The notes under the pieces: generated by a model
Told to the model about the DNA's origin: nothing
What the model saw: only the letters and a program-made list of their open reading frames with translations
The model's database searches: none
Translations under genes and position numbers: made by a program
NCBI GenBank assembly: GCA_016869765.1
Contig: VGES01000009.1
Location: forward strand, 1-64,000
Direction: 5' to 3'
Source of the DNA: Alphaproteobacteria bacterium
Lineage (GTDB): Bacteria > Pseudomonadota > Alphaproteobacteria > SHVP01
DNA: 64,000 nucleotides
Shown: in pieces, positions 1 to 64,000 of the stretch
Position numbering within the stretch: position 1 is the stretch's first letter
Layout: every line of letters begins with the position of its first letter

Positions 1-79
1 GCCATTCGGCGGCGTCTGTTTCATCGGTCTCATCCTCATCCCCTTCAACGGTGACGATGAGCCGAAAATCCTCCGCTAG

Positions 80-424
80 CCAAACACATCAATCTGTCTC
101 AGGGGTGCTGACGGGGAACAGATCATCGGCGAGTCCGGGAACTTTCCCGAGTTGGCTCGCTTCTACTATCGCAACGTCGTTCGCCGGGTGCTGACCGTCA
201 TCGCGGGGATCATCGAGCGCGGCATCGCGCAGGGCGAATTTCGCCGCGACATCGACCCACGCGCCGCGGCCCCGCTGGCAATGGCCCCACTTCTGATGGC
301 GGCGATTTGGCGGCAGGCCTTCGAGCGCCACGCGGCCGGCGACCTCGACGTGGCGGCCATGCTGACGACGCACGTTCAGGTGTTTCTCCGAGGTTTGCGT
401 GCTGAAGCAGGAGGTCGTCCATGA
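80..424 (+). pseudogene. TetR-family regulator, C-terminal fragment (HTH missing)
   Basis: The frame is open from just after a stop at 77-79. From about nt 119 it reads like the ligand-binding C-terminal half of a TetR regulator: a GESGNFPELARFYYR segment followed by amphipathic helices. There is no helix-turn-helix domain upstream. The preceding in-frame 25 codons (2-79) read as the hydrophobic tail of an unrelated, unidentified protein ending in DDEPKILR. The only usual start codon in the TetR part is TTG at 152, which would give a 90-residue protein unable to bind DNA. The end overlaps the HlyD gene start (ATGA, 421-424), as for an authentic cecR/ybhGFSR-type regulator-efflux operon. I infer a 5'-truncated regulator, from deletion, recombination or mis-assembly. 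Confidence 0.6.
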
Positions 425-1389
425 GCTGGATCGATGGGGCGTTCGCTTGGGTTCAGGGCGCCGTCGCGGCGATCGGCCTCACGCTCTTCGGGGCCGCCAC
501 GCCGTCCGGCGTGATTCAAGGGTATGTCGAGGGCGAGTACGTTCGCGTCGGCCCGTCCGAGCCCGGCACGATCGACCAGGTGTTCGTCCGCCGCGGCCAG
601 CGGGTCGAGGCGGCCCAGCCGCTGTTCGCGCTCGAAGCCGTCCGCGAGCGTGCGGCGCGCGATGAAGCCGCCGCGCGGCTCGCCAACGCCAAGGCTGTGC
701 TCGACAACCTCCAGAAGGGACGTCGGGCCAGCGAAATCGCCGCCATGGAGGCCCAGAAGGATCAGGCCGATGCGTCGCTCCGTCTGACCGAAGCGCAACT
801 GCGGCGCACCGAATCGTTGGCGCTCGTCAACGTCGCGGCGGTCGATCGATTGGATAGCGCCCGTGCGGCCGTCGAACGCGATCGGGCCCGGGTGGCCGAA
901 ATGTCGGCGCAGATTGCGACCGCACGCCTGGCCGCGCGGACTGACGAGGTCCGCGCCGCCGAGGCGCAGGTGACGGCCGCGGACGCCGCGCTTCGCCAAG
1001 CCGAATGGCGCTTGGGGCAACGGGCGGTGATCAGCCCGGTAGCGGGCGTGATCACCGACGTGCCGTTTCGCGTCGGCGAGTTCGTGAACATCGCCGCGCC
1101 GATCGTCTCGATCCTGCCGGCGGATCACATCAAGGTGCGGTTCTTTGTGCCGCAGGCCACGCGCGGACAGTTGAGCCTGGGCCAGGACCTGACGATCGCC
1201 TGGGATGGCGGCCGGGCCGAGGGCTATCTCGCCTACCTCGCCGACACCGCGGAGTTCACGCCGCCGATCCTCTACACGCGCGAGCAACGCCAGAAGTTCG
1301 TGTTCCTGGCGGAAGCGCGCCTGCGCCGCCCCGATCCGACGCTGCATCCCGGACAACCCGTCGAGGTCACCCTGTCATGGCCGAAGTAG
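421..1389 (+). CDS. HlyD-family periplasmic adaptor of an ABC efflux system (YbhG-like)
   Basis: 322 residues. One N-terminal hydrophobic segment (about residues 9-28) anchors the protein. It is followed by a lipoyl/biotinyl-like half (GTIDQVFVRRGQRVEA, about 50-65), a long Ala/Arg/Glu-rich coiled-coil hairpin (about 75-195), the second lipoyl half (RAVISPVAGVITDV) and a beta-barrel domain. The C-terminal TPPILYTREQRQKFVFLAEAR segment is typical of YbhG-type adaptors. It would link the inner-membrane ABC pump to an outer-membrane channel; none is encoded here. The start overlaps the TetR remnant by ATGA and the end overlaps the ATPase gene by 13 nt, so translation is coupled. The exported substrate is unknown. 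Confidence 0.9.
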   Translation: MSWIDGAFAWVQGAVAAIGLTLFGAATPSGVIQGYVEGEYVRVGPSEPGTIDQVFVRRGQRVEAAQPLFALEAVRERAARDEAAARLANAKAVLDNLQKGRRASEIAAMEAQKDQADASLRLTEAQLRRTESLALVNVAAVDRLDSARAAVERDRARVAEMSAQIATARLAARTDEVRAAEAQVTAADAALRQAEWRLGQRAVISPVAGVITDVPFRVGEFVNIAAPIVSILPADHIKVRFFVPQATRGQLSLGQDLTIAWDGGRAEGYLAYLADTAEFTPPILYTREQRQKFVFLAEARLRRPDPTLHPGQPVEVTLSWPK

Positions 1390-2321
1390 CGCCCGAAGAC
1401 CTCGTCATCGACGTCCGTGGCCTGACCAAGCGGTTCGGCGATCGCACCGTCGTGCGCGACGTCGCGTTGCGCGTCCGGCGTGGCGAGATCTTCGGGTTCC
1501 TCGGTCCCAACGGCAGCGGCAAGACCACGACCATTCGCATGCTGTGCGGTCTGCTCGAGCCCAGCGCGGGCGAGGGCCAATGCATCGGCTACGACATTCG
1601 TCGCGATACCGCCGCGATCAAGCGCCAGGTCGGCTACATGACCCAGCGCTTCAGCCTCTATGAAGATCTGACGATCCGCGAAAACCTCGCGTTCATCGCC
1701 CGGCTCTATGGCATGAGGGGGCGTCGCGCGGCCGTCGATCGCACCTTGGAGCGGCTCGGGCTCACCGCGCGCCAGCACCAGCCGGCGGGGCAGTTGTCGG
1801 GCGGATGGAAACAGCGCCTGGCGCTCGCCTCCTGTGTCATGCACGAGCCCAAATTGCTGTTGCTCGACGAACCGACCGCCGGCGTCGATCCCAAGGCCCG
1901 TCGCGAGTTCTGGGACGAAATTCATGCGCTGGCGCACGGCGGCCTCACGGTCCTGGTCTCGACTCACTACATGGACGAAGCCGAGCGCTGCCATCGCATC
2001 GGATACATTTTCAATGGGCGCCTTCTCACCGAAGGTTCGGTGGCCGACGTCGTGCGCGACAGTGGCCTCGTTACCTGGAGCGTCGAGGGGGCCTCGCTCG
2101 CCCCATTGCGGGCCCGGCTGAGCGGCCGCGCGGGCATCGACATGGTGGTGCCCTTCGGCGCGGTGCTCCACGTCGCGGGCAGCGACGAGGCCCGACTCGC
2201 TGCGGCAATCGCGCCGTTCCGGGACGATCCCCTGCTCCGTTGGACGCGCAGCCCGGCGACGCTCGAAGACGTGTTCATCCGTTTGATGTCGGCGGCCAAC
2301 GGTGAGGGGGCTCGACCATGA
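1377..2321 (+). CDS. ABC transporter ATP-binding protein (YbhF-like)
   Basis: 314 residues. The ATG at 1377 lies inside the end of the HlyD gene and is preferred over upstream in-frame starts, which only read through the adaptor in another frame. Walker [10 protein letters not shown] is at residues 43-51. The signature LSGGWKQR is the variant usual in YbhF-type ATPases. Walker B is LLLLDEPTAGVDP and the H-loop is STH. A C-terminal domain (about 225-314) ends in a TLEDVFIRL segment common to drug and lipid exporters. Only one nucleotide-binding domain is present, whereas E. coli YbhF carries two in tandem, so a homodimer is expected. The stop overlaps the permease start (ATGA). Confidence 0.92.
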   Translation: MAEVAPEDLVIDVRGLTKRFGDRTVVRDVALRVRRGEIFGFLGPNGSGKTTTIRMLCGLLEPSAGEGQCIGYDIRRDTAAIKRQVGYMTQRFSLYEDLTIRENLAFIARLYGMRGRRAAVDRTLERLGLTARQHQPAGQLSGGWKQRLALASCVMHEPKLLLLDEPTAGVDPKARREFWDEIHALAHGGLTVLVSTHYMDEAERCHRIGYIFNGRLLTEGSVADVVRDSGLVTWSVEGASLAPLRARLSGRAGIDMVVPFGAVLHVAGSDEARLAAAIAPFRDDPLLRWTRSPATLEDVFIRLMSAANGEGARP

Positions 2322-3451
2322 GGTTCTTCGCCTGGGGCCGCTTCGTCGCGATGGTGGTGAAGGAGTTCACCCAGATGCGACGGGATCGCATGACTTTCGC
2401 GATGATGATCGGTCTGCCGCTGGTGCAACTCGTTATCTTCGGCTTTGCCATCAACATGGACCCCAAGCACCTGCCAGCGGCGGCGATCGTCGCCGATGCC
2501 TCGCCGTTCGGACGCTCGATCCTGGGGGCGATGGAGAACTCCGGCTACTTCGCCGTGACTCATCTTGCAACAAGCGAAGCCGAGGCCGACGACTGGCTGC
2601 AACGTGGCAAGGTGCAGTTCGTCGTGTCGATCCCCGCCGACTTCTCGCGGGCGCTGCTGCGCGGCGAGCGTCCCGCGATCCTCGTCGAGGCCGACGCGAC
2701 CGACCCCTCGGCCACGAGCAACGCGATCGCGGCGCTCGAAGGGCTCAATCGCACGGCGTTGCAGCACGATCTGGTCGGCGGCCTCGCCGGCCTGAAATCG
2801 GGGCCGCCGCCCTTCGAGGTGCGCATCCATCGTCGCTACAACCCCGAGGGCTCGACGCAATACAACGTCGTTCCCGGTCTCATCGGCGTCATCCTGACGA
2901 TGACCATGGTGATCATGACGGCGCTTGCCGTCACGCGCGAACGTGAGCGCGGCACCATGGAGGCGCTCTTGGCGACCCCGGTGAGCCCGCTCGAGGTGCT
3001 GATTGGCAAGATCGTGCCCTACATCCTCGTGGGTTTCATTCAGGTCACGATCGTGTTCGTCGTCGCCCGCCTGCTGTTCGACGTACCGATGCTGGGCTCC
3101 TCCATCGTTTTCGGCGCCGTCGTGCTGCTGTTCATTGCCGCCAATCTCGCGGTCGGCATCACCTTCTCGACCGTCGCACGCAATCAGCTCCAGGCGATGC
3201 AGATGGCGATCTTTTTCTTCCTGCCTTCGATCATGCTCTCGGGTTTCGTCTTTCCGTTCCGCGGCATGCCGACCTGGGCACAGGCGATCGGCGAGGTGCT
3301 GCCGCTGACGCATTTCTTGCGCATCGTGCGCGGCGTCATGCTCAAGGGCACCGAGTGGACGCATGTCATGCCCGACGTCTGGCCGCTCGCGGCCTTCCTG
3401 TTGGTCGCGGTAACCATCGCGCTCGCCCGCTATCGGCGCACGTTGGACTAG
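2318..3451 (+). CDS. ABC-2 type permease (YbhS/YbhR-like)
   Basis: 377 residues. One N-terminal transmembrane helix (about 22-42) is followed by a large periplasmic domain (about 45-185) and five or six clustered C-terminal helices (about 186-370) with the family ERERGTMEALLATPVSPLEVLIGK motif region between the first two. E. coli-type systems have two permease genes (ybhS and ybhR); only one is present here, so the transporter probably has a homodimeric membrane part. It is the last gene of the four-gene efflux run. It is followed by 218 bases without a gene before gyrA; I see a candidate gyrA promoter there and no clear terminator. Confidence 0.9.
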   Translation: MRFFAWGRFVAMVVKEFTQMRRDRMTFAMMIGLPLVQLVIFGFAINMDPKHLPAAAIVADASPFGRSILGAMENSGYFAVTHLATSEAEADDWLQRGKVQFVVSIPADFSRALLRGERPAILVEADATDPSATSNAIAALEGLNRTALQHDLVGGLAGLKSGPPPFEVRIHRRYNPEGSTQYNVVPGLIGVILTMTMVIMTALAVTRERERGTMEALLATPVSPLEVLIGKIVPYILVGFIQVTIVFVVARLLFDVPMLGSSIVFGAVVLLFIAANLAVGITFSTVARNQLQAMQMAIFFFLPSIMLSGFVFPFRGMPTWAQAIGEVLPLTHFLRIVRGVMLKGTEWTHVMPDVWPLAAFLLVAVTIALARYRRTLD

Positions 3452-3543
3452 GCGCTTTGCGCCGCCCGGCCGACGGCTTCGCGCTGGTCCCGAAAACGGG
3501 CCGTAAGCCTCTGGGCCAAAACGAAAAATCGGGAGAAAAACAC

Positions 3544-3572
3544 TGGGAAAATCGGCCGTGGCTGGTTATACT
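3544..3572 (+). promoter_or_regulatory. Candidate gyrA promoter
   Basis: TATACT at 3567-3572 matches a sigma70 -10 element at five of six positions. The best -35 at 17-bp spacing, TGGGAA (3544-3549), is weak (three of six). It lies about 100 nt upstream of the gyrA start, in the 218-nt gap after the permease gene. Placement is inferred from sequence alone. Confidence 0.35.
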
Positions 3573-3669
3573 GCCCGGTGTCTTTTCGGCTTGTGGTGAC
3601 CGTCGTTTTCGCAGTTGCGAAATGCTCCGGAGAAGGTCCTGCCGGCCGGTGTAACGCGTTCAACCCATC

Positions 3670-6444
3670 TTGACGATCAGCCCCGACCAAGAAACCCCGC
3701 CGCCTCCGCCGCCGAGCGACCACGTCGCGCCGGTGACGATCGAAGAGGAGATGCGGAAGTCATACCTCGACTACGCGATGAGCGTAATCGTGTCGCGGGC
3801 GCTACCCGACGTGCGCGATGGGTTGAAGCCGGTGCATCGGCGCATCTTGTTTTCGATGCACGAAAACGGCTTCGATTGGAACAAGCCCTACCGCAAGTCG
3901 GCGCGTGTCGTCGGCGACGTCATGGGCAAATACCACCCGCACGGGGACCAGGCGATCTACGACGCCATGGTGCGCATGGCGCAGGAGTTCTCCATGCGCC
4001 TGCCCCTTCTCGACGGGCAGGGCAACTTCGGCTCGATGGACGGCGATCCACCGGCGGCGATGCGTTACACCGAGATCCGCATGGGTCTGCCGGCCCATGC
4101 GTTGCTCGAAGACATCTACAAGAACACCGTCGATTTCCACGACAACTACGACGCCACCGCGCAGGAACCGCTGGTGTTGCCGGCACGGTTCCCCAACCTC
4201 CTGGTCAATGGCGCCAACGGCATCGCCGTCGGCATGGCGACCAATATTCCGCCGCACAACCTGGGCGAGGTGATCGACGCCTGCTGCGCCTATGTCGACG
4301 ATCCCGGTGTGACTGTCGAGGCCCTGATGGAGCTGGTGAAGGGGCCTGATTTCCCGACCGGCGGCACCATCCTCGGGCGATCGGGCATCCGCGAAGCGTT
4401 CCTCACCGGGCGTGGCAGCGTCGTCGTGCGCGCCAAGGTGCATACCGAAGACATCGGTCGGGATCGCGTCGCCCTCGTCGTCACCGAGATACCGTTTCAG
4501 ATCAACAAATCGCAACTCGTCGAGCAAATCGCCGAGGTCGCCCGTGATAAGCGCGTCGAAGGCATCGCCGACCTGCGCGACGAGTCCGATCGCGACGGCG
4601 TGCGCGTCGTGATCGAGGTGCGCCGCGACGTCAATGCCGACGTCGTGCTCAACCAGCTGTTCCGCTTTACCCGCCTACAGACCTCCTTCGGCGTCAACAT
4701 GCTGGCGCTCTCCGGCGGGCGTCCGGGGTTGATGAACCTGAAGGAGCTGGTCGCGGCGTTCATCGATTTCCGCGAAGAGGTCATCACCCGGCGCACCAAA
4801 TTCGAACTCGGCAAGGCGCGCGAACGCGCCCAGGTGCTCGTCGGTTTGGCGATCGCCGTCGCCAACATCGACGAGGTCATCGCGATCATCCGCAAGGCCA
4901 AGGACCCGGCGACGGCGCGCGCGGCGCTGACGTCGCGTGACTGGCCGGCGGCCGACATCGAGCCGCTGGTGGCGCTGATCGACGATCCGAGCCAGCGCAT
5001 CAAGGGCGGCGTGTACCGCCTGTCGGACGAACAGGCCAAGGCCATCCTCGATCTTCGCCTCCAGCGCTTGACCGCCCTCGGGCGCGACGAGATCGCCGAG
5101 GAACTGAAGGGCTTGGCCGAGCGCATCCGCGAACACCTCGAGATTCTCAAGAGCCGCCCCAAGCTGATGGCGATCCTGCGCGGCGACCTGGTCGAGATGC
5201 GCGAGAAGTTCGCGACCCCGCGCATGACCGTCATCGAAGAGTCCTTCGTCGAACACGAAGAAGAGGACCTGATCCAGCGCGAGGAAATGGTCATCACCGT
5301 GTCGCACGCCGGCTATATCAAACGCGTGCCGCTGTCGGCCTACCGTGCCCAACGCCGTGGCGGACGCGGGCGCTCGGCGATGAGCACGCGCGAAGAGGAT
5401 TTCGTCACCAGCGTTTTCGTCGTCAACACCCACACGCCGGTGCTGTTCTTCTCCTCGACCGGTCAGGTCTACAAAATGAAGACCTACCGGCTGCCGCTCG
5501 GTACGCCGCAGGCTCGCGGCCGGCCGATGGTGAACCTCCTGCCGCTCTCCGAAGGGGAAACGATCGGCACTTTGTTGCCGCTGCCCGAGGACGAGTCGCG
5601 GTGGAACGACCTGCATGTGATGTTCGCGACGGCCCAAGGCAACGTGCGGCGCAACTCACTCTCCGATTTCTCGCACATCATGGCGAGCGGCAAGATCGCG
5701 ATGAAACTTGACGATGGTGATCGCATCATCGGGGTGCAGATCTGTCAGGAAGACCATGACATCCTGCTCGCGGCGCGCGGCGGCAAGTGCGTGCGCTTCC
5801 CGGCGAACGGCGTGCGGGTCTTCAAGAGCCGAACCTCGACCGGCGTGCGTGGCATGAAACTGGCCGAGGGCGACGACGTCGTCAGCATGTCGATCGTCCG
5901 CCACGTCAAGGTCGAGATCGAGCAGCGCGAGGCCTATTTGCGTTACCGCAATGCCGTGCGCCGCGGGGACATCACGGATGCCGAGGGCCGACCGCTGGTG
6001 GCGCCGCTCGACGCGGCCGTCATGGCCGACATGGAGCAGAACGAGGAGTTCCTCCTGACGGTCACCGAAAACGGCTTCGGCAAGCGCACGTCGGCCTACG
6101 AGTACCGCATTACCAGTCGCGGCGGCTCCGGCGTGACCAACATCGAGACGTCGGAGCGCAACGGCCACGTCATCGCGTCGTTCCCCGTCGCGAACGAGGA
6201 CCAGATCATGCTGGTCACCGATGGCGGCAAACTGATTCGCATGCCGGTGGCGGACATCCGCATCGCCGGCCGATCGACCCAGGGCGTCACGCTGTTCAAG
6301 ACCGCCGAAGACGAGAAGGTCGTCTCGGTGGCGCGCCTGGCGGAGGGCGAGGACGAGCACGAGGGACGCAACGGCGAATCGGTTTCGGCGGATACCGCCG
6401 TCGACGATGCCGAACCGTCCGAAGGCGAGGGAGACGGGGCATGA
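3670..6444 (+). CDS. gyrA: DNA gyrase subunit A
   Basis: 924 residues, a normal length for alphaproteobacterial GyrA. The N-terminal breakage-reunion domain carries the catalytic tyrosine Tyr133 (AAMRYTEIR), followed by coiled-coil and C-gate regions and a six-bladed C-terminal domain. The GyrA box QRRGGRG identifies it as gyrase A rather than ParC. An extra segment in the C-terminal domain around [16 protein letters not shown] is the insertion usual in Alphaproteobacteria. The start is TTG at 3670; an in-frame stop at 3652 excludes anything earlier, and no convincing Shine-Dalgarno precedes it. The quinolone-contact position equal to E. coli Ser83 is Gln94 ([10 protein letters not shown]), while Asp87 is kept (Asp98). 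The tail is acidic. The stop overlaps coaD (ATGA). Confidence 0.98.
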
Positions 6445-6962
6445 GCGGGCGGCGCATTGGGCTCTATCCAGGGACGTTCGATCCGATCACCAACGGCCAC
6501 CTCGACATCATTCGCCGTGCAACCCGGCTGGTCGATCACCTGGTCATCGGGGTCGCCGGCAATACCGGCAAAGGACCGATGTTCGGCCTCGACGAGCGAT
6601 TGCAGATGGTGCGGGACGAGGTCGCCAGCCTGACGGTCAACCACGGAGCTACGATCGAGGTCCGCCCGTTCAACAACCTGTTGATGCACTTCGCCAAGGA
6701 CGTCGGCGCCAGCATGATCGTTCGCGGCTTGCGCGCGGTCTCGGACTTCGACTACGAGTTCCAGATGGTCGGCATGAACGCCCGCCTCAATCCGGCGATC
6801 GAGATCGTGTTCCTGATGGCCTCCGAAAACCAACAGTTCATCGCCTCTCGGCTGGTCAAGGAGATCGCGATCCTTGGCGGCGATGTGGCAAGCTTCGTTC
6901 CGCCCCGCGTGCTCGCGCGGCTGAACGCCGTGGTCGCCAAGCGCGGGCGTGCCGCGCCTTAA
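6441..6962 (+). CDS. coaD: Phosphopantetheine adenylyltransferase
   Basis: 173 residues. It transfers AMP from ATP to 4'-phosphopantetheine to form dephospho-CoA, the penultimate step of CoA synthesis. The nucleotidyltransferase motif TNGH is at residues 17-20 within [12 protein letters not shown]. The downstream [15 protein letters not shown] and [14 protein letters not shown] segments form the phosphopantetheine and ATP sites. It is translationally coupled to gyrA by a 4-nt ATGA overlap, an arrangement common in Alphaproteobacteria, and is followed after 26 nt by the isomerase gene. Confidence 0.97.
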
Positions 6963-6988
6963 CCGATCCGCCAACCTCAGGCTTCATC

Positions 6989-7462
6989 ATGGAAGACACT
7001 CTCTTTCTCGATCTCAAGAACGGTCGCGTCGTCATCACGATGCGCCCCGATCTCGCTCCCAAGCACTGCGCGCGCATCAAGGAATTGGCCCGCGCCGGGT
7101 TCTATGACGACACGCCCATCCACCGGGTAATCGACGGGTTCATGGCCCAGATGGGCGATCCCACGGGTTCGGGCAGCGGCGGTTCGGACAAACCCGACCT
7201 CAAGGCCGAGTTCAGCGAAGAGGCGCACGTGCGCGGTATCTGCTCAATGGCGCGGACGCCGGATCCGGACAGCGCCAACTCCCAGTTCTTCATCATGTTG
7301 GGGGACGCGCCCTACCTCGACGGCCAATACACGGTCTGGGGGGCCGTGAGCACCGGCATGGAGCACGTCGACCAGATCAAAAAGGGTGGCGGGCGCGACG
7401 GGCTCGTGCGGACGCCGGATCGTATCGTTCGACTGCGCGTCGCCGTCGACGTCAAGGAGTAA
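6989..7462 (+). CDS. Cyclophilin-type peptidylprolyl isomerase, cytoplasmic
   Basis: 157 residues with no signal peptide, so a cytosolic cyclophilin of the PpiB size class. The catalytic arginine lies in FYDDTPIHRVIDGFMAQMGD, and the active-site segments SQFFIMLGDAPYLDGQYTVWG and the preceding MART are present. It catalyses cis-trans isomerisation of Xaa-Pro bonds. The ATG at 6989 is chosen because it gives the family N-terminus. It is in the same transcriptional run as coaD (26-nt gap) and queA (24-nt gap). Confidence 0.95.
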   Translation: MEDTLFLDLKNGRVVITMRPDLAPKHCARIKELARAGFYDDTPIHRVIDGFMAQMGDPTGSGSGGSDKPDLKAEFSEEAHVRGICSMARTPDPDSANSQFFIMLGDAPYLDGQYTVWGAVSTGMEHVDQIKKGGGRDGLVRTPDRIVRLRVAVDVKE

Positions 7463-7486
7463 GGGCACGGCCGTGCCGGCGGTGCC

Positions 7487-8518
7487 GTGACCCTCGCCGA
7501 TTTCGACTACGACCTTCCGCGCGAGCGGATCGCGCTACGTCCGGCCGAACCACGCGACGCGGCGCGCCTGCTGGTCGTCGGGCCGACCCTCGAAGATCGA
7601 TGGATTCGCGATCTCCCCGCTCTGCTGCGACCGGGCGACCTGCTGGTGGCCAACGACACCGCCGTGTTCCCGGCGCGCTTGCGCGGTCGGCGGGGCGCGG
7701 CGGCGATCGAGGTCACCTTGTTGCGGCCGTTGGCGGAACGTCCGACGGTCTGGAACGCGCTCGCCCGTCCCGCGAAGCGGCTAAAAGTGGGCGACCTCGT
7801 CGAGTTCGGGGATCGGCGAGCCGAGGTGCTCGCGCGCCGGGGCGGCGAGGTCGACCTCGAATTTTCTCTGGATCCCGAGGCGGTGATCACGCTCGCGCGC
7901 GGGCAGGGCGAGGTGCCGCTGCCGCCCTATATCGAGCGGGCGCGTCCGACTGATCGCCGCGACACCGACGACTACCAGACGATCTTTGCACGACGCGTCG
8001 GTGCGGTAGCGGCACCGACGGCCGGACTGCATTTTACGCACGACCTGCTGAATCGGCTGCGCGACACCGGCGTCGAGCGGGTCACGGTGACGCTGCACGT
8101 CGGCGCGGGAACATTTCTTCCGATCCAGGGCGACAGCCTCGACGCCCACGTCATGCACGCCGAGTGGGGCGAACTCTCGCCCGACGTCGCGGCCCGCATC
8201 GAAGAGGTGAAAGCGCGGGGCGGAAAGATCGTCGCCGTCGGCACGACCAGCGTGCGCCTCCTCGAAACGGCGGCCCGCGAGGACGGGCGCCTGCGGCCCT
8301 TTTCGGGCGACACGACGCTGTTCGTGAAGCCGGGGTTCCGCTTCCGCGTGGTCGATCGTATGGTCACCAACTTTCATCTGCCTCGTTCGACTCTTCTGGT
8401 GTTGGTCAGCGCCTTCGCCGGAGCGGAGCGCGTTGCCGCCGCCTATCGTCATGCCATCGCCTCGGGATATCGCTTCTATTCCTACGGCGATGCCTGCCTG
8501 TTGGATCGTGCCGCATGA
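7487..8518 (+). CDS. queA: S-adenosylmethionine:tRNA ribosyltransferase-isomerase
   Basis: 343 residues, close to the usual length. QueA uses the ribosyl moiety of SAM to convert preQ1 in tRNA to epoxyqueuosine. Family hallmarks are the N-terminal [25 protein letters not shown] region, the PLPPYIER segment, [19 protein letters not shown]-like [14 protein letters not shown], and the C-terminal [19 protein letters not shown]. The start is GTG at 7487. The stop overlaps the tgt start by ATGA, so the two consecutive queuosine-pathway enzymes are made together. Confidence 0.97.
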
Positions 8519-9636
8519 CCGTGGCATTCGCGATCGAGGCGGCAGACGGGGCGGCGCGCCGAGGTCGCCTGACGCTGGCACACGGCAGTGTGGCAACCCC
8601 GGCGTTCATGCCGGTCGGCACCGCGGCGACCGTCAAGGCGCTCACGGTCGAGCAAATCCGCGCGACCGGTGCCGAGATGGTGCTGTGCAACACCTACCAT
8701 CTGATGCTGCGACCCGGCGCCGAACGGATCGCGGCACTCGGCGGGCTGCATCGCTTCATGAACTGGGGCGGCCCGATCCTGACCGATTCGGGTGGCTTCC
8801 AGGTGATGTCGCTCGCCCAACTCCGGGCCATCGACGAGGACGCGGTGACGTTTCGATCGCACATCGACGGGTCGAGCCATCGACTGACCCCTGAACGCTG
8901 CATCGAGATCCAACGCCTGCTCGGGGTCGACATCGCCATGGTCTTGGACGAGTGCACGTCCTATCCGGCGACGATCGAGGTTGCCCGAGAATCGATGGCA
9001 CGCTCGATGCGCTGGGCCGGGCGCTGCCGGCGCGCGTTCGCCGACCGCCACGGTCATGGCTTGTTCGGAATCGTGCAGGGTGGGGTCCACCCCGAACTCC
9101 GCCGCGAGTCGGCAGAAGCGCTGCGTGCGATCGGGTTCGACGGCTACGCCATCGGTGGCTTGGCCGTGGGCGAGGGCCAGGACGAGATGCTACGGGTGAT
9201 CGAGGCGACGGTGCCGCACCTACCGGCAGAACAACCGCGGTATCTGATGGGAGTCGGCAAGCCCGACGACATCGTCGAGGCAGTGCGCCGCGGCGTCGAT
9301 CTGTTCGACTGCGTGCTGCCGACGCGCTCCGGCCGCACCGGTCAGGCCTTTACGTGGGACGGCCCGCTCAACCTCAAGAATGCGCGCCACGCCGACGATC
9401 CTCGACCGCTCGATGAGCACGCCGACAGTCCGGCCTCACGCGACTATAGCCGCGCCTATCTCCATCATCTCGTGAAGGCCAACGAGATACTGGCGTCCGT
9501 GCTCCTCACTTGGCACAACGTGGGCTTCTATCAGGCGTTGATGCGCGAATTGCGTGCCGCCATCGCCGGGCATCGGCTCGCGGCGTTCGCCCAAGCCTTC
9601 CTCTCCCGATACCGCGCCTCGTCTCCCGCCGTTTGA
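8515..9636 (+). CDS. tgt: tRNA-guanine transglycosylase lacking the zinc cysteines
   Basis: 373 residues. It should exchange guanine-34 of GUN-anticodon tRNAs for preQ1. The catalytic general acid/base Asp lies in [10 protein letters not shown] and the nucleophile Asp in [15 protein letters not shown]. The substrate loop IVQGG and the GLAVGEG segment are present. The structural zinc site is abnormal: where bacterial enzymes have C-x-C-x2-C after the PLD motif, this protein reads [14 protein letters not shown], giving Ala303, Ser305 and Ser308. The fourth ligand, a His in SRAYLHHL, is retained. The rest of the fold aligns without gaps, so this is substitution, not a frameshift. I infer a zinc-free TGT; activity is likely but untested. 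It is the last gene of the gyrA run. Confidence 0.93.
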
Positions 9637-9685
9637 CCCGCCTCGGGTGGCCGCTATCATGGCGCTCCCGTTTACGGAGACCGCC

Positions 9686-10843
9686 ATGGGCCAAGCTTCC
9701 CCACACCCGATGTATGCCACCCCGAACCACGACGAGGGCGCGCGCGAGGACTTCGTGCGCGAGATGATGATCCACGTAACGCGCGACCTGATGCCGGGCA
9801 AGCGCACGCTCTACGAAAACGTCGTCAAGCCGCGCTTCGTGAAGCAACACGGCCGGGTGCCACAGGACCGACATGAGATTCGTCGCGCCATGGAACAGGA
9901 GTGGTTCAACCAGGCGTGGGGCTCGTTGCGGCGACTGACGCAGGAGATGATGTACGATTCGATCGGACCATCGGTCGAGCGCCAGCTTCCCGATCTGATC
10001 GCCCGCGCCAAGAGGGTCACGGCGAAGAACGGTCGCAACCACGCCGGCAGCCTCACCCTCGATCCGGCACTCGCGATTCCGCGCTATCACACCGAAGTCC
10101 ACATCCACTGCAAGCCGGGAGGATATCACTCCGAGGTCTGCGCCGACGACGTGCTCGCCGGTGCCGAATACGACCGCAGCTACAACCTGTTCGCCATGGG
10201 CGCCTCGGGTCCGCTCAACGATGATATGGGGCGCTCCGTCGGCCGGTTCGCGCAACGACGCTTTCCCGACTTGCGGCCCAAGCGAATCCTGGAGATGGGC
10301 TGCACGGTCGGCCATTCGACGCTGCCCTATTGCGACCTCTACCCCGAGGCTGACGTCTATGCCATCGACGTGGCGGCGCCATGTCTGCGCTATGCCCATG
10401 CGCGTGCCGAGGGGATGGGCTATGCCGTGCACTGGTCGCAGCAGAACGCCGAGCGGACCGATTTCCCTGACGGGCACTTCGACCTGATCGTCTCGCACAT
10501 CCTGTTCCACGAAACCTCGAACGCGGCGTTGCGCACGATCATCGGCGAGTGCCATCGGCTGCTGTCGCCGGGCGGCGTCATGGTGCATTTCGATGCACCG
10601 CAATACGAGGATATGCCCGATCCCTACGACCACACCCTGGGCGACTGGTCGACGCACTACAACAACGAGCCGTTCTGGGGGACGCTGCATGACCAGAGCC
10701 TGCCGACGATCATGCGACAGGCGGGCTTCGCGCCGAGTGCCGCTTTCAATGCCATGGCGCCTTCGGTGTTCATCGAGGAGAACCCTGGGCACCGGGCCGG
10801 CACACGGTTGCGCCAGTATTCGGTGTTTGGCGCCACCAAATAG
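9686..10843 (+). CDS. SAM-dependent class I methyltransferase (paralogue A)
   Basis: 385 residues. An N-terminal helical region of about 190 residues precedes a Rossmann methyltransferase core. Motif I is ILEMGCTVGHST, the acidic residue ending strand 2 is in VYAIDVAAPCLRYAHARA, and FPDGHFDLIVSH is the post-motif. The ATG at 9686 has GGAG six bases upstream and aligns with the start of the paralogue on the minus strand (21195-22358), which is about half identical over the first 97 residues. Upstream in-frame starts at 9554 and 9659 add residues unlike the paralogue. The substrate is unknown. The gene stands alone, 49 nt after tgt. Confidence 0.85.
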   Translation: MGQASPHPMYATPNHDEGAREDFVREMMIHVTRDLMPGKRTLYENVVKPRFVKQHGRVPQDRHEIRRAMEQEWFNQAWGSLRRLTQEMMYDSIGPSVERQLPDLIARAKRVTAKNGRNHAGSLTLDPALAIPRYHTEVHIHCKPGGYHSEVCADDVLAGAEYDRSYNLFAMGASGPLNDDMGRSVGRFAQRRFPDLRPKRILEMGCTVGHSTLPYCDLYPEADVYAIDVAAPCLRYAHARAEGMGYAVHWSQQNAERTDFPDGHFDLIVSHILFHETSNAALRTIIGECHRLLSPGGVMVHFDAPQYEDMPDPYDHTLGDWSTHYNNEPFWGTLHDQSLPTIMRQAGFAPSAAFNAMAPSVFIEENPGHRAGTRLRQYSVFGATK

Positions 10844-10932
10844 CGGCGGTTGTGATCGTCGTCACGGGGCAGGGCTTTCGCGTCCGTACCGGGCGTGCCA
10901 AAGTCGTCGCCGTTCGTTAACTGCGTCACATC

Positions 10933-11202
10933 ATGTCGCCTGGTCTCATTGCCATCGTCGTGCTCGTGATCCTCGCGGGGATCGGGCTTTACATGCTCTA
11001 CCGCCCGCGTAGCGGCTCGGCCTCGGCGGGGGTTCTCGTTGATCGCAGCGACGATGAGGACGTGACAAGCGTCGATTCGCGTATCCAGGAGCTCGACGCC
11101 CAAAAGGCCCGCGGCGAAATCACCGAAGACGAGCACCGCGCGCGCGTGGCCGAATTGGTCGGAGACAAGCGCAAGTTCCGCTGGCGCCGGCGCGACCGCT
11201 GA
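10933..11202 (+). CDS. Small single-pass membrane protein with a SHOCT-like tail
   Basis: 89 residues. A single hydrophobic helix (about 4-25) is followed by an acidic linker (DRSDDEDV) and a charged helical tail. The motif RIQELDAQKARGEITEDEHRARV resembles short C-terminal oligomerisation (SHOCT-like) helices. The Arg/Lys-rich end (KFRWRRRDR) should be cytoplasmic. The function is not recognised. It follows the methyltransferase gene after 89 nt in which I see no other feature. Confidence 0.65.
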   Translation: MSPGLIAIVVLVILAGIGLYMLYRPRSGSASAGVLVDRSDDEDVTSVDSRIQELDAQKARGEITEDEHRARVAELVGDKRKFRWRRRDR

Positions 11203-11305
11203 GCCGCTCCGACCTGCGAACTTGGTTCGCGGCTATGCAAATTTGCCGCGACGAAGACTCCGCCAAGCATTTTAGGCTGCGCCCGGGGTACTTCAGGGGG
11301 AATCC

Positions 11306-12196
11306 ATGCGTCCGTTGGCGATCTGGCTACTGTGCCTGGCCGTGGGGTGCACGAGTCGTACCGACAACATCTATGAGATCGACGCCGCCGCGACGCGGGT
11401 GATCGAAAACAACGGGGGCTTGGTGATTCGTTCGCCCGACGGGCGTCACGAAATCATCAATGTCGGGGGTAGCAGATACAACGCGCTCTATGATGCCGCC
11501 AAGGCGTGCGCCGCCGAGTCCAAGCCGGCCGGCGCTGAGGCGGCGTGCGGGGCGTCGCGCAACGCCATCATCGCCGAGTGGATTCGAATTTCGGACGACA
11601 TGTGCCGCCGCCACCTGGCCGACGTCCAGTCGACCTCGGCGGTAGTCAATGTCGGCCTCAGCGGGATTACGACGCTCGGCTCGGCGTTGGCGACCGTCGT
11701 CGGCTCGGGCGCTACGCCGGCGGCACTTTCTGCGACCGCCGCCATCACCAACTCGCTTCGTTCGACCGTCAACGAGGAGGTGTACATGCGCTCAATCGTG
11801 CCGCAGCTGACGGATCGAACCCGCACGGATCGCGCTGGCCTCGGCAACCAGATTCGCGAAAAAATGGGGCGCGACACGGCCTACTACAGCATCGATATCG
11901 CGGTGATCGATCTGGCCGAGTACCATGCGTCGTGCTCGTTTGCGCGTGGCCTGGAGAAGGTCTCTAAGGCGCTGCAGCAACCGTCGAAAGAGACCCTTCA
12001 GGCGCGCCTCGAAGCGGTGCAGTCCTTCATCGAGCGATCGACACAAGAGATTTCGGGGCTCGAGACCAAGAGCGCCCAAGCGCCGGAAGCCGAACGCAGG
12101 GCGTTGACCAGCGAAGTTGCAAAACGGCGGGGCGAGATCGAAGCCCTCATCCAGGAGCGGACGAACCTGAGACTCCTCATCGGTCGGGCGAACTAG
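11306..12196 (+). CDS. Predicted lipoprotein with a C-terminal coiled coil
   Basis: 296 residues. The short hydrophobic leader ends in AVGC, making Cys15 a likely lipidated residue, with Thr and Ser following. A central Ala/Gly/Thr-rich hydrophobic stretch (about 112-150) could be a membrane-associated helix. The last 70 residues are a heptad-rich coiled coil. AGGGGGA lies just upstream of the ATG at 11306. No family is recognised; it may be an envelope structural protein. Its 3' end overlaps the convergent cupin gene by 20 nt. Confidence 0.7.
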   Translation: MRPLAIWLLCLAVGCTSRTDNIYEIDAAATRVIENNGGLVIRSPDGRHEIINVGGSRYNALYDAAKACAAESKPAGAEAACGASRNAIIAEWIRISDDMCRRHLADVQSTSAVVNVGLSGITTLGSALATVVGSGATPAALSATAAITNSLRSTVNEEVYMRSIVPQLTDRTRTDRAGLGNQIREKMGRDTAYYSIDIAVIDLAEYHASCSFARGLEKVSKALQQPSKETLQARLEAVQSFIERSTQEISGLETKSAQAPEAERRALTSEVAKRRGEIEALIQERTNLRLLIGRAN

Positions 12197-12596
12197 GGCC
12201 GGGCGCCCAGTGCCCTGGAACGGAGATCGCTTCTTCCGCGCCCGGCCATGGCGGAAACGTCGCGATCACGATTTCCAGCGGCTCACCGCCTTCGGCCCGG
12301 AACTGAAAGTGCGCGCCGAGCGGAATGTCGACCGCCACGCCGGGCCGTAGTTCGGTCACCGTGTCGGTCCCCTCCAAGGAGCGCCACAGTTGCCCGGCGC
12401 CCGAGGTGACGAACCAAACCTCCTCGACGGTGTGGTGGCGGATGGCCTTGGACACTTGGCCCGGCGCCAATCGACAATGAACGAGGCTGGCTTGCCTCCT
12501 GGTCGGTCCGGGTAAGCGCCGGATCTCGGACCCGTCGGGGGCCAGCACGTCCGGTCGTGCGGGCAGCTGCAGCGTGACGAACGGCGAGCGCGGCAT
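12177..12596 (-). CDS. Small cupin-fold protein
   Basis: 139 residues from the ATG at 12596; a TTG two codons upstream is less likely. A single cupin barrel is visible: IRHHTVEEVWFVTSGAGQLW is cupin motif 1 with two His and a Glu as metal ligands, and GVAVDIPLGAHFQFRA is motif 2 with its His. Such proteins act as sugar or oxyanion binders or small enzymes; no substrate can be assigned. It is divergent from the KefB-like gene and convergent with the lipoprotein gene. Confidence 0.8.
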   Translation of the reverse strand: MPRSPFVTLQLPARPDVLAPDGSEIRRLPGPTRRQASLVHCRLAPGQVSKAIRHHTVEEVWFVTSGAGQLWRSLEGTDTVTELRPGVAVDIPLGAHFQFRAEGGEPLEIVIATFPPWPGAEEAISVPGHWAPGPSSPDR

Positions 12597-12670
12597 CAGC
12601 AATCACCCTTGCAGGGTTGATGGACGCCCGCGAAGATGGCGGACGCCCGCGTTCCTGTCGAGGTTCCGCC

Positions 12671-14452
12671 GTGTTGTTTCTGCAAAATGCCGCCGTGTTC
12701 CTCGGCGCCGCCGTGGTCGCCGTCGCGCTGTCGCGCTGGATCGGCCTCGGATCGGTGCTCGGCTATCTCGTCGCCGGGATGGTCATCGGGCCGGCGATAT
12801 TCGGGGTCGTCGGTCGGGTCGACGACATCCTGCACGTCGCGGAACTCGGCATCGTATTGCTGCTGTTCTTGATCGGGCTCGAGCTGCAACCCCGGCGTCT
12901 GTGGTCCCTGCGCCGTCTGGTGTTCGGGGCAGGCGCCGCCCAAACGCTTGGGACGGCGGTCTTGATCGGCGTGATCGCCCTCGCCTTCGGCCTATCCTGG
13001 CCGACCGCGGTCGCAGTCGGGTTGATCCTCGCCATGTCGTCGACCGCCTTCGCGCTGCAGGTGATGGCGGAACGAAACGAGCTGGCGACCCGATTCGGCC
13101 GCCTCGCGTTCGCCATCCTTCTGTTTCAGGATCTCGCCGCGATCCCGATGCTGGCGATCATGCCGCTCGTCGGTGGCCCCGGCGTCACCATCGTTGGCGA
13201 AGACCGGCTGTTCGAGATCGTCCTGGTGGGCGGCACGGTGCTCGGCCTGATCTTCGGCGGGCCGCTGATCTTGCGGACGATCCTCAAAGTCGTCGCGGCC
13301 ACGCGCCTGCGCGAGGTGTTCACCGCGATGGCGCTCCTGACGGTCGCAGGCTCGGCACTTCTGGTCGAAATGATCGGCCTGTCGATGGCGCTCGGCGCCT
13401 TCCTCGCCGGCGTGCTCCTTGCCGATTCCGAATTCCGCCACCAGCTCGAAGCCGACATCGAACCGTTCAAGGGCCTCCTGCTCGGATTGTTCTTCATCGC
13501 GGTCGGGATGTCGCTCAATCTGCCGCTGTTGATCGCGCAACCGATTGCGGTAGCCGGTGCCACGTTGGGCCTTCTCCTGGTCAAAGGCGCGGTGCTCTAC
13601 ATCGTCGGCCGCGTTAGCGGCCTCAACAACGAGGCGGCCTCGCGTTTGGCGACGGCATTGCCCCAGGGCGGCGAGTTCGCCTTCGTGCTCTTTGCGGTGG
13701 CTTTTGGCGCCAACCTGCTCGACAACACCACCGCCGATTTTCTCGTGCTCGTGGTGACGATCTCGATGGCTGTGACGCCGTTCCTCGTCAAAGGACGCGA
13801 TTGGATCGCGCCGCGGGTCAAGAGCACGTTGCATTCCGCAGACCACGAAGCGCTGCCGGACGATGAAAACCAGGTAATCATTGCCGGGTTCGGTCGCTTC
13901 GGCCAGATCGTGGGGCGCGTGCTGCGGGCGCGGAAGATTCCCTTCACCGCGCTCGACTCGAGCTCGCATCGCATCGACTTCGTGCGCGCCTTCGGCAACA
14001 AGGTCTACTACGGCGACGTGACGCGGATCGAGCTGCTGCGTGCCGCGAAGGTCGACAAGGCGGTCGCGTTCGTGATCGCGGTCGATGACGACCAGGCGAC
14101 GCTCAAGGTGGCGGAACTGCTCAAGCGTGAGTTTCCCAGGGTCAAGGTGTATGCCCGGGCCCATGATCGGACCCACGCCCACCGGCTGATGGACCTCAAG
14201 GTCGACGTCATCCGGCGCGAGACGTTTCTTTCGGCGCTCGACATCGCAGGCGAGGTCCTGAAAGGCATCGGCCTGCCCGACCATGAAGCTGACGACACGG
14301 TGGAGCGATTCCGCGGTCTCGACGAAACTCGCCTCCGGGTCCAGCACGACTTCTATACCGACCAGGAGAAGTCGGTTGCCTATGCCCGCAAGGAAGAAGA
14401 GGAGCTCGAGCAGTTGTTCAACGAGGATGCCGCTGACAAGCCGACGAGTTAG
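12671..14452 (+). CDS. KefB/KefC-type monovalent cation:proton antiporter
   Basis: About 593 residues from GTG 12671, which has GAGG seven bases upstream and puts the first transmembrane helix at the N-terminus as in KefB; an ATG at 12620 would add 17 residues. The CPA2 exchanger domain has about 12 helices (residues 5-380), including GLELQPRRLWSLRR, SMALGAFLAGVLLA and GLLLGLFFIAVGMSLN. It is followed by a cytosolic TrkA-N/RCK domain with the nucleotide motif GFGRFGQ. E. coli KefB and KefC are glutathione-adduct-gated K+ efflux systems; gating here is inferred. No KefF/KefG ancillary gene is adjacent. Confidence 0.92.
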   Translation: MLFLQNAAVFLGAAVVAVALSRWIGLGSVLGYLVAGMVIGPAIFGVVGRVDDILHVAELGIVLLLFLIGLELQPRRLWSLRRLVFGAGAAQTLGTAVLIGVIALAFGLSWPTAVAVGLILAMSSTAFALQVMAERNELATRFGRLAFAILLFQDLAAIPMLAIMPLVGGPGVTIVGEDRLFEIVLVGGTVLGLIFGGPLILRTILKVVAATRLREVFTAMALLTVAGSALLVEMIGLSMALGAFLAGVLLADSEFRHQLEADIEPFKGLLLGLFFIAVGMSLNLPLLIAQPIAVAGATLGLLLVKGAVLYIVGRVSGLNNEAASRLATALPQGGEFAFVLFAVAFGANLLDNTTADFLVLVVTISMAVTPFLVKGRDWIAPRVKSTLHSADHEALPDDENQVIIAGFGRFGQIVGRVLRARKIPFTALDSSSHRIDFVRAFGNKVYYGDVTRIELLRAAKVDKAVAFVIAVDDDQATLKVAELLKREFPRVKVYARAHDRTHAHRLMDLKVDVIRRETFLSALDIAGEVLKGIGLPDHEADDTVERFRGLDETRLRVQHDFYTDQEKSVAYARKEEEELEQLFNEDAADKPTS

Positions 14453-14463
14453 GGGAGGGAGCT

Positions 14464-15855
14464 ATGCCCGCATTCGATGATCGTTACGGCGTTCCGACCG
14501 TGGCCGCCAATGCCGCGGCGGTCGCCCATCTCGATGCTGCAATCGACGAGTTCCTACGCTTCGGTGTCAAGGGCGGCGATCATCTCGGAGCGGCGCTGAC
14601 CGCCGATGCCGACATGGTGCTCGCGCATTTCCTCAAGGCGTATTTCATGCGCCTCGGCAACGACCCGGCGCTGTTTCTCATCGGGCGCGACGCGATGTAT
14701 CGCGGGCAACACCTGATGCTGCAGGGCGGTGGAGGCAGTCGTGAACGTCACCACGCGGCCGCCGCGCGTGCTTGGTATTCCGGCAATTGGTCCGAGGCCG
14801 TGCACCATTGGCAGGCTGCCGTTACCGAGAATCCGCGTGACATCCTGGCACTCTGGGTTTCGCAGCTCGTGTTGTTCTTCCAGGGCGAAGACAAGGTGAT
14901 GTGCGCGGACACGGCGCGGGTCCAGCCCCACTGGAAGGAGTGGGAACCCGGTGCCGATTACGTTCAGGCGATGCATGCCTTCGCGCTCGAGGAGACCAAC
15001 GACTTTGCGCGTGCCGAAGCGCTCGGGCGCAAAGCGGTCGAGCGCAATCCCTTGGGCGTGTGGGGCGTCCACGCGGTGGCCCACGTGCTCGAGGCGAACA
15101 GCCGACTCAAGGAGGGGGTCGCGTGGCTCAAGGGGCTCGAGCCCCATTGGTCGCCGTGCGGCAACTTTGCCTATCATATGTGGTGGCATCGCGCGCTCTA
15201 CCACGTCGAACTCGAGGAGTACCCGACGGTCCTCGATCTTTACGACCGGGGCGTGCGGCCCGTGCCCTCGATGGACTACATGGATATTTCGAACGCAGCG
15301 GCGTTGCTGTGGCGGCTCAAATCGCGTGGCGTCGACGTCGGTCGGCGGTTCGACGAGTTGAGCGAGAAGTGTGTGATCAAGAAAGACGACCACCTGCTGC
15401 CATTCTCGCAGGCCCACTTCGCGCTCACGCTGGCGTCGACCGGCCGGCGCGAGGCGCTCGCCTCGATGGTCGAGTCCTGTCGCATCGTGGCCCAAGGGAC
15501 CTCGAGCGTGGCGCGGGCCACCAAGGCCGCGGTACTGCCGGTCGCCGAAGCGGTGGCCAAGCAGGTGGCGGGTGATTTCGCGGGTGCCGTGGCGACGCTG
15601 ATGCCGGTGCGGGCGGCGATGGTCCGAATCGGGGGTAGCCACGCCCAACGCGACGTGTTCGCCCAGTGGTTGATCGACTGCGCCTTCCGGGCCGGGGACT
15701 TCAAAACCGCGCGAGCCTTGCTCTCCGAGCGCACCGCGGCCCACCCGGGAAGCCCGTCGGCCTGGAAGCGTCTGGCCGAGGCGGCGCGCGCCTTGGGAGA
15801 CAGCAAGGCCGCGGGGGAGGCCGAGGCCAAGGCCCGCCAACTGCTTGCGGCTTAG
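14464..15855 (+). CDS. TTC38-like tetratricopeptide repeat protein
   Basis: 463 residues made of helical repeats without a signal peptide. The pattern matches the TTC38 (StaR-like) family: an N-terminal segment with AHFLKAYFMRLGNDP, then His/Trp-rich repeats such as WGVHAVAHVLEANSR and HMWWHRALYHVELEEY. The biochemical role of the family is not established. The gene starts 11 nt after the antiporter with GGGAGGGAG upstream of the ATG, so the two are probably co-transcribed. Confidence 0.82.
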   Translation: MPAFDDRYGVPTVAANAAAVAHLDAAIDEFLRFGVKGGDHLGAALTADADMVLAHFLKAYFMRLGNDPALFLIGRDAMYRGQHLMLQGGGGSRERHHAAAARAWYSGNWSEAVHHWQAAVTENPRDILALWVSQLVLFFQGEDKVMCADTARVQPHWKEWEPGADYVQAMHAFALEETNDFARAEALGRKAVERNPLGVWGVHAVAHVLEANSRLKEGVAWLKGLEPHWSPCGNFAYHMWWHRALYHVELEEYPTVLDLYDRGVRPVPSMDYMDISNAAALLWRLKSRGVDVGRRFDELSEKCVIKKDDHLLPFSQAHFALTLASTGRREALASMVESCRIVAQGTSSVARATKAAVLPVAEAVAKQVAGDFAGAVATLMPVRAAMVRIGGSHAQRDVFAQWLIDCAFRAGDFKTARALLSERTAAHPGSPSAWKRLAEAARALGDSKAAGEAEAKARQLLAA

Positions 15856-15980
15856 CCGGCCAGGACCGCAAGTCAAGGCAAATACCCGTCTGCAAGCCGG
15901 GGACTCCCTTGCATCTCGCCCCAGGTTTCCCTATCTAGCCAGCCGAGTTCGGGGAGAGACCATTCCATAGGAGATCGACC

Positions 15981-17141
15981 ATGCGCGGCCCCGCCATTCG
16001 TGCGCTTGCGCTGTTCGCAGCCCTGACGGCCTCGGCCGTCACGGCGAGCGCCCAGGATTTCAGGGGGTTGTGGCTCGGCACCAACTATCCCGCAGTGACC
16101 GTGTCGGCCGAAGAGCCGGTGACGATCGAGCTGAACGTCAATACCAAGGGCCTGCCGCCGCAGCGGATCGACCTGCGCCTGGCCGAGCAGCCCCAGGGCT
16201 GGCGCGGCACGATCCTGGGCGACGGTCGCCCCATCTCGGCCGTGTTCGTCGGCCCTGACGGCAACGCCAAGATCAACTTGCGGATCGAGCCGCCGGCCAA
16301 CCCGGGACCAGGCACGTACCAGTTCGTCGTCGCGGCCACGGGGCAGGGGTCCTCGACGTCGCTAGCGATCTCCCTGTCGGTCGGCGAGACCTTGCCGCCG
16401 CGCCTGTCGCTCAAGCCCGAACTTCCGGCGCTCAAGGGGTCGGCGCAGACCAGCTTCAAGTTCCGCGTCTCGGTCAAGAACGAGAGCGGCAGAAACGCCC
16501 TCGTGGCACTTGCCGCCGAAGGCCCGCAGGGCTTCCGCACCTCGGTCACCGAGGCGTTTGGCGCTCGTGAACTGACGACGCTGCCGATCGAAGCCGGCGG
16601 GTCGAAGGACGTTCAGGTCGAAGTCGAACCGCCGCGCAACACGGCGACTGGCACGTACCCGGTCGTGCTGCGCGCCCAGTTCGAAGGCGTTCAGGCGCGC
16701 TCGGACATGTCGATCGAAGTGACGGGTCGAGGCGAGCTCTCGCTCTCCGGTCCCGATGCCAGGCTTTCGGCACGCGCCGTCGCCGGCGAAGAGACCCCGA
16801 TCGAACTCACCGTCAAGAATCGCGGCAACGCGCCGCTGCGCAACGTGCGTGTCTCGGCTTCGCCGCCCTCGGGCTGGAAGGTGACGTTCAATCCCGACAC
16901 GTTCCCCGAGATGGGCGCCGATCAGGAACGCCAAGTGACGGCGCTTTTGACGCCCTCGACGCGCGCGATCAACGGTGATTATCGTGTGACCTTCAACGCC
17001 AACGCCGACAACGCGTTGTCCTCGGCCGAGTTCCGGGTCACGGTCAACACCTCGACGAGTTGGGGCATCGTCGCCATCCTGGTGATTGCGTTGGCCGTGG
17101 GCGTGCTCGGGCTCGCGGTGTTCCGTTTCGGACGGCGATGA
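15981..17141 (+). CDS. Membrane-anchored NEW3-domain protein, partner of an ABC exporter
   Basis: 386 residues. A Sec signal peptide ends near ASAQD (residue 25). Two or three Ig-like NEW3-type beta domains follow, e.g. [22 protein letters not shown] near residue 275. One C-terminal transmembrane helix (about 355-380) and a short basic tail complete it. The bulk should face the periplasm, anchored at its C-terminus. Its stop overlaps the start of the ABC ATPase gene (ATGA), and the permease follows. This three-gene order suggests the protein is an extracytoplasmic partner of the transporter; its ligand is unknown. Confidence 0.85.
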
Positions 17142-18076
17142 GCGATACAGCCGTCATCGAAGCCGAGGCGCTGACCAAGCGCTACGGCCGCTTTACGGCG
17201 GTCGATCGCCTCGACCTGGCGATTCGGCAGGGCGAAGTGTTCGGCCTGCTCGGCCCGAACGGGTCCGGCAAGACGACCACGATCCTGATGCTGCTCGGCC
17301 TCACCGAAGTGACCGAAGGCAAGGTCCGTGTCGTGGGGCTCGATCCGACGCACGATCCGCTCGAGGTCAAGCGCCGCGTCGCGTACATGCCCGATACCGT
17401 AGGGTTCTACGACGGGCTTTCCGGGCGGGAGAACCTGCGCTACACGGCGCGCCTCGCCGGGATCGAGCGCGATCAGGTCGAAGCGCGTATCACCGAGGCG
17501 TTGACGCGCCTCAATCTGGCCGACGTCGGCGACAAGCGCGTCGGAGCCTATTCGCGCGGCATGCGCCAGCGTCTCGGGCTCGCCGAGGTCCTGATGAAGC
17601 GCCCGGACGTGGCCATCCTCGATGAACCGACCGCGGGCCTGGACCCGCAGTCGACTCACGCTTTGCTCGACATCATCCTCGGCCTCAAGCACGACGGCAT
17701 CACGGTGGTGTTGTCCTCGCATTTGCTCAATCAGGTGCAGCGTATTTGCGATCGCGTCGGCCTGTTCAACAAAGGCCGTCTCGCACTCGAAGGCACGATT
17801 CCTGAACTGGTGCAGCGTGTGCTCGGCTCGAGTGTGCGCCTTGTCGTCGAGGCGCATGGCGGTCAGGTCGCTGAAGCGCTCACCCGGCTGCCCAACACGA
17901 GAATCGAGATGCTGGCGCCGAACCGCTGGCGCCTGACCGCCGATCGTGACTATCGCGAACAGGTTTCGACCGCGATCCAACGGGTTGGCGGCCAGATCCT
18001 GGCACTCGGCATCGAAGAGCCGAGCCTGGACGAGGTCTACACGCGCTATTTCGAGGGGGAACGACGTGCGGCGTAA
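17138..18076 (+). CDS. ABC transporter ATP-binding protein (NosF-type)
   Basis: 312 residues. Walker A is [11 protein letters not shown] near residue 43, the signature is [11 protein letters not shown], Walker B is [13 protein letters not shown] and the switch His is in SSHLLNQ. The YSRGMRQ signature resembles NosF/CcmA-type exporter ATPases. A C-terminal regulatory segment ends in [12 protein letters not shown]. It is coupled to the NEW3-domain gene upstream by a 4-nt overlap and to the permease downstream by an 11-nt overlap. Confidence 0.93.
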
Positions 18077-19022
18077 GGGCTCCCCGTGGACGGGCATGGC
18101 GACGGTCCTCACCAAGGAGACCATCGACCACATCACGAGCGCGCGCATGATCGTGCTCGAGTTGCTGATCGTGATCACCGCGATCGGGGCGGTGTTCGCG
18201 GCGATCGGCGTGATGCGCACGGTGACGACCGAGGATCCGTTCCTGTTCCTGCGGCTCTTGACGGTGGCGCGCGAACCGTTCCCGTCGTTCGTCTCGTTCC
18301 TCGGTTTCGTCGTGCCGATCGTGGCGATCGCGCTCGGCTTCGACGCGATCAACGCCGAGTACTCGCGCCGCACGCTGTCGCGCATCCTGTCGCAGCCGAT
18401 CTATCGCGACGCTCTCCTGGTCGGAAAGTTCCTGGCCGCTCTCCTGACGCTGTCCCTCACCTTCGTCGCCCTATGGCTGCTGATTACCGGCCTCGGGCTG
18501 ATCACCTTGGGCGTGCCGCCGAGCGGCGAAGAGGTCGGTCGCGGCCTGATGTTCCTCTTGGCCACCATCGGCTACGCCGGAGTCTGGTTGGCGATCGCCA
18601 TGATGTTCTCGGCCCTGTTCCGGGCGCCAGCGACCTCGGCGATGGCTTCGCTCGCGCTATGGCTGCTGTTCGCCGTGTTCTGGTCGATCGTCGCCGGCCT
18701 GATCAGTCAGATCGGTGCGACGCCCGAGGACCTCGTGTTTGGGCCGACGCAGCAGCAGGTCGAACTGGAGCAGTGGGTGACGCGCCTGTCGCCCAACACG
18801 CTCTATGGCGAGGTGACTCTCGCGATGCTGAACCCGGCGACCCGCGCCTTCACCATGCCGACCGACGCGGCGGTGTTCGATCGCATCGTCTTGGGCCAGC
18901 CGCTGCCCTTCGACCAAAGCGTGTTGCTGGTGTGGCCGCAGTTCACCGGGCTGTTGGCCGGCGTCCTCATCCTGTTCACGGTGGTCTATCTCCTGTTCCA
19001 GCGTCAGGAAATCCGCGCCTGA
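18066..19022 (+). CDS. ABC-2 permease (NosY-type)
   Basis: 318 residues from GTG 18066, preceded by GGGGGA five bases upstream; an ATG at 18096 is the alternative. About six hydrophobic helices are visible, the first near residues 28-50, then pairs around 75-100 and 120-200 and one at the C-terminus. The cytoplasmic [30 protein letters not shown] segment is the coupling-helix region of NosY-like permeases. With the preceding ATPase it forms a complete exporter. Nothing in the neighbourhood points to nitrous oxide reduction, so it should not be called nosY. Confidence 0.88.
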
Positions 19023-19118
19023 GGTCGGTGGCCGGGCCCTTGCCCGGGACGCCGCGCTTTGGCAGAGTCGCCGCCCAATCACGAGGTCAACACCGCACAC
19101 CATCCGGGTCTTCATAAC

Positions 19119-19217
19119 CCTCCGCGCGACTGGCGAAATCAGGTGGAACCGACCACCGGGGAGCGCGGATCAGGACCTCGCCGATCGCCTGGGCACCGTC
19201 TGACTGACTGCCCGGGC
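19119..19217 (+). promoter_or_regulatory. ZTP (pfl) riboswitch with an alternative hairpin
   Basis: The aptamer consensus of pfl RNAs is visible. P1 CCGCGC (19122-19127) pairs with GCGCGG (19163-19168). CGACTGGCG follows P1. P2 GGTGG (19142-19146) pairs with CCACC (19153-19157), followed by GGGGAGCG. The conserved 3' element CGCCTGGGCA ends at 19195. That element (19187-19195) can instead pair over nine positions, with one G-U wobble, with TGCCCGGGC at 19209-19217, so aptamer P3 and the downstream hairpin are mutually exclusive. The glyA Shine-Dalgarno GAGGAGG (19229-19235) follows. ZTP riboswitches sense ZMP/ZTP, which signals shortage of 10-formyl-THF. Only a short T tract follows, so a translational switch is as possible as termination. 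Confidence 0.88.
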
Positions 19218-19241
19218 GTTTGCGTCTAGAGGAGGAAACCC

Positions 19242-20504
19242 ATGGATGCCTATCGCCAGTTGCTCGCCAAGACCGATCCCGCCGTCTACGCCGCCCTGAT
19301 CGGCGAAGAGAAACGCCAGAAGGCCGGGATCGAGTTGATCCCCTCGGAGAACTACACCTACCCCGAGGTGCTCGCCGTGCTGGGGTCGGTGTTCACCAAC
19401 AAGTATTCCGAAGGATATCCCGGGCGCCGCTATTACGGCGGCCAGGAGTTCACCGACCAGATTGAAACCCTGGCGCGCGATCGGGCCAAGACGCTGTTCC
19501 GGGGCGAACATGCCAACGTCCAGCCGCTGTCGGGCTCGCCGATGAACCAGGCGGTCTACTTCGCGGTCCTGAAGCCCGGCGATACGGTGTTGGCGATGGA
19601 CCTGTCGCATGGCGGACATCTCACGCACGGCGCGCCGGTCTCGCATATGGGCAAGGTGTTCAACTTCGTCCGCTACAAGACGATCCCCGACCGCGCCGGC
19701 GCAATCGACTTTGACGCCCTGCTCAAGCAGGCGAAAGACATCCGGCCGAAGATGGTGCTCTGCGGGTTTTCGTCCTATCCGCGTGACCTCGATTACAAGG
19801 CCTTCAAGCGGATCGCCGACGAGGTCGGGGCCCTCACCATGGCGGACGTGTCGCACATCGGCGGGCTCATCGCCGGCAACGTGCTCAACAATCCGCTGGA
19901 CGCAGGCTTCGACTTCCTGACGACCACGACGCACAAGTCGCTGCGTGGACCGCGCGGGGGTCTGATCGTGTGCAAGGCCGTCCATGCCAAAGCGGTGGAC
20001 TCTTCGGTGTTCCCGGGGCTGCAGGGTGGGCCGCACATGAATGCGGTGGCCGGCGCAGCGATCACCTTCGGCAAGGCCCTGGAGCCCGCGTTCCAGACCT
20101 ACTCGAAACAAGTGTTGAGCAACGCCAGGACGCTCGCCAAGGCCTTGATGGACCGACAGGTTGCGCTCGTCACCGGCGGTACCGAAAACCACCTGATGGT
20201 GATGGATGTCGTCAAGAGTCTCGGGCTCGATGGTCGCGAGGCGGAGCGCGTGCTGGACGAGGTCGGCATCACCACCAACAAGCAGGTGATTCCCGATGAT
20301 CCCAATCCGCCGCTGCGGCCCTCGGGCGTCCGCCTGGGAACGCCGGCCGCGACGACGCGCGGCATGACCGAGCGCGACATGGATCGCCTCGGCGGCTGGA
20401 TCGCGGATGCGTTGCGCTATCGGGCCGATGCCACGAGGATCGCTGGCATCAAACGCGAGGTCGAGGCGTTCTGCGCCGCCCATCCCGTACCGGGGCTCGA
20501 TTAG
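19242..20504 (+). CDS. glyA: Serine hydroxymethyltransferase
   Basis: 420 residues. It interconverts serine plus THF with glycine plus 5,10-methylene-THF using PLP. The PLP lysine is Lys232 in TTTTHKSLRGPRGG, and the substrate-binding SENYTYPEVLAVLGS and YYGGQEF segments are present. It differs from the common enterobacterial type in SHIGGLIAGNVLNNP preceding the lysine, so it belongs to a divergent SHMT branch. A strong GAGGAGG site precedes the ATG and a ZTP riboswitch sits in the leader, which fits a one-carbon role. The stop overlaps the convergent pcm gene by 4 nt. Confidence 0.94.
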   Translation: MDAYRQLLAKTDPAVYAALIGEEKRQKAGIELIPSENYTYPEVLAVLGSVFTNKYSEGYPGRRYYGGQEFTDQIETLARDRAKTLFRGEHANVQPLSGSPMNQAVYFAVLKPGDTVLAMDLSHGGHLTHGAPVSHMGKVFNFVRYKTIPDRAGAIDFDALLKQAKDIRPKMVLCGFSSYPRDLDYKAFKRIADEVGALTMADVSHIGGLIAGNVLNNPLDAGFDFLTTTTHKSLRGPRGGLIVCKAVHAKAVDSSVFPGLQGGPHMNAVAGAAITFGKALEPAFQTYSKQVLSNARTLAKALMDRQVALVTGGTENHLMVMDVVKSLGLDGREAERVLDEVGITTNKQVIPDDPNPPLRPSGVRLGTPAATTRGMTERDMDRLGGWIADALRYRADATRIAGIKREVEAFCAAHPVPGLD

Positions 20505-21172
20505 GCGCGCTGGCGCGCAATAATCGGCACGAAACGGACGCTGAGGAGCCGCTGCTGGCCCAGCGCTCCGCCGGCGTCCTTGCGGAACACGGTGAGGACC
20601 TGCGGCCCCGCCGCGAGGCCGATCGGGCCGATGGGGGCGATAAGGCGGCCGCCCGGCCCAAGCTGTTCGAACAACGCGGGAGGAACCTTCGGGGTCGCAC
20701 AGGTGAGGAGGATGGCTTCGAAAGGGGCGGCCTCGGGCCAGCCGAGCCGTCCGTCACCGCTCAGGATCGTCACGTTGTCGAGCCTGAGGCGGGCCAAGAG
20801 GCGCCGGGCGCGGTCGGCGAGGTCAGGCAGAACTTCGATGCTATAGACCCGCATCGCGAGTTGAGCGAGCACCGCTGCCTGGAACCCCGATCCGGTGCCG
20901 ATTTCGAGCACGCGATCGGTGGGGGCCAGGGCCAGGGCATCGGTCATCACCGCGACGATCGAGGGTTGGGAAATGCGTTGGCCGCAGGCAATGTCGAGCG
21001 ACTCGTCGATGTAGGCCTGGCGATGAAGGTCGGGGGAGAGAAACTCCTCCCGCCGCAGGCGGGCGATCGCGGCCAGCACCTTCGGATCGAGGGCTTCCTT
21101 GCCGAGCTGTCGCCGCCAGGCGTGGACGCGGCGCAGAATCTGGTCGAGCAGCAGCCTCTGGTCGTCGTTCAG
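20501..21172 (-). CDS. pcm: Protein-L-isoaspartate O-methyltransferase
   Basis: About 223 residues. It methylates isoaspartyl residues to start protein repair. The family fingerprint is clear: EEFLSPDLHRQAYIDESL, the GQRISQPSIVAVM segment before motif I, VLEIGTGSGFQAAVLAQL as motif I, YSIEVLPDLADRA, GDGRLGWPEAAPFEAILLT and the GPGGRLIAPIG loop. No ATG, GTG or TTG lies between the end of the upstream methyltransferase gene and the conserved region. The likeliest start is CTG at 21172, with GGGAGGG at 21183-21189; an ATG at 21337 would overlap the upstream gene by 140 nt. It follows paralogue B on the same strand. Confidence 0.88.
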   Translation of the reverse strand: MNDDQRLLLDQILRRVHAWRRQLGKEALDPKVLAAIARLRREEFLSPDLHRQAYIDESLDIACGQRISQPSIVAVMTDALALAPTDRVLEIGTGSGFQAAVLAQLAMRVYSIEVLPDLADRARRLLARLRLDNVTILSGDGRLGWPEAAPFEAILLTCATPKVPPALFEQLGPGGRLIAPIGPIGLAAGPQVLTVFRKDAGGALGQQRLLSVRFVPIIARQRA

Positions 21173-21194
21173 CGGATTGGCGCCCTCCCGGCGG

Positions 21195-22358
21195 TCAGCG
21201 TTTGAACGCCCCCCAGATCGTGCGCTTCGACCCGTACTTGTCCAGCGATCGGCGCACCGTCTCGCTCGCCACGTCGGCGGTGGGCCGATACGTCGGTATC
21301 GTCTCGGCCACGCAATCGGCCGCCTTGAAGCCGGCATCGATCATCATCCGTCGTTGATCGAGTTCGTGCAGTCGGCCGATGAAGGGCTCGAGATTGTAGT
21401 GCGTGTCCCAGTCGCACAGGTACTGATCGAACGGATCGACTCCGGCGTAGGGCGGCGTCTCGGCGTGCAGGGTCAGGCCGCCGTGGCCGAGCAGACGGTG
21501 ACACTCCCGCATGATGCGCGGCACCGCCTTGTTCGAGGTCTCGTGCAGCACGAGGTGCGAGACGATGAGGTCGAAGAACCCATCCGGGAAATCGGTGGAC
21601 TCGGCGTTCTGCTGGCTGAAGTGCACGCGTTTGCCGAGCGCTTCGGCTCGGGCGTGGGCATAACGCAGGCACGGCGCCCCGACGTCGATCGCATGGACCT
21701 CCGCGCCGGGGAACTGATCGACGTAGGGCAGGGTCGAGTTGCCGACCGTGCATCCGAGATCGAGGATTCGTTTCGGCGAAAATTCCGGAAAGCGCTCCGT
21801 GATGAAGCGACAGACGAGCACGCCGAACCCGTCCGACAATCCGCCCTTGTCGCCCTTCAGGAAGATGAAGACGCCGCGGTCGTACATCGCGCCCGCGTAG
21901 ACGTCGCCATCGTCGCGAATGTCGGTGAAGTAGTTTCCGGGCATGACGTGGTTGTCTTGCGCGAGCAGGTAGCGCGGGATTTCGAGTGTGGGGTCGAGTC
22001 GCAACGAGCCGCCGGAGCGGGGCAGGGTGGCCTTGGCCCGCTCGACCAGGCTAGGAAGTTCGCGGGCCACGGTTTCCCCGACCGAGTCCCAGAGCATCTC
22101 TTGGGTGGTGCGCAGCGCCGACGACCAGAGCTGGTGCGGTGGTTCGCGACCCATGGCGCGGCGCACCTCGGCGCGATCCTGCGGCGCGCGGCCATGTTCG
22201 CGGGCGAACTTGGGCTTCACGATCCCCTCATAGAGGGCACGCGTATCGGGCAGCATCTTGAGCGTGAGTTGCTCGCGCATGGCGGTGACGAACTTCTGGC
22301 GAGCGCCCTCGTCGTGCGTCGCCAACGGCAGCATCGCATGTGAAATTTGTGCCGGCAT
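21195..22358 (-). CDS. SAM-dependent class I methyltransferase (paralogue B)
   Basis: 387 residues with AGGAGGGAC just upstream of the ATG. The N-terminal helical region begins with THDEGARQKFV, matching NHDEGAREDFV of the paralogue at 9686-10843, and the Rossmann core has RILDLGCTVGNSTLPYV, VHAIDVGAPCLRYAHARAEA and FPDGFFDLIVSH. About half the residues are identical over the first 97 positions. The substrate is unknown. pcm follows after 22 nt, and the frameshifted flavoprotein precedes it by 9 nt, suggesting one transcript. Confidence 0.87.
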   Translation of the reverse strand: MPAQISHAMLPLATHDEGARQKFVTAMREQLTLKMLPDTRALYEGIVKPKFAREHGRAPQDRAEVRRAMGREPPHQLWSSALRTTQEMLWDSVGETVARELPSLVERAKATLPRSGGSLRLDPTLEIPRYLLAQDNHVMPGNYFTDIRDDGDVYAGAMYDRGVFIFLKGDKGGLSDGFGVLVCRFITERFPEFSPKRILDLGCTVGNSTLPYVDQFPGAEVHAIDVGAPCLRYAHARAEALGKRVHFSQQNAESTDFPDGFFDLIVSHLVLHETSNKAVPRIMRECHRLLGHGGLTLHAETPPYAGVDPFDQYLCDWDTHYNLEPFIGRLHELDQRRMMIDAGFKAADCVAETIPTYRPTADVASETVRRSLDKYGSKRTIWGAFKR

Positions 22359-22367
22359 AGGTCCCTC

Positions 22368-23824
22368 CTAGGCGGTGGCCGATTGGCGACCGGCGGCGTC
22401 CTGGCCGGTTCGCCAATGCAAAATCCGTTGGCCGAGCAGGCGGCCGAAGGTCAGCGCCGGGGTGATGCCCATGCCGCTGCAATACGAGCCGCCGTTGAGC
22501 AGCGCGAATCCGAGGATTTCGCCGGCCGCATAGATCGACGGAATCGGTTTGCCATCCTCGCGGATCACGCGGAGGGATTCGTCGACCGCGAGGCCGGCGA
22601 AGGACACGGCCGAAAGGCCGCCGTGCTTCACCGCATAGAATGGTGCGCGCTCGATGGCACGCGGCAGGTGCTGGCGCCCCAAAGCGTCCCGACCGGTCGC
22701 GACCGCCTGGTTGTAGGTGGTGATGGTTTGGCGCAAGACGGGGACCGGCAATGCAGTCCGTTCGGCGAGTTCGTCGATGGTCGCGGCCTGAACGAACGAC
22801 GGGTGACGTTTGGCAAACGCCGCCGCCACCTGATCCTTGCTCAGACGCGCGACGATTCCGTTCGCGAAGAACCACAGCGCTTCATCCGCGATACGTTGAT
22901 CGTAGATGGCCCAAAACGTCAAATCCGGGCGCTGCATGAGCGCGTGTTCTCGATCGTCGACCGAGGGCAAATCCTCGGCCATGAAGCGGCGACCGTCGGT
23001 CGCGACGTAGATCTCCCACGGCAGCCGCGATTGCGGCGTCGTGTCGGTGAACAGGTAGTAGCGTCCCGGTTCTTCGGGGTGCTCGACCGCGGCGAAGCCC
23101 GGGACGAAGTGCTTGCTGCCGCGAACGACGGCGCCGAGGCGACGGGCGAGTTCGATGCCGGTCCCCATCGAGTAGGGGTAGGCACGGCCGAACAGCGGGT
23201 AACCTGGGGTAACTTGGGGAACAGGTCGCGGTTCGCGGCGTAGCCCCCGGTGGTGAGCACGTAGTTGCGACCGACGAAGGGGCGTGCGTTGGCGATCACG
23301 GCATCGATGCCGCTCGAGGTGCCGACGGCGAAGCCTGTCATCTCGTGCCGCAGCAGCAAAGTGATCTTGCCCTCGCGCACCAGGCGCTCGACGACCGGGC
23401 GGATCACCCGGATGACCTCGCGCCCCTTGTCGTGGGCGTAATACGTGCGGGCAATGCGGTAGGGCTCGTGGCCGAGGAAGATCGTCGGAGTCGCCGGATC
23501 GAGTTGGTAGCCCAGGTCGAACAGCCAGTGCATCGTCTCCGCGGCATTGTCCACGGCCAGACGCACCATACGGGCGTTGGCGTTGTCGCGGCTGATACGC
23601 ATCACGTCGTCGAAGTGTCGATCCGGGGAATCGACGATGCCCTTGGCGGCCTGGGCCCGCGTGCCGGCCGCACTCATCTGGCCGCCGGTAACGTGCAGAG
23701 TTCCGCCGATGTCATCGGCGGCCTCGAGCATGAGTACGCGAGCACCGCGCTGCGCCGCGAAAATCGCGGTCGGCAAGCCGGCGGTCCCAGCGCCGACCAC
23801 CACCACGTCGTAGACCGGCTCCAT
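22368..23824 (-). pseudogene. FAD-dependent dehydrogenase, frameshifted
   Basis: The N-terminal part starts at ATG 23824 with the FAD-binding motif VVVGAGTAGLPTAIFAAQRGA and is in frame until about 23213. The C-terminal part, from about 23209 to 22368, is in another frame and ends with AAGEILGFALLNGGSYCSGMG. Removing the shift joins LFPKL to a TPGYPLFGRAYPYSMGTG stretch, exactly where the intact relative at 40037-41533 reads LFPLFSGGYPLYGG. A single missing base in a C/T-rich stretch (23207-23220) explains it. The family is FAD_binding_2 (fumarate reductase/ketosteroid dehydrogenase-like). It may be a real pseudogene or a sequencing indel. Confidence 0.82.
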
Positions 23825-24042
23825 CGCCTGTTCCCCTCAAGCGACGCGCAGAACGCGGATCTGGCCATCCGCATCACCCTGCGCGGAGGGCGTCATTCTA
23901 GGCCAAATCGACGCGAAAACCCGCGGTTTCGCGGCCGTTGGAGCCTTGATTTCTCGGTCGCCTTCCAGGGTCCGGACGTGCCCGACGGGCCGCGCGGCGC
24001 AACCCGCACGGGCGATCGGGCACATCCGTCGAACGGTCCAGA

Positions 24043-24474
24043 TCAGGCGAGCTTCGGCTTGTATCCTGCCGCTTCGACTCCGGCGATGACGCAAACTTCA
24101 TCGTTGTCGCCCGTGTCGCCTGTACCGGCGGCGGCGCCGAGCACGTTGTTCTTCTTGTCGACGATCAGGACGCCGCCCGGAATCGGCAGAAAGCGACCTT
24201 CCCGCGCCGTTGCCAGCGCGGCGATCAGGCCATGGTTCTGGCCGAAGCGTTCACCGAGTTCGCGCGACGTGCGGCGCATGGCGACTGCGGCCGCCGCTTT
24301 GCCGAGCCCGATGTCCGGTCCGAGGTTGGGCGTGCCGTCTTCGCGCAGCAGGGCCTTGAGATGGCCGCCCGAGTCGACGACGACGAACGTCATCGGCCGC
24401 AGGTTCATCTCCCGCGCCTTCTTCAGCGCGCCGTCGATGATCTTGCGCGCTTTCTTGAGTGAGATGTCGGTCAT
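24043..24474 (-). CDS. GlcG/HbpS-family (DUF336) protein
   Basis: 143 residues. The fold family is shown by MTFVVVDSGGHLKALLREDG, the central KAAAAVAMRRTSRELGERFGQN and the C-terminal Gly-rich FLPIPGGVLIVDKKNNVLGAAAGTGDTGDNDE. Relatives bind haem or cobalamin-like ligands or sit in catabolic operons without known activity. GGAGG precedes the ATG. It starts 12 nt after the deacetylase-like gene and so is in its transcript. The 218 nt between its end and the flavoprotein start contain nothing I can identify. Confidence 0.85.
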   Translation of the reverse strand: MTDISLKKARKIIDGALKKAREMNLRPMTFVVVDSGGHLKALLREDGTPNLGPDIGLGKAAAAVAMRRTSRELGERFGQNHGLIAALATAREGRFLPIPGGVLIVDKKNNVLGAAAGTGDTGDNDEVCVIAGVEAAGYKPKLA

Positions 24475-24486
24475 GGGTTTCCTCCC

Positions 24487-25407
24487 TTAGGGTTTGGCGA
24501 CAGTGCCTTCCGGCAGCGAATAGACGTGGTCCGCGATCTGATGCGGAAGACAGATCCACAGATCGCTGCGCAGCGAAGCCAAATGACGGAATATCCGGCG
24601 CAGTTGCCGGATGCGATGCGGCTGACCCATGAGGAAGGTGTGGAGCGACAGGGCGTGGATCTGCGGCCAACCGTGGCGGGCAGATTCTTCGACCATCTCG
24701 TCGATCGTGTCGATCGCCATGCGCGTGAACGCATCGTCGTCGATCCGGCGGTTGATGAAGGCCGGAATATCGTTGAGCTCCATCGACGGATAGGGGACGG
24801 CGAGAATTGGTCCACGGTCGGTGCGGAACCACTGCGCTTGGTCGTCGAACCACCAGTCCATCATGTAGGTGTAGCCGAACTCCTTCAGCAGTTCCGGCGT
24901 CTGGGCGCTTTGCGAGATGAACGGCCCGAGCCATCCCTTGGGCGTCTTGCCTTCTTCCTTGAGGTAACGTCGGTTGACCTCTTCGAACATCGCGCGCTCC
25001 TGCTCGGCGGTCATCTCGGCCTGGCGTTCCGAGTTGGTGCGTCCGTGGCCGACGATCTCGTCGCCACGCTTGCGCCAGGGTTCGAGAATCTCGGGGCAGG
25101 CGTCGTACACCGATGCGTTGAGCAGGATCGAGCACGGAAATTCGACGTCTTCGAAAAGTTCGTGCAGACGCCAGATACCGAGCCGGTTGCCGTAGTCTCG
25201 GTAGGCATAGCCGCGATTGAACGGGGCCGACGGCATCGAGGTGAAGTCGGCCCCCGGGTTGAGGCCGTACTCGAAAGCCTCGACGTTGAGTGCGAAATAG
25301 ACCGCCACCTTGGCACCGTTGGGCCAGCTGTATTTCGGGCGCTTGGGCAGCGCCGAAAACTTGTAGCGATTGAACGTCAGTTTCGCGGGTTTCTTGATTT
25401 CGTTCAT
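24487..25407 (-). CDS. Polysaccharide deacetylase-family protein (PuuE-like)
   Basis: 306 residues from ATG 25407. The NodB-homology barrel is recognisable from KVAVYFALNVEAFEYG, SILLNASVYDACPEIL, DEIVGHGRTNSERQAEM, the GWLGPFISQSAQTPELLKEFGYTYMMDW region and HALSLHTFLMGQPHR. The first metal motif has Glu in VEAF rather than a classical TFDDG Asp pair, and the second is GHGRTNS, as in PuuE allantoinase-like members of catabolic operons. A C-N or ester hydrolase role is more likely than cell-wall deacetylation. The first gene of the minus-strand operon with the GlcG-like gene. Confidence 0.82.
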   Translation of the reverse strand: MNEIKKPAKLTFNRYKFSALPKRPKYSWPNGAKVAVYFALNVEAFEYGLNPGADFTSMPSAPFNRGYAYRDYGNRLGIWRLHELFEDVEFPCSILLNASVYDACPEILEPWRKRGDEIVGHGRTNSERQAEMTAEQERAMFEEVNRRYLKEEGKTPKGWLGPFISQSAQTPELLKEFGYTYMMDWWFDDQAQWFRTDRGPILAVPYPSMELNDIPAFINRRIDDDAFTRMAIDTIDEMVEESARHGWPQIHALSLHTFLMGQPHRIRQLRRIFRHLASLRSDLWICLPHQIADHVYSLPEGTVAKP

Positions 25408-25443
25408 GGAATCTTCCCTACTGCCCCCTTGCGTCGGAGGAGC

Positions 25444-25451
25444 ATTATACT
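25444..25451. promoter_or_regulatory. Overlapping divergent -10 elements
   Basis: The sequence ATTATACT reads as TATAAT on the minus strand (25449 to 25444) and as TATACT on the plus strand (25446-25451). These positions are about 40 nt upstream of the minus-strand deacetylase-like gene (start 25407) and of the plus-strand gene at 25494. I found no good -35 for either direction, so both assignments are tentative. Confidence 0.4.
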
Positions 25452-25493
25452 CCGCCGCTGCCGTCCGCGACCTCACTCAAACTCAACCCTGCC

Positions 25494-26060
25494 ATGACCT
25501 ATTCGACCATGTTTCTGCTCACCTACACGCCGCGCGACGGAGCGGAAGACGCAGGTTATGCGCGCTGGATCCGGCAGGTCGACAACCCGTTCTTCAACGG
25601 CGTTCCGGGGATCATGCACTACTCGAATTGGCGCTTCCATGAGCCGTCGGCCGGAGCCCGTTTTCGCTACTTCGATTTCATGGGACTCGCCGACCGCTCG
25701 GTGGCCGAGTCGCTGTTTGCGCGCGATGACGTCAAGGCTTTCACTGCCAAGTGGCGCGAGCTTTGGGGACGGGGCCCCAAGGCAACCGACCTCTCGGTCA
25801 ACGCCGAGATTTTTCTGGCCGAGCGAATGACGGCGGGGAACGCCATGATGCGTTGGGCCGCGTTCGTCGCTGGTGCGGCCGTTCTTCCCGACCGAGGGTT
25901 CGCCGGTTGGCGAATCGTGCGCGGACTGCGCAGTGAGCCCTCGTTCAAGTCGTTCGCGACGAAGTTTCTCGCCAACGCAGCCGACTTCGATCTCCTGCCA
26001 CCCGAGATCCGGGCCAGTGCTCAGCTCGCGGAGTGTTTCGCCAGCCCGGATCGGCTCTAG
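25494..26060 (+). CDS. Conserved hypothetical protein
   Basis: 188 residues without a signal peptide. The N-terminus MTYSTMFLLTYTPRDG and the W-rich segment YARWIRQVDNPFFNGVPGIMHYSNWRF suggest a ferredoxin-like alpha/beta domain of the kind found in EthD/NIPSNAP-like proteins, but I do not recognise the family. The second half, from about residue 100, is helical and may be a separate domain. It is divergent from the deacetylase-like gene, with which it shares an 86-nt intergenic region. Confidence 0.6.
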   Translation: MTYSTMFLLTYTPRDGAEDAGYARWIRQVDNPFFNGVPGIMHYSNWRFHEPSAGARFRYFDFMGLADRSVAESLFARDDVKAFTAKWRELWGRGPKATDLSVNAEIFLAERMTAGNAMMRWAAFVAGAAVLPDRGFAGWRIVRGLRSEPSFKSFATKFLANAADFDLLPPEIRASAQLAECFASPDRL

Positions 26061-26133
26061 GCACTTCGCGTTTCGCGCGATTGACGGGTGGGCAATGCTC
26101 GCCCAAACTGGGACCGAACTCGCAGGAGGAACC

Positions 26134-26382
26134 ATGGTTCGCTTCCTCGGTTTGTTCGGTCTCTTGATACTGGTGGCTTCGACGGCGGGGAACGCGCAAA
26201 CCGCCCCCAGGTTGTCCGGAATACAATGCGCCGGCGGTGAGGTCGCGATATCCAGCGAAGCTTGTTTCGCTGGGATGAAGCCGATCACCATGGAGGAGTA
26301 CGTTCGCCGGTGGGAAGCTGTGCGCAGCATTTCCGCCACGCCACCGCGCAGCGCGCCGGCGCCGGTCCCCCGCCGAGACTAG
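26134..26382 (+). CDS. Small secreted protein with one Cys-repeat unit
   Basis: 82 residues. The start has GGAGGA upstream. A signal peptide (MVRFLGLFGLLILVASTAGNAQT) is nearly identical to that of the following 422-residue protein, and so is the DNA around the ribosome binding site. The mature part is one unit of the form C-x12-C followed by MKPITMEEYVRRWEA, ending in an Ala/Pro-rich tail. The same unit recurs in the neighbour. It looks like a partial duplication of that gene. The function is unknown; export to the periplasm or outside is inferred from the leader. Confidence 0.7.
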   Translation: MVRFLGLFGLLILVASTAGNAQTAPRLSGIQCAGGEVAISSEACFAGMKPITMEEYVRRWEAVRSISATPPRSAPAPVPRRD

Positions 26383-26405
26383 GTTCGATCGCGCAGGAGG
26401 AACCC

Positions 26406-27674
26406 ATGGTTCGATTCCTCGCTCTGTTTGGTCTCTTGATCCTGATGGCCTCGACGACGGGGAACGCGCAAACCACGCCCCCGAAGTCGGTCGAAGGCGT
26501 GACGATCGAGCACAGCGGCGAACGCGACGTCGTCGCCGCCGAAGTTCGCATCAACTTGGCGGAGACGACTCCGTTCGACGTCGTGAACGCGCGTCAGCGG
26601 TTGATCAGCGGCCACTCGCTGTCCCAATTCGGTCAGTTGCGAAACGCCGGGTTGCAGTTGGTCGGGTCGTTCAGTTCGCAGATGATGATCGCCGGCAATT
26701 TCCTGATCACGGTCGATCCGACCTACAGCGATCAGCAGATGCGGACCTGGATCGAGAAGCACTCCGGCATTCGTGAGACGAGCGACATTCAGCCCGGAGA
26801 GAAGGTCGAAAGCGCCAAGGGGCGTGGTCGCCTGGCTCAGCTGAAGGTGGGTTCGGCGTCCTGCGTGTATGGTTATGCGCTTTACGATTTCTCCCAGGCC
26901 CAGAACTTCCTAGACAACATTTGGGATACCTCCCTCGCAATCTTGATGTGCGATCCGAGCGCCACGACCGCGTCGGTCGCCAAGATTCTCAAAGAGGCGC
27001 GGCTCGTCGACCGTGGCACCAACGAAGCGTTGCTCGCATCGCGTCGTCCGGCTGGGGCCCCCGCTGCGGCGGCGCCGGCCAGCCAGCCGGCAGCGGCCAG
27101 GCCCGAGTACTGCACGAACGGCCCGCTGGTGTTCACCGGCGTGGCGTGCAGTGCGTCGATGACCGCCATCACCAAGGAAGAATACGACCGGCGGTTAGTG
27201 GCGGCGCGCGGTTCCTCGACGCCTCCAGCGGCCCGACCCGAGTACTGCACGAACGGCCCGCTGGTGTTCACCGGCGTGGCGTGCAGTGCGTCGATGACCG
27301 CCATCACCAAGGAAGAATACGATCGGCGCTTAGTGGCGGCGCGCGGTTCTTCGACATTGCCGGCGCCGACCGCTCCGCCGGCGCGGCCCAGCACACCGGT
27401 GCCGGCGCCGGCGGGTGCCCGGTATTGCGCCGCCGACGGTCTCGACATCCTCTACGCCACCTACGGTACCTGCCGCCCTGGCGAGCGCACCGTGACGCGG
27501 GCGGAGTACGACCGGCTCGAGGTGGAACGCGAGCGACGAAAGACCGGTGCGGCGTCCCCAACAGGCGGCAGCGTCGAGGAGCGCTTGAGCCGGCTCAAAG
27601 AACTGGTCCAGCGCGGCCTCATCACCGAGCAGGAGGCGGCGACGCGGCGCCAGGAGATCCTCAAAGAACTCTAG
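26406..27674 (+). CDS. Secreted protein with tandem Cys repeats
   Basis: 422 residues, with GGAGGA before the ATG. After the signal peptide (cleavage near GNAQT) comes an unrecognised domain of about 200 residues, then an Ala/Pro linker, two nearly identical 45-residue units (27096-27365) each reading C-x11-C-x6-ITKEEYDRR, a third diverged unit (YCAADGL to VTRAEYDRL) and a C-terminal helical hairpin (SVEERLSRLKELVQRGLITEQEA, SHOCT-like). The Cys spacing suggests one disulphide per unit. It is the second gene of a pair with the 82-residue protein 24 nt upstream. No known family is recognised. Confidence 0.72.
   Translation: MVRFLALFGLLILMASTTGNAQTTPPKSVEGVTIEHSGERDVVAAEVRINLAETTPFDVVNARQRLISGHSLSQFGQLRNAGLQLVGSFSSQMMIAGNFLITVDPTYSDQQMRTWIEKHSGIRETSDIQPGEKVESAKGRGRLAQLKVGSASCVYGYALYDFSQAQNFLDNIWDTSLAILMCDPSATTASVAKILKEARLVDRGTNEALLASRRPAGAPAAAAPASQPAAARPEYCTNGPLVFTGVACSASMTAITKEEYDRRLVAARGSSTPPAARPEYCTNGPLVFTGVACSASMTAITKEEYDRRLVAARGSSTLPAPTAPPARPSTPVPAPAGARYCAADGLDILYATYGTCRPGERTVTRAEYDRLEVERERRKTGAASPTGGSVEERLSRLKELVQRGLITEQEAATRRQEILKEL
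27096..27365 (+). repeat. Two tandem 135-bp in-frame repeats
   Basis: Copies at 27096-27230 and 27231-27365 are nearly identical in DNA and encode 45 residues each, differing by a few third-position changes and a Pro-to-Leu near the end. Such low divergence indicates a recent duplication or ongoing homogenisation, and copy number could vary between strains. Confidence 0.9.
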
Positions 27675-27696
27675 GCGGATCGGCAACGAGACCTGG

Positions 27697-29007
27697 TCAG
27701 AGGCTGGGTCGCCAGTCTCTGGGATCGGCTGGCCCTTGCTTGCCGCTGTCGAGGTCTTTGACTTCGTGCGGCGCGCCCGCCGTCGCGGGCGGAAACCAGA
27801 CGTAGCGAATGCCTTTGGCGGCGGCATAACGCAACTGCTGATCGAGTTTGCGTTCTTCGTGGTACTGCTCGGTTCGGATGCCGCGCTCCCGTAGCGTCCG
27901 CGCGGTGGCCTTGGCGGTCGCGTAGTCGTTGCCCGGCACGAGGGCCACCAGAACGTCCGTCGGTGCCTTGCGCCCCGGTTTCAGGCGGCCTTCCTTGACC
28001 AGCTTGGCGAAGATGCGGGTGAGTCCGATCGAGATGCCGATGCCCGGGAGTCGCTGATTGATCAGCGAGCCCACCAGATTGTCGTAGCGTCCACCGCCGC
28101 AAATCGTCGGGTAGTCGGGCCAGTCGACGAACTTCGCTTCGTACACCGTACCGGTGTAGTAGGCGAGGCCACGGGCCACCGACAGGTCGGCGACATAGCC
28201 GCGGCCGACCTGCGTGCCCAGCTCGCGGAGGACGAACGCGAGTTCGTCCAGCCCCTGGTCGAGCAGCGGGGACGAAACACCCAACGCCTTTGCGCGTCCG
28301 ATGACCGAGTCGTCCCGCCCCTTGATCTCGGCGAGTGCCAAAATCTTGGCGATGCGATCGGCCGGGACAGCGAGTTCGTCGGTCAGCAGCCTGGCGACGC
28401 CCGACGCCCCGATCTTGTCGAGCTTGTCGACGATCCGGATGACCTCGTTGGCCTGCTCGATCCCAAGGCCACGATAGAAGCCCTCGAGAATCTTACGGTT
28501 GTTGACCTTGGTCACGACGGCACCGACCTGGAGGCGATCCAGCACCTCGGTCATGATCGCCGGCATTTCGGCGTCGAAATGCAGTGGAATCTCCCGGCGA
28601 TCGATGACGTCTATGTCGCACTGGTAGAACTCGCGGAAGCGCCCCTCCTGCGGGCGCTCGCCGCGCCAAGCCTTCTGAATCTGGTAGCGCTTGACCGGGA
28701 ACACGAGGTCGTTCAGGTGCGCCGCCACGAAGCGCGCCAGCGGCACCGTCATGTCGTAGTGCAGCGCGTACTCCGGCTTGGCGTCGGGCCGATCTTCGAA
28801 CAGCCGGCCTATGGCGTAGATCTCTTTGTCGGTGTCACCCTGCTTGAGCAGAACGTCGACCGGTTCGACCGCCCGGGTCTCGATCGAGGCATAGCCGTAG
28901 CTCTCGAACACCTGCCGGATGGTATCGATCCAGCGCTGCTCGATCAGGCGAAACTCCGGGAGCCATTCGGGGAAGCCGCTGATCGGCTTCAGTTTCTGCT
29001 TGTCCAT
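27697..29007 (-). CDS. hisS: Histidyl-tRNA synthetase
   Basis: 436 residues. A class II core with motif 2 (REFYQCDID), the histidine-specific loops ARGLAYYTGTVYE and GGGRYDNLV and motif 3 (GIGISIGLTRIF) supports charging rather than the HisZ regulatory paralogue. The C-terminal anticodon-binding domain includes DVLVALVPGNDYATAK. It has Ala where many bacterial enzymes have Asp in RGLDYY. Some Alphaproteobacteria have a divergent HisRS matched to a tRNA-His lacking G-1; whether this is one needs the tRNA. The gene is followed, in its own direction, by the convergent Cys-repeat gene 22 nt away. Confidence 0.93.
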   Translation of the reverse strand: MDKQKLKPISGFPEWLPEFRLIEQRWIDTIRQVFESYGYASIETRAVEPVDVLLKQGDTDKEIYAIGRLFEDRPDAKPEYALHYDMTVPLARFVAAHLNDLVFPVKRYQIQKAWRGERPQEGRFREFYQCDIDVIDRREIPLHFDAEMPAIMTEVLDRLQVGAVVTKVNNRKILEGFYRGLGIEQANEVIRIVDKLDKIGASGVARLLTDELAVPADRIAKILALAEIKGRDDSVIGRAKALGVSSPLLDQGLDELAFVLRELGTQVGRGYVADLSVARGLAYYTGTVYEAKFVDWPDYPTICGGGRYDNLVGSLINQRLPGIGISIGLTRIFAKLVKEGRLKPGRKAPTDVLVALVPGNDYATAKATARTLRERGIRTEQYHEERKLDQQLRYAAAKGIRYVWFPPATAGAPHEVKDLDSGKQGPADPRDWRPSL

Positions 29008-29077
29008 GGTGGCGACCGTTGACGGGGGGCGCCACCGCTAGCACCTTGGGCGCGGCTTGCCAAGCGGCCGCAGGAGG

Positions 29078-30142
29078 TCAGACGAAGGGGGCGTGCGCCG
29101 GGTCGAGCCGGAGGAAATCGTCGAGCATCCGGTTCTTGGCGTCCGCCACGCAGTGGTGGCGGCAATGGGCGGCGGGGTCGAGCGCCGCCAGCCGTTGCGC
29201 CAACTCGGGCGACCGCCAGAAATCGCGGAAGCGTATCTCGCGGACCGATCCGAGGCATCCGGAATCGGTGTAGGCCTTGTCCTGGCAGGTGTAGACGCGG
29301 CAGTCGGCGCCGATCACGGTCAGCAGGTTGGTCATGGCGCAGCGGTGGTAGGGCTTGTCGTAGCTTTCGTCGCTGTCGTGATAGTGATCGACGATCGTGA
29401 AGCGCCCGTCTTCGAGTTCGCGGCAGCTGGCAAGCTCCGCCGCGACCGTCGCGGCGAGCGGGCGATGGTAGGCGTTGTTGGCGGCGCCATCGTCGTGAAG
29501 GATGCAGGGCGACACCTTGACTTGTGCGACGCCGGCGTCTTTGAGTGTGCGCGCCAGATCGAAGAGGTGCGGGGCGTTGTCGGCATCGACGATGATCGAG
29601 GCGCCGACAGTGCAGCGCGGCGCGAGGCGGACGAAGGCGCTCAGGTTTTCGATCACGGTCGCAAACGCGTCCATTTCGACCCCGCGGTAGCGGGCGTAAG
29701 AAGGTCCGTCCCAGCCGTCGATCGAGACCCGCACCCACGTCATGTGGGGGGCGATCATCTGCGCCGTCTTGCCGAGAAGGCGTGAGCCGTTGGTCAGCAT
29801 GCCGAGACGAAGGCCGGCGGCTCCGAGGCGCTCGACGGTCTCGCCGATGAAAGGATAGATGAGCGGTTCTCCGCCGCCAGAGAATGTGACGGCCGCGATC
29901 CCCATGGCGATCAGGTCCTCGACGATCTCGCGCATCTTTTCGCGCGGGATGCGGTCGCGTTCGACCATGCCCGATCCCAAACTCAAGTCGGGCTTGCGGT
30001 AGGCGCAGAAGTAGCAGGCATGGTTACAAACGTTGGTCGGCTTGATTCGCACGTGAACCGGAGCGGGAACGCGACCTTGGCCGATCACGGCGAGACGATC
30101 GCCATAGGCGAACGCCTTCAACGAGGAATAGATGTGCGACAT
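29078..30142 (-). CDS. Radical SAM protein with SPASM/twitch-like C-terminus (1)
   Basis: 354 residues. The cluster motif CNHACYFCAYR (C-x3-C-x2-C) near residue 39, the GGGEPL loop and the GASIIVDADN strand define a radical SAM TIM barrel. The C-terminal region has extra cysteines (HRCAMTNL, DCRVYTCQDKAY, SGCLGS, HCRHHCVADAKN) suited to auxiliary iron-sulphur clusters. The ATG at 30142 is preferred; the open frame further upstream is antisense to the DUF1194 gene. The substrate is unknown and no precursor peptide gene is visible nearby. It lies between hisS and a DUF1194 gene on the same strand. Confidence 0.88.
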   Translation of the reverse strand: MSHIYSSLKAFAYGDRLAVIGQGRVPAPVHVRIKPTNVCNHACYFCAYRKPDLSLGSGMVERDRIPREKMREIVEDLIAMGIAAVTFSGGGEPLIYPFIGETVERLGAAGLRLGMLTNGSRLLGKTAQMIAPHMTWVRVSIDGWDGPSYARYRGVEMDAFATVIENLSAFVRLAPRCTVGASIIVDADNAPHLFDLARTLKDAGVAQVKVSPCILHDDGAANNAYHRPLAATVAAELASCRELEDGRFTIVDHYHDSDESYDKPYHRCAMTNLLTVIGADCRVYTCQDKAYTDSGCLGSVREIRFRDFWRSPELAQRLAALDPAAHCRHHCVADAKNRMLDDFLRLDPAHAPFV

Positions 30143-30234
30143 GCGCCCTCTTCGATCGGGTGAAGCGTGCGCCGGCATGGTTAAGGCGGGGTAAACGGGA
30201 GTCGCGGCTGCGACGGAGTCGCGGCGCTGAGGGG

Positions 30235-30978
30235 TCAGCGCGCGGCGTGGCGGGAATTGCCGGTGGGCGTCTGGTCGGCGATTTCGAGGATCAGCTTGCG
30301 CGCGACGGCGTCTGCGAAATTGCGGTTGGTCTCGGCGACGATCACGAAGGCCCCGTTGCCGCCGATGATGTCGCGACCGAAGTGCTCTTCCAGCGAAATG
30401 CCGAAGCGCGTTCCGCCGGGCCGGCCGCTGCCGGCACGATGGATGGCGAGGCCGTTGATGGTGATGCCGGCGTTGAGCGCAAGCGCACGGGCTTCGGGAA
30501 GGGGGACTCCCCCGAACTGGCCGCCGTCGGCCGAGACGTCGATGACCTTGCGCGCCGAATCGATGTGGTTGCCGAGGATCATTCGGGTCGAGGCAACGAT
30601 GGCATTCGAGATCGAATTGAAGCCGTAGGCCTTGCGCGGAGCGGCGAGCAAGGCGGCCGCGAAACGTTGGGCGGCCTCGAGGCCGTCGATGATGGTCCAG
30701 TCGACGATCACATGCTGGGACTCTGCGCCTCCCCATTCGATCATTGCGACCGCGATCCGGCGTTGCGGCCCTTCGAGGATGGCGTCGAGCACACGCCGGC
30801 TGGTGATCGCCGCAGCGTAACCTTCGCGTTGTAGGCGTAGTTCATCCTCGTCGATCGAGCCCGACCCGTCGGCGGCCAGAACCAGTTCGAGGTCGACCCG
30901 CTGCGGCTGGGCCGTCGCGGGCAAAACGAGGAGGGACAGGAGGAAGGCGAGGGCGAGGCGGACGAGCGCACGCGGCAT
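30235..30978 (-). CDS. DUF1194 (vWA-like) secreted protein
   Basis: 247 residues. A signal peptide ends near PATAQP (residue 24). The following VDLELVLAADGSGSIDEDE contains a D-x-S-x-S MIDAS-like motif, and RKVIDVSADGGQFGG matches the conserved DUF1194 DVSGDG-type strand. The family resembles von Willebrand factor A domains and should bind a divalent metal in the periplasm; its partner is unknown. A GCTAGC-type -10-like sequence lies only a few bases upstream of the start. Confidence 0.88.
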   Translation of the reverse strand: MPRALVRLALAFLLSLLVLPATAQPQRVDLELVLAADGSGSIDEDELRLQREGYAAAITSRRVLDAILEGPQRRIAVAMIEWGGAESQHVIVDWTIIDGLEAAQRFAAALLAAPRKAYGFNSISNAIVASTRMILGNHIDSARKVIDVSADGGQFGGVPLPEARALALNAGITINGLAIHRAGSGRPGGTRFGISLEEHFGRDIIGGNGAFVIVAETNRNFADAVARKLILEIADQTPTGNSRHAAR

Positions 30979-31034
30979 GGCCGCAGGCTAGCACAGGCGC
31001 AGCGATAGGGCTTGGCGGCCAGTCCGAAGTGCCG

Positions 31035-31063
31035 TTGTCTGGCGGGAGAGAACGGTCTAATTA
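31035..31063 (+). promoter_or_regulatory. Candidate promoter of tRNA-Lys
   Basis: TTGTCT (31035-31040) and TAATTA (31058-31063) are separated by 17 bp, and the tRNA begins 24 nt downstream. Confidence 0.5.
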
Positions 31064-31087
31064 AGGCGCCCGCCCGAGGCGGTAGGA

Positions 31088-31163
31088 GAGCGCGTAGCTC
31101 AGCTGGTAGAGCACGTGACTTTTAATCACGGGGTCCTGGGTTCGATTCCCAGCGCGCTCACCA
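31088..31163 (+). tRNA. tRNA-Lys (anticodon TTT)
   Basis: 76 nt with encoded CCA (31161-31163). The acceptor stem GAGCGCG (31088-31094) pairs perfectly with CGCGCTC (31153-31159). The anticodon stem is CGTGA/TCACG (31114-31118, 31126-31130) with the loop CTTTTAA, putting TTT at 31121-31123. The D arm (TAGCTCAGCTGGTAGAGC) and T arm (GGGTTCGATTCCC) are canonical. Its 3' end overlaps the stop codon of the convergent radical SAM gene. Confidence 0.98.
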
Positions 31164-32129
31164 CTCCCCGAAGTCTTGCTTTGCATAGGCGACGCACGCC
31201 TCGCAGACGGTGCCGCGGACATTCTTCGCAAGATGGGCGGTGCGCAACGCCTGGAACCGGGGGCTTTGCCAGGCCGTCATGAATGATTCCTGGGTCAGGT
31301 CGCCCATGTGAAATCGGCCGTCGTGATCGAAGCAGCAGGCCGATAGCTTGCCATCCCAGGAGATATGGCCCTCGGTGAAGAGGGCCCAGCAGGGCAGGGG
31401 CTCGCGCAACGCACCGATGCGTCCGCGGTTGCCGGGTGTGACCGACCAGGCCCGCCCCACGGCCTCCTGACCGACCAAGTCCGCCTGGTTGTAGAGCGGT
31501 AGGGCGTAGATCTCGTCGACCAGCGGGCGCACGCGCTCGACCAGGTGCTGCATACGTTCGCGCTGCGGGCCATCGTAGAGGATGTAGGACGCATAGAGGC
31601 CACAAGCGTACTTGCCCGAATCTCGCACACGCTTCGCCCACTCGAGGTTGCGCAGCATGTCGTCGAACAGCGAGGCCTTCACGCCGGCGATGGCGGTGAA
31701 CTGGGCATCATCGGCGTAGTTGACCGAGAACTTGAGGGAATCGAGGCCCGCCGCCATGCAGGCTTCGACGCGCTCGGGCGTCGCCAGCGAACCGTTGGTT
31801 GTGAGAAAAACATAGGGAAACCCGATCTCGGCCTTGGCGAAACGAATCGCCTCGGGCAGCCAGGACACGAGAAAGGATTCGCCCAGGTAGAACAATCCGA
31901 TCTCTTCCACCCCGTCGCGGCGGAGCCCGCGCAGCAGGCGCTCGAACAATGGTCGATCCATGTCGCGCTGCTCGCGCAGGCGAAACGAGCGGGCGCAGAA
32001 CGCACAAGAAAAATTGCACCGGGCGGTCAATTCGATTTTGACCGATCTCGGGCACGGCGGCGCGGGCATCCGGAAATCTGGCGGGATGGCCGTGATGGCG
32101 TCGATGCGCTGGGTGATGGTGTTTGCCAT
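31158..32129 (-). CDS. Radical SAM/SPASM protein (2)
   Basis: 323 residues from ATG 32129; upstream in-frame starts lack a ribosome binding site. The motif CNFSCAFCARS (C-x3-C-x2-C) near residue 35, FYLGESFLVSWLPEAI, TTNGSLATPERVEA and KFSVNYADDAQF outline the radical SAM barrel. The C-terminal SPASM-like region has ISWDGKLSACCFDHDGRFHMGDL and CEACVAYAKQDFGEW, as in sugar, peptide and antibiotic-modifying SPASM enzymes. The stop codon (31158-31160) lies inside the 3' end of the opposing tRNA-Lys gene. The function is unknown. The 168 nt upstream, before the protease gene, contain nothing I can name. Confidence 0.88.
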   Translation of the reverse strand: MANTITQRIDAITAIPPDFRMPAPPCPRSVKIELTARCNFSCAFCARSFRLREQRDMDRPLFERLLRGLRRDGVEEIGLFYLGESFLVSWLPEAIRFAKAEIGFPYVFLTTNGSLATPERVEACMAAGLDSLKFSVNYADDAQFTAIAGVKASLFDDMLRNLEWAKRVRDSGKYACGLYASYILYDGPQRERMQHLVERVRPLVDEIYALPLYNQADLVGQEAVGRAWSVTPGNRGRIGALREPLPCWALFTEGHISWDGKLSACCFDHDGRFHMGDLTQESFMTAWQSPRFQALRTAHLAKNVRGTVCEACVAYAKQDFGEW

Positions 32130-32297
32130 GGTTCCCCAAGGATTCCGGCATAACGACGGTCGCGTTCGCCGCCCCATCAAATCGACTTGCCATGATACCG
32201 CCCTGATCTAGCGCAATTCTCTCACGCGTCGGTTTCGGCTCGACCGTGTCCGGCAGGCGCCTTAGGTTTCACCCGTACAACAAACGAGGGGGTTCTG

Positions 32298-34562
32298 GTG
32301 GGGGAGCATCCTTGGAGGCCAGTTGGCGTACGTGCCTTGGCCGTCTCGCTGATCACCGCCGTGTTGGTCGCCTGTGGCGGTGGGGGCGGGGGTGGTGGCG
32401 GCGGGAGCAGTTCGTCGTTCAACACGGCCGAGTTCCAGGCGAACTACGCGCTCGGCAAGGTCAACGCCTTGACCGCTTACAACAACAACGGCACCGGCGC
32501 GGGCGTGACGGTGGCGGTCGTCGACACGGGCATCGATCAGAATCACACCGAGTTCTCGGGCCGTATTTCGGGGTCGTCGGCGAGTGTCGTCGGTGGAACC
32601 GTCCAGGACACCAATGGGCATGGGACGCAAGTGGCCGGCCAGATCGCTGCCAATCGCAACAGCACCGGCATGCACGGCATTGCGTTCAGCGCCACGATCC
32701 TGGCAATCAAGGCCGGCACCAGCACGACGTTCCTCGACAACGATATCGCCGCGGCGATCGATCTCGCGCGCACCAACAACGCGCGGGTCATCAACCTGAG
32801 CCTGGGTGGCACCGGAGGCGTCAACGCCACCCTCCAGACCGCGCTTCAGAACGCCGTCAACGCCAGCATCATCATCGTCGCGTCGTCGGGCAACTCCTTT
32901 TCGGCGCAGTCGGAATTTCCGGCACGCCTGGCGAATTGCACCGGCGGCGGCGGCGTGTGCAACGGTTTCAACGCCCAGGGGCGCATGATTGCGGTCGGCG
33001 CCGTCGACTCGAACAACGCCGAAGCCTCGTTCAACAGTCGCGCCGATGACACAGCGACAGCCTACCTCGTGGCACCTGGCGTCAGTGTTTTGACGACCCA
33101 ACTCGGTGGCGGCACGACGACCGTGAGTGGTACGTCGTTCTCCTCGCCGCTCGTGGCGGGCGCGGTGGCGATTATCCTGCAGCGTTTTCCGACCTTGACG
33201 ACGGTGCAGGCGGTGAACCTGCTTTTCACGTCGGCCACCGACCTCGGCGCGGCAGGCACGGACACCATCTTCGGCCGTGGCCTCCTGAATTTGCAGGGCG
33301 CCTTCAACGCCCAGGGGCTGTCGTCACTGCCCACCGGCAGCACGAACACGGGTTCTTCCGTGCCGGTCGGCGATTCCCAGGTGAAGCTCGGGTCCGCCTT
33401 CGGCAACGCGCTCGCCAGCCACGCGTTCCTCGGCGCTGTGATTGCGCTCGACGGCTTTCAGCGCCCTTACCTGCTCGATCTGCGCGGACGAGTCGAAGGA
33501 TCGAGCCCCGATCTCGGGTTGCGGGGCTTTCTCGCGGTCCCGAGTACGCGGACCGTGACGACGACAGCGCCCGGGGGTCTGCAGTTCTCGGCGCAAGTGG
33601 GCGAAACGCCGGCCAACGATCTGCTGCGTGAGCGTGCCTATCGGTTCGGCGCCGATGGGCGACAGAATCCGGAACGGGACGAGAAAGTCGAGGCCGTGTG
33701 GTTGAGCGCGCCCCTCGGCGAGCGGGCTCAGATGGCATTCGCGTCCAATCACGCCCCAGCCGCGATCATGAGCGATGTCCTCGGGCTTTCGGCCCGCGAG
33801 GGCGCGCCCGGGTCCGAATTCTGGTTTGCGCCGCAGCTCAGCCTGCTCGATCGCGGCGATGGTATCGCGGCCTACGGCTGGCTCGGCGCGAACTGGCGTT
33901 TCGGTTTCGGCGTGATGTCCTCGGAGCGCGATGAGCTCACCGGCACCGGCGGCGGGTCGCTCAGTCAGGTCGCGGTCGGTTACCGCGCCTGGCCGAACGC
34001 CGAACTCGGGCTCGCCTATGGCCAGGTGGTCGAGCCCGACTCGATGTTTCGCTCGAACTCGTCGGGCGCGTTCGGGTCGATTGGCGGCGCCGACAGCCGC
34101 TTCGCGACGTTCAGCCTCGATCTCACGCTCGACGCCAAGACGAGCTTGCAGTCGAGTTGGAGCGAAGTCCGGATGGCGCCGGAACCCGGGACGACGGGCT
34201 ATCTGAGCAACTGGGGTGATGTGCGGGCCAATTCCTTTGCGCTCGGACTCACCCGTCGCGATGCATGGCGAGCGGGCGATCGTCTCTCGCTTACCCTGGG
34301 ACAGCCGCTGCGCGTGACGGACGCCAAGGCGGACGCAACGTTGCCTGTCGCCGCTGACGCGCTCGGCCACATCTACTACGAAACGCGACGCATCGATGTC
34401 GTTCCGACGGGCCGTGAGATCGATCTACAGGTCGCCTATCAGATTCCGCTCGCCGATCGCCTCAATCTCTCGTCGTTCGCTACGATCGCGCGCGAACCGG
34501 GTCACGATCCCGCCGCGTCCGTTGGTTTCGCGACCGGCGTGCGCGTCAACCTGAAGTTCTGA
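32298..34562 (+). CDS. NalP-like subtilase: lipoprotein with autotransporter-like barrel
   Basis: 754 residues from GTG 32298. The leader ends in the lipobox LVAC with Cys26, followed by ten glycines (27-36). The S8 protease domain has the triad Asp76 (VVDTGID), His108 (NGHGTQ) and Ser280 (GTSFSSP). After a linker near residue 355, about 400 residues of alternating beta structure end in Phe (GVRVNLKF), as in outer-membrane autotransporter barrels. A lipidated subtilase fused to a translocator is the layout of neisserial NalP, which processes other surface proteins. Surface location is inferred. The small lipoprotein gene downstream is coupled by a TGATG-type overlap. Confidence 0.87.
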   Translation: MGEHPWRPVGVRALAVSLITAVLVACGGGGGGGGGGSSSSFNTAEFQANYALGKVNALTAYNNNGTGAGVTVAVVDTGIDQNHTEFSGRISGSSASVVGGTVQDTNGHGTQVAGQIAANRNSTGMHGIAFSATILAIKAGTSTTFLDNDIAAAIDLARTNNARVINLSLGGTGGVNATLQTALQNAVNASIIIVASSGNSFSAQSEFPARLANCTGGGGVCNGFNAQGRMIAVGAVDSNNAEASFNSRADDTATAYLVAPGVSVLTTQLGGGTTTVSGTSFSSPLVAGAVAIILQRFPTLTTVQAVNLLFTSATDLGAAGTDTIFGRGLLNLQGAFNAQGLSSLPTGSTNTGSSVPVGDSQVKLGSAFGNALASHAFLGAVIALDGFQRPYLLDLRGRVEGSSPDLGLRGFLAVPSTRTVTTTAPGGLQFSAQVGETPANDLLRERAYRFGADGRQNPERDEKVEAVWLSAPLGERAQMAFASNHAPAAIMSDVLGLSAREGAPGSEFWFAPQLSLLDRGDGIAAYGWLGANWRFGFGVMSSERDELTGTGGGSLSQVAVGYRAWPNAELGLAYGQVVEPDSMFRSNSSGAFGSIGGADSRFATFSLDLTLDAKTSLQSSWSEVRMAPEPGTTGYLSNWGDVRANSFALGLTRRDAWRAGDRLSLTLGQPLRVTDAKADATLPVAADALGHIYYETRRIDVVPTGREIDLQVAYQIPLADRLNLSSFATIAREPGHDPAASVGFATGVRVNLKF

Positions 34563-34861
34563 TGCGTGGCGCGAAGAAGGTATTGGTGTTGCTGCTGCCC
34601 TTGCTGGCGGTGACGGTGGGAGCGTGCATGGCGCAAACCGAAAAAGACTCCAATCGGCCCGAACCAAGGGACGAAGCGATCCCCGCCGGGGCGATCAAGG
34701 CGGGCGATGATCTCTACATGGTGCCGGCGGGCAATGATCCCTCGGGATGTCCGTGGTATCGGCCGTTCGCGCCGGGGCGCATGGTGGCCCAGGCGATGTA
34801 TTATCGCGCCGCCGACGGACGCTTTGTGCCAAGCCGCGAGGCGGCAGACTGTCGGCGCTAG
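34562..34861 (+). CDS. Small predicted lipoprotein
   Basis: 99 residues. The hydrophobic leader ends in TVGAC, making Cys22 the likely lipid site. The mature part is short and polar, with EAIPAGAIKAGDDLYMVPAG and two further cysteines (SGCPWYRPF, ADCRR) that could form a disulphide. The ATG shares its first base with the protease stop codon, so it is translationally coupled and may assist or be processed by the protease; this is inference. The family is not recognised. Confidence 0.72.
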   Translation: MRGAKKVLVLLLPLLAVTVGACMAQTEKDSNRPEPRDEAIPAGAIKAGDDLYMVPAGNDPSGCPWYRPFAPGRMVAQAMYYRAADGRFVPSREAADCRR

Positions 34862-34897
34862 AGGGTTGCGTCCGACGTCACCGGGGTTTTTTCACAC

Positions 34898-36529
34898 GTG
34901 TCGGAATACGACTTCATCGTCGTTGGCGCTGGCTCGGCCGGTTGCGCCGTTGCAGCAAGGCTGTCGGAGGACTCGTCGCAGCGCGTGCTGTTGCTCGAGG
35001 CGGGCGGGCCAGCGTGGTCGCCGATGCTGCACCTGCCGCTCGGCGCCGGGCGATTGATCGGCAAGGGGCTCCACGGCTGGCGCTACTGGACGGAGCCGCA
35101 GGCCGAACTCGGCGGGCGCCGCCTGTTCTGGCCTCGCGGCAAGGTGATGGGGGGATCCTCCGCGATCAATGGCTGCGTCTACATCCGTGGCCATGCCCGC
35201 GACTTCGACCAGTGGGCGCAACTCGGCAACCGCGGTTGGAGCTACGCCGAGGTCTTGCCCTATTTCAAGCGCGCCGAAGGGCACGTCGATCGACGAGATC
35301 CACTGCACGGCAACGACGGGCCGCTTGGGGTCGCCAAGGCGAGCTATCGCCACGAACTGTTCGACGCCTTTCTTGCGGCAGCGCAACAGGCGGGCCATGG
35401 CCTGACCGAAGATTTCAACGGCCCTTCGCAGGAAGGGTTCGGCCGCTACGACTTCAACATCCTGCGTGGCCGGCGGCGCAGTGCCGCGACTTCGTACCTA
35501 TCGCCCATCCGTGGCCGCCCGAACCTGACGATCGTCAAGCGTGCCCACGTTCGCCGTGTGATCCTCGAAAAGGGGCGGGCGTTTGGCGTCGAATACGAGC
35601 GCCGCGGGGGGCTCGTCCAAGTGCGCGCGAACCGCGAGGTCGTCCTGTCGGCCGGCGCCATCGGGTCGCCTCACCTGCTGATGCTGTCGGGCATAGGCGA
35701 CCCGGCGATGTTGCAGCGGCACGGCATTCCCGTGATGGCCGATCTTCGGGGCGTGGGTCAAAACCTCCAGGACCACCAGACCGTCTATCTGCGGCTCACC
35801 TGCCGGGAGCCCATCACGCTCCACAGTATGCTGCGCATCGATCGTGCCGCGTGGATGATGCTTCAGGGAATGGTGTTCCGCCGCGGTCTGGCGACGACGT
35901 TTCCGACGCAGGGTGGATCGTTCGTCAAATCGCGTCCCGGGTTGGCAGCGCCTGACTTACAGATCAGCTTCACCATTGCGTTCGGCGGCAGCCGTATCGT
36001 GCTGCCGTTCCAGCGCCATTGGCGCAAGGATCCGCGCGAGCAGGACGGGTTCATGATCATGGCGTGGCTCTTGCGGCCGGAAAGCCACGGTTCGATCACG
36101 TTGCGTTCGGCCGATCCGCACGACAATCCCGTGATCGATCCGCGTTATCTTTCAGCCCCGGCTGATCGCGCCGTGCTGCGCGAAAGCGTCACGATCATGC
36201 GTCGACTGGCAGCACAACCGGCCCTCGCTCGATACGTGAAAGCCGAGCAGGCTCCCGGGAGCGCCGTGCAGTCGGAGGCGGCACTCGACGAATGGATTGG
36301 TCGCGACATGAACACGAGTCACCACCAGGTCGGGACCTGCAAGATGGGCAGCGACGCGATGGCGGTGGTCGATGATCAGTTGCGCGTGCGTGGGATCGCG
36401 GGCCTGCGCGTGGCTGACGCCGCGATCATGCCGACGCTGATCGGCGGCAATACGCACGCCACCGCCGTCATGATCGGGGAGAAAGCGGCCGACATGGTCC
36501 TCGGACGTCCGCCGCTCGCGACGATCTGA
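34898..36529 (+). CDS. GMC-family FAD oxidoreductase (alcohol/choline dehydrogenase-like)
   Basis: 543 residues from GTG 34898. The FAD motif FIVVGAGSAGCAVAARLSED, GMC signature 1 (RGKVMGGSSAINGCVYIRG) and signature 2 (SAGAIGSPHLLMLSGIG) are all present. The catalytic His is in MNTSHHQVGTCKMG and the C-terminal second active-site segment is GGNTHATAVMIGEKAADM, with His where many relatives have Asn. It oxidises an alcohol by transfer to FAD; the substrate is not predictable. It is followed 31 nt later by an Asp/Glu-racemase-like gene on the same strand. Confidence 0.92.
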   Translation: MSEYDFIVVGAGSAGCAVAARLSEDSSQRVLLLEAGGPAWSPMLHLPLGAGRLIGKGLHGWRYWTEPQAELGGRRLFWPRGKVMGGSSAINGCVYIRGHARDFDQWAQLGNRGWSYAEVLPYFKRAEGHVDRRDPLHGNDGPLGVAKASYRHELFDAFLAAAQQAGHGLTEDFNGPSQEGFGRYDFNILRGRRRSAATSYLSPIRGRPNLTIVKRAHVRRVILEKGRAFGVEYERRGGLVQVRANREVVLSAGAIGSPHLLMLSGIGDPAMLQRHGIPVMADLRGVGQNLQDHQTVYLRLTCREPITLHSMLRIDRAAWMMLQGMVFRRGLATTFPTQGGSFVKSRPGLAAPDLQISFTIAFGGSRIVLPFQRHWRKDPREQDGFMIMAWLLRPESHGSITLRSADPHDNPVIDPRYLSAPADRAVLRESVTIMRRLAAQPALARYVKAEQAPGSAVQSEAALDEWIGRDMNTSHHQVGTCKMGSDAMAVVDDQLRVRGIAGLRVADAAIMPTLIGGNTHATAVMIGEKAADMVLGRPPLATI

Positions 36530-36560
36530 CCACGAATCAAAATCGACGGTATAACCCCTC

Positions 36561-37301
36561 ATGCGCAACACGCTCGGCTACCGCGCGACCATCGGCATTC
36601 TCGTGCCGGCGCGCAACACCACCGTCCAACCCGAGTCGGAGGACATGCGCCCGCTCGGCGTCACGAATCATGTCGCCCGCCTTGGCTTCAAGGGCATGAG
36701 TCGTGCCCCGTTGTCGTCGGACTTCAAGGTCAACCAGTACAGCCAGGACTATCACAGCGCGATCGATCTGGTGCGTTTGGCGGAACCTGACCTGATTCTG
36801 CTCGGCTATTCCCATGATTCCTTCATCGGGGGTGTTCGCGGCGGCGAGGCGTTGCAGGCGAAACTGACGGCCTATGCCGGTCGCCCGGTCGTTGTGCCCT
36901 CGCTCGCCTATCGGGCTGCCGTGCGAGCCCTGGACCTGAAGCGCGTGGCCATCCTCACCCCCTACGTGTCGGATGACGATCCGCTGGTGCGCGCGTTCTT
37001 CGAGGAATTGGGTTGTGTCGTCGTGCGCATCCGAGCACTGGAATTCAAGACCGCTCACGATATTGCGCAGATGCCCGAGGCGGTCATTCGTGACGGTTTG
37101 ACGGCGGTCGACGGGCGGGATGTGGATGCAATCCTCCAGGTCGGGACCAACCTGCCCACGGCCAGAATCGCCGCCGAGGCCGAGTTCTGGCTGCGTAAAC
37201 CGGTGCTCGCATGCAACACGGTCGACTACTGGCACGCGTTGCGCACCGCGGGAGTCAACGATCGCTCGCCCGCGTTCGGGACGCTGTTTTCTTCCCACTG
37301 A
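36561..37301 (+). CDS. Asp/Glu racemase-superfamily protein (maleate isomerase-like), Cys-less active site
   Basis: 246 residues. The N-terminal GYRATIGILVPARNTTVQPE matches maleate isomerase and arylmalonate decarboxylase relatives, as do VVPSLAYRAAVRALDLKRVAILTPY and KPVLACNTVDYWHALRTAGV. The two positions that carry catalytic cysteines in maleate isomerase read GYSHDSFIGG (His-Asp-Ser where Ala-Cys-Thr is usual) and QVGTNLPTA (Gly-Thr where Ala-Cys is usual). A two-Cys isomerase or racemase mechanism is therefore unlikely. A TATAAC lies 8-13 nt before the start, too close to serve as its -10 unless leaderless. Confidence 0.8.
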   Translation: MRNTLGYRATIGILVPARNTTVQPESEDMRPLGVTNHVARLGFKGMSRAPLSSDFKVNQYSQDYHSAIDLVRLAEPDLILLGYSHDSFIGGVRGGEALQAKLTAYAGRPVVVPSLAYRAAVRALDLKRVAILTPYVSDDDPLVRAFFEELGCVVVRIRALEFKTAHDIAQMPEAVIRDGLTAVDGRDVDAILQVGTNLPTARIAAEAEFWLRKPVLACNTVDYWHALRTAGVNDRSPAFGTLFSSH

Positions 37302-37336
37302 CCGGGTGGCGCTCCTTGAGGAGCGTCAATGCCCGG
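37302..37336 (+). terminator. Stem-loop after the racemase-like gene
   Basis: An inner stem CGCTCC-TTGA-GGAGCG (37310-37325) is enclosed by outer arms CCGGG (37302-37306) and CCCGG (37332-37336). No T tract follows, so it is either an unusual transcript end or a leader structure for the CBS gene at 37382. Confidence 0.4.
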
Positions 37337-37381
37337 AGGTTTGCCCGGCGTAGCATTTAAAGAGCAACGTCGGAGACACCC

Positions 37382-38068
37382 ATGCGTGCAAGTGACGTGA
37401 TGACGAGTCCGGTGGTCGTGGTCGGACCGGACGCCCGAATCGAGGACATAGCGGCCATCCTGCTGCGCCATTCGATCAGCGCCGTGCCGGTGGTCGACTC
37501 CTCCGACCGCCTGATCGGCATCGTGAGCGAGGGGGACCTCTACCGCCGCCCCGAGGCCGGGACGGGTCCACGCCGCTCCTGGTTGCAGGCGTTCGCCGAG
37601 CAGGAGGAACAGGCCCGCCTGTTCATCAAGACTCATGGTCATACCGCACGCGAGGTCATGACGACGCCGGTCGTTTCGGTCGCCGAGTCCGCTGACCTCG
37701 GCGAAGTGGCCGAACTGCTCGAGCGCCACCGCATCAAGCGCGTCCCTGTCGTGCGCGACGGCAAGGTGGTGGGGGTCGTGAGCCGTGCCAACATTCTGCA
37801 AGGCCTCGTGGCGAAACGTTACGTCCCGGGCGCTGGAAAGCCCACCGAAGGCGCGACTCGGGAACGCCTACTGGAGGCTTTGCGTGCGACCGATCTCGCG
37901 GCCGCGGCCCACATCAACGCGGTGATTCACGATTCGGTCGCGCACCTTTGGGGTCTGGTCCAGTCGCAAGTCGAAGCGGATGCGCTCCGCGTTGCGGCCG
38001 AAGGCGTTCCGGGCATTCGCCGCGTCGAGAGCCACATTGGTCTAATGCCGCGATCCTCCTTCCTCTGA
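37382..38068 (+). CDS. CBS-CBS-BON domain protein
   Basis: 228 residues. CBS domain 1 is about 1-58 (ASDVMTSPVVVVGPDARIED, GIVSEGDLYRR) and CBS domain 2 about 86-145 (AREVMTTPVVSVAESADLGE, GVVSRANIL). A helical insert (60-85) separates them, and a C-terminal BON domain (about 155-225) contains VIHDSVAHLWGLVQSQVEADAL. CBS pairs bind adenosine nucleotides and BON domains bind membranes or other BON proteins, so it is a plausible energy-state sensor at the membrane. It is followed by the convergent hemerythrin and host-attachment-family gene, a group often associated with stress or low oxygen. Confidence 0.9.
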   Translation: MRASDVMTSPVVVVGPDARIEDIAAILLRHSISAVPVVDSSDRLIGIVSEGDLYRRPEAGTGPRRSWLQAFAEQEEQARLFIKTHGHTAREVMTTPVVSVAESADLGEVAELLERHRIKRVPVVRDGKVVGVVSRANILQGLVAKRYVPGAGKPTEGATRERLLEALRATDLAAAAHINAVIHDSVAHLWGLVQSQVEADALRVAAEGVPGIRRVESHIGLMPRSSFL

Positions 38069-38085
38069 CGCCCGTTCGGCTTCGA

Positions 38086-38631
38086 TCAGACCACCGGCTC
38101 CGTGAGCAGCCGCCGCTGCAATGTCGCGAAGGCCGCCATCTCTTCGTCGGGAACCCGATCTGCGCCGGCGATTTCTCGCGCACTCACGGTCCAATCCTCG
38201 GCGAGGAGTCCTTGCGTGAAGGCCGGGAACAGGCGCTTCTCTTCTTTCGTGAGATGACGTCGATAACTCTCGACGAACGTCTTACCGCGATTGAGGAATT
38301 CGTCGCGCCCGATCTCGGCCTCGGCGAGCACCGCATCGACGGCTTCGCCGAATCGGGTGACATGCGCCCGCAGGCTATCGTGTTCGTCGAGGATGTCGCC
38401 CAAGGTTTCGATCTGATCCGGTCGTCGTCGCGCGAGGCGGCGGTAGAGGGCGCTTTCCAACGGGTGATGGACTCGGTCCGGATAGCCGCGGAAGTACTGC
38501 ATGGCTTCCCCGATCAAGTCCAGGTCCATCGGCTCATCGAGCGAGGCCGCAAAAATCTCGTGTTCGATCAGGTCCAAGAGCCGTTCGGTGGTTCGATGAT
38601 CCGCGATGAGGCGTTCGAGCAGTTCCGGCAT
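38086..38631 (-). CDS. Hemerythrin HHE domain protein
   Basis: 181 residues, entirely helical. Iron-ligand candidates are His12 in IADHRTTERLL, the HHPLESALYRRL motif (H-H-x2-E), H in DILDEHDSLRAHV and the SYRRHLTKEEKRLFPAF motif. Two HHE-type helices pairs would hold a di-iron centre used for O2 or NO binding or sensing. It is convergent with the CBS-BON gene (17-nt gap) and divergent from the host-attachment-family gene. Confidence 0.9.
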   Translation of the reverse strand: MPELLERLIADHRTTERLLDLIEHEIFAASLDEPMDLDLIGEAMQYFRGYPDRVHHPLESALYRRLARRRPDQIETLGDILDEHDSLRAHVTRFGEAVDAVLAEAEIGRDEFLNRGKTFVESYRRHLTKEEKRLFPAFTQGLLAEDWTVSAREIAGADRVPDEEMAAFATLQRRLLTEPVV

Positions 38632-38726
38632 GGCAGCCCTCCTGGATGTTACGGTACGAGGACCGGGCGAAGGGGTGCTTGACTCACGTCAATGGGCAAA
38701 ACGGAAGCCTGGAGGACCCTTGCTCC

Positions 38727-39263
38727 ATGGTCACAAAAGCAGCCGGTAACGGTGTTACGTGGGTGGTGGTCGCCGATGGCGCCGCCGCTTCGATCTTCCA
38801 GGCCGAGGGACGCGACTCGGCGATCACGGTCGTCAAGATCTTTGCCAAGGGCGATGGTGCCGAGCCCGTCAGCGAACTCGTGAGCGATCATCCAGGGCGG
38901 TCGTGGGGTGTCGGCGGTGGACGACACGCGATGGCGCCTCATACGGACCCGAAGCAGGTCGCCAAGGATGCCTTTTTGCGGGCGTTGGTCGCGTTCCTCC
39001 ACGACGCCGATCATCGCGGGGCCTTCGATGGCCTGGTCCTCGTGGCCTCGGCACGGCCGCTTGGTCGTTTGCGGGCGCTGCTGCCCGATCACATCGCCAG
39101 CAAACTCGTGGCTGAGGTACGCAAGAACCTCACCAAAGTGCCGGCCCATGCGCTGCGGGAAAACTCGCCTCCGAGGTCCGGCTCTAGTCGGTTCTGGCCG
39201 CCGGTGGTTCGGTGTCGGTCGGGATTCCGGCCACGTACCGGAACACGGCCACGGCCCGGTTGA
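38727..39263 (+). CDS. Host-attachment-family protein (odd C-terminus)
   Basis: 178 residues from ATG 38727, with GGAGG 11 bases upstream. WVVVADGAAASIFQAEG, GRHAMAPHTDPKQVAKDAFLRAL, LVLVASARPLGRLRALL and KLVAEVRKNLTKVPAHALREN match the Pfam family named for attachment to host cells, now found widely in free-living bacteria. The family normally ends close to the ALREN point. Here about 30 Arg/Pro/Gly-rich residues follow and run antisense into the next gene, which suggests loss of the native stop by a small indel near 39165-39185. Confidence 0.75.
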   Translation: MVTKAAGNGVTWVVVADGAAASIFQAEGRDSAITVVKIFAKGDGAEPVSELVSDHPGRSWGVGGGRHAMAPHTDPKQVAKDAFLRALVAFLHDADHRGAFDGLVLVASARPLGRLRALLPDHIASKLVAEVRKNLTKVPAHALRENSPPRSGSSRFWPPVVRCRSGFRPRTGTRPRPG

Positions 39264-39954
39264 CGTAGGACCCACGCCGTTCGGCCGGCAGCGGGATCAA
39301 CGCCGGACCGGTGCGCATCAGGCTGTAATAGCGCCAAGCGGTCGCGCCGTCCGGCTCGAAAGAATAGTGAAATCGATGCTGGCCGGGTTCCACCATCGGC
39401 AGCAGCATGGCGCGGATCGGCGTCACGTTCTCGATGTCGATCGTGTACCCAAAGGTGGATCGCGCGAGCCGGGCGCGGTAGACGACGCTTCCCGCGGGCG
39501 AGTTTTCGTCGAGCCAGAAGTGGAAGGTCGCGCCTTCGCCGAGTTCGGGTAGCGCGAAGTCCGGGCGTCGCGCAGAACGGTCAGGTCCTTCCAGAGCCGA
39601 GGCGTCATCGACCAGGCTGCGCCAACGCTGTCGGCTGATCGACCAATACTGGATGGTGCGGTAGCGCGACACGGCGGCCATTCGGGTCAGGGCGCCGGTG
39701 ATGCCCTCCGGGGCCTCGAAGCGACCCGATGTCTCGACCATCGCGGAGAACGCGCCGCGCGACCAACCCACGCAAGCAGGTGGAGTCCAATCGGGCAACT
39801 CGCCACCGAACCAAACGACGACCTCCGGCGCGGCTCCGAGACGTGGTGCGTTAGGTCGAGAAGCTCCCCCACACGGGGGCACGGGTCCTTCGGCCCCCAC
39901 TGCGGACCCAGGAAAACTTAGGAGTAGCAAAAGAAGAAGCGTGGCACGCGTCAT
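39184..39954 (-). CDS. Secreted conserved hypothetical (DUF6675-like)
   Basis: 256 residues. A signal peptide ends near AVGAEG (residue 21). The mature protein has two early cysteines (PPCGGAS, PPACVGW), a W-rich segment (EVVVWFGGELPDWTPPACVGWS), TIQYWSISRQRWRSLVDDASAL and a C-terminal AWRYYSLMRTGPALIPLPAERRGSYVNRAVAVFRYVAG. It resembles DUF6675 proteins as I remember them, but I am not certain. The function is unknown. The 3' end overlaps the host-attachment-family frame by 80 nt. Confidence 0.72.
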   Translation of the reverse strand: MTRATLLLLLLLSFPGSAVGAEGPVPPCGGASRPNAPRLGAAPEVVVWFGGELPDWTPPACVGWSRGAFSAMVETSGRFEAPEGITGALTRMAAVSRYRTIQYWSISRQRWRSLVDDASALEGPDRSARRPDFALPELGEGATFHFWLDENSPAGSVVYRARLARSTFGYTIDIENVTPIRAMLLPMVEPGQHRFHYSFEPDGATAWRYYSLMRTGPALIPLPAERRGSYVNRAVAVFRYVAGIPTDTEPPAARTD

Positions 39955-40036
39955 CGGGGAAAACCGGCGCGAAGGCGAAACGACCGGAGGCGCTCATGCT
40001 AGCATCTTCCCGGAGTCTGAACCTGGGGAGGCGATC

Positions 40037-41533
40037 ATGGCGACGGGGTGGGATGTCATCGTGTGTGGGGCTGGGACGGCTGGGATGCCGTGCGCCATTT
40101 TTGCTGCGCGTCGCGGTGCTCGAGTCCTCGTCCTCGAACAATCGGATCGGGTCGGCGGCACGCTGTACGTTTCGGGCGGCCAAATGGCGGCCGCGGGCAC
40201 GCGTCCGCAAAAGGCCCTCGGCATCCAGGACTCGCCCGATCGCCACTACGGCGAGGTGATGCGCATCTCCAAGAACGGCGCGCATGCCAAGCTGGCGCGC
40301 CTCGCGGTCGACGGCGCAGCCGACAGCCTGCACTGGTTGCTCGATAACGGGTTCCAGCTCACGCCCGGCCACCCGACGATCAGCTTTGGCCACGAGCCCT
40401 ATGAGGTGCCGCGAACCCATTGGGGGGTCGAGAACGGAATCTCGATCCTCAAGGCGATGAAGCCGGAATTCGATGCCGAGATCGCCAAAGGTCGGATCAC
40501 GATACGCTTCAAGACCGAGGTCGTCGGGCTTATGCAGGAGAAATCGGGTGGCGCCGTCAAAGGCGTCGTCGCTCGGACCGGCGATGGTCGGCGCGAGGAA
40601 ATCCCCGGCCAGAATGTCGTCCTGATGACGGGCGGGTACGGGCGGAACCGGCAGCTTTTCCCGCTGTTCTCGGGCGGCTATCCGCTCTATGGCGGCCTCG
40701 CCAACGAACAATCGCAGGGCACCGGGCTCACGCTCGGCCTGATGGCCGGCAGCGAATTGTGGGGAACCGATAGCTACATGCCGACGTTCGCGGGTATCAA
40801 CGACCCGCGCGAGCCGTGGCGCCAGATCATCGGGACCGTGACGACACCGCAGTTGCGTCAGCCTTGGGAGATCTTCGTCGGCCGCGACGGCAAGCGTTTC
40901 GTTCGCGAAGACGATCCAAGCGTTGATGCCCGCGAACACGCGCTGCTTTCGATGCCGCATCTGACGTTCTGGGCGGTCTATGACCAGGGAATCGCCAAGA
41001 GCGCGCCGCCATTCTTCGTCAATCTCAACCTGCTGGCGCTCGATGACTCGGGAAGCGGCAAGGTCGAGGGCGCGAGTAGCCAAGATATCGTCGATCGGTC
41101 GTACAACTCCGTCGACGGTTGGCACCGGGCCGACAGCATCGAGGCTCTGGGCAAGCTCGCCGGCATCGACCCGGCCGGATTGGCGGCCACCGTCGCGGCC
41201 TACAATCAATCCGTTCTGAGCAAGAAGGACGGGCTGGGCCGGACGCACCTGCCGATGGCGATTGCCAAGCCTCCGTTCTATGCCGTGCGTCACCACGGTG
41301 TCGCGGTCGTGAGCTTCGCCGGTCTCGCCGTAAGCGATCGCCTACAGGTGCTGCGTCGCGACGGGACGCCGATTCCCAACCTCTACGCGGCGGGCGAAGT
41401 TCTGGGCAAGAGCCTGCTGTCGGGCAAGTCTTTCGTCGGCGGCATGAGCGTGCTGCCCTCGATCACCTTCGCCCGACTGCTCGGTTCGCAAGTCCTGCAA
41501 TGGCAGGGCGCCCGATCGGCTGCCGCCGAGTAG
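40037..41533 (+). CDS. FAD-dependent dehydrogenase (FAD_binding_2 family)
   Basis: 498 residues from ATG 40037, preceded by GGGGAGG. The FAD motif VIVCGAGTAGMPCAIFAARRGA and second-half FAD segments (NVVLMTGGYGRNRQLFP, IPNLYAAGEVLG) place it with fumarate reductase, ketosteroid dehydrogenase and tricarballylate dehydrogenase relatives. No cytochrome or Fe-S partner gene is adjacent. The substrate is unknown. A relative with a frameshift is at 22368-23824. A bicupin gene follows after 44 nt and is probably in the same operon. ATGCTAGCAT at 39996-40005 may be its -10 region. Confidence 0.88.
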   Translation: MATGWDVIVCGAGTAGMPCAIFAARRGARVLVLEQSDRVGGTLYVSGGQMAAAGTRPQKALGIQDSPDRHYGEVMRISKNGAHAKLARLAVDGAADSLHWLLDNGFQLTPGHPTISFGHEPYEVPRTHWGVENGISILKAMKPEFDAEIAKGRITIRFKTEVVGLMQEKSGGAVKGVVARTGDGRREEIPGQNVVLMTGGYGRNRQLFPLFSGGYPLYGGLANEQSQGTGLTLGLMAGSELWGTDSYMPTFAGINDPREPWRQIIGTVTTPQLRQPWEIFVGRDGKRFVREDDPSVDAREHALLSMPHLTFWAVYDQGIAKSAPPFFVNLNLLALDDSGSGKVEGASSQDIVDRSYNSVDGWHRADSIEALGKLAGIDPAGLAATVAAYNQSVLSKKDGLGRTHLPMAIAKPPFYAVRHHGVAVVSFAGLAVSDRLQVLRRDGTPIPNLYAAGEVLGKSLLSGKSFVGGMSVLPSITFARLLGSQVLQWQGARSAAAE

Positions 41534-41577
41534 GTCCACGAGCGACGCGCGGCCGAGCGGCCGGGAAGGACCCCTCG

Positions 41578-42411
41578 ATGGCACGTCAGCACATCGATTT
41601 CGTTCAGACGCAGTTCCTGCCCTGGCAATCGGGATTGCCGGGCGGACAACGGCCGGAGTTGCGCGTCAAAGTCTTGAGCCGCGACGACCAGGACGGCAGT
41701 TGCAGCGTCATCGCGCGTTACCCGGCGGGTTGGGAGCGTGCTGAGCCCGAATCGTGCGAAGCCGACGAGGAATTCCTCGTGCTCAAGGGCGGTCTAACGA
41801 TCGATGACACGACCTACGGCGAACGCACGTACGCGTGTCTGCCCGCAGGCATGGCGCGCAACCGGGTGCGGGTGACAGAGGAAACCGTCGTCATCGCGTT
41901 CTTCAACTACGGACCGCCGGTTTTTCACGCTGGTTCGCCGCGCCCAAGCTCCTACGACGAGCGTAAGTTGGTGCGCTTCATCGATACGCGCAATCAAGCT
42001 TGGGTGGACGACGAGGCGCTGAACGGACGCTTCCTGTGGCTACGCCGCGACCCCAACACGGCGGACCTGAGCTACTTGCAAACGGCGCGGCCCGCGGTGG
42101 GAACGGGCGGGCAGGCCGAAACGCACCCGCACGCGCAGGAGATGTTCATGCTGTCGGGCGAACTGCACGGTGGCCGCGGCATCTATCGACCGGGGTCGTA
42201 TTTCTGGCGTCCCCAGGGCATCAAACACGGCCCGTTCGGATCGCTCACGGGGATCGTTCTGATCCACCGTTCGATCGGCGGACCGCTGCACTACGATCTT
42301 TGTCAACCCGACGAGCCGTGGCGGTGGAATCCACCGCATCGGCCGATCGTGCCGGACGACCTGCGGTCAATTGCGGGTCGCATCGGTCCGACGACGTCGC
42401 TGTTCGATTGA
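41578..42411 (+). CDS. Bicupin protein (DUF4437-like)
   Basis: 277 residues. Two cupin barrels are visible: the first around CEADEEFLVLKGGLTIDDTTYGERTYACLPAGM (about 60-92), the second around ETHPHAQEMFMLSGELHGGRGIYRPGSYFWRPQGIKHGPFG (about 182-221), the latter with the full His-x-His...Glu...His metal set. A metal-dependent dioxygenase, lyase or isomerase role is possible. It follows the flavoprotein gene, so the two may act on related substrates. Confidence 0.8.
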   Translation: MARQHIDFVQTQFLPWQSGLPGGQRPELRVKVLSRDDQDGSCSVIARYPAGWERAEPESCEADEEFLVLKGGLTIDDTTYGERTYACLPAGMARNRVRVTEETVVIAFFNYGPPVFHAGSPRPSSYDERKLVRFIDTRNQAWVDDEALNGRFLWLRRDPNTADLSYLQTARPAVGTGGQAETHPHAQEMFMLSGELHGGRGIYRPGSYFWRPQGIKHGPFGSLTGIVLIHRSIGGPLHYDLCQPDEPWRWNPPHRPIVPDDLRSIAGRIGPTTSLFD

Positions 42412-42445
42412 AAGGATGGCGGCGGTGCCGCCATCCCGAGCGTCT

Positions 42446-42988
42446 TCAATCGAGCTGGTAACGTGCCTCGATCGGCTTCAAATCGGCGAAGAACTGAGGA
42501 TGGCTGCGGATCGCCGCCTTCTGGAAGTCGTAGTTGACGAAAGGCGCAGGATCTAGGTCCTTGATCCGCCCGAGGCCGACAAGGAACGGGATCGCCTTGG
42601 ACTTCAGACCTTCGGCGAACGCCTTCGACAGCCGCGGGTCCATCGATTCGGCGTCTTTCTTGAGCGACACCTTCACGGCGTCGAGTTCGATTCCCTCGAC
42701 GTAACGCATGGTGATCTCCGCCGCTTCGTCGAGGTTCTTGCGCGTGTATTGCATGGCTTCGGCGTGCGCGGCCCAGAACTTTTCGACCAGCGCTTTCTTG
42801 TCTCCGATCACTTTCTTCGAGGTCACGAACAGGGGAACGTCGTAACACGAGGCGCAGGGGCCCGCCCCATGCAGGACGATCGATGATCCAGGCACCTGTG
42901 TTGTGGCCACGGACGGAAACGGTTCCCAGACGGCGATCGCGTCGACCGCGCCGGTCTTGAGTGAGGTGATCATCTGCGGCGGCGGGAG
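42446..42988 (-). pseudogene. NMT1/SsuA-type ABC substrate-binding protein, C-terminal half
   Basis: From LPPPQMITSLKTGAVDAIAVWEPF onward the minus strand encodes the C-terminal half of a nitrate/sulfonate/taurine-type periplasmic binding protein, ending in FFADLKPIEARYQLD. The N-terminal half and signal peptide are absent: upstream of about 42988 the same frame is merely antisense to a CRP-family fragment. No ABC ATPase or permease gene is nearby. The truncated 5' end abuts another truncated gene head to head, so this is a breakpoint product. Confidence 0.8.
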
Positions 42989-43324
42989 CCCGAGGTCGCA
43001 AGCGCCTACTGGACGAAGGCGAACGACCAACTCGTCGCGGCCCAAGAGCAGCTCTTGATCCTCGGGCGAATGAACGCCACCGAACGCGTGGCGACGTTCC
43101 TCAGCCATCTGCTCCAGAATGCGCCGGTTGATGACGTGATCCGCTTGCCGATGACTCGCAACGCCATCGCCGACTACCTCGGCCTGACCACCGAAACGGT
43201 CAGCCGAACGTTCACCCGACTGCGTCGGGAGGGTGTGGTTTGCCCGGTCAATACCCACGACGTTCAGGTCAAGAATGCCTCTCGCCTGCGTTCCTACGCC
43301 ACTGCCCAGGCGCTCGCTGCGTAA
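42989..43324 (+). pseudogene. CRP/FNR-family regulator, C-terminal fragment
   Basis: The plus strand reads PEVASAYWTKANDQLVAAQEQLLILGRMNATERVATFL, the dimerisation helix of a CRP/FNR protein, followed by a complete winged helix-turn-helix (RNAIADYLGLTTETVSRTFTRLRREGVV). The cyclic-nucleotide or Fe-S sensor half is missing; the frame upstream of 42989 is antisense to the binding-protein fragment and closes at 42962. An internal ATG at 43070 could still give an 84-residue HTH-only protein. Confidence 0.8.
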
Positions 43325-43352
43325 CCCCACGGCCGATCGTGGTGTGCGGGCC

Positions 43353-43796
43353 ATGATTAGCCGCTGGGCGGTGGCCGGGGTCGTGGATACAGCGACGGCT
43401 TTGAACCTGATTGCTGATGTTGGGAAATTGACTCCCACGCCGCCGACGTGGCTCGTCGGCGAGCGCGCCCTATCGGCTTGGGAGCAACTGCCCGACTTCC
43501 ATCAGAAGGTCCGCGTCGGTGTCCTCGACCAGGCCGACGTGTATGCCAACCCGGCCCCCTTTGCCACCTACCTCCGGCACCATGCGAAGTCGGGCCATGC
43601 GCCGATCGCCACGACGCTCGGTACGGTCTTCGACCTGCAACTCGGGACCGACTGTGACGGATTGTTGCGAAATGGCGTCTGTGTCCTCTGCCTGCCGGCG
43701 CCGGTGGGAAAGGTCGAACGTGAAGTCGGCTCAGCCCTGCTGCGTCAGCTCCCCGGTACGGTTCGTATCTACGACGTTCTCGAATCGGTCCACTGA
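43353..43796 (+). CDS. Hypothetical protein
   Basis: 147 residues, no signal peptide or membrane helix. MISRWAVAGVVDTATALNLIADVGKLTPTPPTWLVGERALSAWEQ at the N-terminus (quoted only to its first part in any search) is followed by a region with three cysteines (TDCDGLLRNGVCVLCLPAPVG, near residues 107-127). An earlier in-frame start at 43233 would overlap the CRP fragment. I do not recognise the family. It sits between the truncated CRP gene and the molybdenum hydroxylase. Confidence 0.45.
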   Translation: MISRWAVAGVVDTATALNLIADVGKLTPTPPTWLVGERALSAWEQLPDFHQKVRVGVLDQADVYANPAPFATYLRHHAKSGHAPIATTLGTVFDLQLGTDCDGLLRNGVCVLCLPAPVGKVEREVGSALLRQLPGTVRIYDVLESVH

Positions 43797-43869
43797 CCGC
43801 TGACGACGCGAGCTTGTGTCGAGCCTGCCGCCGGCTATCATCCGCCGACGCCGGGGGCAGGGGAAAATT

Positions 43870-46200
43870 GTGAAACAAGGGTTGGGCAAACCCGTACCAC
43901 GGGTTGAAGACGACCGATTGCTCAGCGGGCGTGGTCGCTATACCGATGACCATTGGTTTCCAAACATGGCGCGCGGCGTCGTGTTGCGTTCCCCGCACGC
44001 GCACGCGCGCATTCGATCGATCGATGTCACCGCGGCACGAGGCTCTCCCGGGGTCCTGGCGGTATTGACCGGGGCCGACGTCGCAGCCGCCGGCCTGGGG
44101 ATGCTTCCTTGCCTGGCACCGCTGCAGCGCAGCGGGGGCGCGATGATTCGCCCGCCGTTTCCGGTGCTGGCATCGGACACCGTGCGCTTCGTCGGCGATG
44201 CGGTGGCGTTCGTCGTAGCACAATCGGTCGCCCGAGCGAAGGACGCGGCGGAACTGATCGCGGTCGATTACGAACCGCTACCGAGCGTCACCTATCTGGC
44301 GGACGCGTCCCGCCCGGGTTCCGTCGTCGTATGGCCCGAGGCTCCCGACAACGTGGCGTTCGATTTCGATCTTGGCGACCGCGCAGCCGTCGAGGCGGCG
44401 TTTGCACGGGCCGATCACGTCACCAGCCTTGAATTCGCGATCAACCGGGTATCGGCGGCCCCGATGGAGCCGCGCGCCGCGGTCGGCGTCTACGACAGCC
44501 ACGAGGAGCGTTACACGCTCTATTCCGGGGTGCAGGCGCCCCACACGATGCGTCGCTTGCTCGCCGGTGCCCTGCTCAAGATCCCCGAGACCCAGCTTCG
44601 CGTCGTGAGTCCCGAAATGGGGGGCGCCTTCGGCATGCGCTCCAGTCCGTATCGCGAACTCACGCTGGTTCTGTGGGCGGCCAAACTCGTGGGACGGCCG
44701 GTGAAGTGGACGGGCGATCGCAGCGAGGCGTTCATCTCCGATGATCAGGCGCGCGACAATCTCACCCGGGTCGAGCTTGCTCTGCGCAAGGACGGAACAT
44801 TTCTCGCCTTGCGGGCAACCACGCGTGCGGCGCTCGGCGCCTACCTTGCGATGGGTGCCGGCGGTCCGCCGACGATGAATTTGGGCGGGATCGCTGGGGT
44901 TTACACGACCCCCGTCATTCATGTTCATGTCGAAGGCGTGTTCAGCCACACACCGCCCACTTCGGCGTACCGGGGCGCGGGACGGCCGGAGGCGTCCTAC
45001 GCGATCGAACGGGCCATCGACCTCGCGAGCCGGGAACTCGGAATCAGCCCGGTGGAACTGCGGCGTCGCAACACGATTGCGTCCGCGGCAATGCCGTTTC
45101 AGACGGGGCTCGTCTTCAAGTACGATTCCGGCGAATTCGAGAAAAACATGGACGCCGTGCTGCGTCTCGCTGACCTGGCCGGCTTCGAGGCGCGCCGGCA
45201 AGACGCGATGGTGCGCAACCGCTTGCGCGGATTCGGGATCGCCAACGTGATCGAGCGGGCGGCCTCGGTCGGGGAGGAGACGGCCGAAGTTCGCTTCGAT
45301 CCGACCGGCGGGGTGACGCTGTTGATGGGAACGCATTCCCATGGCCAAGGCCATGAAACGGTGTTCCGCCAATTGCTGGCCGATGCGCTTGGCGTCGACT
45401 TCGAGCATGTGCGTTATGTCCAGGGCGACACCGATCAGGTCGTACACGGGTTCGGGACGTTCGGTTCGCGCTCTTCGGGATTGGGCGGCGCCGCGCTCCA
45501 GCGCGCGGCCGACAAGGTCTTGGACAAGTGCCGCCGCATCGTGGCCCATCAATTCGAGGCGGCTCCGGAGGACATCGAGTTTCGCGACGGACGCTTCGCC
45601 GTCGTCGGCACGGACAAGGCCAAGACGCTGCAAGAGGTCGTGCGAATGGCCTACACGCCGGCAGCCTTGCCACCCGGACTCGAGGTCGGGCTCCACGAAC
45701 GCGCCGCCTACGCCCCCACGGCTGCGACGTTCCCCAACGGTTGCCACGCCTGTGAGGTCGAAATCGATCCCGAGACCGGCGTCGTTCGATTGCTGCGCTA
45801 TTGCGTCGTCGACGATGTCGGGACGGTCATGAATCCCCTGTTGCTCGAAGGGCAGATCCACGGCGGTATCGTCCAGGGAGCGGGGCAGGTTCTGATGGAA
45901 GACGTGGTATGGGATCGCGAGAGCGGCCAGGCGCTGGCCGGCTCGTTCATGGACTACTGCATGCCGCGCGCTTCGGATTTCCCGTCCTTCGAGATCGGTG
46001 TCAATCCCGTTCCGACCCCGGTCAATCCGCTTGGCATCAAGGGCGCCGGCGAGGCGGGAACGATCGGCGCGCTGCCCTGCGTGATGAACGCGATCGTCGA
46101 TGCGCTGTCTCCGCTCGGGATTACGACGTTCGACATGCCGGCGACTCCGCAGCGCGTCTGGCAGGCCATTCAACGAGCCCAGGCCGCGGGAACACGGTGA
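43870..46200 (+). CDS. Molybdenum hydroxylase large subunit (xanthine dehydrogenase/CoxL form II-like)
   Basis: 776 residues from GTG 43870, which has AGGGGAAAA upstream and gives the family N-terminus KPVPRVEDDRLLSGRGRYTDD. The Ald_Xan_dh_C domain and the Mo-cofactor-binding domain are complete. The active-site loop is SAYRGAGRPEA, the form II type, not the AYxCSFR loop of true CO dehydrogenase, and the catalytic glutamate is Glu728 in IKGAGEAGTIG. The enzyme hydroxylates an aldehyde or N-heterocycle using water. The FAD and 2Fe-2S subunits it needs are not encoded nearby. Confidence 0.93.
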   Translation: MKQGLGKPVPRVEDDRLLSGRGRYTDDHWFPNMARGVVLRSPHAHARIRSIDVTAARGSPGVLAVLTGADVAAAGLGMLPCLAPLQRSGGAMIRPPFPVLASDTVRFVGDAVAFVVAQSVARAKDAAELIAVDYEPLPSVTYLADASRPGSVVVWPEAPDNVAFDFDLGDRAAVEAAFARADHVTSLEFAINRVSAAPMEPRAAVGVYDSHEERYTLYSGVQAPHTMRRLLAGALLKIPETQLRVVSPEMGGAFGMRSSPYRELTLVLWAAKLVGRPVKWTGDRSEAFISDDQARDNLTRVELALRKDGTFLALRATTRAALGAYLAMGAGGPPTMNLGGIAGVYTTPVIHVHVEGVFSHTPPTSAYRGAGRPEASYAIERAIDLASRELGISPVELRRRNTIASAAMPFQTGLVFKYDSGEFEKNMDAVLRLADLAGFEARRQDAMVRNRLRGFGIANVIERAASVGEETAEVRFDPTGGVTLLMGTHSHGQGHETVFRQLLADALGVDFEHVRYVQGDTDQVVHGFGTFGSRSSGLGGAALQRAADKVLDKCRRIVAHQFEAAPEDIEFRDGRFAVVGTDKAKTLQEVVRMAYTPAALPPGLEVGLHERAAYAPTAATFPNGCHACEVEIDPETGVVRLLRYCVVDDVGTVMNPLLLEGQIHGGIVQGAGQVLMEDVVWDRESGQALAGSFMDYCMPRASDFPSFEIGVNPVPTPVNPLGIKGAGEAGTIGALPCVMNAIVDALSPLGITTFDMPATPQRVWQAIQRAQAAGTR

Positions 46201-46204
46201 TGTA

Positions 46205-47398
46205 ATGCCCCATCGTCCGGCGTCCCAGGCGCTTGCCCGCTTTACCGTTCTCGACCTGACGCGGGCGCGCGCCGGCCCGTCCGCCGTTCGCCAACTCGCC
46301 GACTGGGGAGCGAACGTCATCAAGATCGAATTGCCCGCCGGGGCTGGCGAAGGCGATCCGATGGAGGACTATCGCGACAAGGGCGACTACCTCAACCTGC
46401 ATCGCAACAAGCGATCGATCACGCTCAACCTGAAGGAAACGGAGGGTCGCGCTGTCTTCCAGCGCTTGGCGGAACGCGCCGATGTCGTCGTCGAGAACTT
46501 CCGGCCCGACGTGAAGCAGCGCCTTGGAATCGATTACGAGACGCTGCGGGCGATCAACCCTCGCCTCGTCTACGCCAGCATCTCGGGCTTCGGCCAGGAC
46601 GGCCCCTACCGGGAGCGGCCCGGGCTCGACCAGATCGCGCAGGGCATGGGTGGCCTGATGTCGATCACTGGAGAACCCGGCGGTCCGCCGATGCGCGCCG
46701 GCATCGCGATCTCCGATGTCGCGTCGGGCATCTATTGTGCGTGTGGTATTCTGGTCGCGCTGCTCGAGCGCGAACAGTCGGGTCAGGGCCAGTGGGTCGC
46801 AACCTCCCTGCTGCAGGCCCAGATCCACATGCTCGATTTCCAGGCGGCGCGATGGCTGGTCGACGGCGACGTTCCGGAGCCCGCCGGCAACGATCACCCG
46901 ACGAGCGCCCCGGTCGGCGTCTTCGAGACGGCGGATGGGATGATCAATCTGGCGGCCGTGGGCAACAAGGGCTTCGGGCGGTTCTGTCAGGAACTCGGCG
47001 CCCCGGAGTTGATCGATGATCCGCGGTTCTCGACCGTTCCTGCCAGGGTCAAGAATCGCCGGGCCCTGCATGAAGAAATCAATCGCCGGCTACGAGATCA
47101 CGACACGCAGACCTGGGTGACGCGCTTCAATCGGGCTGGTGTGCCCTGTGGTCCCATCTACCGCATGGACCAGGTTTTCGCCGATCCGCAGGTTCGCCAT
47201 CTCGGCATCGCCCAGTCGGTGGCCACCGACAGCGGCGCCGCACTGACCCTCGTCGGCCAGCCGGTGTCGTTGTCGCGTACGCCGAGTTCGATTCGCGTGC
47301 CGCCACCGGCCAAAGGCCGCGATACCGACGAGGTGTTGCGCGAGTTCGGGTTCGCACCGGCGGAGATCGCGGCTCTGCGAACGAAAAAGGTTCTCTGA
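46205..47398 (+). CDS. Class III (CaiB/BaiF) CoA-transferase
   Basis: 397 residues. VLDLTRARAGPSAVRQLADWGANVIKIE, RNKRSITLNLK, ISGFGQDGPYRERPGLDQIAQGMGGLMSITGEP and the C-terminal GVPCGPIYRMDQVFADPQV are family hallmarks. The catalytic Asp is in PGLDQIAQ. It moves CoA between acyl groups. It starts 4 nt after the hydroxylase and its stop shares a base with the crotonase start, so these genes form one operon. Confidence 0.94.
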   Translation: MPHRPASQALARFTVLDLTRARAGPSAVRQLADWGANVIKIELPAGAGEGDPMEDYRDKGDYLNLHRNKRSITLNLKETEGRAVFQRLAERADVVVENFRPDVKQRLGIDYETLRAINPRLVYASISGFGQDGPYRERPGLDQIAQGMGGLMSITGEPGGPPMRAGIAISDVASGIYCACGILVALLEREQSGQGQWVATSLLQAQIHMLDFQAARWLVDGDVPEPAGNDHPTSAPVGVFETADGMINLAAVGNKGFGRFCQELGAPELIDDPRFSTVPARVKNRRALHEEINRRLRDHDTQTWVTRFNRAGVPCGPIYRMDQVFADPQVRHLGIAQSVATDSGAALTLVGQPVSLSRTPSSIRVPPPAKGRDTDEVLREFGFAPAEIAALRTKKVL

Positions 47399-48189
47399 TG
47401 GGCGAAGTGGCGGAAGGCAGAGTGGTGGCGGAGCGGGAGGGCGCTGTTGGGCGAATCGTCGTCGACAATCCGGCCCGCCGCAACGCGATGTCGCTCGCGA
47501 TGTGGCGCCAAGGCCATCAGGCGCTCCGCGACTTCGCAGCCGATCCATCCGTCCGAGCGATCGTCGTAGCGGGACGCGGGGAAAAAGCCTTCGTCTCGGG
47601 GGCCGATATTTCGCGTTTCGCGGCGGAGCGACAGGACGCGGCGGCAGCGCAGTCCTACGATGAGGCGGCCTTCGGTTTTCTCGAAGCCCTACGGCGTGTC
47701 GAGAAGCCGACCGTGGCGGCGATCCGCGGGTACTGCATGGGGGGTGGCGTCTCGCTGGCGGTTGCTTGCGACCTGAGACTCTGTGACCAGCAGGCCCGAT
47801 TCGGCGTTCCGGCCGCGCGGCTCGGCCTCGGCTATGGCGCAAACGCTCTGGCACGCCTTGCCGCTGTGGTGGGGGAGGCGGGCGCCCGCTGGCTGCTGCT
47901 CACCGGCGAGCAGATCGATGCCGATCGCGCGTCGCGCATGGGTCTCGTGCACGAGGTCGTCCAATCGTCGATCTTCGGGCATCGTCTTGAAGCGCTCGTC
48001 GAGGCGTTGGTGGCAAACGCGCCGCTGACTTTGCGGGCGGTTAAGATCGGCCTCGACGAAATCTCCGAGAACGTCCCGGGCCTGCCGCGAACTGCAGAGG
48101 CGGTCAAGGCGTGTTTCGCGAGCAGCGACTTCGCCGAAGGGCGGCGAGCGTTTCTGGAAAAGCGGCCGCCGAGATTTTCCGGGCGATGA
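47398..48189 (+). CDS. Crotonase-family protein lacking both hydratase glutamates
   Basis: 263 residues. The crotonase fold is evident from VDNPARRNAMSLAMW, KAFVSGADISRF (oxyanion hole 1), YCMGGGVSLAVACDLRL (oxyanion hole 2) and RFGVPAARLGLGYG. Rat enoyl-CoA hydratase uses Glu144 (GGGCELA) and Glu164 (GQPEIL); here those positions are Ser and Ala. Simple enoyl-CoA hydration is therefore doubtful, and an isomerase, hydrolase or decarboxylase role in the operon is possible. It overlaps the CoA-transferase by 1 nt and the amidase by 4 nt. Confidence 0.88.
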   Translation: MGEVAEGRVVAEREGAVGRIVVDNPARRNAMSLAMWRQGHQALRDFAADPSVRAIVVAGRGEKAFVSGADISRFAAERQDAAAAQSYDEAAFGFLEALRRVEKPTVAAIRGYCMGGGVSLAVACDLRLCDQQARFGVPAARLGLGYGANALARLAAVVGEAGARWLLLTGEQIDADRASRMGLVHEVVQSSIFGHRLEALVEALVANAPLTLRAVKIGLDEISENVPGLPRTAEAVKACFASSDFAEGRRAFLEKRPPRFSGR

Positions 48190-49529
48190 CGCCGTCGGTG
48201 ATTTCTTTTGCCGGATGCCGGCGCGATTTCCTGATTGGGGAAGATACGCCGCGCCGCTTTCTCGAGCGCTGCCTCGCCGCGATCGAAGGGCACGAACGAT
48301 CGATCCGGGCCTTCGCCGCAATCGATATTGCCGGCGCGCGACGGGCGGCCGATCACGCGACGCGTCGCTATCGCGCAAGGCGACCGCAGTCCTGGCTCGA
48401 TGGCTGTCCAATCGGGATCAAGGACATTATCGACACTGCCGACCTGCCGACCGAGATGAACAGTCCGATCTATCGCGGTCATCGTCCGGTGGTCGACGCC
48501 GCCTGTGTTCGGGCGCTGCGCGAATCCGGCGCCGTGATTCTGGGCAAGACTACGACCATGGAGTTTGCCGGAGGGAGGCCGCCGCCGACACGAAATCCCT
48601 ATTCGCCGGTGCACAGCCCGGGTGGATCGTCGACCGGTTCGGCGGCGGCGGTCGGGGCGGGTTTCGTTCCCGTCGCGATTGGAACCCAGACCGGAGGGTC
48701 GATCATTCGCCCGGCATCCTATTGCGGGGCGGTGGGTTGGAAGCCGACCTACGGAGCGATCAACCCCGGCGGTGTGCATCCCTTGGCGCCGTCCTTGGAC
48801 CACGTCGGGGTTCTCGCTGCGACCGTGGCCGATGCGTGGATTGCGGGGTGGGCGATGGCCAACGGGGCCGGCCCTCAGCCCGGTTGGCGTACGATCCAAG
48901 GAATAGAACGACCGCCGGCACCCGCCAAGCTGCGGCGGGTGGCACGGTTGTTTTTCGGCGAGTGGGACAAGACCGACGCCCCCTCGCGGGAACGCTTCGA
49001 GCAGTTCCTCGATCGATTGCGTGAGAAGGGCGTCGCAGTCGTCGACCGACGGACCGACCGCGATCTGGCGCAGCTCGAACGCGATTTCGCCGACGCCGCC
49101 GACGACACACTTCACGTCATCACCTACGAGATGCGGTGGCCGTTCTGGTCCTATCGCGACGAGCATCCCGCCAAGGTGAGCCGCCGCTTCAAGCACCTGA
49201 TGGCACCGGGCGCCGGTGTGACTCATCGGGCCTATGAGCGGTATTTGGAGCGCAAAGCCTCCTACCGACGCCGGGTTCTTGCGCTGCGGCGCCGTTTCGA
49301 CGCCTTCGTGGGCCTTTCGACCTCGGGAATTCCGCCACGGAGCCGCACCGACATGGGCAGCCGGGCCAACCAGACGGCCTGGACTTGGCTTGGGTTTCCC
49401 GCCCTCAGCCTGCCGATCCTGTTCGCCCAAGGGTTGCCCCTTGGGGTGCAACTCATGGGTTATCCTGACGAGGATCGTCTACTAATAGCCCAGGCTAGGT
49501 CGATCGCGCGATTAGTGGAAGTTGTATAA
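48186..49529 (+). CDS. Amidase-signature enzyme
   Basis: 447 residues. The Ser-cisSer-Lys triad is present: Lys in PIGIKDIIDT, cis-Ser in SPGGSSTGSAAAVG and the nucleophilic Ser in GTQTGGSIIRPASYCG. GYPDEDRLLIAQARSIARLVE is the usual C-terminus. It hydrolyses an amide to acid plus ammonia. Coupled by ATGA to the crotonase-like gene, it may feed a carboxylate to the CoA-transferase; the order hydroxylase, CoA-transferase, crotonase, amidase suggests breakdown of a heterocyclic or amide compound. Confidence 0.92.
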   Translation: MTPSVISFAGCRRDFLIGEDTPRRFLERCLAAIEGHERSIRAFAAIDIAGARRAADHATRRYRARRPQSWLDGCPIGIKDIIDTADLPTEMNSPIYRGHRPVVDAACVRALRESGAVILGKTTTMEFAGGRPPPTRNPYSPVHSPGGSSTGSAAAVGAGFVPVAIGTQTGGSIIRPASYCGAVGWKPTYGAINPGGVHPLAPSLDHVGVLAATVADAWIAGWAMANGAGPQPGWRTIQGIERPPAPAKLRRVARLFFGEWDKTDAPSRERFEQFLDRLREKGVAVVDRRTDRDLAQLERDFADAADDTLHVITYEMRWPFWSYRDEHPAKVSRRFKHLMAPGAGVTHRAYERYLERKASYRRRVLALRRRFDAFVGLSTSGIPPRSRTDMGSRANQTAWTWLGFPALSLPILFAQGLPLGVQLMGYPDEDRLLIAQARSIARLVEVV

Positions 49530-49670
49530 ACTTTCTCGTGATGCACCTGGGCGTGTGATGCCGGTCACTGGCCTCCCGCTCGGCCTCACGTAGTCTCCCC
49601 CCGCTGGTGCCCTCGGGACGTGGGCGCCAGCCACGATTGGTAAGTCATCGCGTGCTTCTTGGGGGAGTAC

Positions 49671-50861
49671 ATGACACCCGACCAATTCGTCACCGTGATC
49701 CGCTCGCACGAGAAGTTCGTACGCGGGATCGCCGGCGGTCAACGGGCCAACTTGCGGGGGATGAACTTCTCGGGCCTGCGGCTTTCCAACCTGAACCTGC
49801 AGGGCGCCATCCTCGCTGGGGCGACGTTCGAGAACTGCGTCATTCCCGGGGCCAACTTCAAGTTCGCCGACCTTTTCTGCGCCAACTTCGACAACTGCGA
49901 CACCACCGGGTCGAACTTCGAACGTGCCGACCTGCGCGGAATATTGATGCGGCGCGCCAAACTCCGGGGATGCAATTTCCGCGAAAGCGACTTTCGTCCC
50001 GGGGCCATCAAGGAAGACAAGAACAACCCCGGCGTCTCGGATCTCTCGGGCGCCAATCTCGATCGTGCGATTCTCGAAAAGGCCAAGATGCCGGACGTGA
50101 ATTTCTCGGGCGCCTCGATGCGCGAGGCGAAGGCGAGTTGGGCGGTCTTGACCAAAGCCAACCTCCGCGGCGTCGATCTGTCGGGCGCAAATCTCAACGG
50201 GGCACGGCTGCAAGAAGCCAAGTTGGTCGGCGCCGACCTGACGGGGGCGTCGGTACGGGACGCATTGTTTCGCGGCGCCGACCTGCGGGGGGCGGTCGTT
50301 GGTGACGCGGAAGCCGCGCGAACCGGGTTTCGCGATGCCCGGATGGTACCCGGCATGGTGCGTCTGGCGCGCGAGGTGCAAACCGCGCTCCGGCTCCACG
50401 CCCTGTGGGTCGACAGCGAAGGGACCATGGGGGAGCGCGGTGAGTTCACTGGCGCCGACCTGAGCGGTCTCGACTTGACCGGGGCTTTTCTGAGTGGCGC
50501 CATGTTGCGCGAGGCGCGCTTCGAGGGCACCAAGCTCGACCAGGCCCTACTCGTCATGGCCGACCTCCGCTCGGCCAACCTGACCAAGGCGACGATGGTG
50601 TCCGCCGACCTTACGGCAGCCGACTTTACCGGGGCCAACCTCTCGGGGGCCGTTCTCCGTGTTGACAAGTACGGCAAGCTTCCGATTCGCGACGGCAAGG
50701 GCAAAGAAACGGGTCAGAGCCGAGCCACAACGTTCACAAAGGCGGTTCTCGAGGGCGTCGATGCCACCGAGACCGACATTTCGGGGGCGGTTGGGCTCAA
50801 GGTTCCGGCCGCGCGTGAGAAGGAAGGCCACTCTCCTGCCAACGACGACTTGGACGAGTAA
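49671..50861 (+). CDS. Pentapeptide-repeat protein
   Basis: 396 residues, with GGGGGAG before the ATG. Two blocks of A(D/N)LxX repeats form right-handed quadrilateral beta helices: about residues 24-218 and about 260-385. They are separated by a non-repeat helical spacer (MVRLAREVQTALRLHALWVDSEG). There is no signal peptide. The role of such proteins varies (DNA mimicry, scaffolding); the long two-block form does not identify one. It stands alone, about 140 nt after the amidase. Confidence 0.9.
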   Translation: MTPDQFVTVIRSHEKFVRGIAGGQRANLRGMNFSGLRLSNLNLQGAILAGATFENCVIPGANFKFADLFCANFDNCDTTGSNFERADLRGILMRRAKLRGCNFRESDFRPGAIKEDKNNPGVSDLSGANLDRAILEKAKMPDVNFSGASMREAKASWAVLTKANLRGVDLSGANLNGARLQEAKLVGADLTGASVRDALFRGADLRGAVVGDAEAARTGFRDARMVPGMVRLAREVQTALRLHALWVDSEGTMGERGEFTGADLSGLDLTGAFLSGAMLREARFEGTKLDQALLVMADLRSANLTKATMVSADLTAADFTGANLSGAVLRVDKYGKLPIRDGKGKETGQSRATTFTKAVLEGVDATETDISGAVGLKVPAAREKEGHSPANDDLDE

Positions 50862-50952
50862 CCGCTCCGGCCGCAACCGCTCGTGGGAACAACGGGTAGA
50901 CGGAAGACGTTAGCTAGGTATAACCATCGTCCCTGTTCAACGGAGCCGTCCC

Positions 50953-51426
50953 ATGCGCAACGTCGCGGCCTTCTTCGTCGCTCTTGCCCTTGTCCTCAGC
51001 CTTCCGGTCGTGATCGAAGTCCACGCCGCGGGAAGTCTCATTCCCGAGACCCGCGATGACCCGGATACCGCGGCCGGCAAGGCCGCGATCAAGGGAGAAA
51101 AGTGGCAGGTCGCCGTCGATCACTTCATCAAGGTCGTGGGGCGTGACGCCAAGAATGCAAACGCTCACAACTACCTTGGCTTTTCGTTTCGCAAACTGAA
51201 AAACTTCGAATCGGCGTTCCGTCACTATGGGACAGCCCTGCAGCTTGATCCAACCCACAAGGCGGCTCACGCCTATATTGGGGAGGCCTATCTCGAAACC
51301 AACCAGCTCGCCAAGGCCGAGGAGCATTTCGACGCATTGAAGAAACTCTGCTCGTTCTGCGAAGAGCGCCGGGATCTCGATCGCGCCATAAAGGCCTTCA
51401 AGCAGAAGAACAACATCGCCTCCTAG
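50953..51426 (+). CDS. Periplasmic TPR protein
   Basis: 157 residues. A signal peptide (MRNVAAFFVALALVLSLPVV...HAAG) is followed by about three TPR units (KWQVAVDHFIKVVGRDAKNA, SAFRHYGTALQLDPTHKAAH, AEEHFDALKKLC). Two cysteines near the end (LCSFCEERRDL) could bond. A TAGGTATAAC sequence about 30 nt upstream may be its -10 region. The partner is unknown. The 202 nt following contain the leader of the OmpA-type gene and a small CGACGT-GTCCGG-ACGTCG stem-loop. Confidence 0.82.
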   Translation: MRNVAAFFVALALVLSLPVVIEVHAAGSLIPETRDDPDTAAGKAAIKGEKWQVAVDHFIKVVGRDAKNANAHNYLGFSFRKLKNFESAFRHYGTALQLDPTHKAAHAYIGEAYLETNQLAKAEEHFDALKKLCSFCEERRDLDRAIKAFKQKNNIAS

Positions 51427-51628
51427 ACAGTCGACTTCGGCTGACGGACACGTTCGCCAGAAAACGGCGGCGAAACGGCGGGTGTTGCCAAAAAGACGCA
51501 CAAGGGTGCAAAGGCGACACGCCGGCGCAGAAAGATGCTACAAGCCCTCAAGAATTCTGAATATTTTTGTTCAACGACGTGTCCGGACGTCGACCGTTAG
51601 ATAAGGGGGCCCTTGGGGGCTGATCATC

Positions 51629-52744
51629 GTGCGCAATATCAACAAGCTCGTGCTCGCGGCAATGGTGGCCGCAGGAATCCCTTCCGCAGCTTCGGCCCAG
51701 GTCGCCGGTGCCTACTACATCTCAGGTGCTATCGGTTTTTCCAATCCGCCGGACACCCGACTGGACACCGCGACCACCAGTAGCGAACTCGAGCTTCAGC
51801 GCAGTTTCCCGAGTGGGCTGATCACGGTCGGTCGGCGTTTCGGCGCCACCGGCACGATCCGTGGCGAGTTCGAGTTGTCCTATAGCCACAACGAAGTCGA
51901 GCGGACCAACAACGGCACCGAGAGCGATGGCAGCGTTCGCGCGATCGGCTTGACGGGGAACCTGTTGATGGACATCCCGACCGGCACGAAGTACGTGCCC
52001 TACATGGGGCTCGGTCTGGGGTTTGCGCGGGTCAGTGTTTCGGCGTCGTCCTTCGCCAATGGGACGCTCAGTGTCGATGACAACGGCCAGGCGTTCATGG
52101 CCCAAGGCATCCTCGGCCTGAGTTATGCGATCGACAACAACCTCGAGGTCTTCGGCGATTACCGCTTCGTTGCGGTTCCCGATTTTTCGGTGAGCGCACG
52201 GAATGCCACCGGTGTGGACGGCGACTTTCGTGACAACCGCTTCATGCTTGGTCTGCGGTATTGGTACGCGCGAGCGCCGATGGCCGCACCCGCTCCGGCA
52301 CCAGCACCCGCACCAGCGCCAGCACCAGCACCGGCCCCGCAGCAGCAGGCCCAGCCGGCTCCGGCGCCGGCGCCCGCCCAACCGGCGCCAGCCCCGGCTC
52401 GTCCAGCGGAAGTTCCGCGCAACTACCTCGTGTTCTTCGATTGGGACAAGTCAGACATCACGGCGCAATCGGCGCAGATCATTCGCACCGCGTCGGACAA
52501 CGCCAAGCGTCTGAACGTGGTGCGGATCGAGGCGACCGGCCATGCCGACCGCTCCGGCCCCGAGGCTTACAACATGCGTTTATCGCAGCGCCGTGCGGAC
52601 GCCGTAAAACGCGAACTCGTGCGCAACGGCATTCGTGAGAACGAGATCGTGGTCTTCGCGCGTGGTGAGACGCAGCCGCTCGTATCGACGGCCGATGGCG
52701 TGCGCGAGCCGCAAAACCGGCGGGTCGAGATCATTCTCCGCTGA
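51629..52744 (+). CDS. OmpA-family outer-membrane protein
   Basis: 371 residues from GTG 51629. A signal peptide ends at ASAQ (residue 24). An eight-strand-type beta barrel (about 25-212) is followed by an Ala/Pro-rich linker (about 214-262) and an OmpA/MotB peptidoglycan-binding domain (NYLVFFDWDKSDITAQSAQII, ATGHADRSGPEAYNMRLSQRRADAVK, NRRVEIILR) with the conserved Asp and Arg for diaminopimelate. It tethers the outer membrane to the cell wall. A strong intrinsic terminator follows 18 nt after the stop. Confidence 0.94.
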   Translation: MRNINKLVLAAMVAAGIPSAASAQVAGAYYISGAIGFSNPPDTRLDTATTSSELELQRSFPSGLITVGRRFGATGTIRGEFELSYSHNEVERTNNGTESDGSVRAIGLTGNLLMDIPTGTKYVPYMGLGLGFARVSVSASSFANGTLSVDDNGQAFMAQGILGLSYAIDNNLEVFGDYRFVAVPDFSVSARNATGVDGDFRDNRFMLGLRYWYARAPMAAPAPAPAPAPAPAPAPAPQQQAQPAPAPAPAQPAPAPARPAEVPRNYLVFFDWDKSDITAQSAQIIRTASDNAKRLNVVRIEATGHADRSGPEAYNMRLSQRRADAVKRELVRNGIRENEIVVFARGETQPLVSTADGVREPQNRRVEIILR

Positions 52745-52762
52745 TAACGGGACACCAATAAC

Positions 52763-52797
52763 AAAAGGGCCGACCCTCAGGTCGGCCCTTTTGTTTC
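52763..52797 (+). terminator. Intrinsic terminator of the OmpA-family gene
   Basis: A perfect 13-bp stem (52763-52775 with 52780-52792) has a CTCA loop and ends in a T-rich run TTTTGTTTC. The A-rich 5' side makes it able to act in both directions, which suits the convergent gene ending at 52822. Confidence 0.95.
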
Positions 52798-52821
52798 TTG
52801 GTCAGAGATCGACGCGCTTAT

Positions 52822-53280
52822 TTAGCGAAGCGCGAGGCTCGCCGTGGGCAATCGGATGCCGCGCTGGTCGCTGAAACGCCGAAACTCGCTGCGATTGAGG
52901 TTCAGGAGTTCGGTAAACAGGATCGAGGAATCCTCGCAGTGGGCGTTCGTGTCGGCAAGGTGGCGTTGGGACTCGGCATTGGCGACGCGCGTAATGAACT
53001 GATCGAGGTTGGGCTGCGCCTGGGCGCCATGCGCGTCGCGGAAGAGCTTCTGTAGCTGCTTGCCGTAGGCGGTCAGCTCGTTGCGGAACTTGCGGACGAA
53101 CGCGTTGTAGCGCCCACGTTCATCACAATAGAGCGCAGCGACCATCAACTCGGTCTGGAGCAAGCGCGCCTTGACCGCCGGATGCTCAGGCCGAATTTCG
53201 GCCGCTTGGGCCGAGCCGTCCAAGGTCCAAATACCCATCGCCAACAGTGCGGCGGCCAAAAGCTTGCCCTTGTGCGTCAT
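52822..53280 (-). CDS. Periplasmic hypothetical protein
   Basis: 152 residues. The start at 53280 gives a signal peptide (MTHKGKLLAAALLAMGIWTL...AQAAE). The mature part is helical and charged with two cysteines (ALYCDERGRYNAFVRKF, NAHCEDSSILFTELLNL), which may form a disulphide. The family is not recognised, though short secreted proteins with this Cys pair are common in Alphaproteobacteria. It converges on the OmpA-family gene and shares its bidirectional terminator. Confidence 0.72.
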   Translation of the reverse strand: MTHKGKLLAAALLAMGIWTLDGSAQAAEIRPEHPAVKARLLQTELMVAALYCDERGRYNAFVRKFRNELTAYGKQLQKLFRDAHGAQAQPNLDQFITRVANAESQRHLADTNAHCEDSSILFTELLNLNRSEFRRFSDQRGIRLPTASLALR

Positions 53281-53390
53281 TCCCCCGTTCGCCCCCAGAT
53301 GACGACGACTGCGCCCTAGTTTTGTGCCCGATTGGACGGGGCGCCGCAAGTCGGTTTCGCGCATGGCGATCGGCCTCATGTCGGGGTGGT

Positions 53391-54248
53391 TTAGCGGAGA
53401 AACGCGAAAAGAAGGGGCAGCGGCATCGTTCCGCCGGCAGCAATCGCGAGGGCCAGGGCCGCTAGCGACAGGGCCGCGCCGGCCAACAGGAGCGCGAAGG
53501 TCCTGGCCAGCGCCGCGAGCGGAGCACCGCCGGTCGGCAAGAGCACAAAACGATCGGTCAGAAGAACCAGCAAGAGGACGACCAGCGGGACGGCAAACTC
53601 GCGTTCTTCGATCCCGAGAAACGCCATCGACGCCAGGAGGGGCGTTTGAACGCCGGAGTTGAACGCAAATCCTGGAGATTCTCGCCAAGCCAGCGACCCG
53701 ATCGTGGCCCCGGCGGATACGGCGACCAGCTGCCAGGCCATCTCGGCCACCTTCGGTTCGCCCGAAGCGAGAGCCACAAGGCCGAGGCCCGCGGCAGCAA
53801 CCGTGGCTTGGGCCGGATTGTCGGCAGAGCTCGAATCGGTCTCGGTGTGGGCGATCGCGACGATCGCGATCAGCGCGATGACGATGCCAGCGACGACGAC
53901 CGTCGTGATTTGGGACCAGGATCCCAGCGATCGGCTGACCACCCACAGGCCAGCGAGAACGGGAAACGCCACCAGGAGGCCACGGCGCAGGAAACCGATG
54001 TTCTTGAACACCGTGTCGGCGGCAAGCCCGAGGACGAGGCCGGCGGCGCCGACCGCCAATATCCGACCGGGTAAGTCGCTGGGAGGCCAGGCTGGCAGCC
54101 CCCAGTGGTAGAGGCCTGACGCGAGAAAACTTGCGGGCGCGGCGAGGCCCGCCACGGGGCGGGTCCAAGGCACGAGGCGCAAGACCAACCCGAGAACCGC
54201 GGCCAAGCCGGCGAGCGCAACGAGTTGCCACCAGGGGTCGTCGAGCAC
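53391..54248 (-). CDS. Integral membrane protein
   Basis: 285 residues with about eight to ten hydrophobic helices and short loops; a polar loop (about 140-160, HTETDSSSADNP) and an Arg-rich segment (FLRRG, LRLVPWTRP) help orient it. No family motif is recognised. It ends in LLFAFLR. It is on the same strand as the 79-residue membrane protein upstream but is separated from it by an intrinsic terminator, so it needs its own promoter, which I could not find. Confidence 0.7.
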   Translation of the reverse strand: MLDDPWWQLVALAGLAAVLGLVLRLVPWTRPVAGLAAPASFLASGLYHWGLPAWPPSDLPGRILAVGAAGLVLGLAADTVFKNIGFLRRGLLVAFPVLAGLWVVSRSLGSWSQITTVVVAGIVIALIAIVAIAHTETDSSSADNPAQATVAAAGLGLVALASGEPKVAEMAWQLVAVSAGATIGSLAWRESPGFAFNSGVQTPLLASMAFLGIEEREFAVPLVVLLLVLLTDRFVLLPTGGAPLAALARTFALLLAGAALSLAALALAIAAGGTMPLPLLFAFLR

Positions 54249-54251
54249 GAC

Positions 54252-54289
54252 AGAAAAACAAAACCCGGGCCCTACCGGAGCCCGGGTTT
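54252..54289 (-). terminator. Intrinsic terminator of the 79-residue membrane protein gene
   Basis: Read on the minus strand: a perfect 10-bp stem AAACCCGGGC/GCCCGGGTTT (54280-54289 with 54261-54270) followed by TGTTTTTCTG. It lies 20 nt past the stop of the gene at 54309-54548. Confidence 0.9.
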
Positions 54290-54308
54290 GCTATCAAACG
54301 TCTGACGG

Positions 54309-54548
54309 TTAACGCCGCGTGGCGGCGTTAAACAGGTAGATGATGATCACTAGGCCGATCAGTCCGACAAGTCCGGCACCGCCCAGCTCGGTGATCAGGG
54401 TCAGCAGGTTCTTCACGATTGCGCCACCTAAGAACGGTGTGTTCAACCCGAATAAGACCTGAAGCACCAACGCGAGCGGGATCAACGCAATCATGATCGT
54501 AATGAGCTGCCCGATCCACCCTCTTACCGTTTCAAGCCACTGAGGCAT
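54309..54548 (-). CDS. Small two-helix membrane protein
   Basis: 79 residues, hydrophobic throughout: helix 1 about 11-35 and helix 2 about 50-73, joined by a Gly-rich turn (FGLNTPFLGGAIVKN), ending in ATRR. The ribosome site AAGGGGGAA precedes the ATG. It is a free-standing gene with a structured 200-nt upstream region and its own terminator, an unusual investment for a small protein. The family is unknown; it could be a pore-forming, regulatory or stress-membrane peptide. Confidence 0.72.
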   Translation of the reverse strand: MPQWLETVRGWIGQLITIMIALIPLALVLQVLFGLNTPFLGGAIVKNLLTLITELGGAGLVGLIGLVIIIYLFNAATRR

Positions 54549-54565
54549 GTTTCCCCCTTAAGCAT

Positions 54566-54681
54566 TTGAGAACAAACGACGGCAAAGGTTCTCAAGGGAC
54601 TATTCTGCACTGTTTAACGAACCTGTCTACTAGATTTAGACAAGGGGACACAATCCCTAGATTTCCTAGTATTTTCTAGGG
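54566..54681 (-). promoter_or_regulatory. Structured, CTAG-rich upstream region of the small membrane protein gene
   Basis: The 200-nt gap is markedly A/T-rich against the surroundings. It contains an 8-bp perfect inverted repeat TTGAGAAC/GTTCTCAA (54566-54573, 54588-54595), a 7-bp inverted repeat CCCTAGA/TCTAGGG with a 13-nt spacer (54655-54661, 54675-54681), direct repeats CTAGATTT (54630-54637, 54657-54664) and four CTAG tetramers within 50 bp. Operators, a leader hairpin or promoter elements are all possible; no consensus -35/-10 pair is clear. Confidence 0.5.
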
Positions 54682-54748
54682 GTTTACGCCGAGCCCGACG
54701 CGCCGCTGGATCACGAGTTCGAGATCGTTGGCGAGCGGAACCGGGTGG

Positions 54749-56002
54749 TCAAATCACGAGTTCGGGATCGGGATAGTCGTCGACGAAGCGATCGCCGGTC
54801 TTCAATCCAAAGGCCCATTTGCCGTAAGGCGTGCTCGCGCGCTCCCACTGGAGCGAGCTATGCGAGGCCATGGCGCGGACGTCACGATAGTGGCGCTGGA
54901 CCGAATTGTGTCCGGTCTGGCCGCCGGCCCCCATGGTTTCGGCAAGACGGCGGACCGATTGGACGCAAGTCCGCGCCAAGTACGCGATGTCGCGACGCTG
55001 GGTCAGGCGCTTGATTCCGGTCAGCCGGCGTCCGGCGACCCCGTGTTCGTGAAGCTCCCGCATGAATTCGGCGGTGAGCAGTTCGACGGCGCGAATCTCG
55101 GCGGCCGACTCCGAAACCCGTGTCTGAACCGGCAGGAGTTCCGCGATCGCCTCGCCCGAGACTCGACCAATGCGGCCCGAGGTTTGTTCGAGATAGTCGT
55201 TCAGGGCTCCCCAGGCCGCTCCCAACAACGGCCCGAGCAGTCCGGTCCAGAAGTACTGAGTCATCTCGACCCGATAGATATAACTCTTGTGCAGTGCAGC
55301 GCCCGGCGGATCGGCACTCTGCAGATCGCCTGTCAGGACCGTGCGATGGCTCGGCACGAACTGGTTCTCGACCTTGATGTCCTTGCTGCCGGTGCCCTTT
55401 AGGCCGGCGGCATACCAGTTGTCGATGATCGTGTATTGCGTCGGATGCAGCAGGAACATGCGGAACTGGGTGGGGGTCGGGTCGTTGGGGTCACGTTTGT
55501 CGTCGATCTTTGCACCGACGATGCTCCAGTCGGCGTGGTCGACACCGCTCGAAAAGCGCCAAAGCCCGCTCAGCAGGTAACCGCCCTCGACCGGGATGGC
55601 GTTGGCTCCGCCACCGCCCGCAAACCCCGTGGAGATGATCGCGTCAGGCTTCTGGCCGAACGCCTCTTCCTGGGCTTGGCCCGGAAAACGGCCGAGAATC
55701 CAGGTGTGGTGAAACACCACCGTCGAAATCCAAGCCGTCGAGCCACACGCGAGCGCCAGCTCCCGCCCGATGTCGATGTGCACGCCCCAATCCATTTCAT
55801 AGCCGCCGAAGCGGGCCGGGGTGTAGTACTTGTGGAGGCCGGCCGCGCGCAGGTCGGCAATGGTCGCTTCGGACATCGAGCGCCGTTCCTCGGTTTCCGT
55901 CGTGCGCTCGCGCAGGACGGGCAGCAAGTCGCGGGCGCGTGCCGCCAATTCATGCGGCGTCGGCCGCGACATTGCCAGCGGATGGCAGGCGAGAGTGGTC
56001 AT
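54749..56002 (-). CDS. HsaA-like flavin-dependent monooxygenase, oxygenase component (1)
   Basis: 417 residues from ATG 56002. An acyl-CoA-dehydrogenase-type fold of the group D monooxygenases is shown by LRAAGLHKYYTPARFGGYEMDW, LACGSTAWISTVVFHHTWILGRFP, GGYLLSGLWRFSSGVDHADW, WYAAGLKGTGSKDIKV and AGGQTGHNSVQRHYRDVRAMASH. The last segment carries the flavin and substrate His of this family. It uses reduced FMN or FAD from a partner reductase to hydroxylate an aromatic or polyketide-like substrate. It overlaps the second oxygenase by ATGA, with the reductase upstream in the same operon. Confidence 0.9.
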   Translation of the reverse strand: MTTLACHPLAMSRPTPHELAARARDLLPVLRERTTETEERRSMSEATIADLRAAGLHKYYTPARFGGYEMDWGVHIDIGRELALACGSTAWISTVVFHHTWILGRFPGQAQEEAFGQKPDAIISTGFAGGGGANAIPVEGGYLLSGLWRFSSGVDHADWSIVGAKIDDKRDPNDPTPTQFRMFLLHPTQYTIIDNWYAAGLKGTGSKDIKVENQFVPSHRTVLTGDLQSADPPGAALHKSYIYRVEMTQYFWTGLLGPLLGAAWGALNDYLEQTSGRIGRVSGEAIAELLPVQTRVSESAAEIRAVELLTAEFMRELHEHGVAGRRLTGIKRLTQRRDIAYLARTCVQSVRRLAETMGAGGQTGHNSVQRHYRDVRAMASHSSLQWERASTPYGKWAFGLKTGDRFVDDYPDPELVI

Positions 56003-57288
56003 CCCCGCGTTCCCGTCAAACCGCAGCCGTCGCTCGGGAATCCGACCGGCACGCTGAACCTCTGGCCGGCGCGGTCGATCGAGGCATCGCCGCTGGGCCG
56101 GCCGAGCGCCCAGCTGCCATAGAGGGCCATCGCCTTGTCCCAGGCGACGCCGCCATGCGCCGTCATGGCACAAATGTCGCGAAAGTGTCGGTGAACCGGG
56201 TTGTGGCCGGTTTGGCCCGAGGCGCCCATCATCGCGGACAGGCGGTCCACCGCCTCGCGGCAGACTTTGGCGATGTAGGTGAGATCGCGCCGCATCTCGG
56301 CCCGTTGGGCCCCCTCGATCGCACGACCGCGAGAACCCAGGTCATGAAGCGCCCGGATCATCGCTTGCCCCATGAGGTCAGCGGACCGGATCTCCGCCGC
56401 ACTCTGGGCCACGGCCGCCTGCACGTGCATTTGCTCGACCACCGCCTCGCCATAGGTCTGGCCACGCCGCGGCTTGGTCGCTTCGACGTAATCCGTGAAC
56501 CCGCCCTTGGCGGCCCCGAGGATGGGACCGAGCAACAGCGTCATGAAATAGAGCGTCATCTCGACGCCGTAGATGTAGCTCGGATGGACGCTCGCTCCGG
56601 GCGGGTTGGCGCCGCTGATATCGCTCGCCAGGGCGGTTCGGTGTTTGGGAACGAACTGGTCGGTCACTTTGACGTCGTGACTCCCGGTGCCCTTGAGGCC
56701 AGCCGCATGCCAGTTGTCGATGATTTCGAATTGTCGGCGGTCCAGGACGCACATCAATCGCGGGGCGGTCCGGCTGGGGATCGAACCCTCGGCATCGAAA
56801 ATGGCCCCGACGATCGCGAAGTCGGCGTGGGCCGAGCCGCTGCAGAACCGCCACAGGCCGGATACGCGAAACCCGCCGGGAACTGCGACCGCCCGGCTAC
56901 CGCCCTGGGCGCCCGTCGAAACGATGCAATCGGGGTTGGCGCCGAAGGCGTCGTCCTGCGTCTCCTTCGGGAAACGCCCGAGAATCCACGTGTGCGAACA
57001 GACCACGGAGGACACCCAACCGGTCGAGCCGCAACCGCGGGCGAGTTCCTCGGCGACGTCGACATGGGCGCCCCAGTCGGCCTCGAAGCCGCCGTAGCGC
57101 CGCGGCGTGAATATCTTGTGCAGTCCGGCCGCCTTGAGATCGGCGACGGTCTCGGGCGGCAGATGACGGCGCTGCTCGGTATCGACGGCGCGCGTCCGCA
57201 GTGCCGGGATCAGGGCCCGGGCACGCCCGCGCAACGTCTGACGCAAGGTATCGCGCTCTGAGGACGTCCTGCCCGGGTTGCTTTCCAT
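55999..57288 (-). CDS. HsaA-like flavin-dependent monooxygenase, oxygenase component (2)
   Basis: 429 residues from ATG 57288; a TTG/ATG extension upstream to 57348 would overlap the reductase. It parallels the first oxygenase: LKAAGLHKIFTPRRYGGFEADW, RGCGSTGWVSSVVCSHTWILGRFP, GFRVSGLWRFCSGSAHADF, WHAAGLKGTGSHDVKV and ASGQTGHNPVHRHFRDICAM. Two oxygenases in tandem suggest either a heteromeric enzyme or two successive steps. One nucleotide separates it from the reductase gene. Confidence 0.9.
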   Translation of the reverse strand: MESNPGRTSSERDTLRQTLRGRARALIPALRTRAVDTEQRRHLPPETVADLKAAGLHKIFTPRRYGGFEADWGAHVDVAEELARGCGSTGWVSSVVCSHTWILGRFPKETQDDAFGANPDCIVSTGAQGGSRAVAVPGGFRVSGLWRFCSGSAHADFAIVGAIFDAEGSIPSRTAPRLMCVLDRRQFEIIDNWHAAGLKGTGSHDVKVTDQFVPKHRTALASDISGANPPGASVHPSYIYGVEMTLYFMTLLLGPILGAAKGGFTDYVEATKPRRGQTYGEAVVEQMHVQAAVAQSAAEIRSADLMGQAMIRALHDLGSRGRAIEGAQRAEMRRDLTYIAKVCREAVDRLSAMMGASGQTGHNPVHRHFRDICAMTAHGGVAWDKAMALYGSWALGRPSGDASIDRAGQRFSVPVGFPSDGCGLTGTRG

Positions 57289-57289
57289 C

Positions 57290-57844
57290 CTAATCGGCCA
57301 GTCGTCGGTACTGACCGGAATGGAAGAGCAGGGGGGCGAGGGCGGCACTGGCGTAGCGCTCGACCACGCCCACGATGATCACGTGGTCACCGCCCGGGTA
57401 GCGCGCCATCACGGCGCATTCCATGTGGGCGACGCACCCCTCGATCAATGGCGCCTCCGAGGTGCCCTTGAGGACCGGTACGCCGGCGAAACGATCGCCG
57501 TCGCTGCGCGCGAACTGACGTGCGATCGTCTCCTGATCCGAAGCCAGCACGTTGACGGCAAAGGGCTGGCCTTGGTCGAATAGGGCGGAGCTGTTGGCGG
57601 CGGTGGCGACGCTCCAGAGAATGAGCGGCGGGTCGAGCGACACCGAGCTAAAGGAGTTGATCGTGACTCCGACCGGGCGACGGTCCTGGGCGATCGTCGT
57701 GATCACGGCCACGCCAGTGGCAAACTGCCCCAGCATGTTGCGGTATCGTCGCTTGTCGGCATCCGACGCTCCCGGGCCGATCGAGGTCGAACGGACCATC
57801 GATGCCTCAGCCGCGTCTCTAAACACTGCACCCTGTTTCGACAT
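57290..57844 (-). CDS. Flavin reductase (HsaB/HpaC-type)
   Basis: 184 residues from ATG 57844, or about 169 from ATG 57799. YRNMLGQFATGVAVITTI, VGVTINSFSSVSLDPPLILWSVA, FAVNVLASDQETIARQFA, GCVAHMECAVMARYPGGDHVIIVGVVE are the flavin-reductase-like FMN-binding barrel motifs. It supplies reduced flavin to the oxygenases encoded immediately downstream. It heads the operon and is divergent from the IclR gene. Confidence 0.92.
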   Translation of the reverse strand: MSKQGAVFRDAAEASMVRSTSIGPGASDADKRRYRNMLGQFATGVAVITTIAQDRRPVGVTINSFSSVSLDPPLILWSVATAANSSALFDQGQPFAVNVLASDQETIARQFARSDGDRFAGVPVLKGTSEAPLIEGCVAHMECAVMARYPGGDHVIIVGVVERYASAALAPLLFHSGQYRRLAD

Positions 57845-57925
57845 CCTCGACGAGCCGCGACGCCTCGGGCTTGCCTTGCCGAGGCGGCTGATTCTCCATG
57901 GCCACCGAACGTCCCCTCAATGCGT

Positions 57926-57964
57926 TCAGCCTAGCATGTTCGCACCGTGGGCATGCTAGGCTGA
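57926..57964. promoter_or_regulatory. Perfect 13-bp inverted repeat: candidate IclR operator
   Basis: TCAGCCTAGCATG (57926-57938) and CATGCTAGGCTGA (57952-57964) are exact reverse complements with a 13-nt spacer. It lies between the divergent flavin reductase (start 57844) and IclR (start 58020) genes. Each arm contains a GCTAGG-type element resembling alphaproteobacterial -10 sequences, so the site could hold both promoters as well as the regulator. Confidence 0.7.
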
Positions 57965-58019
57965 CGACGGCAGGGATTTGCCGCGCCATCCGACCTGGAG
58001 TGGCCCGAGAACGGCTCAA

Positions 58020-58811
58020 ATGAGCGATTTCCGACCAGTTCGATCTCTCGTTCGTGGACTGGATATTCTGTCGGCGGTCAACCGCCGCGCTGGGGCGAGC
58101 GTCTCCGAAGTGGCCGAAGACACCAGTCTCTCGCGAGGCACGGCCTACCGAATGCTCGAGACGTTGCGGGAGGCGGGCTATCTGTTCCGCGAGGGCTCCG
58201 ATGGCCGCTACCGCTTGACCATTCGTGTCCGTGGGTTGAGCGACGGCTTCAGCGACGAAAGCTGGGTGCCGCGAATCGCCAAGCCGCTGATCGAACAGCT
58301 GTGCCGCGAGCTGGTGTGGCCGATTGCGGTAGCCACGTGTTACGGCATCAACATGTTGGTCCGCGAAACGACGGACAAGAGTTCGCCGCTGGCTCTGCGT
58401 CGATACTCGGGTGGCTTTCGCGTGCCGTTGCTCGGCAGCTCTTCGGGAAGGGTCTATCTCGCGTTTTGCAGCGCCGAGCAACGCGAGACTCTCCTCGAAG
58501 TCTTAGCACGCTCGGATGCGCATCCCTCCGATGCGCTCGCCCGCAATCGTGCGACGGTCGACAAAATCCTGGGCGAGGTCCGGAGCAACCGCTTTGCTGT
58601 CACCTCGCGACCGGATCTCAACGACACGTCGCTGGCTGTGCCCGTGTTTTCGGGCGGACGTGTTTTCGCGGCGGTCGTCCTTCGCTACATCGATTCGGCG
58701 ATGTCGGCCAACGACGCGATCACCAAATACCTGGCGCCGCTCCGCGCGACGGCCGAACGTATCGGGCAGGAGTTTCAGCTTTCTAACCCCGAGGAGACCC
58801 GCCCGACCTAG
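58020..58811 (+). CDS. IclR-family transcriptional regulator
   Basis: 263 residues from ATG 58020. An N-terminal winged HTH (RSLVRGLDILSAVNRRAGASVSEVAEDTSLSRGTAYRMLETLREAGYL) is followed by the IclR ligand-binding domain (GFRVPLLGSSSGRVYLAF, NDTSLAVPVFSGGRVFAAVVLRY). The layout is that of MhpR-like aromatic-pathway regulators. It most likely controls the divergent two-component monooxygenase operon through the inverted repeat at 57926-57964. Its stop overlaps the convergent PG-binding gene by 4 nt. Confidence 0.93.
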   Translation: MSDFRPVRSLVRGLDILSAVNRRAGASVSEVAEDTSLSRGTAYRMLETLREAGYLFREGSDGRYRLTIRVRGLSDGFSDESWVPRIAKPLIEQLCRELVWPIAVATCYGINMLVRETTDKSSPLALRRYSGGFRVPLLGSSSGRVYLAFCSAEQRETLLEVLARSDAHPSDALARNRATVDKILGEVRSNRFAVTSRPDLNDTSLAVPVFSGGRVFAAVVLRYIDSAMSANDAITKYLAPLRATAERIGQEFQLSNPEETRPT

Positions 58812-60547
58812 CGAGGGGCGTCGTCGAACTCCTGGAGGGTCGCGGCCAACTTGGTCATTGCATTGGCCCGCGCGAAGGCGGCTGAGATGCCCCCCGCGAT
58901 CTGCAACGCTTCGTCCAAGGCCAGCTGTCCCGTCGAACGATTGCCGTTGCGCAGGGCGCTGAGCGCGGCTCCGGCCAAAGCCCAGACACGATCGACGTCC
59001 GTGGCAATTCGCATCGCACTTGCCCGCGCGTCCGACAGGGTCGCGTCGCGCTCGAGCCCAGCCGGTGCGGCCACGGCCACCGCCCAGAGGCCCTGTGTCC
59101 TCAGGGCTGGATCGCTGATCGCGGCGGCGGTGCTTCGGGCTACTGCCAGATCGCCGGCTTCTATCAGTGCGCGGACGATTCGGCTATGGACGAAACCCTT
59201 GGCGTAGGCGAAACGCTCGGTGATCTGCTCGGCCGCGTCTCGGGCCTCGCCCGCGGTGAGAAGCGCGCCGGACCGGTCCCCCAGGCGGGCTTGTCGTAAC
59301 GCGACATCGGCCAGAGTTGCCGAGCGATAACGCGGATCGGTGATCTCCTTAGCCGTGCGTTGGGCGGCACCGAAGTCCTGCGCCTCGGCGAGGTCCAGCG
59401 CAATGGCCTGAAGTGTCGAGCGTCGCAGCGTCTGGTCCTTGATGTCACCCACGACCGCTCGGGCTTCCTCGCGAAGGCCGACCTCGGCGAGCACGGTCGC
59501 CAGTTCCGCGGCCAGGCGTTCCTGGTTCGTCCGCGTTCTTCCCGGGATTGCGAGCAGCGTGCGCAGGCCCTCGACGACGCGCCGGCTCTGGTCCGCCGCG
59601 CCCATACGGAACAGCTCGGCTCCGGTGCGGGCGAGCAGATTGGCGGCGCGAATCTCGTCGCCGCTCGTGCTCATCGTGGCGATCAGATCATCCACCACGG
59701 CTGGTAGGCGATCGCTGCGTCCGAGGCGCGCCTCGGCCAAAGCTACCGCGGCGAGCGCGTCGCTCCTGAGCCATTCGTCGGGGATCGTTTCCGCTAGGAG
59801 ATTGGCTTCGACGAAACGGCCGGTTTCGGCCTGCGCCGAGGCGATACTGCGCAGCCCTGAAATGACCAACCGCGGATCCTCGAGGAAGCGCAGCAGGTCG
59901 AGGGCATCGCCCGATCGCCCGGCGCGGGCCTTCCCCGCCGCGACATCCCCCAACACCCAGTCGCGGAAGCGGGTGTCGGCGATCGCTTTGGCGCTTTCGA
60001 AGGCTTCCTCGAGCAGACAATCGACGCTTGGTCGTCGCAAACACTGCGAGCCGTCCCGTGTCGGATCGGCCACGGGGAGCGACACCTTATCGGCCAAGCG
60101 TCGGGTTCGGTCATCACGGTTGAGAGCGTCGCGCGCGTCGTCGATGGCACGCGTGCGGGTCGTTTCGATGCGGCGCACGAGGCGACTCGCGCGTCCGACC
60201 GATTCGATGTGATTGAGGATCTGACGCGTTGGCTGTCCTTGGATCGGGAGTTGCATCTGAGATTCGTAGAGCCGGATGGCGCGCTCGGTGAGCGGGCCCT
60301 GCCTGCCGTCGATCGCACCATCGTAAAGCCCCAGCTCGGACAGCAGTTCCTGGATGCGGCTCACCAACGTGCGGAACTCGATATCGTCGTCGATGAAGGC
60401 CCGCGGGCCGACGGCCTCGTCCCGGAGCGCGACCGGCGTCCAAGACGATGCCGTCGCCGAGTGGAGACCCACGATGTGCGCTTGGGCGCCGGGACCTGCC
60501 GCGCCCGGTGCCAGCGCCAGCAGCAGCAGACAGGCGAACCGCCTCAT
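58808..60547 (-). CDS. Secreted peptidoglycan-binding, helical-repeat protein
   Basis: 579 residues from ATG 60547, giving a signal peptide (MRRFACLLLLALAPGAAG). A PG_binding_1 domain (about 60-115: RIQELLSELGLYDGAIDGRQGPLT) is followed by some 400 residues of TPR/SEL1-like antiparallel helices rich in A, R, D and E (e.g. LARTGAELFRMGAADQSRRVVEGL). A periplasmic scaffold attached to the wall is likely. The family resembles large alphaproteobacterial repeat proteins of unknown role. It is divergent from the CRP/FNR gene. Confidence 0.82.
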   Translation of the reverse strand: MRRFACLLLLALAPGAAGPGAQAHIVGLHSATASSWTPVALRDEAVGPRAFIDDDIEFRTLVSRIQELLSELGLYDGAIDGRQGPLTERAIRLYESQMQLPIQGQPTRQILNHIESVGRASRLVRRIETTRTRAIDDARDALNRDDRTRRLADKVSLPVADPTRDGSQCLRRPSVDCLLEEAFESAKAIADTRFRDWVLGDVAAGKARAGRSGDALDLLRFLEDPRLVISGLRSIASAQAETGRFVEANLLAETIPDEWLRSDALAAVALAEARLGRSDRLPAVVDDLIATMSTSGDEIRAANLLARTGAELFRMGAADQSRRVVEGLRTLLAIPGRTRTNQERLAAELATVLAEVGLREEARAVVGDIKDQTLRRSTLQAIALDLAEAQDFGAAQRTAKEITDPRYRSATLADVALRQARLGDRSGALLTAGEARDAAEQITERFAYAKGFVHSRIVRALIEAGDLAVARSTAAAISDPALRTQGLWAVAVAAPAGLERDATLSDARASAMRIATDVDRVWALAGAALSALRNGNRSTGQLALDEALQIAGGISAAFARANAMTKLAATLQEFDDAPR

Positions 60548-60601
60548 CGCCCTTCCGATCTCTGGGGTGTGACGGTGTGCTTTGCCCAACATTTTGTTGG
60601 T

Positions 60602-60615
60602 CTATGCTAGCATAG
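60602..60615. promoter_or_regulatory. 14-bp perfect palindrome CTATGCTAGCATAG
   Basis: This is the perfect palindrome in the divergent gap between the PG-binding protein (start 60547) and the CRP/FNR gene (60653). The GCTAGCAT core, 17 nt after TTGCCC (60582-60587; spacer measured to 60605 is 18), could be the -10 of the CRP gene, about 40 nt from its ATG. An autoregulatory CRP/FNR site is also possible, although it lacks the TTGAT-N4-ATCAA pattern. Confidence 0.5.
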
Positions 60616-60652
60616 CGCCCGTTGGGCGTAGGGGATTACGGACGGTTCAGTC

Positions 60653-61402
60653 ATGACCGGCGCAAAGGCACCCGAGCGGTCCCTCGCGGGAATCGCGTTG
60701 TTCGAGGGCCTGCCAGAGGCCGAAGTCGCCGCGGTGGAATCGCGCTGCGCCTGGGCACATTTTGCGCCCGGCGAGCAGATCATCGACCGCGACAGCGACA
60801 ACAAGGACGTGTTCTTCGTGACCGGTGGAACCGTCCGGATCGTCAATTTTTCGACCTCCGGCCGGGAAATCGCCTTTGCCAATATCGAGGCAGGCGGCTT
60901 CTTCGGCGAACTTGCGGCGATTGACGGCCAACGGCGATCGGCGAGTGTGGTGGCCGTGGCCGATTGTGACCTGGCCGCGCTGAGCCCCATGGCATTCACG
61001 CGAATCTTGGTGCGCAATCCGACCGTGGCCATGCGTGTGCTGCAGCGCCTGGCCGGAATCATTCGCGTCGCGGACGATCGAATCATGGATCTCAGCACGC
61101 TTCGGGCGGTGCAGCGCGTCTATGTCGAGCTGTTGCGCCTCACGGCTCCCGACGCGGCGGTGCCCAATCTCTCGGTTATCCGACCGATGTTGAGCCACAG
61201 CGAGATCGCCAGCCGTGCGAGCACGACGCGGGAAACCGTGGCCCGGGTGCTCGGTCAACTCGCGCTCGGCAAGATCGTCGAGCGCAAGGGCAAGGCGCTC
61301 TACATTCGCGATCGCCTGAAGCTCGAACGGCTGGCGGAGTCCACGGCGCCCGAGACCTTTGTTACGCCGCGCCTGCAAGTCGCAGCGCAAGCGGGCGAAT
61401 AG
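60653..61402 (+). CDS. CRP/FNR-family transcriptional regulator
   Basis: 249 residues. The cyclic-nucleotide-binding-like barrel (VFFVTGGTVRIVNFSTSGREIAFANIEAGGFFGELAAIDGQRRSASVVAV) includes the GELA-x7-RSA phosphate-binding signature, so cAMP or a related nucleotide is a plausible effector. The long helix and winged HTH (LSHSEIASRASTTRETVARVLGQLALGKIVERKGKALYI) follow. It lacks the four Fe-S cysteines of FNR. The 14-bp palindrome at 60602 lies just upstream. Confidence 0.94.
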   Translation: MTGAKAPERSLAGIALFEGLPEAEVAAVESRCAWAHFAPGEQIIDRDSDNKDVFFVTGGTVRIVNFSTSGREIAFANIEAGGFFGELAAIDGQRRSASVVAVADCDLAALSPMAFTRILVRNPTVAMRVLQRLAGIIRVADDRIMDLSTLRAVQRVYVELLRLTAPDAAVPNLSVIRPMLSHSEIASRASTTRETVARVLGQLALGKIVERKGKALYIRDRLKLERLAESTAPETFVTPRLQVAAQAGE

Positions 61403-61515
61403 CGAGAGATCATCCTGACGGTCCGCCGGACGCTTGCCCGGGTGACGAGCCCGTACTAAGCATGGCCCTCGCCGCTGCCGACGCCTGCGGTAGCCCGTAA
61501 GGAATTGGCCATTTC

Positions 61516-62274
61516 GTGTCGACAGCATCACAGGTTCCCGAGGTCTCGGTCGTCGTGCCGATCCACAACGAGGCCGGCGCCATCGAGTCCCTTGTGGCCG
61601 AAATCGTCGCGGCGCTCGGCGAGCGAGACTTCGAGATCGTCGCCGTCGATGACGGTAGTTCCGACGACAGTCCGGAACGCCTGGCTCGCTTGATGGCCGA
61701 CCTTCCCAGGCTTCGGTTGCTGCGCCATGTCCGGCAGGCGGGCCAGAGCGCAGCGTTATGGACCGGCATCAAGGCGGCGACGGGCGAATGGGTCGCGACG
61801 ATCGATGGCGATGGCCAGAACGACCCTCGGGACATCGAGACGTTGCTCGCGGCGCGACCCGGCGCGAGTGATCAAGCGCCGCTGCTGATTGCCGGCCATC
61901 GCCGACAACGCAAAGACACGGTGGTAAAACGCCTGTCGTCGCGGATCGCCAACGCCGTCCGAGCCTGTCTGCTACGCGACCAGACGCCGGACACCGGATG
62001 CGGCCTCAAGCTCATGCGGCGGGGGCATTTCACCACGCTGCCCGCGTTCGATCACTTTCATCGCTTTCTGCCGGCGCTGGTGATTCGCCAGGGCGGGCGG
62101 GTCCTCTCGGTCGATGTTGGGCATCGTCCCAGACTGAAGGGACGTTCGCACTATGGAACGTGGGATCGGCTTTGGGTCGGTCTCTACGACCTATTCGGCG
62201 TGAGTTGGCTGCAGCGGCGCCCGATCCACGTTGATCATCGTGAAATCAAGTCGTCGCGTGGAGTTGTGCCATGA
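61516..62274 (+). CDS. Family 2 glycosyltransferase (DPM/ArnC-like)
   Basis: 252 residues from GTG 61516. VSVVVPIHNEAGAIESLV, EIVAVDDGSSDDSPERL and ATIDGDGQNDPRDIE (DxD metal motif) are the GT2 core; GYDQLKLMRR-like GCGLKLMRRGHF and KGRSHYGTWDRL follow as in polyprenyl-phosphate sugar transferases. There are no C-terminal membrane helices. It should make an undecaprenyl-phosphate-linked sugar used by the ArnT-like transferase encoded two genes downstream. It is coupled to the LAB_N gene by an ATGA overlap. The 113 nt upstream hold no clear gene. Confidence 0.9.
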   Translation: MSTASQVPEVSVVVPIHNEAGAIESLVAEIVAALGERDFEIVAVDDGSSDDSPERLARLMADLPRLRLLRHVRQAGQSAALWTGIKAATGEWVATIDGDGQNDPRDIETLLAARPGASDQAPLLIAGHRRQRKDTVVKRLSSRIANAVRACLLRDQTPDTGCGLKLMRRGHFTTLPAFDHFHRFLPALVIRQGGRVLSVDVGHRPRLKGRSHYGTWDRLWVGLYDLFGVSWLQRRPIHVDHREIKSSRGVVP

Positions 62275-62552
62275 GTGAAACGGTCTGGCTCGTGATCGGA
62301 TTTGTCGGGCAGGGGCTGTTCGCCTCGCGCTTCATCGTCCAATGGCTGGTCAGCGAACGCGAGGGCAAGAGCGTGATCCCGGTCGTGTTCTGGTACCTGA
62401 GCCTGATCGGCGGCCTGACGCTCCTGTCGTACGCCTTGTGGCGGGAAGACCCGGTGATCATCGTGGGTCAGGCCGCTGGGGCGGTCATCTATTCGCGCAA
62501 CCTGGTGCTGATTTTCCGCGAACGACGGCGCAGGCCGAGACAACCCGCATAG
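62271..62552 (+). CDS. LAB_N-domain small membrane protein
   Basis: 93 residues with three helices. LVIGFVGQGLFASRFIVQWLVSEREGKSVIPVVFWYLSLIGG and the final GAVIYSRNLVLIFRERR match the lipid A biosynthesis N-terminal (LAB_N) domain, usually found next to glycosyltransferases and ArnT-type enzymes. A helper or flippase role is inferred. It is sandwiched between the GT2 and ArnT-like genes. Confidence 0.92.
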   Translation: MSETVWLVIGFVGQGLFASRFIVQWLVSEREGKSVIPVVFWYLSLIGGLTLLSYALWREDPVIIVGQAAGAVIYSRNLVLIFRERRRRPRQPA

Positions 62553-62559
62553 AGCGACG

Positions 62560-64000
62560 ATGGCATACTCCGGAGCGCTACGGTGGCTGGCGGCTTGGGC
62601 GGTCTTGGTCGGTGCGGCGATCGTCATGCGGCCGCTGATGCCGCTCGACGAAACGCGGTACCTCGGCGTCGCGTGGGAGATGTGGACGTCGGGCAACCTC
62701 ATTGTCCCGCACATCAACGGCGAGCCCTACAGTCATAAGCCACCGGTGCTGTTTTGGCTGATCAACGCAGCCTGGGCGGTGTTCGGCCCGACCGAGGTCG
62801 TCGCGCGTCTGGTTGCGCCGACGGTCGGGTTGGCCTGCCTCGGGATGACGCAAGTGCTGGCGCGACTTTGGTGGCCCGATCGACCGGAGATCGCCGCGAA
62901 TGCACCCTGGGTGCTTTTGGGCACCCTCCTGTTCACGGTCACGACCACCCTCAGCATGTTCGATACGCTGGTTGCGCTGTGGACGCTCGTCGGCCTGGCC
63001 GGATTGTCCCTGATGAGCCGGCACGTCACGGGATCCTGGCGGCGGTTCGTATTGGGGGTCGTAGGTTTCGGGGTGGCGATCGGCCTCGGTGTGCTGAGCA
63101 AGGGGCCGGTCGTCGCGGTGTTCCTTCTCCCTGCGGCTCTGCTTGCGTTTCTCTGGCGGCGCAGTCCCGAGGATCGCCATTGGGGCCGATGGGCTCTCGG
63201 GGTCGTTGGCGGCTTGGTGTTGGCGGCCGTGATCGCACTTGCGTGGGCATTGCCCGCGGCGGAGGCCGGCGGCGCCGCGTTCGAGCGCGCCATCTTCTGG
63301 GGGCAGACCAGCGATCGCGTGGCCGGAGGGTTCTCGCACGCACGTCCGTTCTGGTGGTATCTCCCGGTTCTCTTCGCGGTGTTCTTCCCCTGGCTGCTTG
63401 TTCCAGGTCTCTGGGCGGCGGTGCGGCGAGCGCGCTGGCGCGAGGATCAGGGTTTGCGGCTGCTCGCGGTGTGCGTCCTTGGTGCGATCGTCGTGCTCTC
63501 GCTTTTCACCGACAAGCAGCCGCACTATCTCGTGCCGGCGGCGTCGGCATTCGCGCTCATCGTTGCTCGCTTGGCAAGCGACCCCGGCCGGTGGCAGGCC
63601 GGTTGGCTCCCCATGGGCCTTGTTGCGGCGATCGGATTGGCCGCGTCTGGTCTGGCGCTGTGGTGCGTGTTGATCGGGCCGCCTCGATTTGCCCAATCCT
63701 TGCCACGAGAAAGCTTTTGGTGGTTGGGCGCGTTGGGAGCGATGGCCCTGATCGTCGCCTTACTCGGGCGGGGACGCGGTGACGTGGTGCGCGCGTTGCG
63801 TCGGCCGGCGCTCGCGATCGTCACTCTCGTAGTTGCGGTGCACCTCACCTTGGCCCCGGTTGCAGCGCCCCTCTACGATCTCGAGACGGCCGCCAAGAAA
63901 GTGGCTGCGCTGCAGACCGACCAGCGACCCGTCGCCTACGTTGGCAAGTATCACAACCAGTTCCGTTTCCTCGGGCGTTTGAGGGCCCCACTGGACACTA
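62560..64000 (+). CDS. ArnT-like glycosyltransferase (GT39/PMT family), 3' truncated by the window edge
   Basis: 480 codons from ATG 62560 are open to the window end. DETRYLGVAWEMWTSGNLIVPHINGEPYSHKPPVLFW is the ArnT/PMT first loop, with the catalytic Asp of the family in PLDETRY. Around ten transmembrane helices follow, including RVAGGFSHARPFWWYLPVLFAVFFPW and TDKQPHYLVPAASAFALI. It transfers a polyprenyl-phosphate-linked sugar to lipid A or another periplasmic acceptor. The ATG is 7 nt after the LAB_N stop. Confidence 0.92.
   Translation, partial: MAYSGALRWLAAWAVLVGAAIVMRPLMPLDETRYLGVAWEMWTSGNLIVPHINGEPYSHKPPVLFWLINAAWAVFGPTEVVARLVAPTVGLACLGMTQVLARLWWPDRPEIAANAPWVLLGTLLFTVTTTLSMFDTLVALWTLVGLAGLSLMSRHVTGSWRRFVLGVVGFGVAIGLGVLSKGPVVAVFLLPAALLAFLWRRSPEDRHWGRWALGVVGGLVLAAVIALAWALPAAEAGGAAFERAIFWGQTSDRVAGGFSHARPFWWYLPVLFAVFFPWLLVPGLWAAVRRARWREDQGLRLLAVCVLGAIVVLSLFTDKQPHYLVPAASAFALIVARLASDPGRWQAGWLPMGLVAAIGLAASGLALWCVLIGPPRFAQSLPRESFWWLGALGAMALIVALLGRGRGDVVRALRRPALAIVTLVVAVHLTLAPVAAPLYDLETAAKKVAALQTDQRPVAYVGKYHNQFRFLGRLRAPLDT

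Follow-up and report, generated by a model that had tools for sequence, protein, structure and literature searches.

A two-cysteine repeat unit of adjacent exported alphaproteobacterial proteins has relatives in other genera

Two neighboring genes in an alphaproteobacterial genome encode exported proteins, P0001 and P0002, that carry one and three copies, respectively, of a short unit with two cysteines. Is this unit a peculiarity of the pair or a domain in wider use, and what might it do? The unit is real, extends beyond this locus, is absent as a whole from the family libraries we searched and is of a familiar kind; its function we infer.

The locus and its repeat unit

The window, by which we mean the whole stretch of 64,000 nucleotides analyzed, comes from contig 9 of a 3.99-Mb genome. 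P0001 and P0002 follow each other with a gap of 23 bases, and both begin with an export leader, recognized by eye. Ala/Pro linkers carry the three units of P0002.

Table 1 Features of the P0001–P0002 locus (window positions)
Feature	Position	Strand	Remarks
Ribosome-site and leader segment, copy 1	26100..26208	+	AGGAGG at 26124-26129; duplicated families D2, D3
P0001	26134..26382	+	82 aa, exported; leader, one Cys unit, Pro-rich tail; GC by codon position 0.60/0.58/0.75
P0001 Cys unit	26206..26337	+	C32, C44, ITMEEYVRR
Ribosome-site and leader segment, copy 2	26371..26480	+	AGGAGG at 26395-26400; duplicated families D2, D3
P0002	26406..27674	+	422 aa, exported; leader, N-terminal domain, three Cys units, SHOCT-like C-terminus
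P0002 leader peptide	26406..26468	+	Cleavage after GNA, judged by eye
P0002 N-terminal domain	26472..27041	+	One Cys pair (C153, C182); no convincing relative
Tandem 135-bp pair	27086..27355	+	95% identical
P0002 Cys unit 1	27090..27218	+	Predicted mini-domain, three strands and one helix
P0002 Cys unit 2	27225..27353	+	Protein sequence identical to unit 1
P0002 Cys unit 3	27405..27545	+	Divergent: C-x14-C-x6-VTRAEYDRL
SHOCT-like helical hairpin, P0002 C-terminus	27579..27662	+	PF09851 below curated cut-off; pLDDT about 90

An earlier note on this DNA had given the coordinates, the lengths of 82 and 422 residues and the 135-bp tandem repeat, all of which we recover; repeat detection places 2.0 copies of the 135-bp unit at 27091-27355, with 95% identity. 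That note wrote the unit as C-x11/12-C-x6-ITxEEYxRR, once in P0001 and three times in P0002. These copy numbers hold, but the third unit of P0002 departs from the formula both in its cysteine spacing and in its helix motif. A profile of the unit run against the window's genome returns the four places in P0001 and P0002 (E 1.9e-23 to 6.9e-20), and the next-best matches reach only E 0.08 and 0.43. Similarly, a permissive regular expression written for the unit matches once in P0001 and three times in P0002, as against means of 0.0 and 0.0014 on residue shuffles of the two proteins (5000 shuffles each).

Leaders and ribosome sites had been described as common to both genes, and indeed the leader segments are 87% identical in DNA over 77 nt and the 34 nt preceding them 79% identical. 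The recent duplication proposed on this basis is borne out, as judged by DNA identity, for the leader/ribosome-site segment and for units 1 and 2 of P0002. It does not extend to the unit that the two proteins share, which is old: the P0001 unit and the units of P0002 have just 60-66% DNA identity. Units 1 and 2 differ by five nucleotide changes and no amino-acid change in 40 codons, a stretch whose start was picked after the differences had been seen and in which two of the five changes share one codon; a simple simulation puts the chance of this outcome at 0.0014. Extending the comparison to all 44 codons brings in a single amino-acid change, A to P, which lies in the linker. At the protein level, units 1 and 2 are under constraint.

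This constraint bears on whether P0001 and P0002 might be a non-functional recent expansion, its frames open through high G+C alone. The window does hold many spurious open frames, a scan of the locus that is blind to other promoter types finds no promoter or terminator consensus, and no relative of the N-terminal domain of P0002 was found. Yet the G+C of P0002 by codon position (0.62/0.54/0.81) resembles that of known genes, ribosome sites and leaders are in place, units 1 and 2 lack amino-acid change in the 40 codons, and related units occur elsewhere. We regard a non-functional pair as extremely improbable.

The N-terminal domain of P0002 has five matches beyond itself in 385 genomes of the class (E 0.005-0.027); four were read and look unrelated, and the fifth, L074, was left out of the reading. 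A resemblance to L005, a paralogue in the same genome with which the domain shares a Cys pair, is not significant, since 52 of 500 shuffles score as high, and we make no claim of it.

Several other genes of the window are worth recording. An HbpS-like haem-degrading gene lies on the opposite strand about 1.7 kb from the P0001/P0002 pair. A FAD_binding_2 gene at 22368-23824 is seemingly split into overlapping minus-strand frames (22919-23824 and 22368-23168), which suggests a frameshift or an assembly error; the domain assignment comes from a scan of the second half of the split gene only. At 32298-34562 on the plus strand lies the gene for a 754-aa protein that combines a subtilase (Peptidase_S8) domain with an extended C-terminal region; by eye, this region may be an autotransporter barrel. 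A radical SAM/SPASM protein is encoded at 31158-32180 on the minus strand, and a second radical SAM-like frame (by eye) at about 29078-30736.

Relatives of the unit and their architectures

A three-row profile searched against 385 genomes of the class returned a Rhodospirillaceae protein with repeated units, P0003 of genome G203. Among 115 relatives of G203, three genomes match (G203, G390 and G394), all of one genus, g176; they are three of the six genomes of that genus and three of the 22 of the order. The window's own order has units in one of 10 genomes, that being the window's own. An 18-row profile, apparently run on the same class sample, listed 13 of the 385 genomes at E up to 0.05, of which three were counted (G000, G203 and G345, the last an addition to the three-row result); eight further rows were dropped from the table alone as partial matches, four of them with stops. 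Among 225 relatives of G345, two genomes were accepted, G345 and G203, with the weak matches G185 and G195 left out, and G345 stands alone among the seven genomes listed for its genus. A phylum-wide sample of 398 genomes yielded the window's genome only, and the 21 genomes listed all belong to one class. The distribution of the unit is very patchy. A unit-profile search, which the earlier note had proposed, places relatives in genus g176 and in G345; these relatives in other genera, like the SHOCT-like C-terminus of P0002, had no place in that note, and single-copy orthologues without the repeat did not appear in the searches made.

Whole P0002 had no convincing relative in genome contigs or plasmids; neither did P0002 from unit 1 onward, or the P0001 unit, in phages. 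Searches with P0004 against plasmids, phages and viral contigs, with the P0005 units against plasmids and viral contigs, and with P0003 against viral contigs turned up no relative. Plasmid matches to P0003 fall mainly on its SAM domain (residues 280-333) in the best 20 of 140 records, although some of these matches start in or close to unit 3 (residues 234-255). In the best 30 of 361 plasmid records for P0005, it is the protease part that is matched.

Profiles built from single lineages recover the units of the others. The G203-genus profile finds P0002 (2.8e-16), P0005 (1.3e-7) and P0001 (E 0.0019, the weakest cross-lineage link that we accept); the window profile finds P0004 (6.9e-16), P0003 (1.7e-10) and P0005 (2.2e-7); and the P0005 profile finds P0002 (6.7e-10), P0004 (3e-8), P0003 (3.2e-4) and P0001 (4.2e-4). 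All these E-values were computed against about 20 target sequences, and the best shuffled protein reaches E 0.31. Comparison of the lineages by hhalign gives probabilities of 91.9-96.6% and scores of 29.6-40.2, whereas none of the 100 column shuffles made for each pair scores above 17.4. Because single-lineage profiles recover the other lineages and shuffled controls do not, the units of the three lineages form, on sequence grounds, one homologous family. The second Cys and the start of the helix account for part of the similarity, and this motif also arises by chance, as in L079, by eye a DNA ligase-like frame; conservation between lineages extends to unit sequence beyond the cysteines. Since relatives occur in other genera, the unit is better seen as a mobile mini-domain than as a peculiarity of P0001 and P0002.

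Counting intact frames only, there are 24 units in eight proteins, and within genus g176 the number per protein ranges from one to seven. Besides the single unit of P0001 and the three of P0002, P0003 has three units and a C-terminal SAM domain (60.3 bits), G390 C293 two units and a C-terminus that looks SAM-like by eye, G390 C619 one unit and MORN repeats (46.2 bits), G394 C71 three units up to the end of its contig, P0004 seven units and a short tail, and P0005 of G345 four units between a lipobox (by eye) and a protease domain (Trypsin_2, 83.9 bits). The frames of the relatives start, by eye, with an export leader or, in P0005, with the lipobox. A resemblance of P0003 to DUF4189 is below significance (E 0.1). 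P0003 (L046:6001-7002, plus strand) has a divergently oriented neighbor, P0007 (L046:4587-5663, minus strand); both are exported SAM proteins, with the SAM domain N-terminal in P0007 and C-terminal in P0003, and the two might partner each other through these domains.

Several candidates were kept out of this count. L075 (G326:C32:6198-6260), in an exported-looking 551-aa frame, has a unit-like half that lacks the first Cys (E 2.5e-4); the G203-genus profile supports it (2.3e-7) and the other two lineage profiles do not, so that it is, from its sequence, a possible degenerate member. L020 of G253 was dropped: it is just half of a unit, in what is probably an antisense frame. L038 and L040 are fragments that lack an intact frame; the two G390 matches outside the counted proteins are fragments. 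On G390 contig 619, L097 (about 1582-3915) combines a unit fragment with SHOCT (34.6 bits), lacks a start codon and lies 2.2 kb from the MORN-plus-unit gene; it is perhaps the remnant of a second unit protein. Beside P0004 lies P0006 (L095:119-1750, plus strand), an exported protein of 544 aa with a bacterial SH3 domain, pentapeptide repeats and, near its start, a unit-like stretch seen by eye (YC...C...ISQEQY), which the profiles score no better than shuffled sequence (E 0.45, 0.83 and 1.4); in phages, its pentapeptide part is what the best 5 of 460 records match.

Predicted fold and proposed role

AlphaFold modeling of one 43-residue unit, based on six aligned units from the window and L046, gives a mean pLDDT of 86.8 and a pTM of 0.60. 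The predicted elements are E6-9, E13-16, E25-27 and H29-41, with the helix beginning at the IT-x-E-E-Y motif. Whole P0002, modeled with no alignment, yields a poor model (mean pLDDT 48.9) in which each of the three units repeats these elements and the C-terminal SHOCT-like hairpin has a pLDDT of about 90. With a unit pTM of just 0.60 and a pLDDT of 48.9 for whole P0002, the flexibility and geometry of the P0002 linkers are guesses drawn from models. Foldseek against the PDB gives six matches at E up to 10, the best at 6.3 and none below 0.001; VIA-align places 0 of 11 chains at a Z of 2 or more; and no viral structure model matches under E 0.9. The lack of a PDB match in so small a domain is no proof of a new fold.

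Each unit in P0001-P0005 has exactly two cysteines, and Cys totals are even in all unit proteins checked. Two invariant cysteines per unit, together with the nearby HbpS-like gene, might point to binding of metal or haem or to redox activity. However, two cysteines are all that a unit offers, with no invariant His and no CxxC, their spacing ranges from x11 to x19, and the possible relative L075 lacks the first of them; such a role is very improbable.

We favor, at a probability of about one in two, a reading of the unit as a mini-domain, uncatalogued and probably pinned by a disulfide, that acts as a binding bead which exported proteins can carry in several copies. It would be an extracytoplasmic domain of about 38-43 residues, in which a Cys-bearing β-hairpin is followed by a third short strand and a helix at IT-x-x-EY, the two cysteines most likely being joined by a disulfide formed in the periplasm. 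One to seven such beads, on flexible Ala/Pro or Ser/Lys linkers, would be joined to varied partner domains. P0002 would then be an exported protein in which three beads and the SHOCT-like helical hairpin come after the N-terminal domain; P0001, probably encoded on the same transcript, would be a bead on its own. The beads most likely bind to a repeated component of the cell envelope, be it protein, peptidoglycan or another glycan, with their copy number tuning avidity. The disulfide, the envelope ligand, the role in avidity and the link between P0001 and P0002 are the steps that we infer.

The same arrays could also be passive, each unit a rigid, protease-resistant spacer between N-terminal and C-terminal domains, bound to no ligand and multiplied in tandem by replication slippage; this and descent from SHOCT, taken up below, are the chief alternatives. 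The tandem 135-bp copies, the widely differing copy numbers and the position of the P0005 units between lipobox and protease domain fit such spacers. Nevertheless, P0001 is hardly more than one unit, P0004 consists of seven units and a short tail, and conservation between lineages extends beyond the cysteines; we therefore consider spacers unlikely.

The binding-bead reading can be carried further, into tentative ground that we think possible but doubtful. The units may define a new promiscuous extracytoplasmic family of alphaproteobacteria, a disulfide hairpin with a SHOCT-like helix in fast-changing arrays, which tethers protease, SAM, MORN and SHOCT proteins to a common envelope ligand, P0001-like single units competing for or capping that ligand. 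Whatever its role, exported proteins whose architectures are otherwise unrelated have this 40-residue unit, confidently folded in prediction, in common, and the P0002 array beside single-unit P0001 offers a simple system for questions of ligand and copy number.

Comparison with known families

No model in Pfam, NCBIfam, PHROG or PADLOC spans the whole unit. The units of P0001 and P0002 have no match in Pfam or NCBIfam, those of P0003-P0006 nothing significant in NCBIfam, and PADLOC no match at all. The PHROGs give one weak match (E 0.0022) between P0002 residues 234-258, in unit 1, and phrog_33860, a phage protein family without known function. A unit profile found nothing convincing among PDB sequences (best E 0.14), and we found no description of the unit among the open-licence PubMed Central papers listed. 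The earlier note recognized no family, and no existing family covering the unit came to light in these libraries; among the other unit proteins, PF24243 and SHOCT touch the helix half alone.

P0004 scores 30.7 bits against Phage_tail_C (PF24243) over the whole protein, above the curated cut-off of 23.7, through the helix half of its units. The match leaves out the Cys hairpin, its best stretch covering profile positions 2-15 of 26, and we do not assign the unit to this family, which has no match in P0001, P0002, P0003 or P0005. A link to phage tail-fiber assembly, raised by PF24243 and a weak fold match (rank 4, E 1.5), is unsupported; by eye, the Mu U and P2 G proteins have no such unit.

SHOCT (PF09851) is matched over its full length (positions 1-28) by P0002 residues 392-419, with E 1.8e-4 and 21.5 bits against a cut-off of 27. 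The genome encodes other SHOCT-tailed proteins, among them C49 and C41 (SHOCT-like, under the cut-off) and C64 (above it). For the Cys unit itself, no full 28-position match exceeds 27 bits: P0001 gives no score, P0003 13.7 bits and P0004 17.4 bits, the best stretches lying on profile positions 14-26. Because the P0003 and P0004 matches are partial and below 27 bits, we do not place the unit in SHOCT.

Could the unit nonetheless be a divergent SHOCT that kept the second helix and replaced the first with a disulfide hairpin? The weak matches on the helix half of P0003 and P0004 would fit, as would the adjoining unit fragment and SHOCT in L038, and the start of the unit helix aligns to 12-14 columns of the second SHOCT helix, each of four unit alignments scoring higher than every one of its 60 column shuffles. 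Set against this, hhalign probabilities are just 7.5-56.9%, the hairpin half is unlike SHOCT, and a motif as short as the helix-capping IT-x-E-E could have converged. SHOCT also lacks conserved Cys (PMC3581485, Eberhardt et al. 2013). Descent from SHOCT is, in our judgment, quite unlikely. In the same paper, the discoverers of SHOCT proposed oligomerization or nucleic-acid binding and found oligomerization unsupported, so that SHOCT offers no ready function for the unit.

A parallel in role to the proposed binding bead may be YARHG, described as a small extracellular bacterial domain, likely of four helices, for which peptidoglycan binding was proposed (PMC3355149). The likeness of the two is one of role only. 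SHOCT is among the nearest likenesses in kind: it is, like the unit, very short and promiscuous, with many partner domains, and its second helix resembles the unit helix that starts at IT-x-E-E, whereas the unit has a Cys hairpin, three short strands and an internal and tandem placement. Short promiscuous domains of this sort are found late, being missing from model organisms and falling under the cut-offs of profile libraries, and a family model of the unit would annotate the proteins described here.
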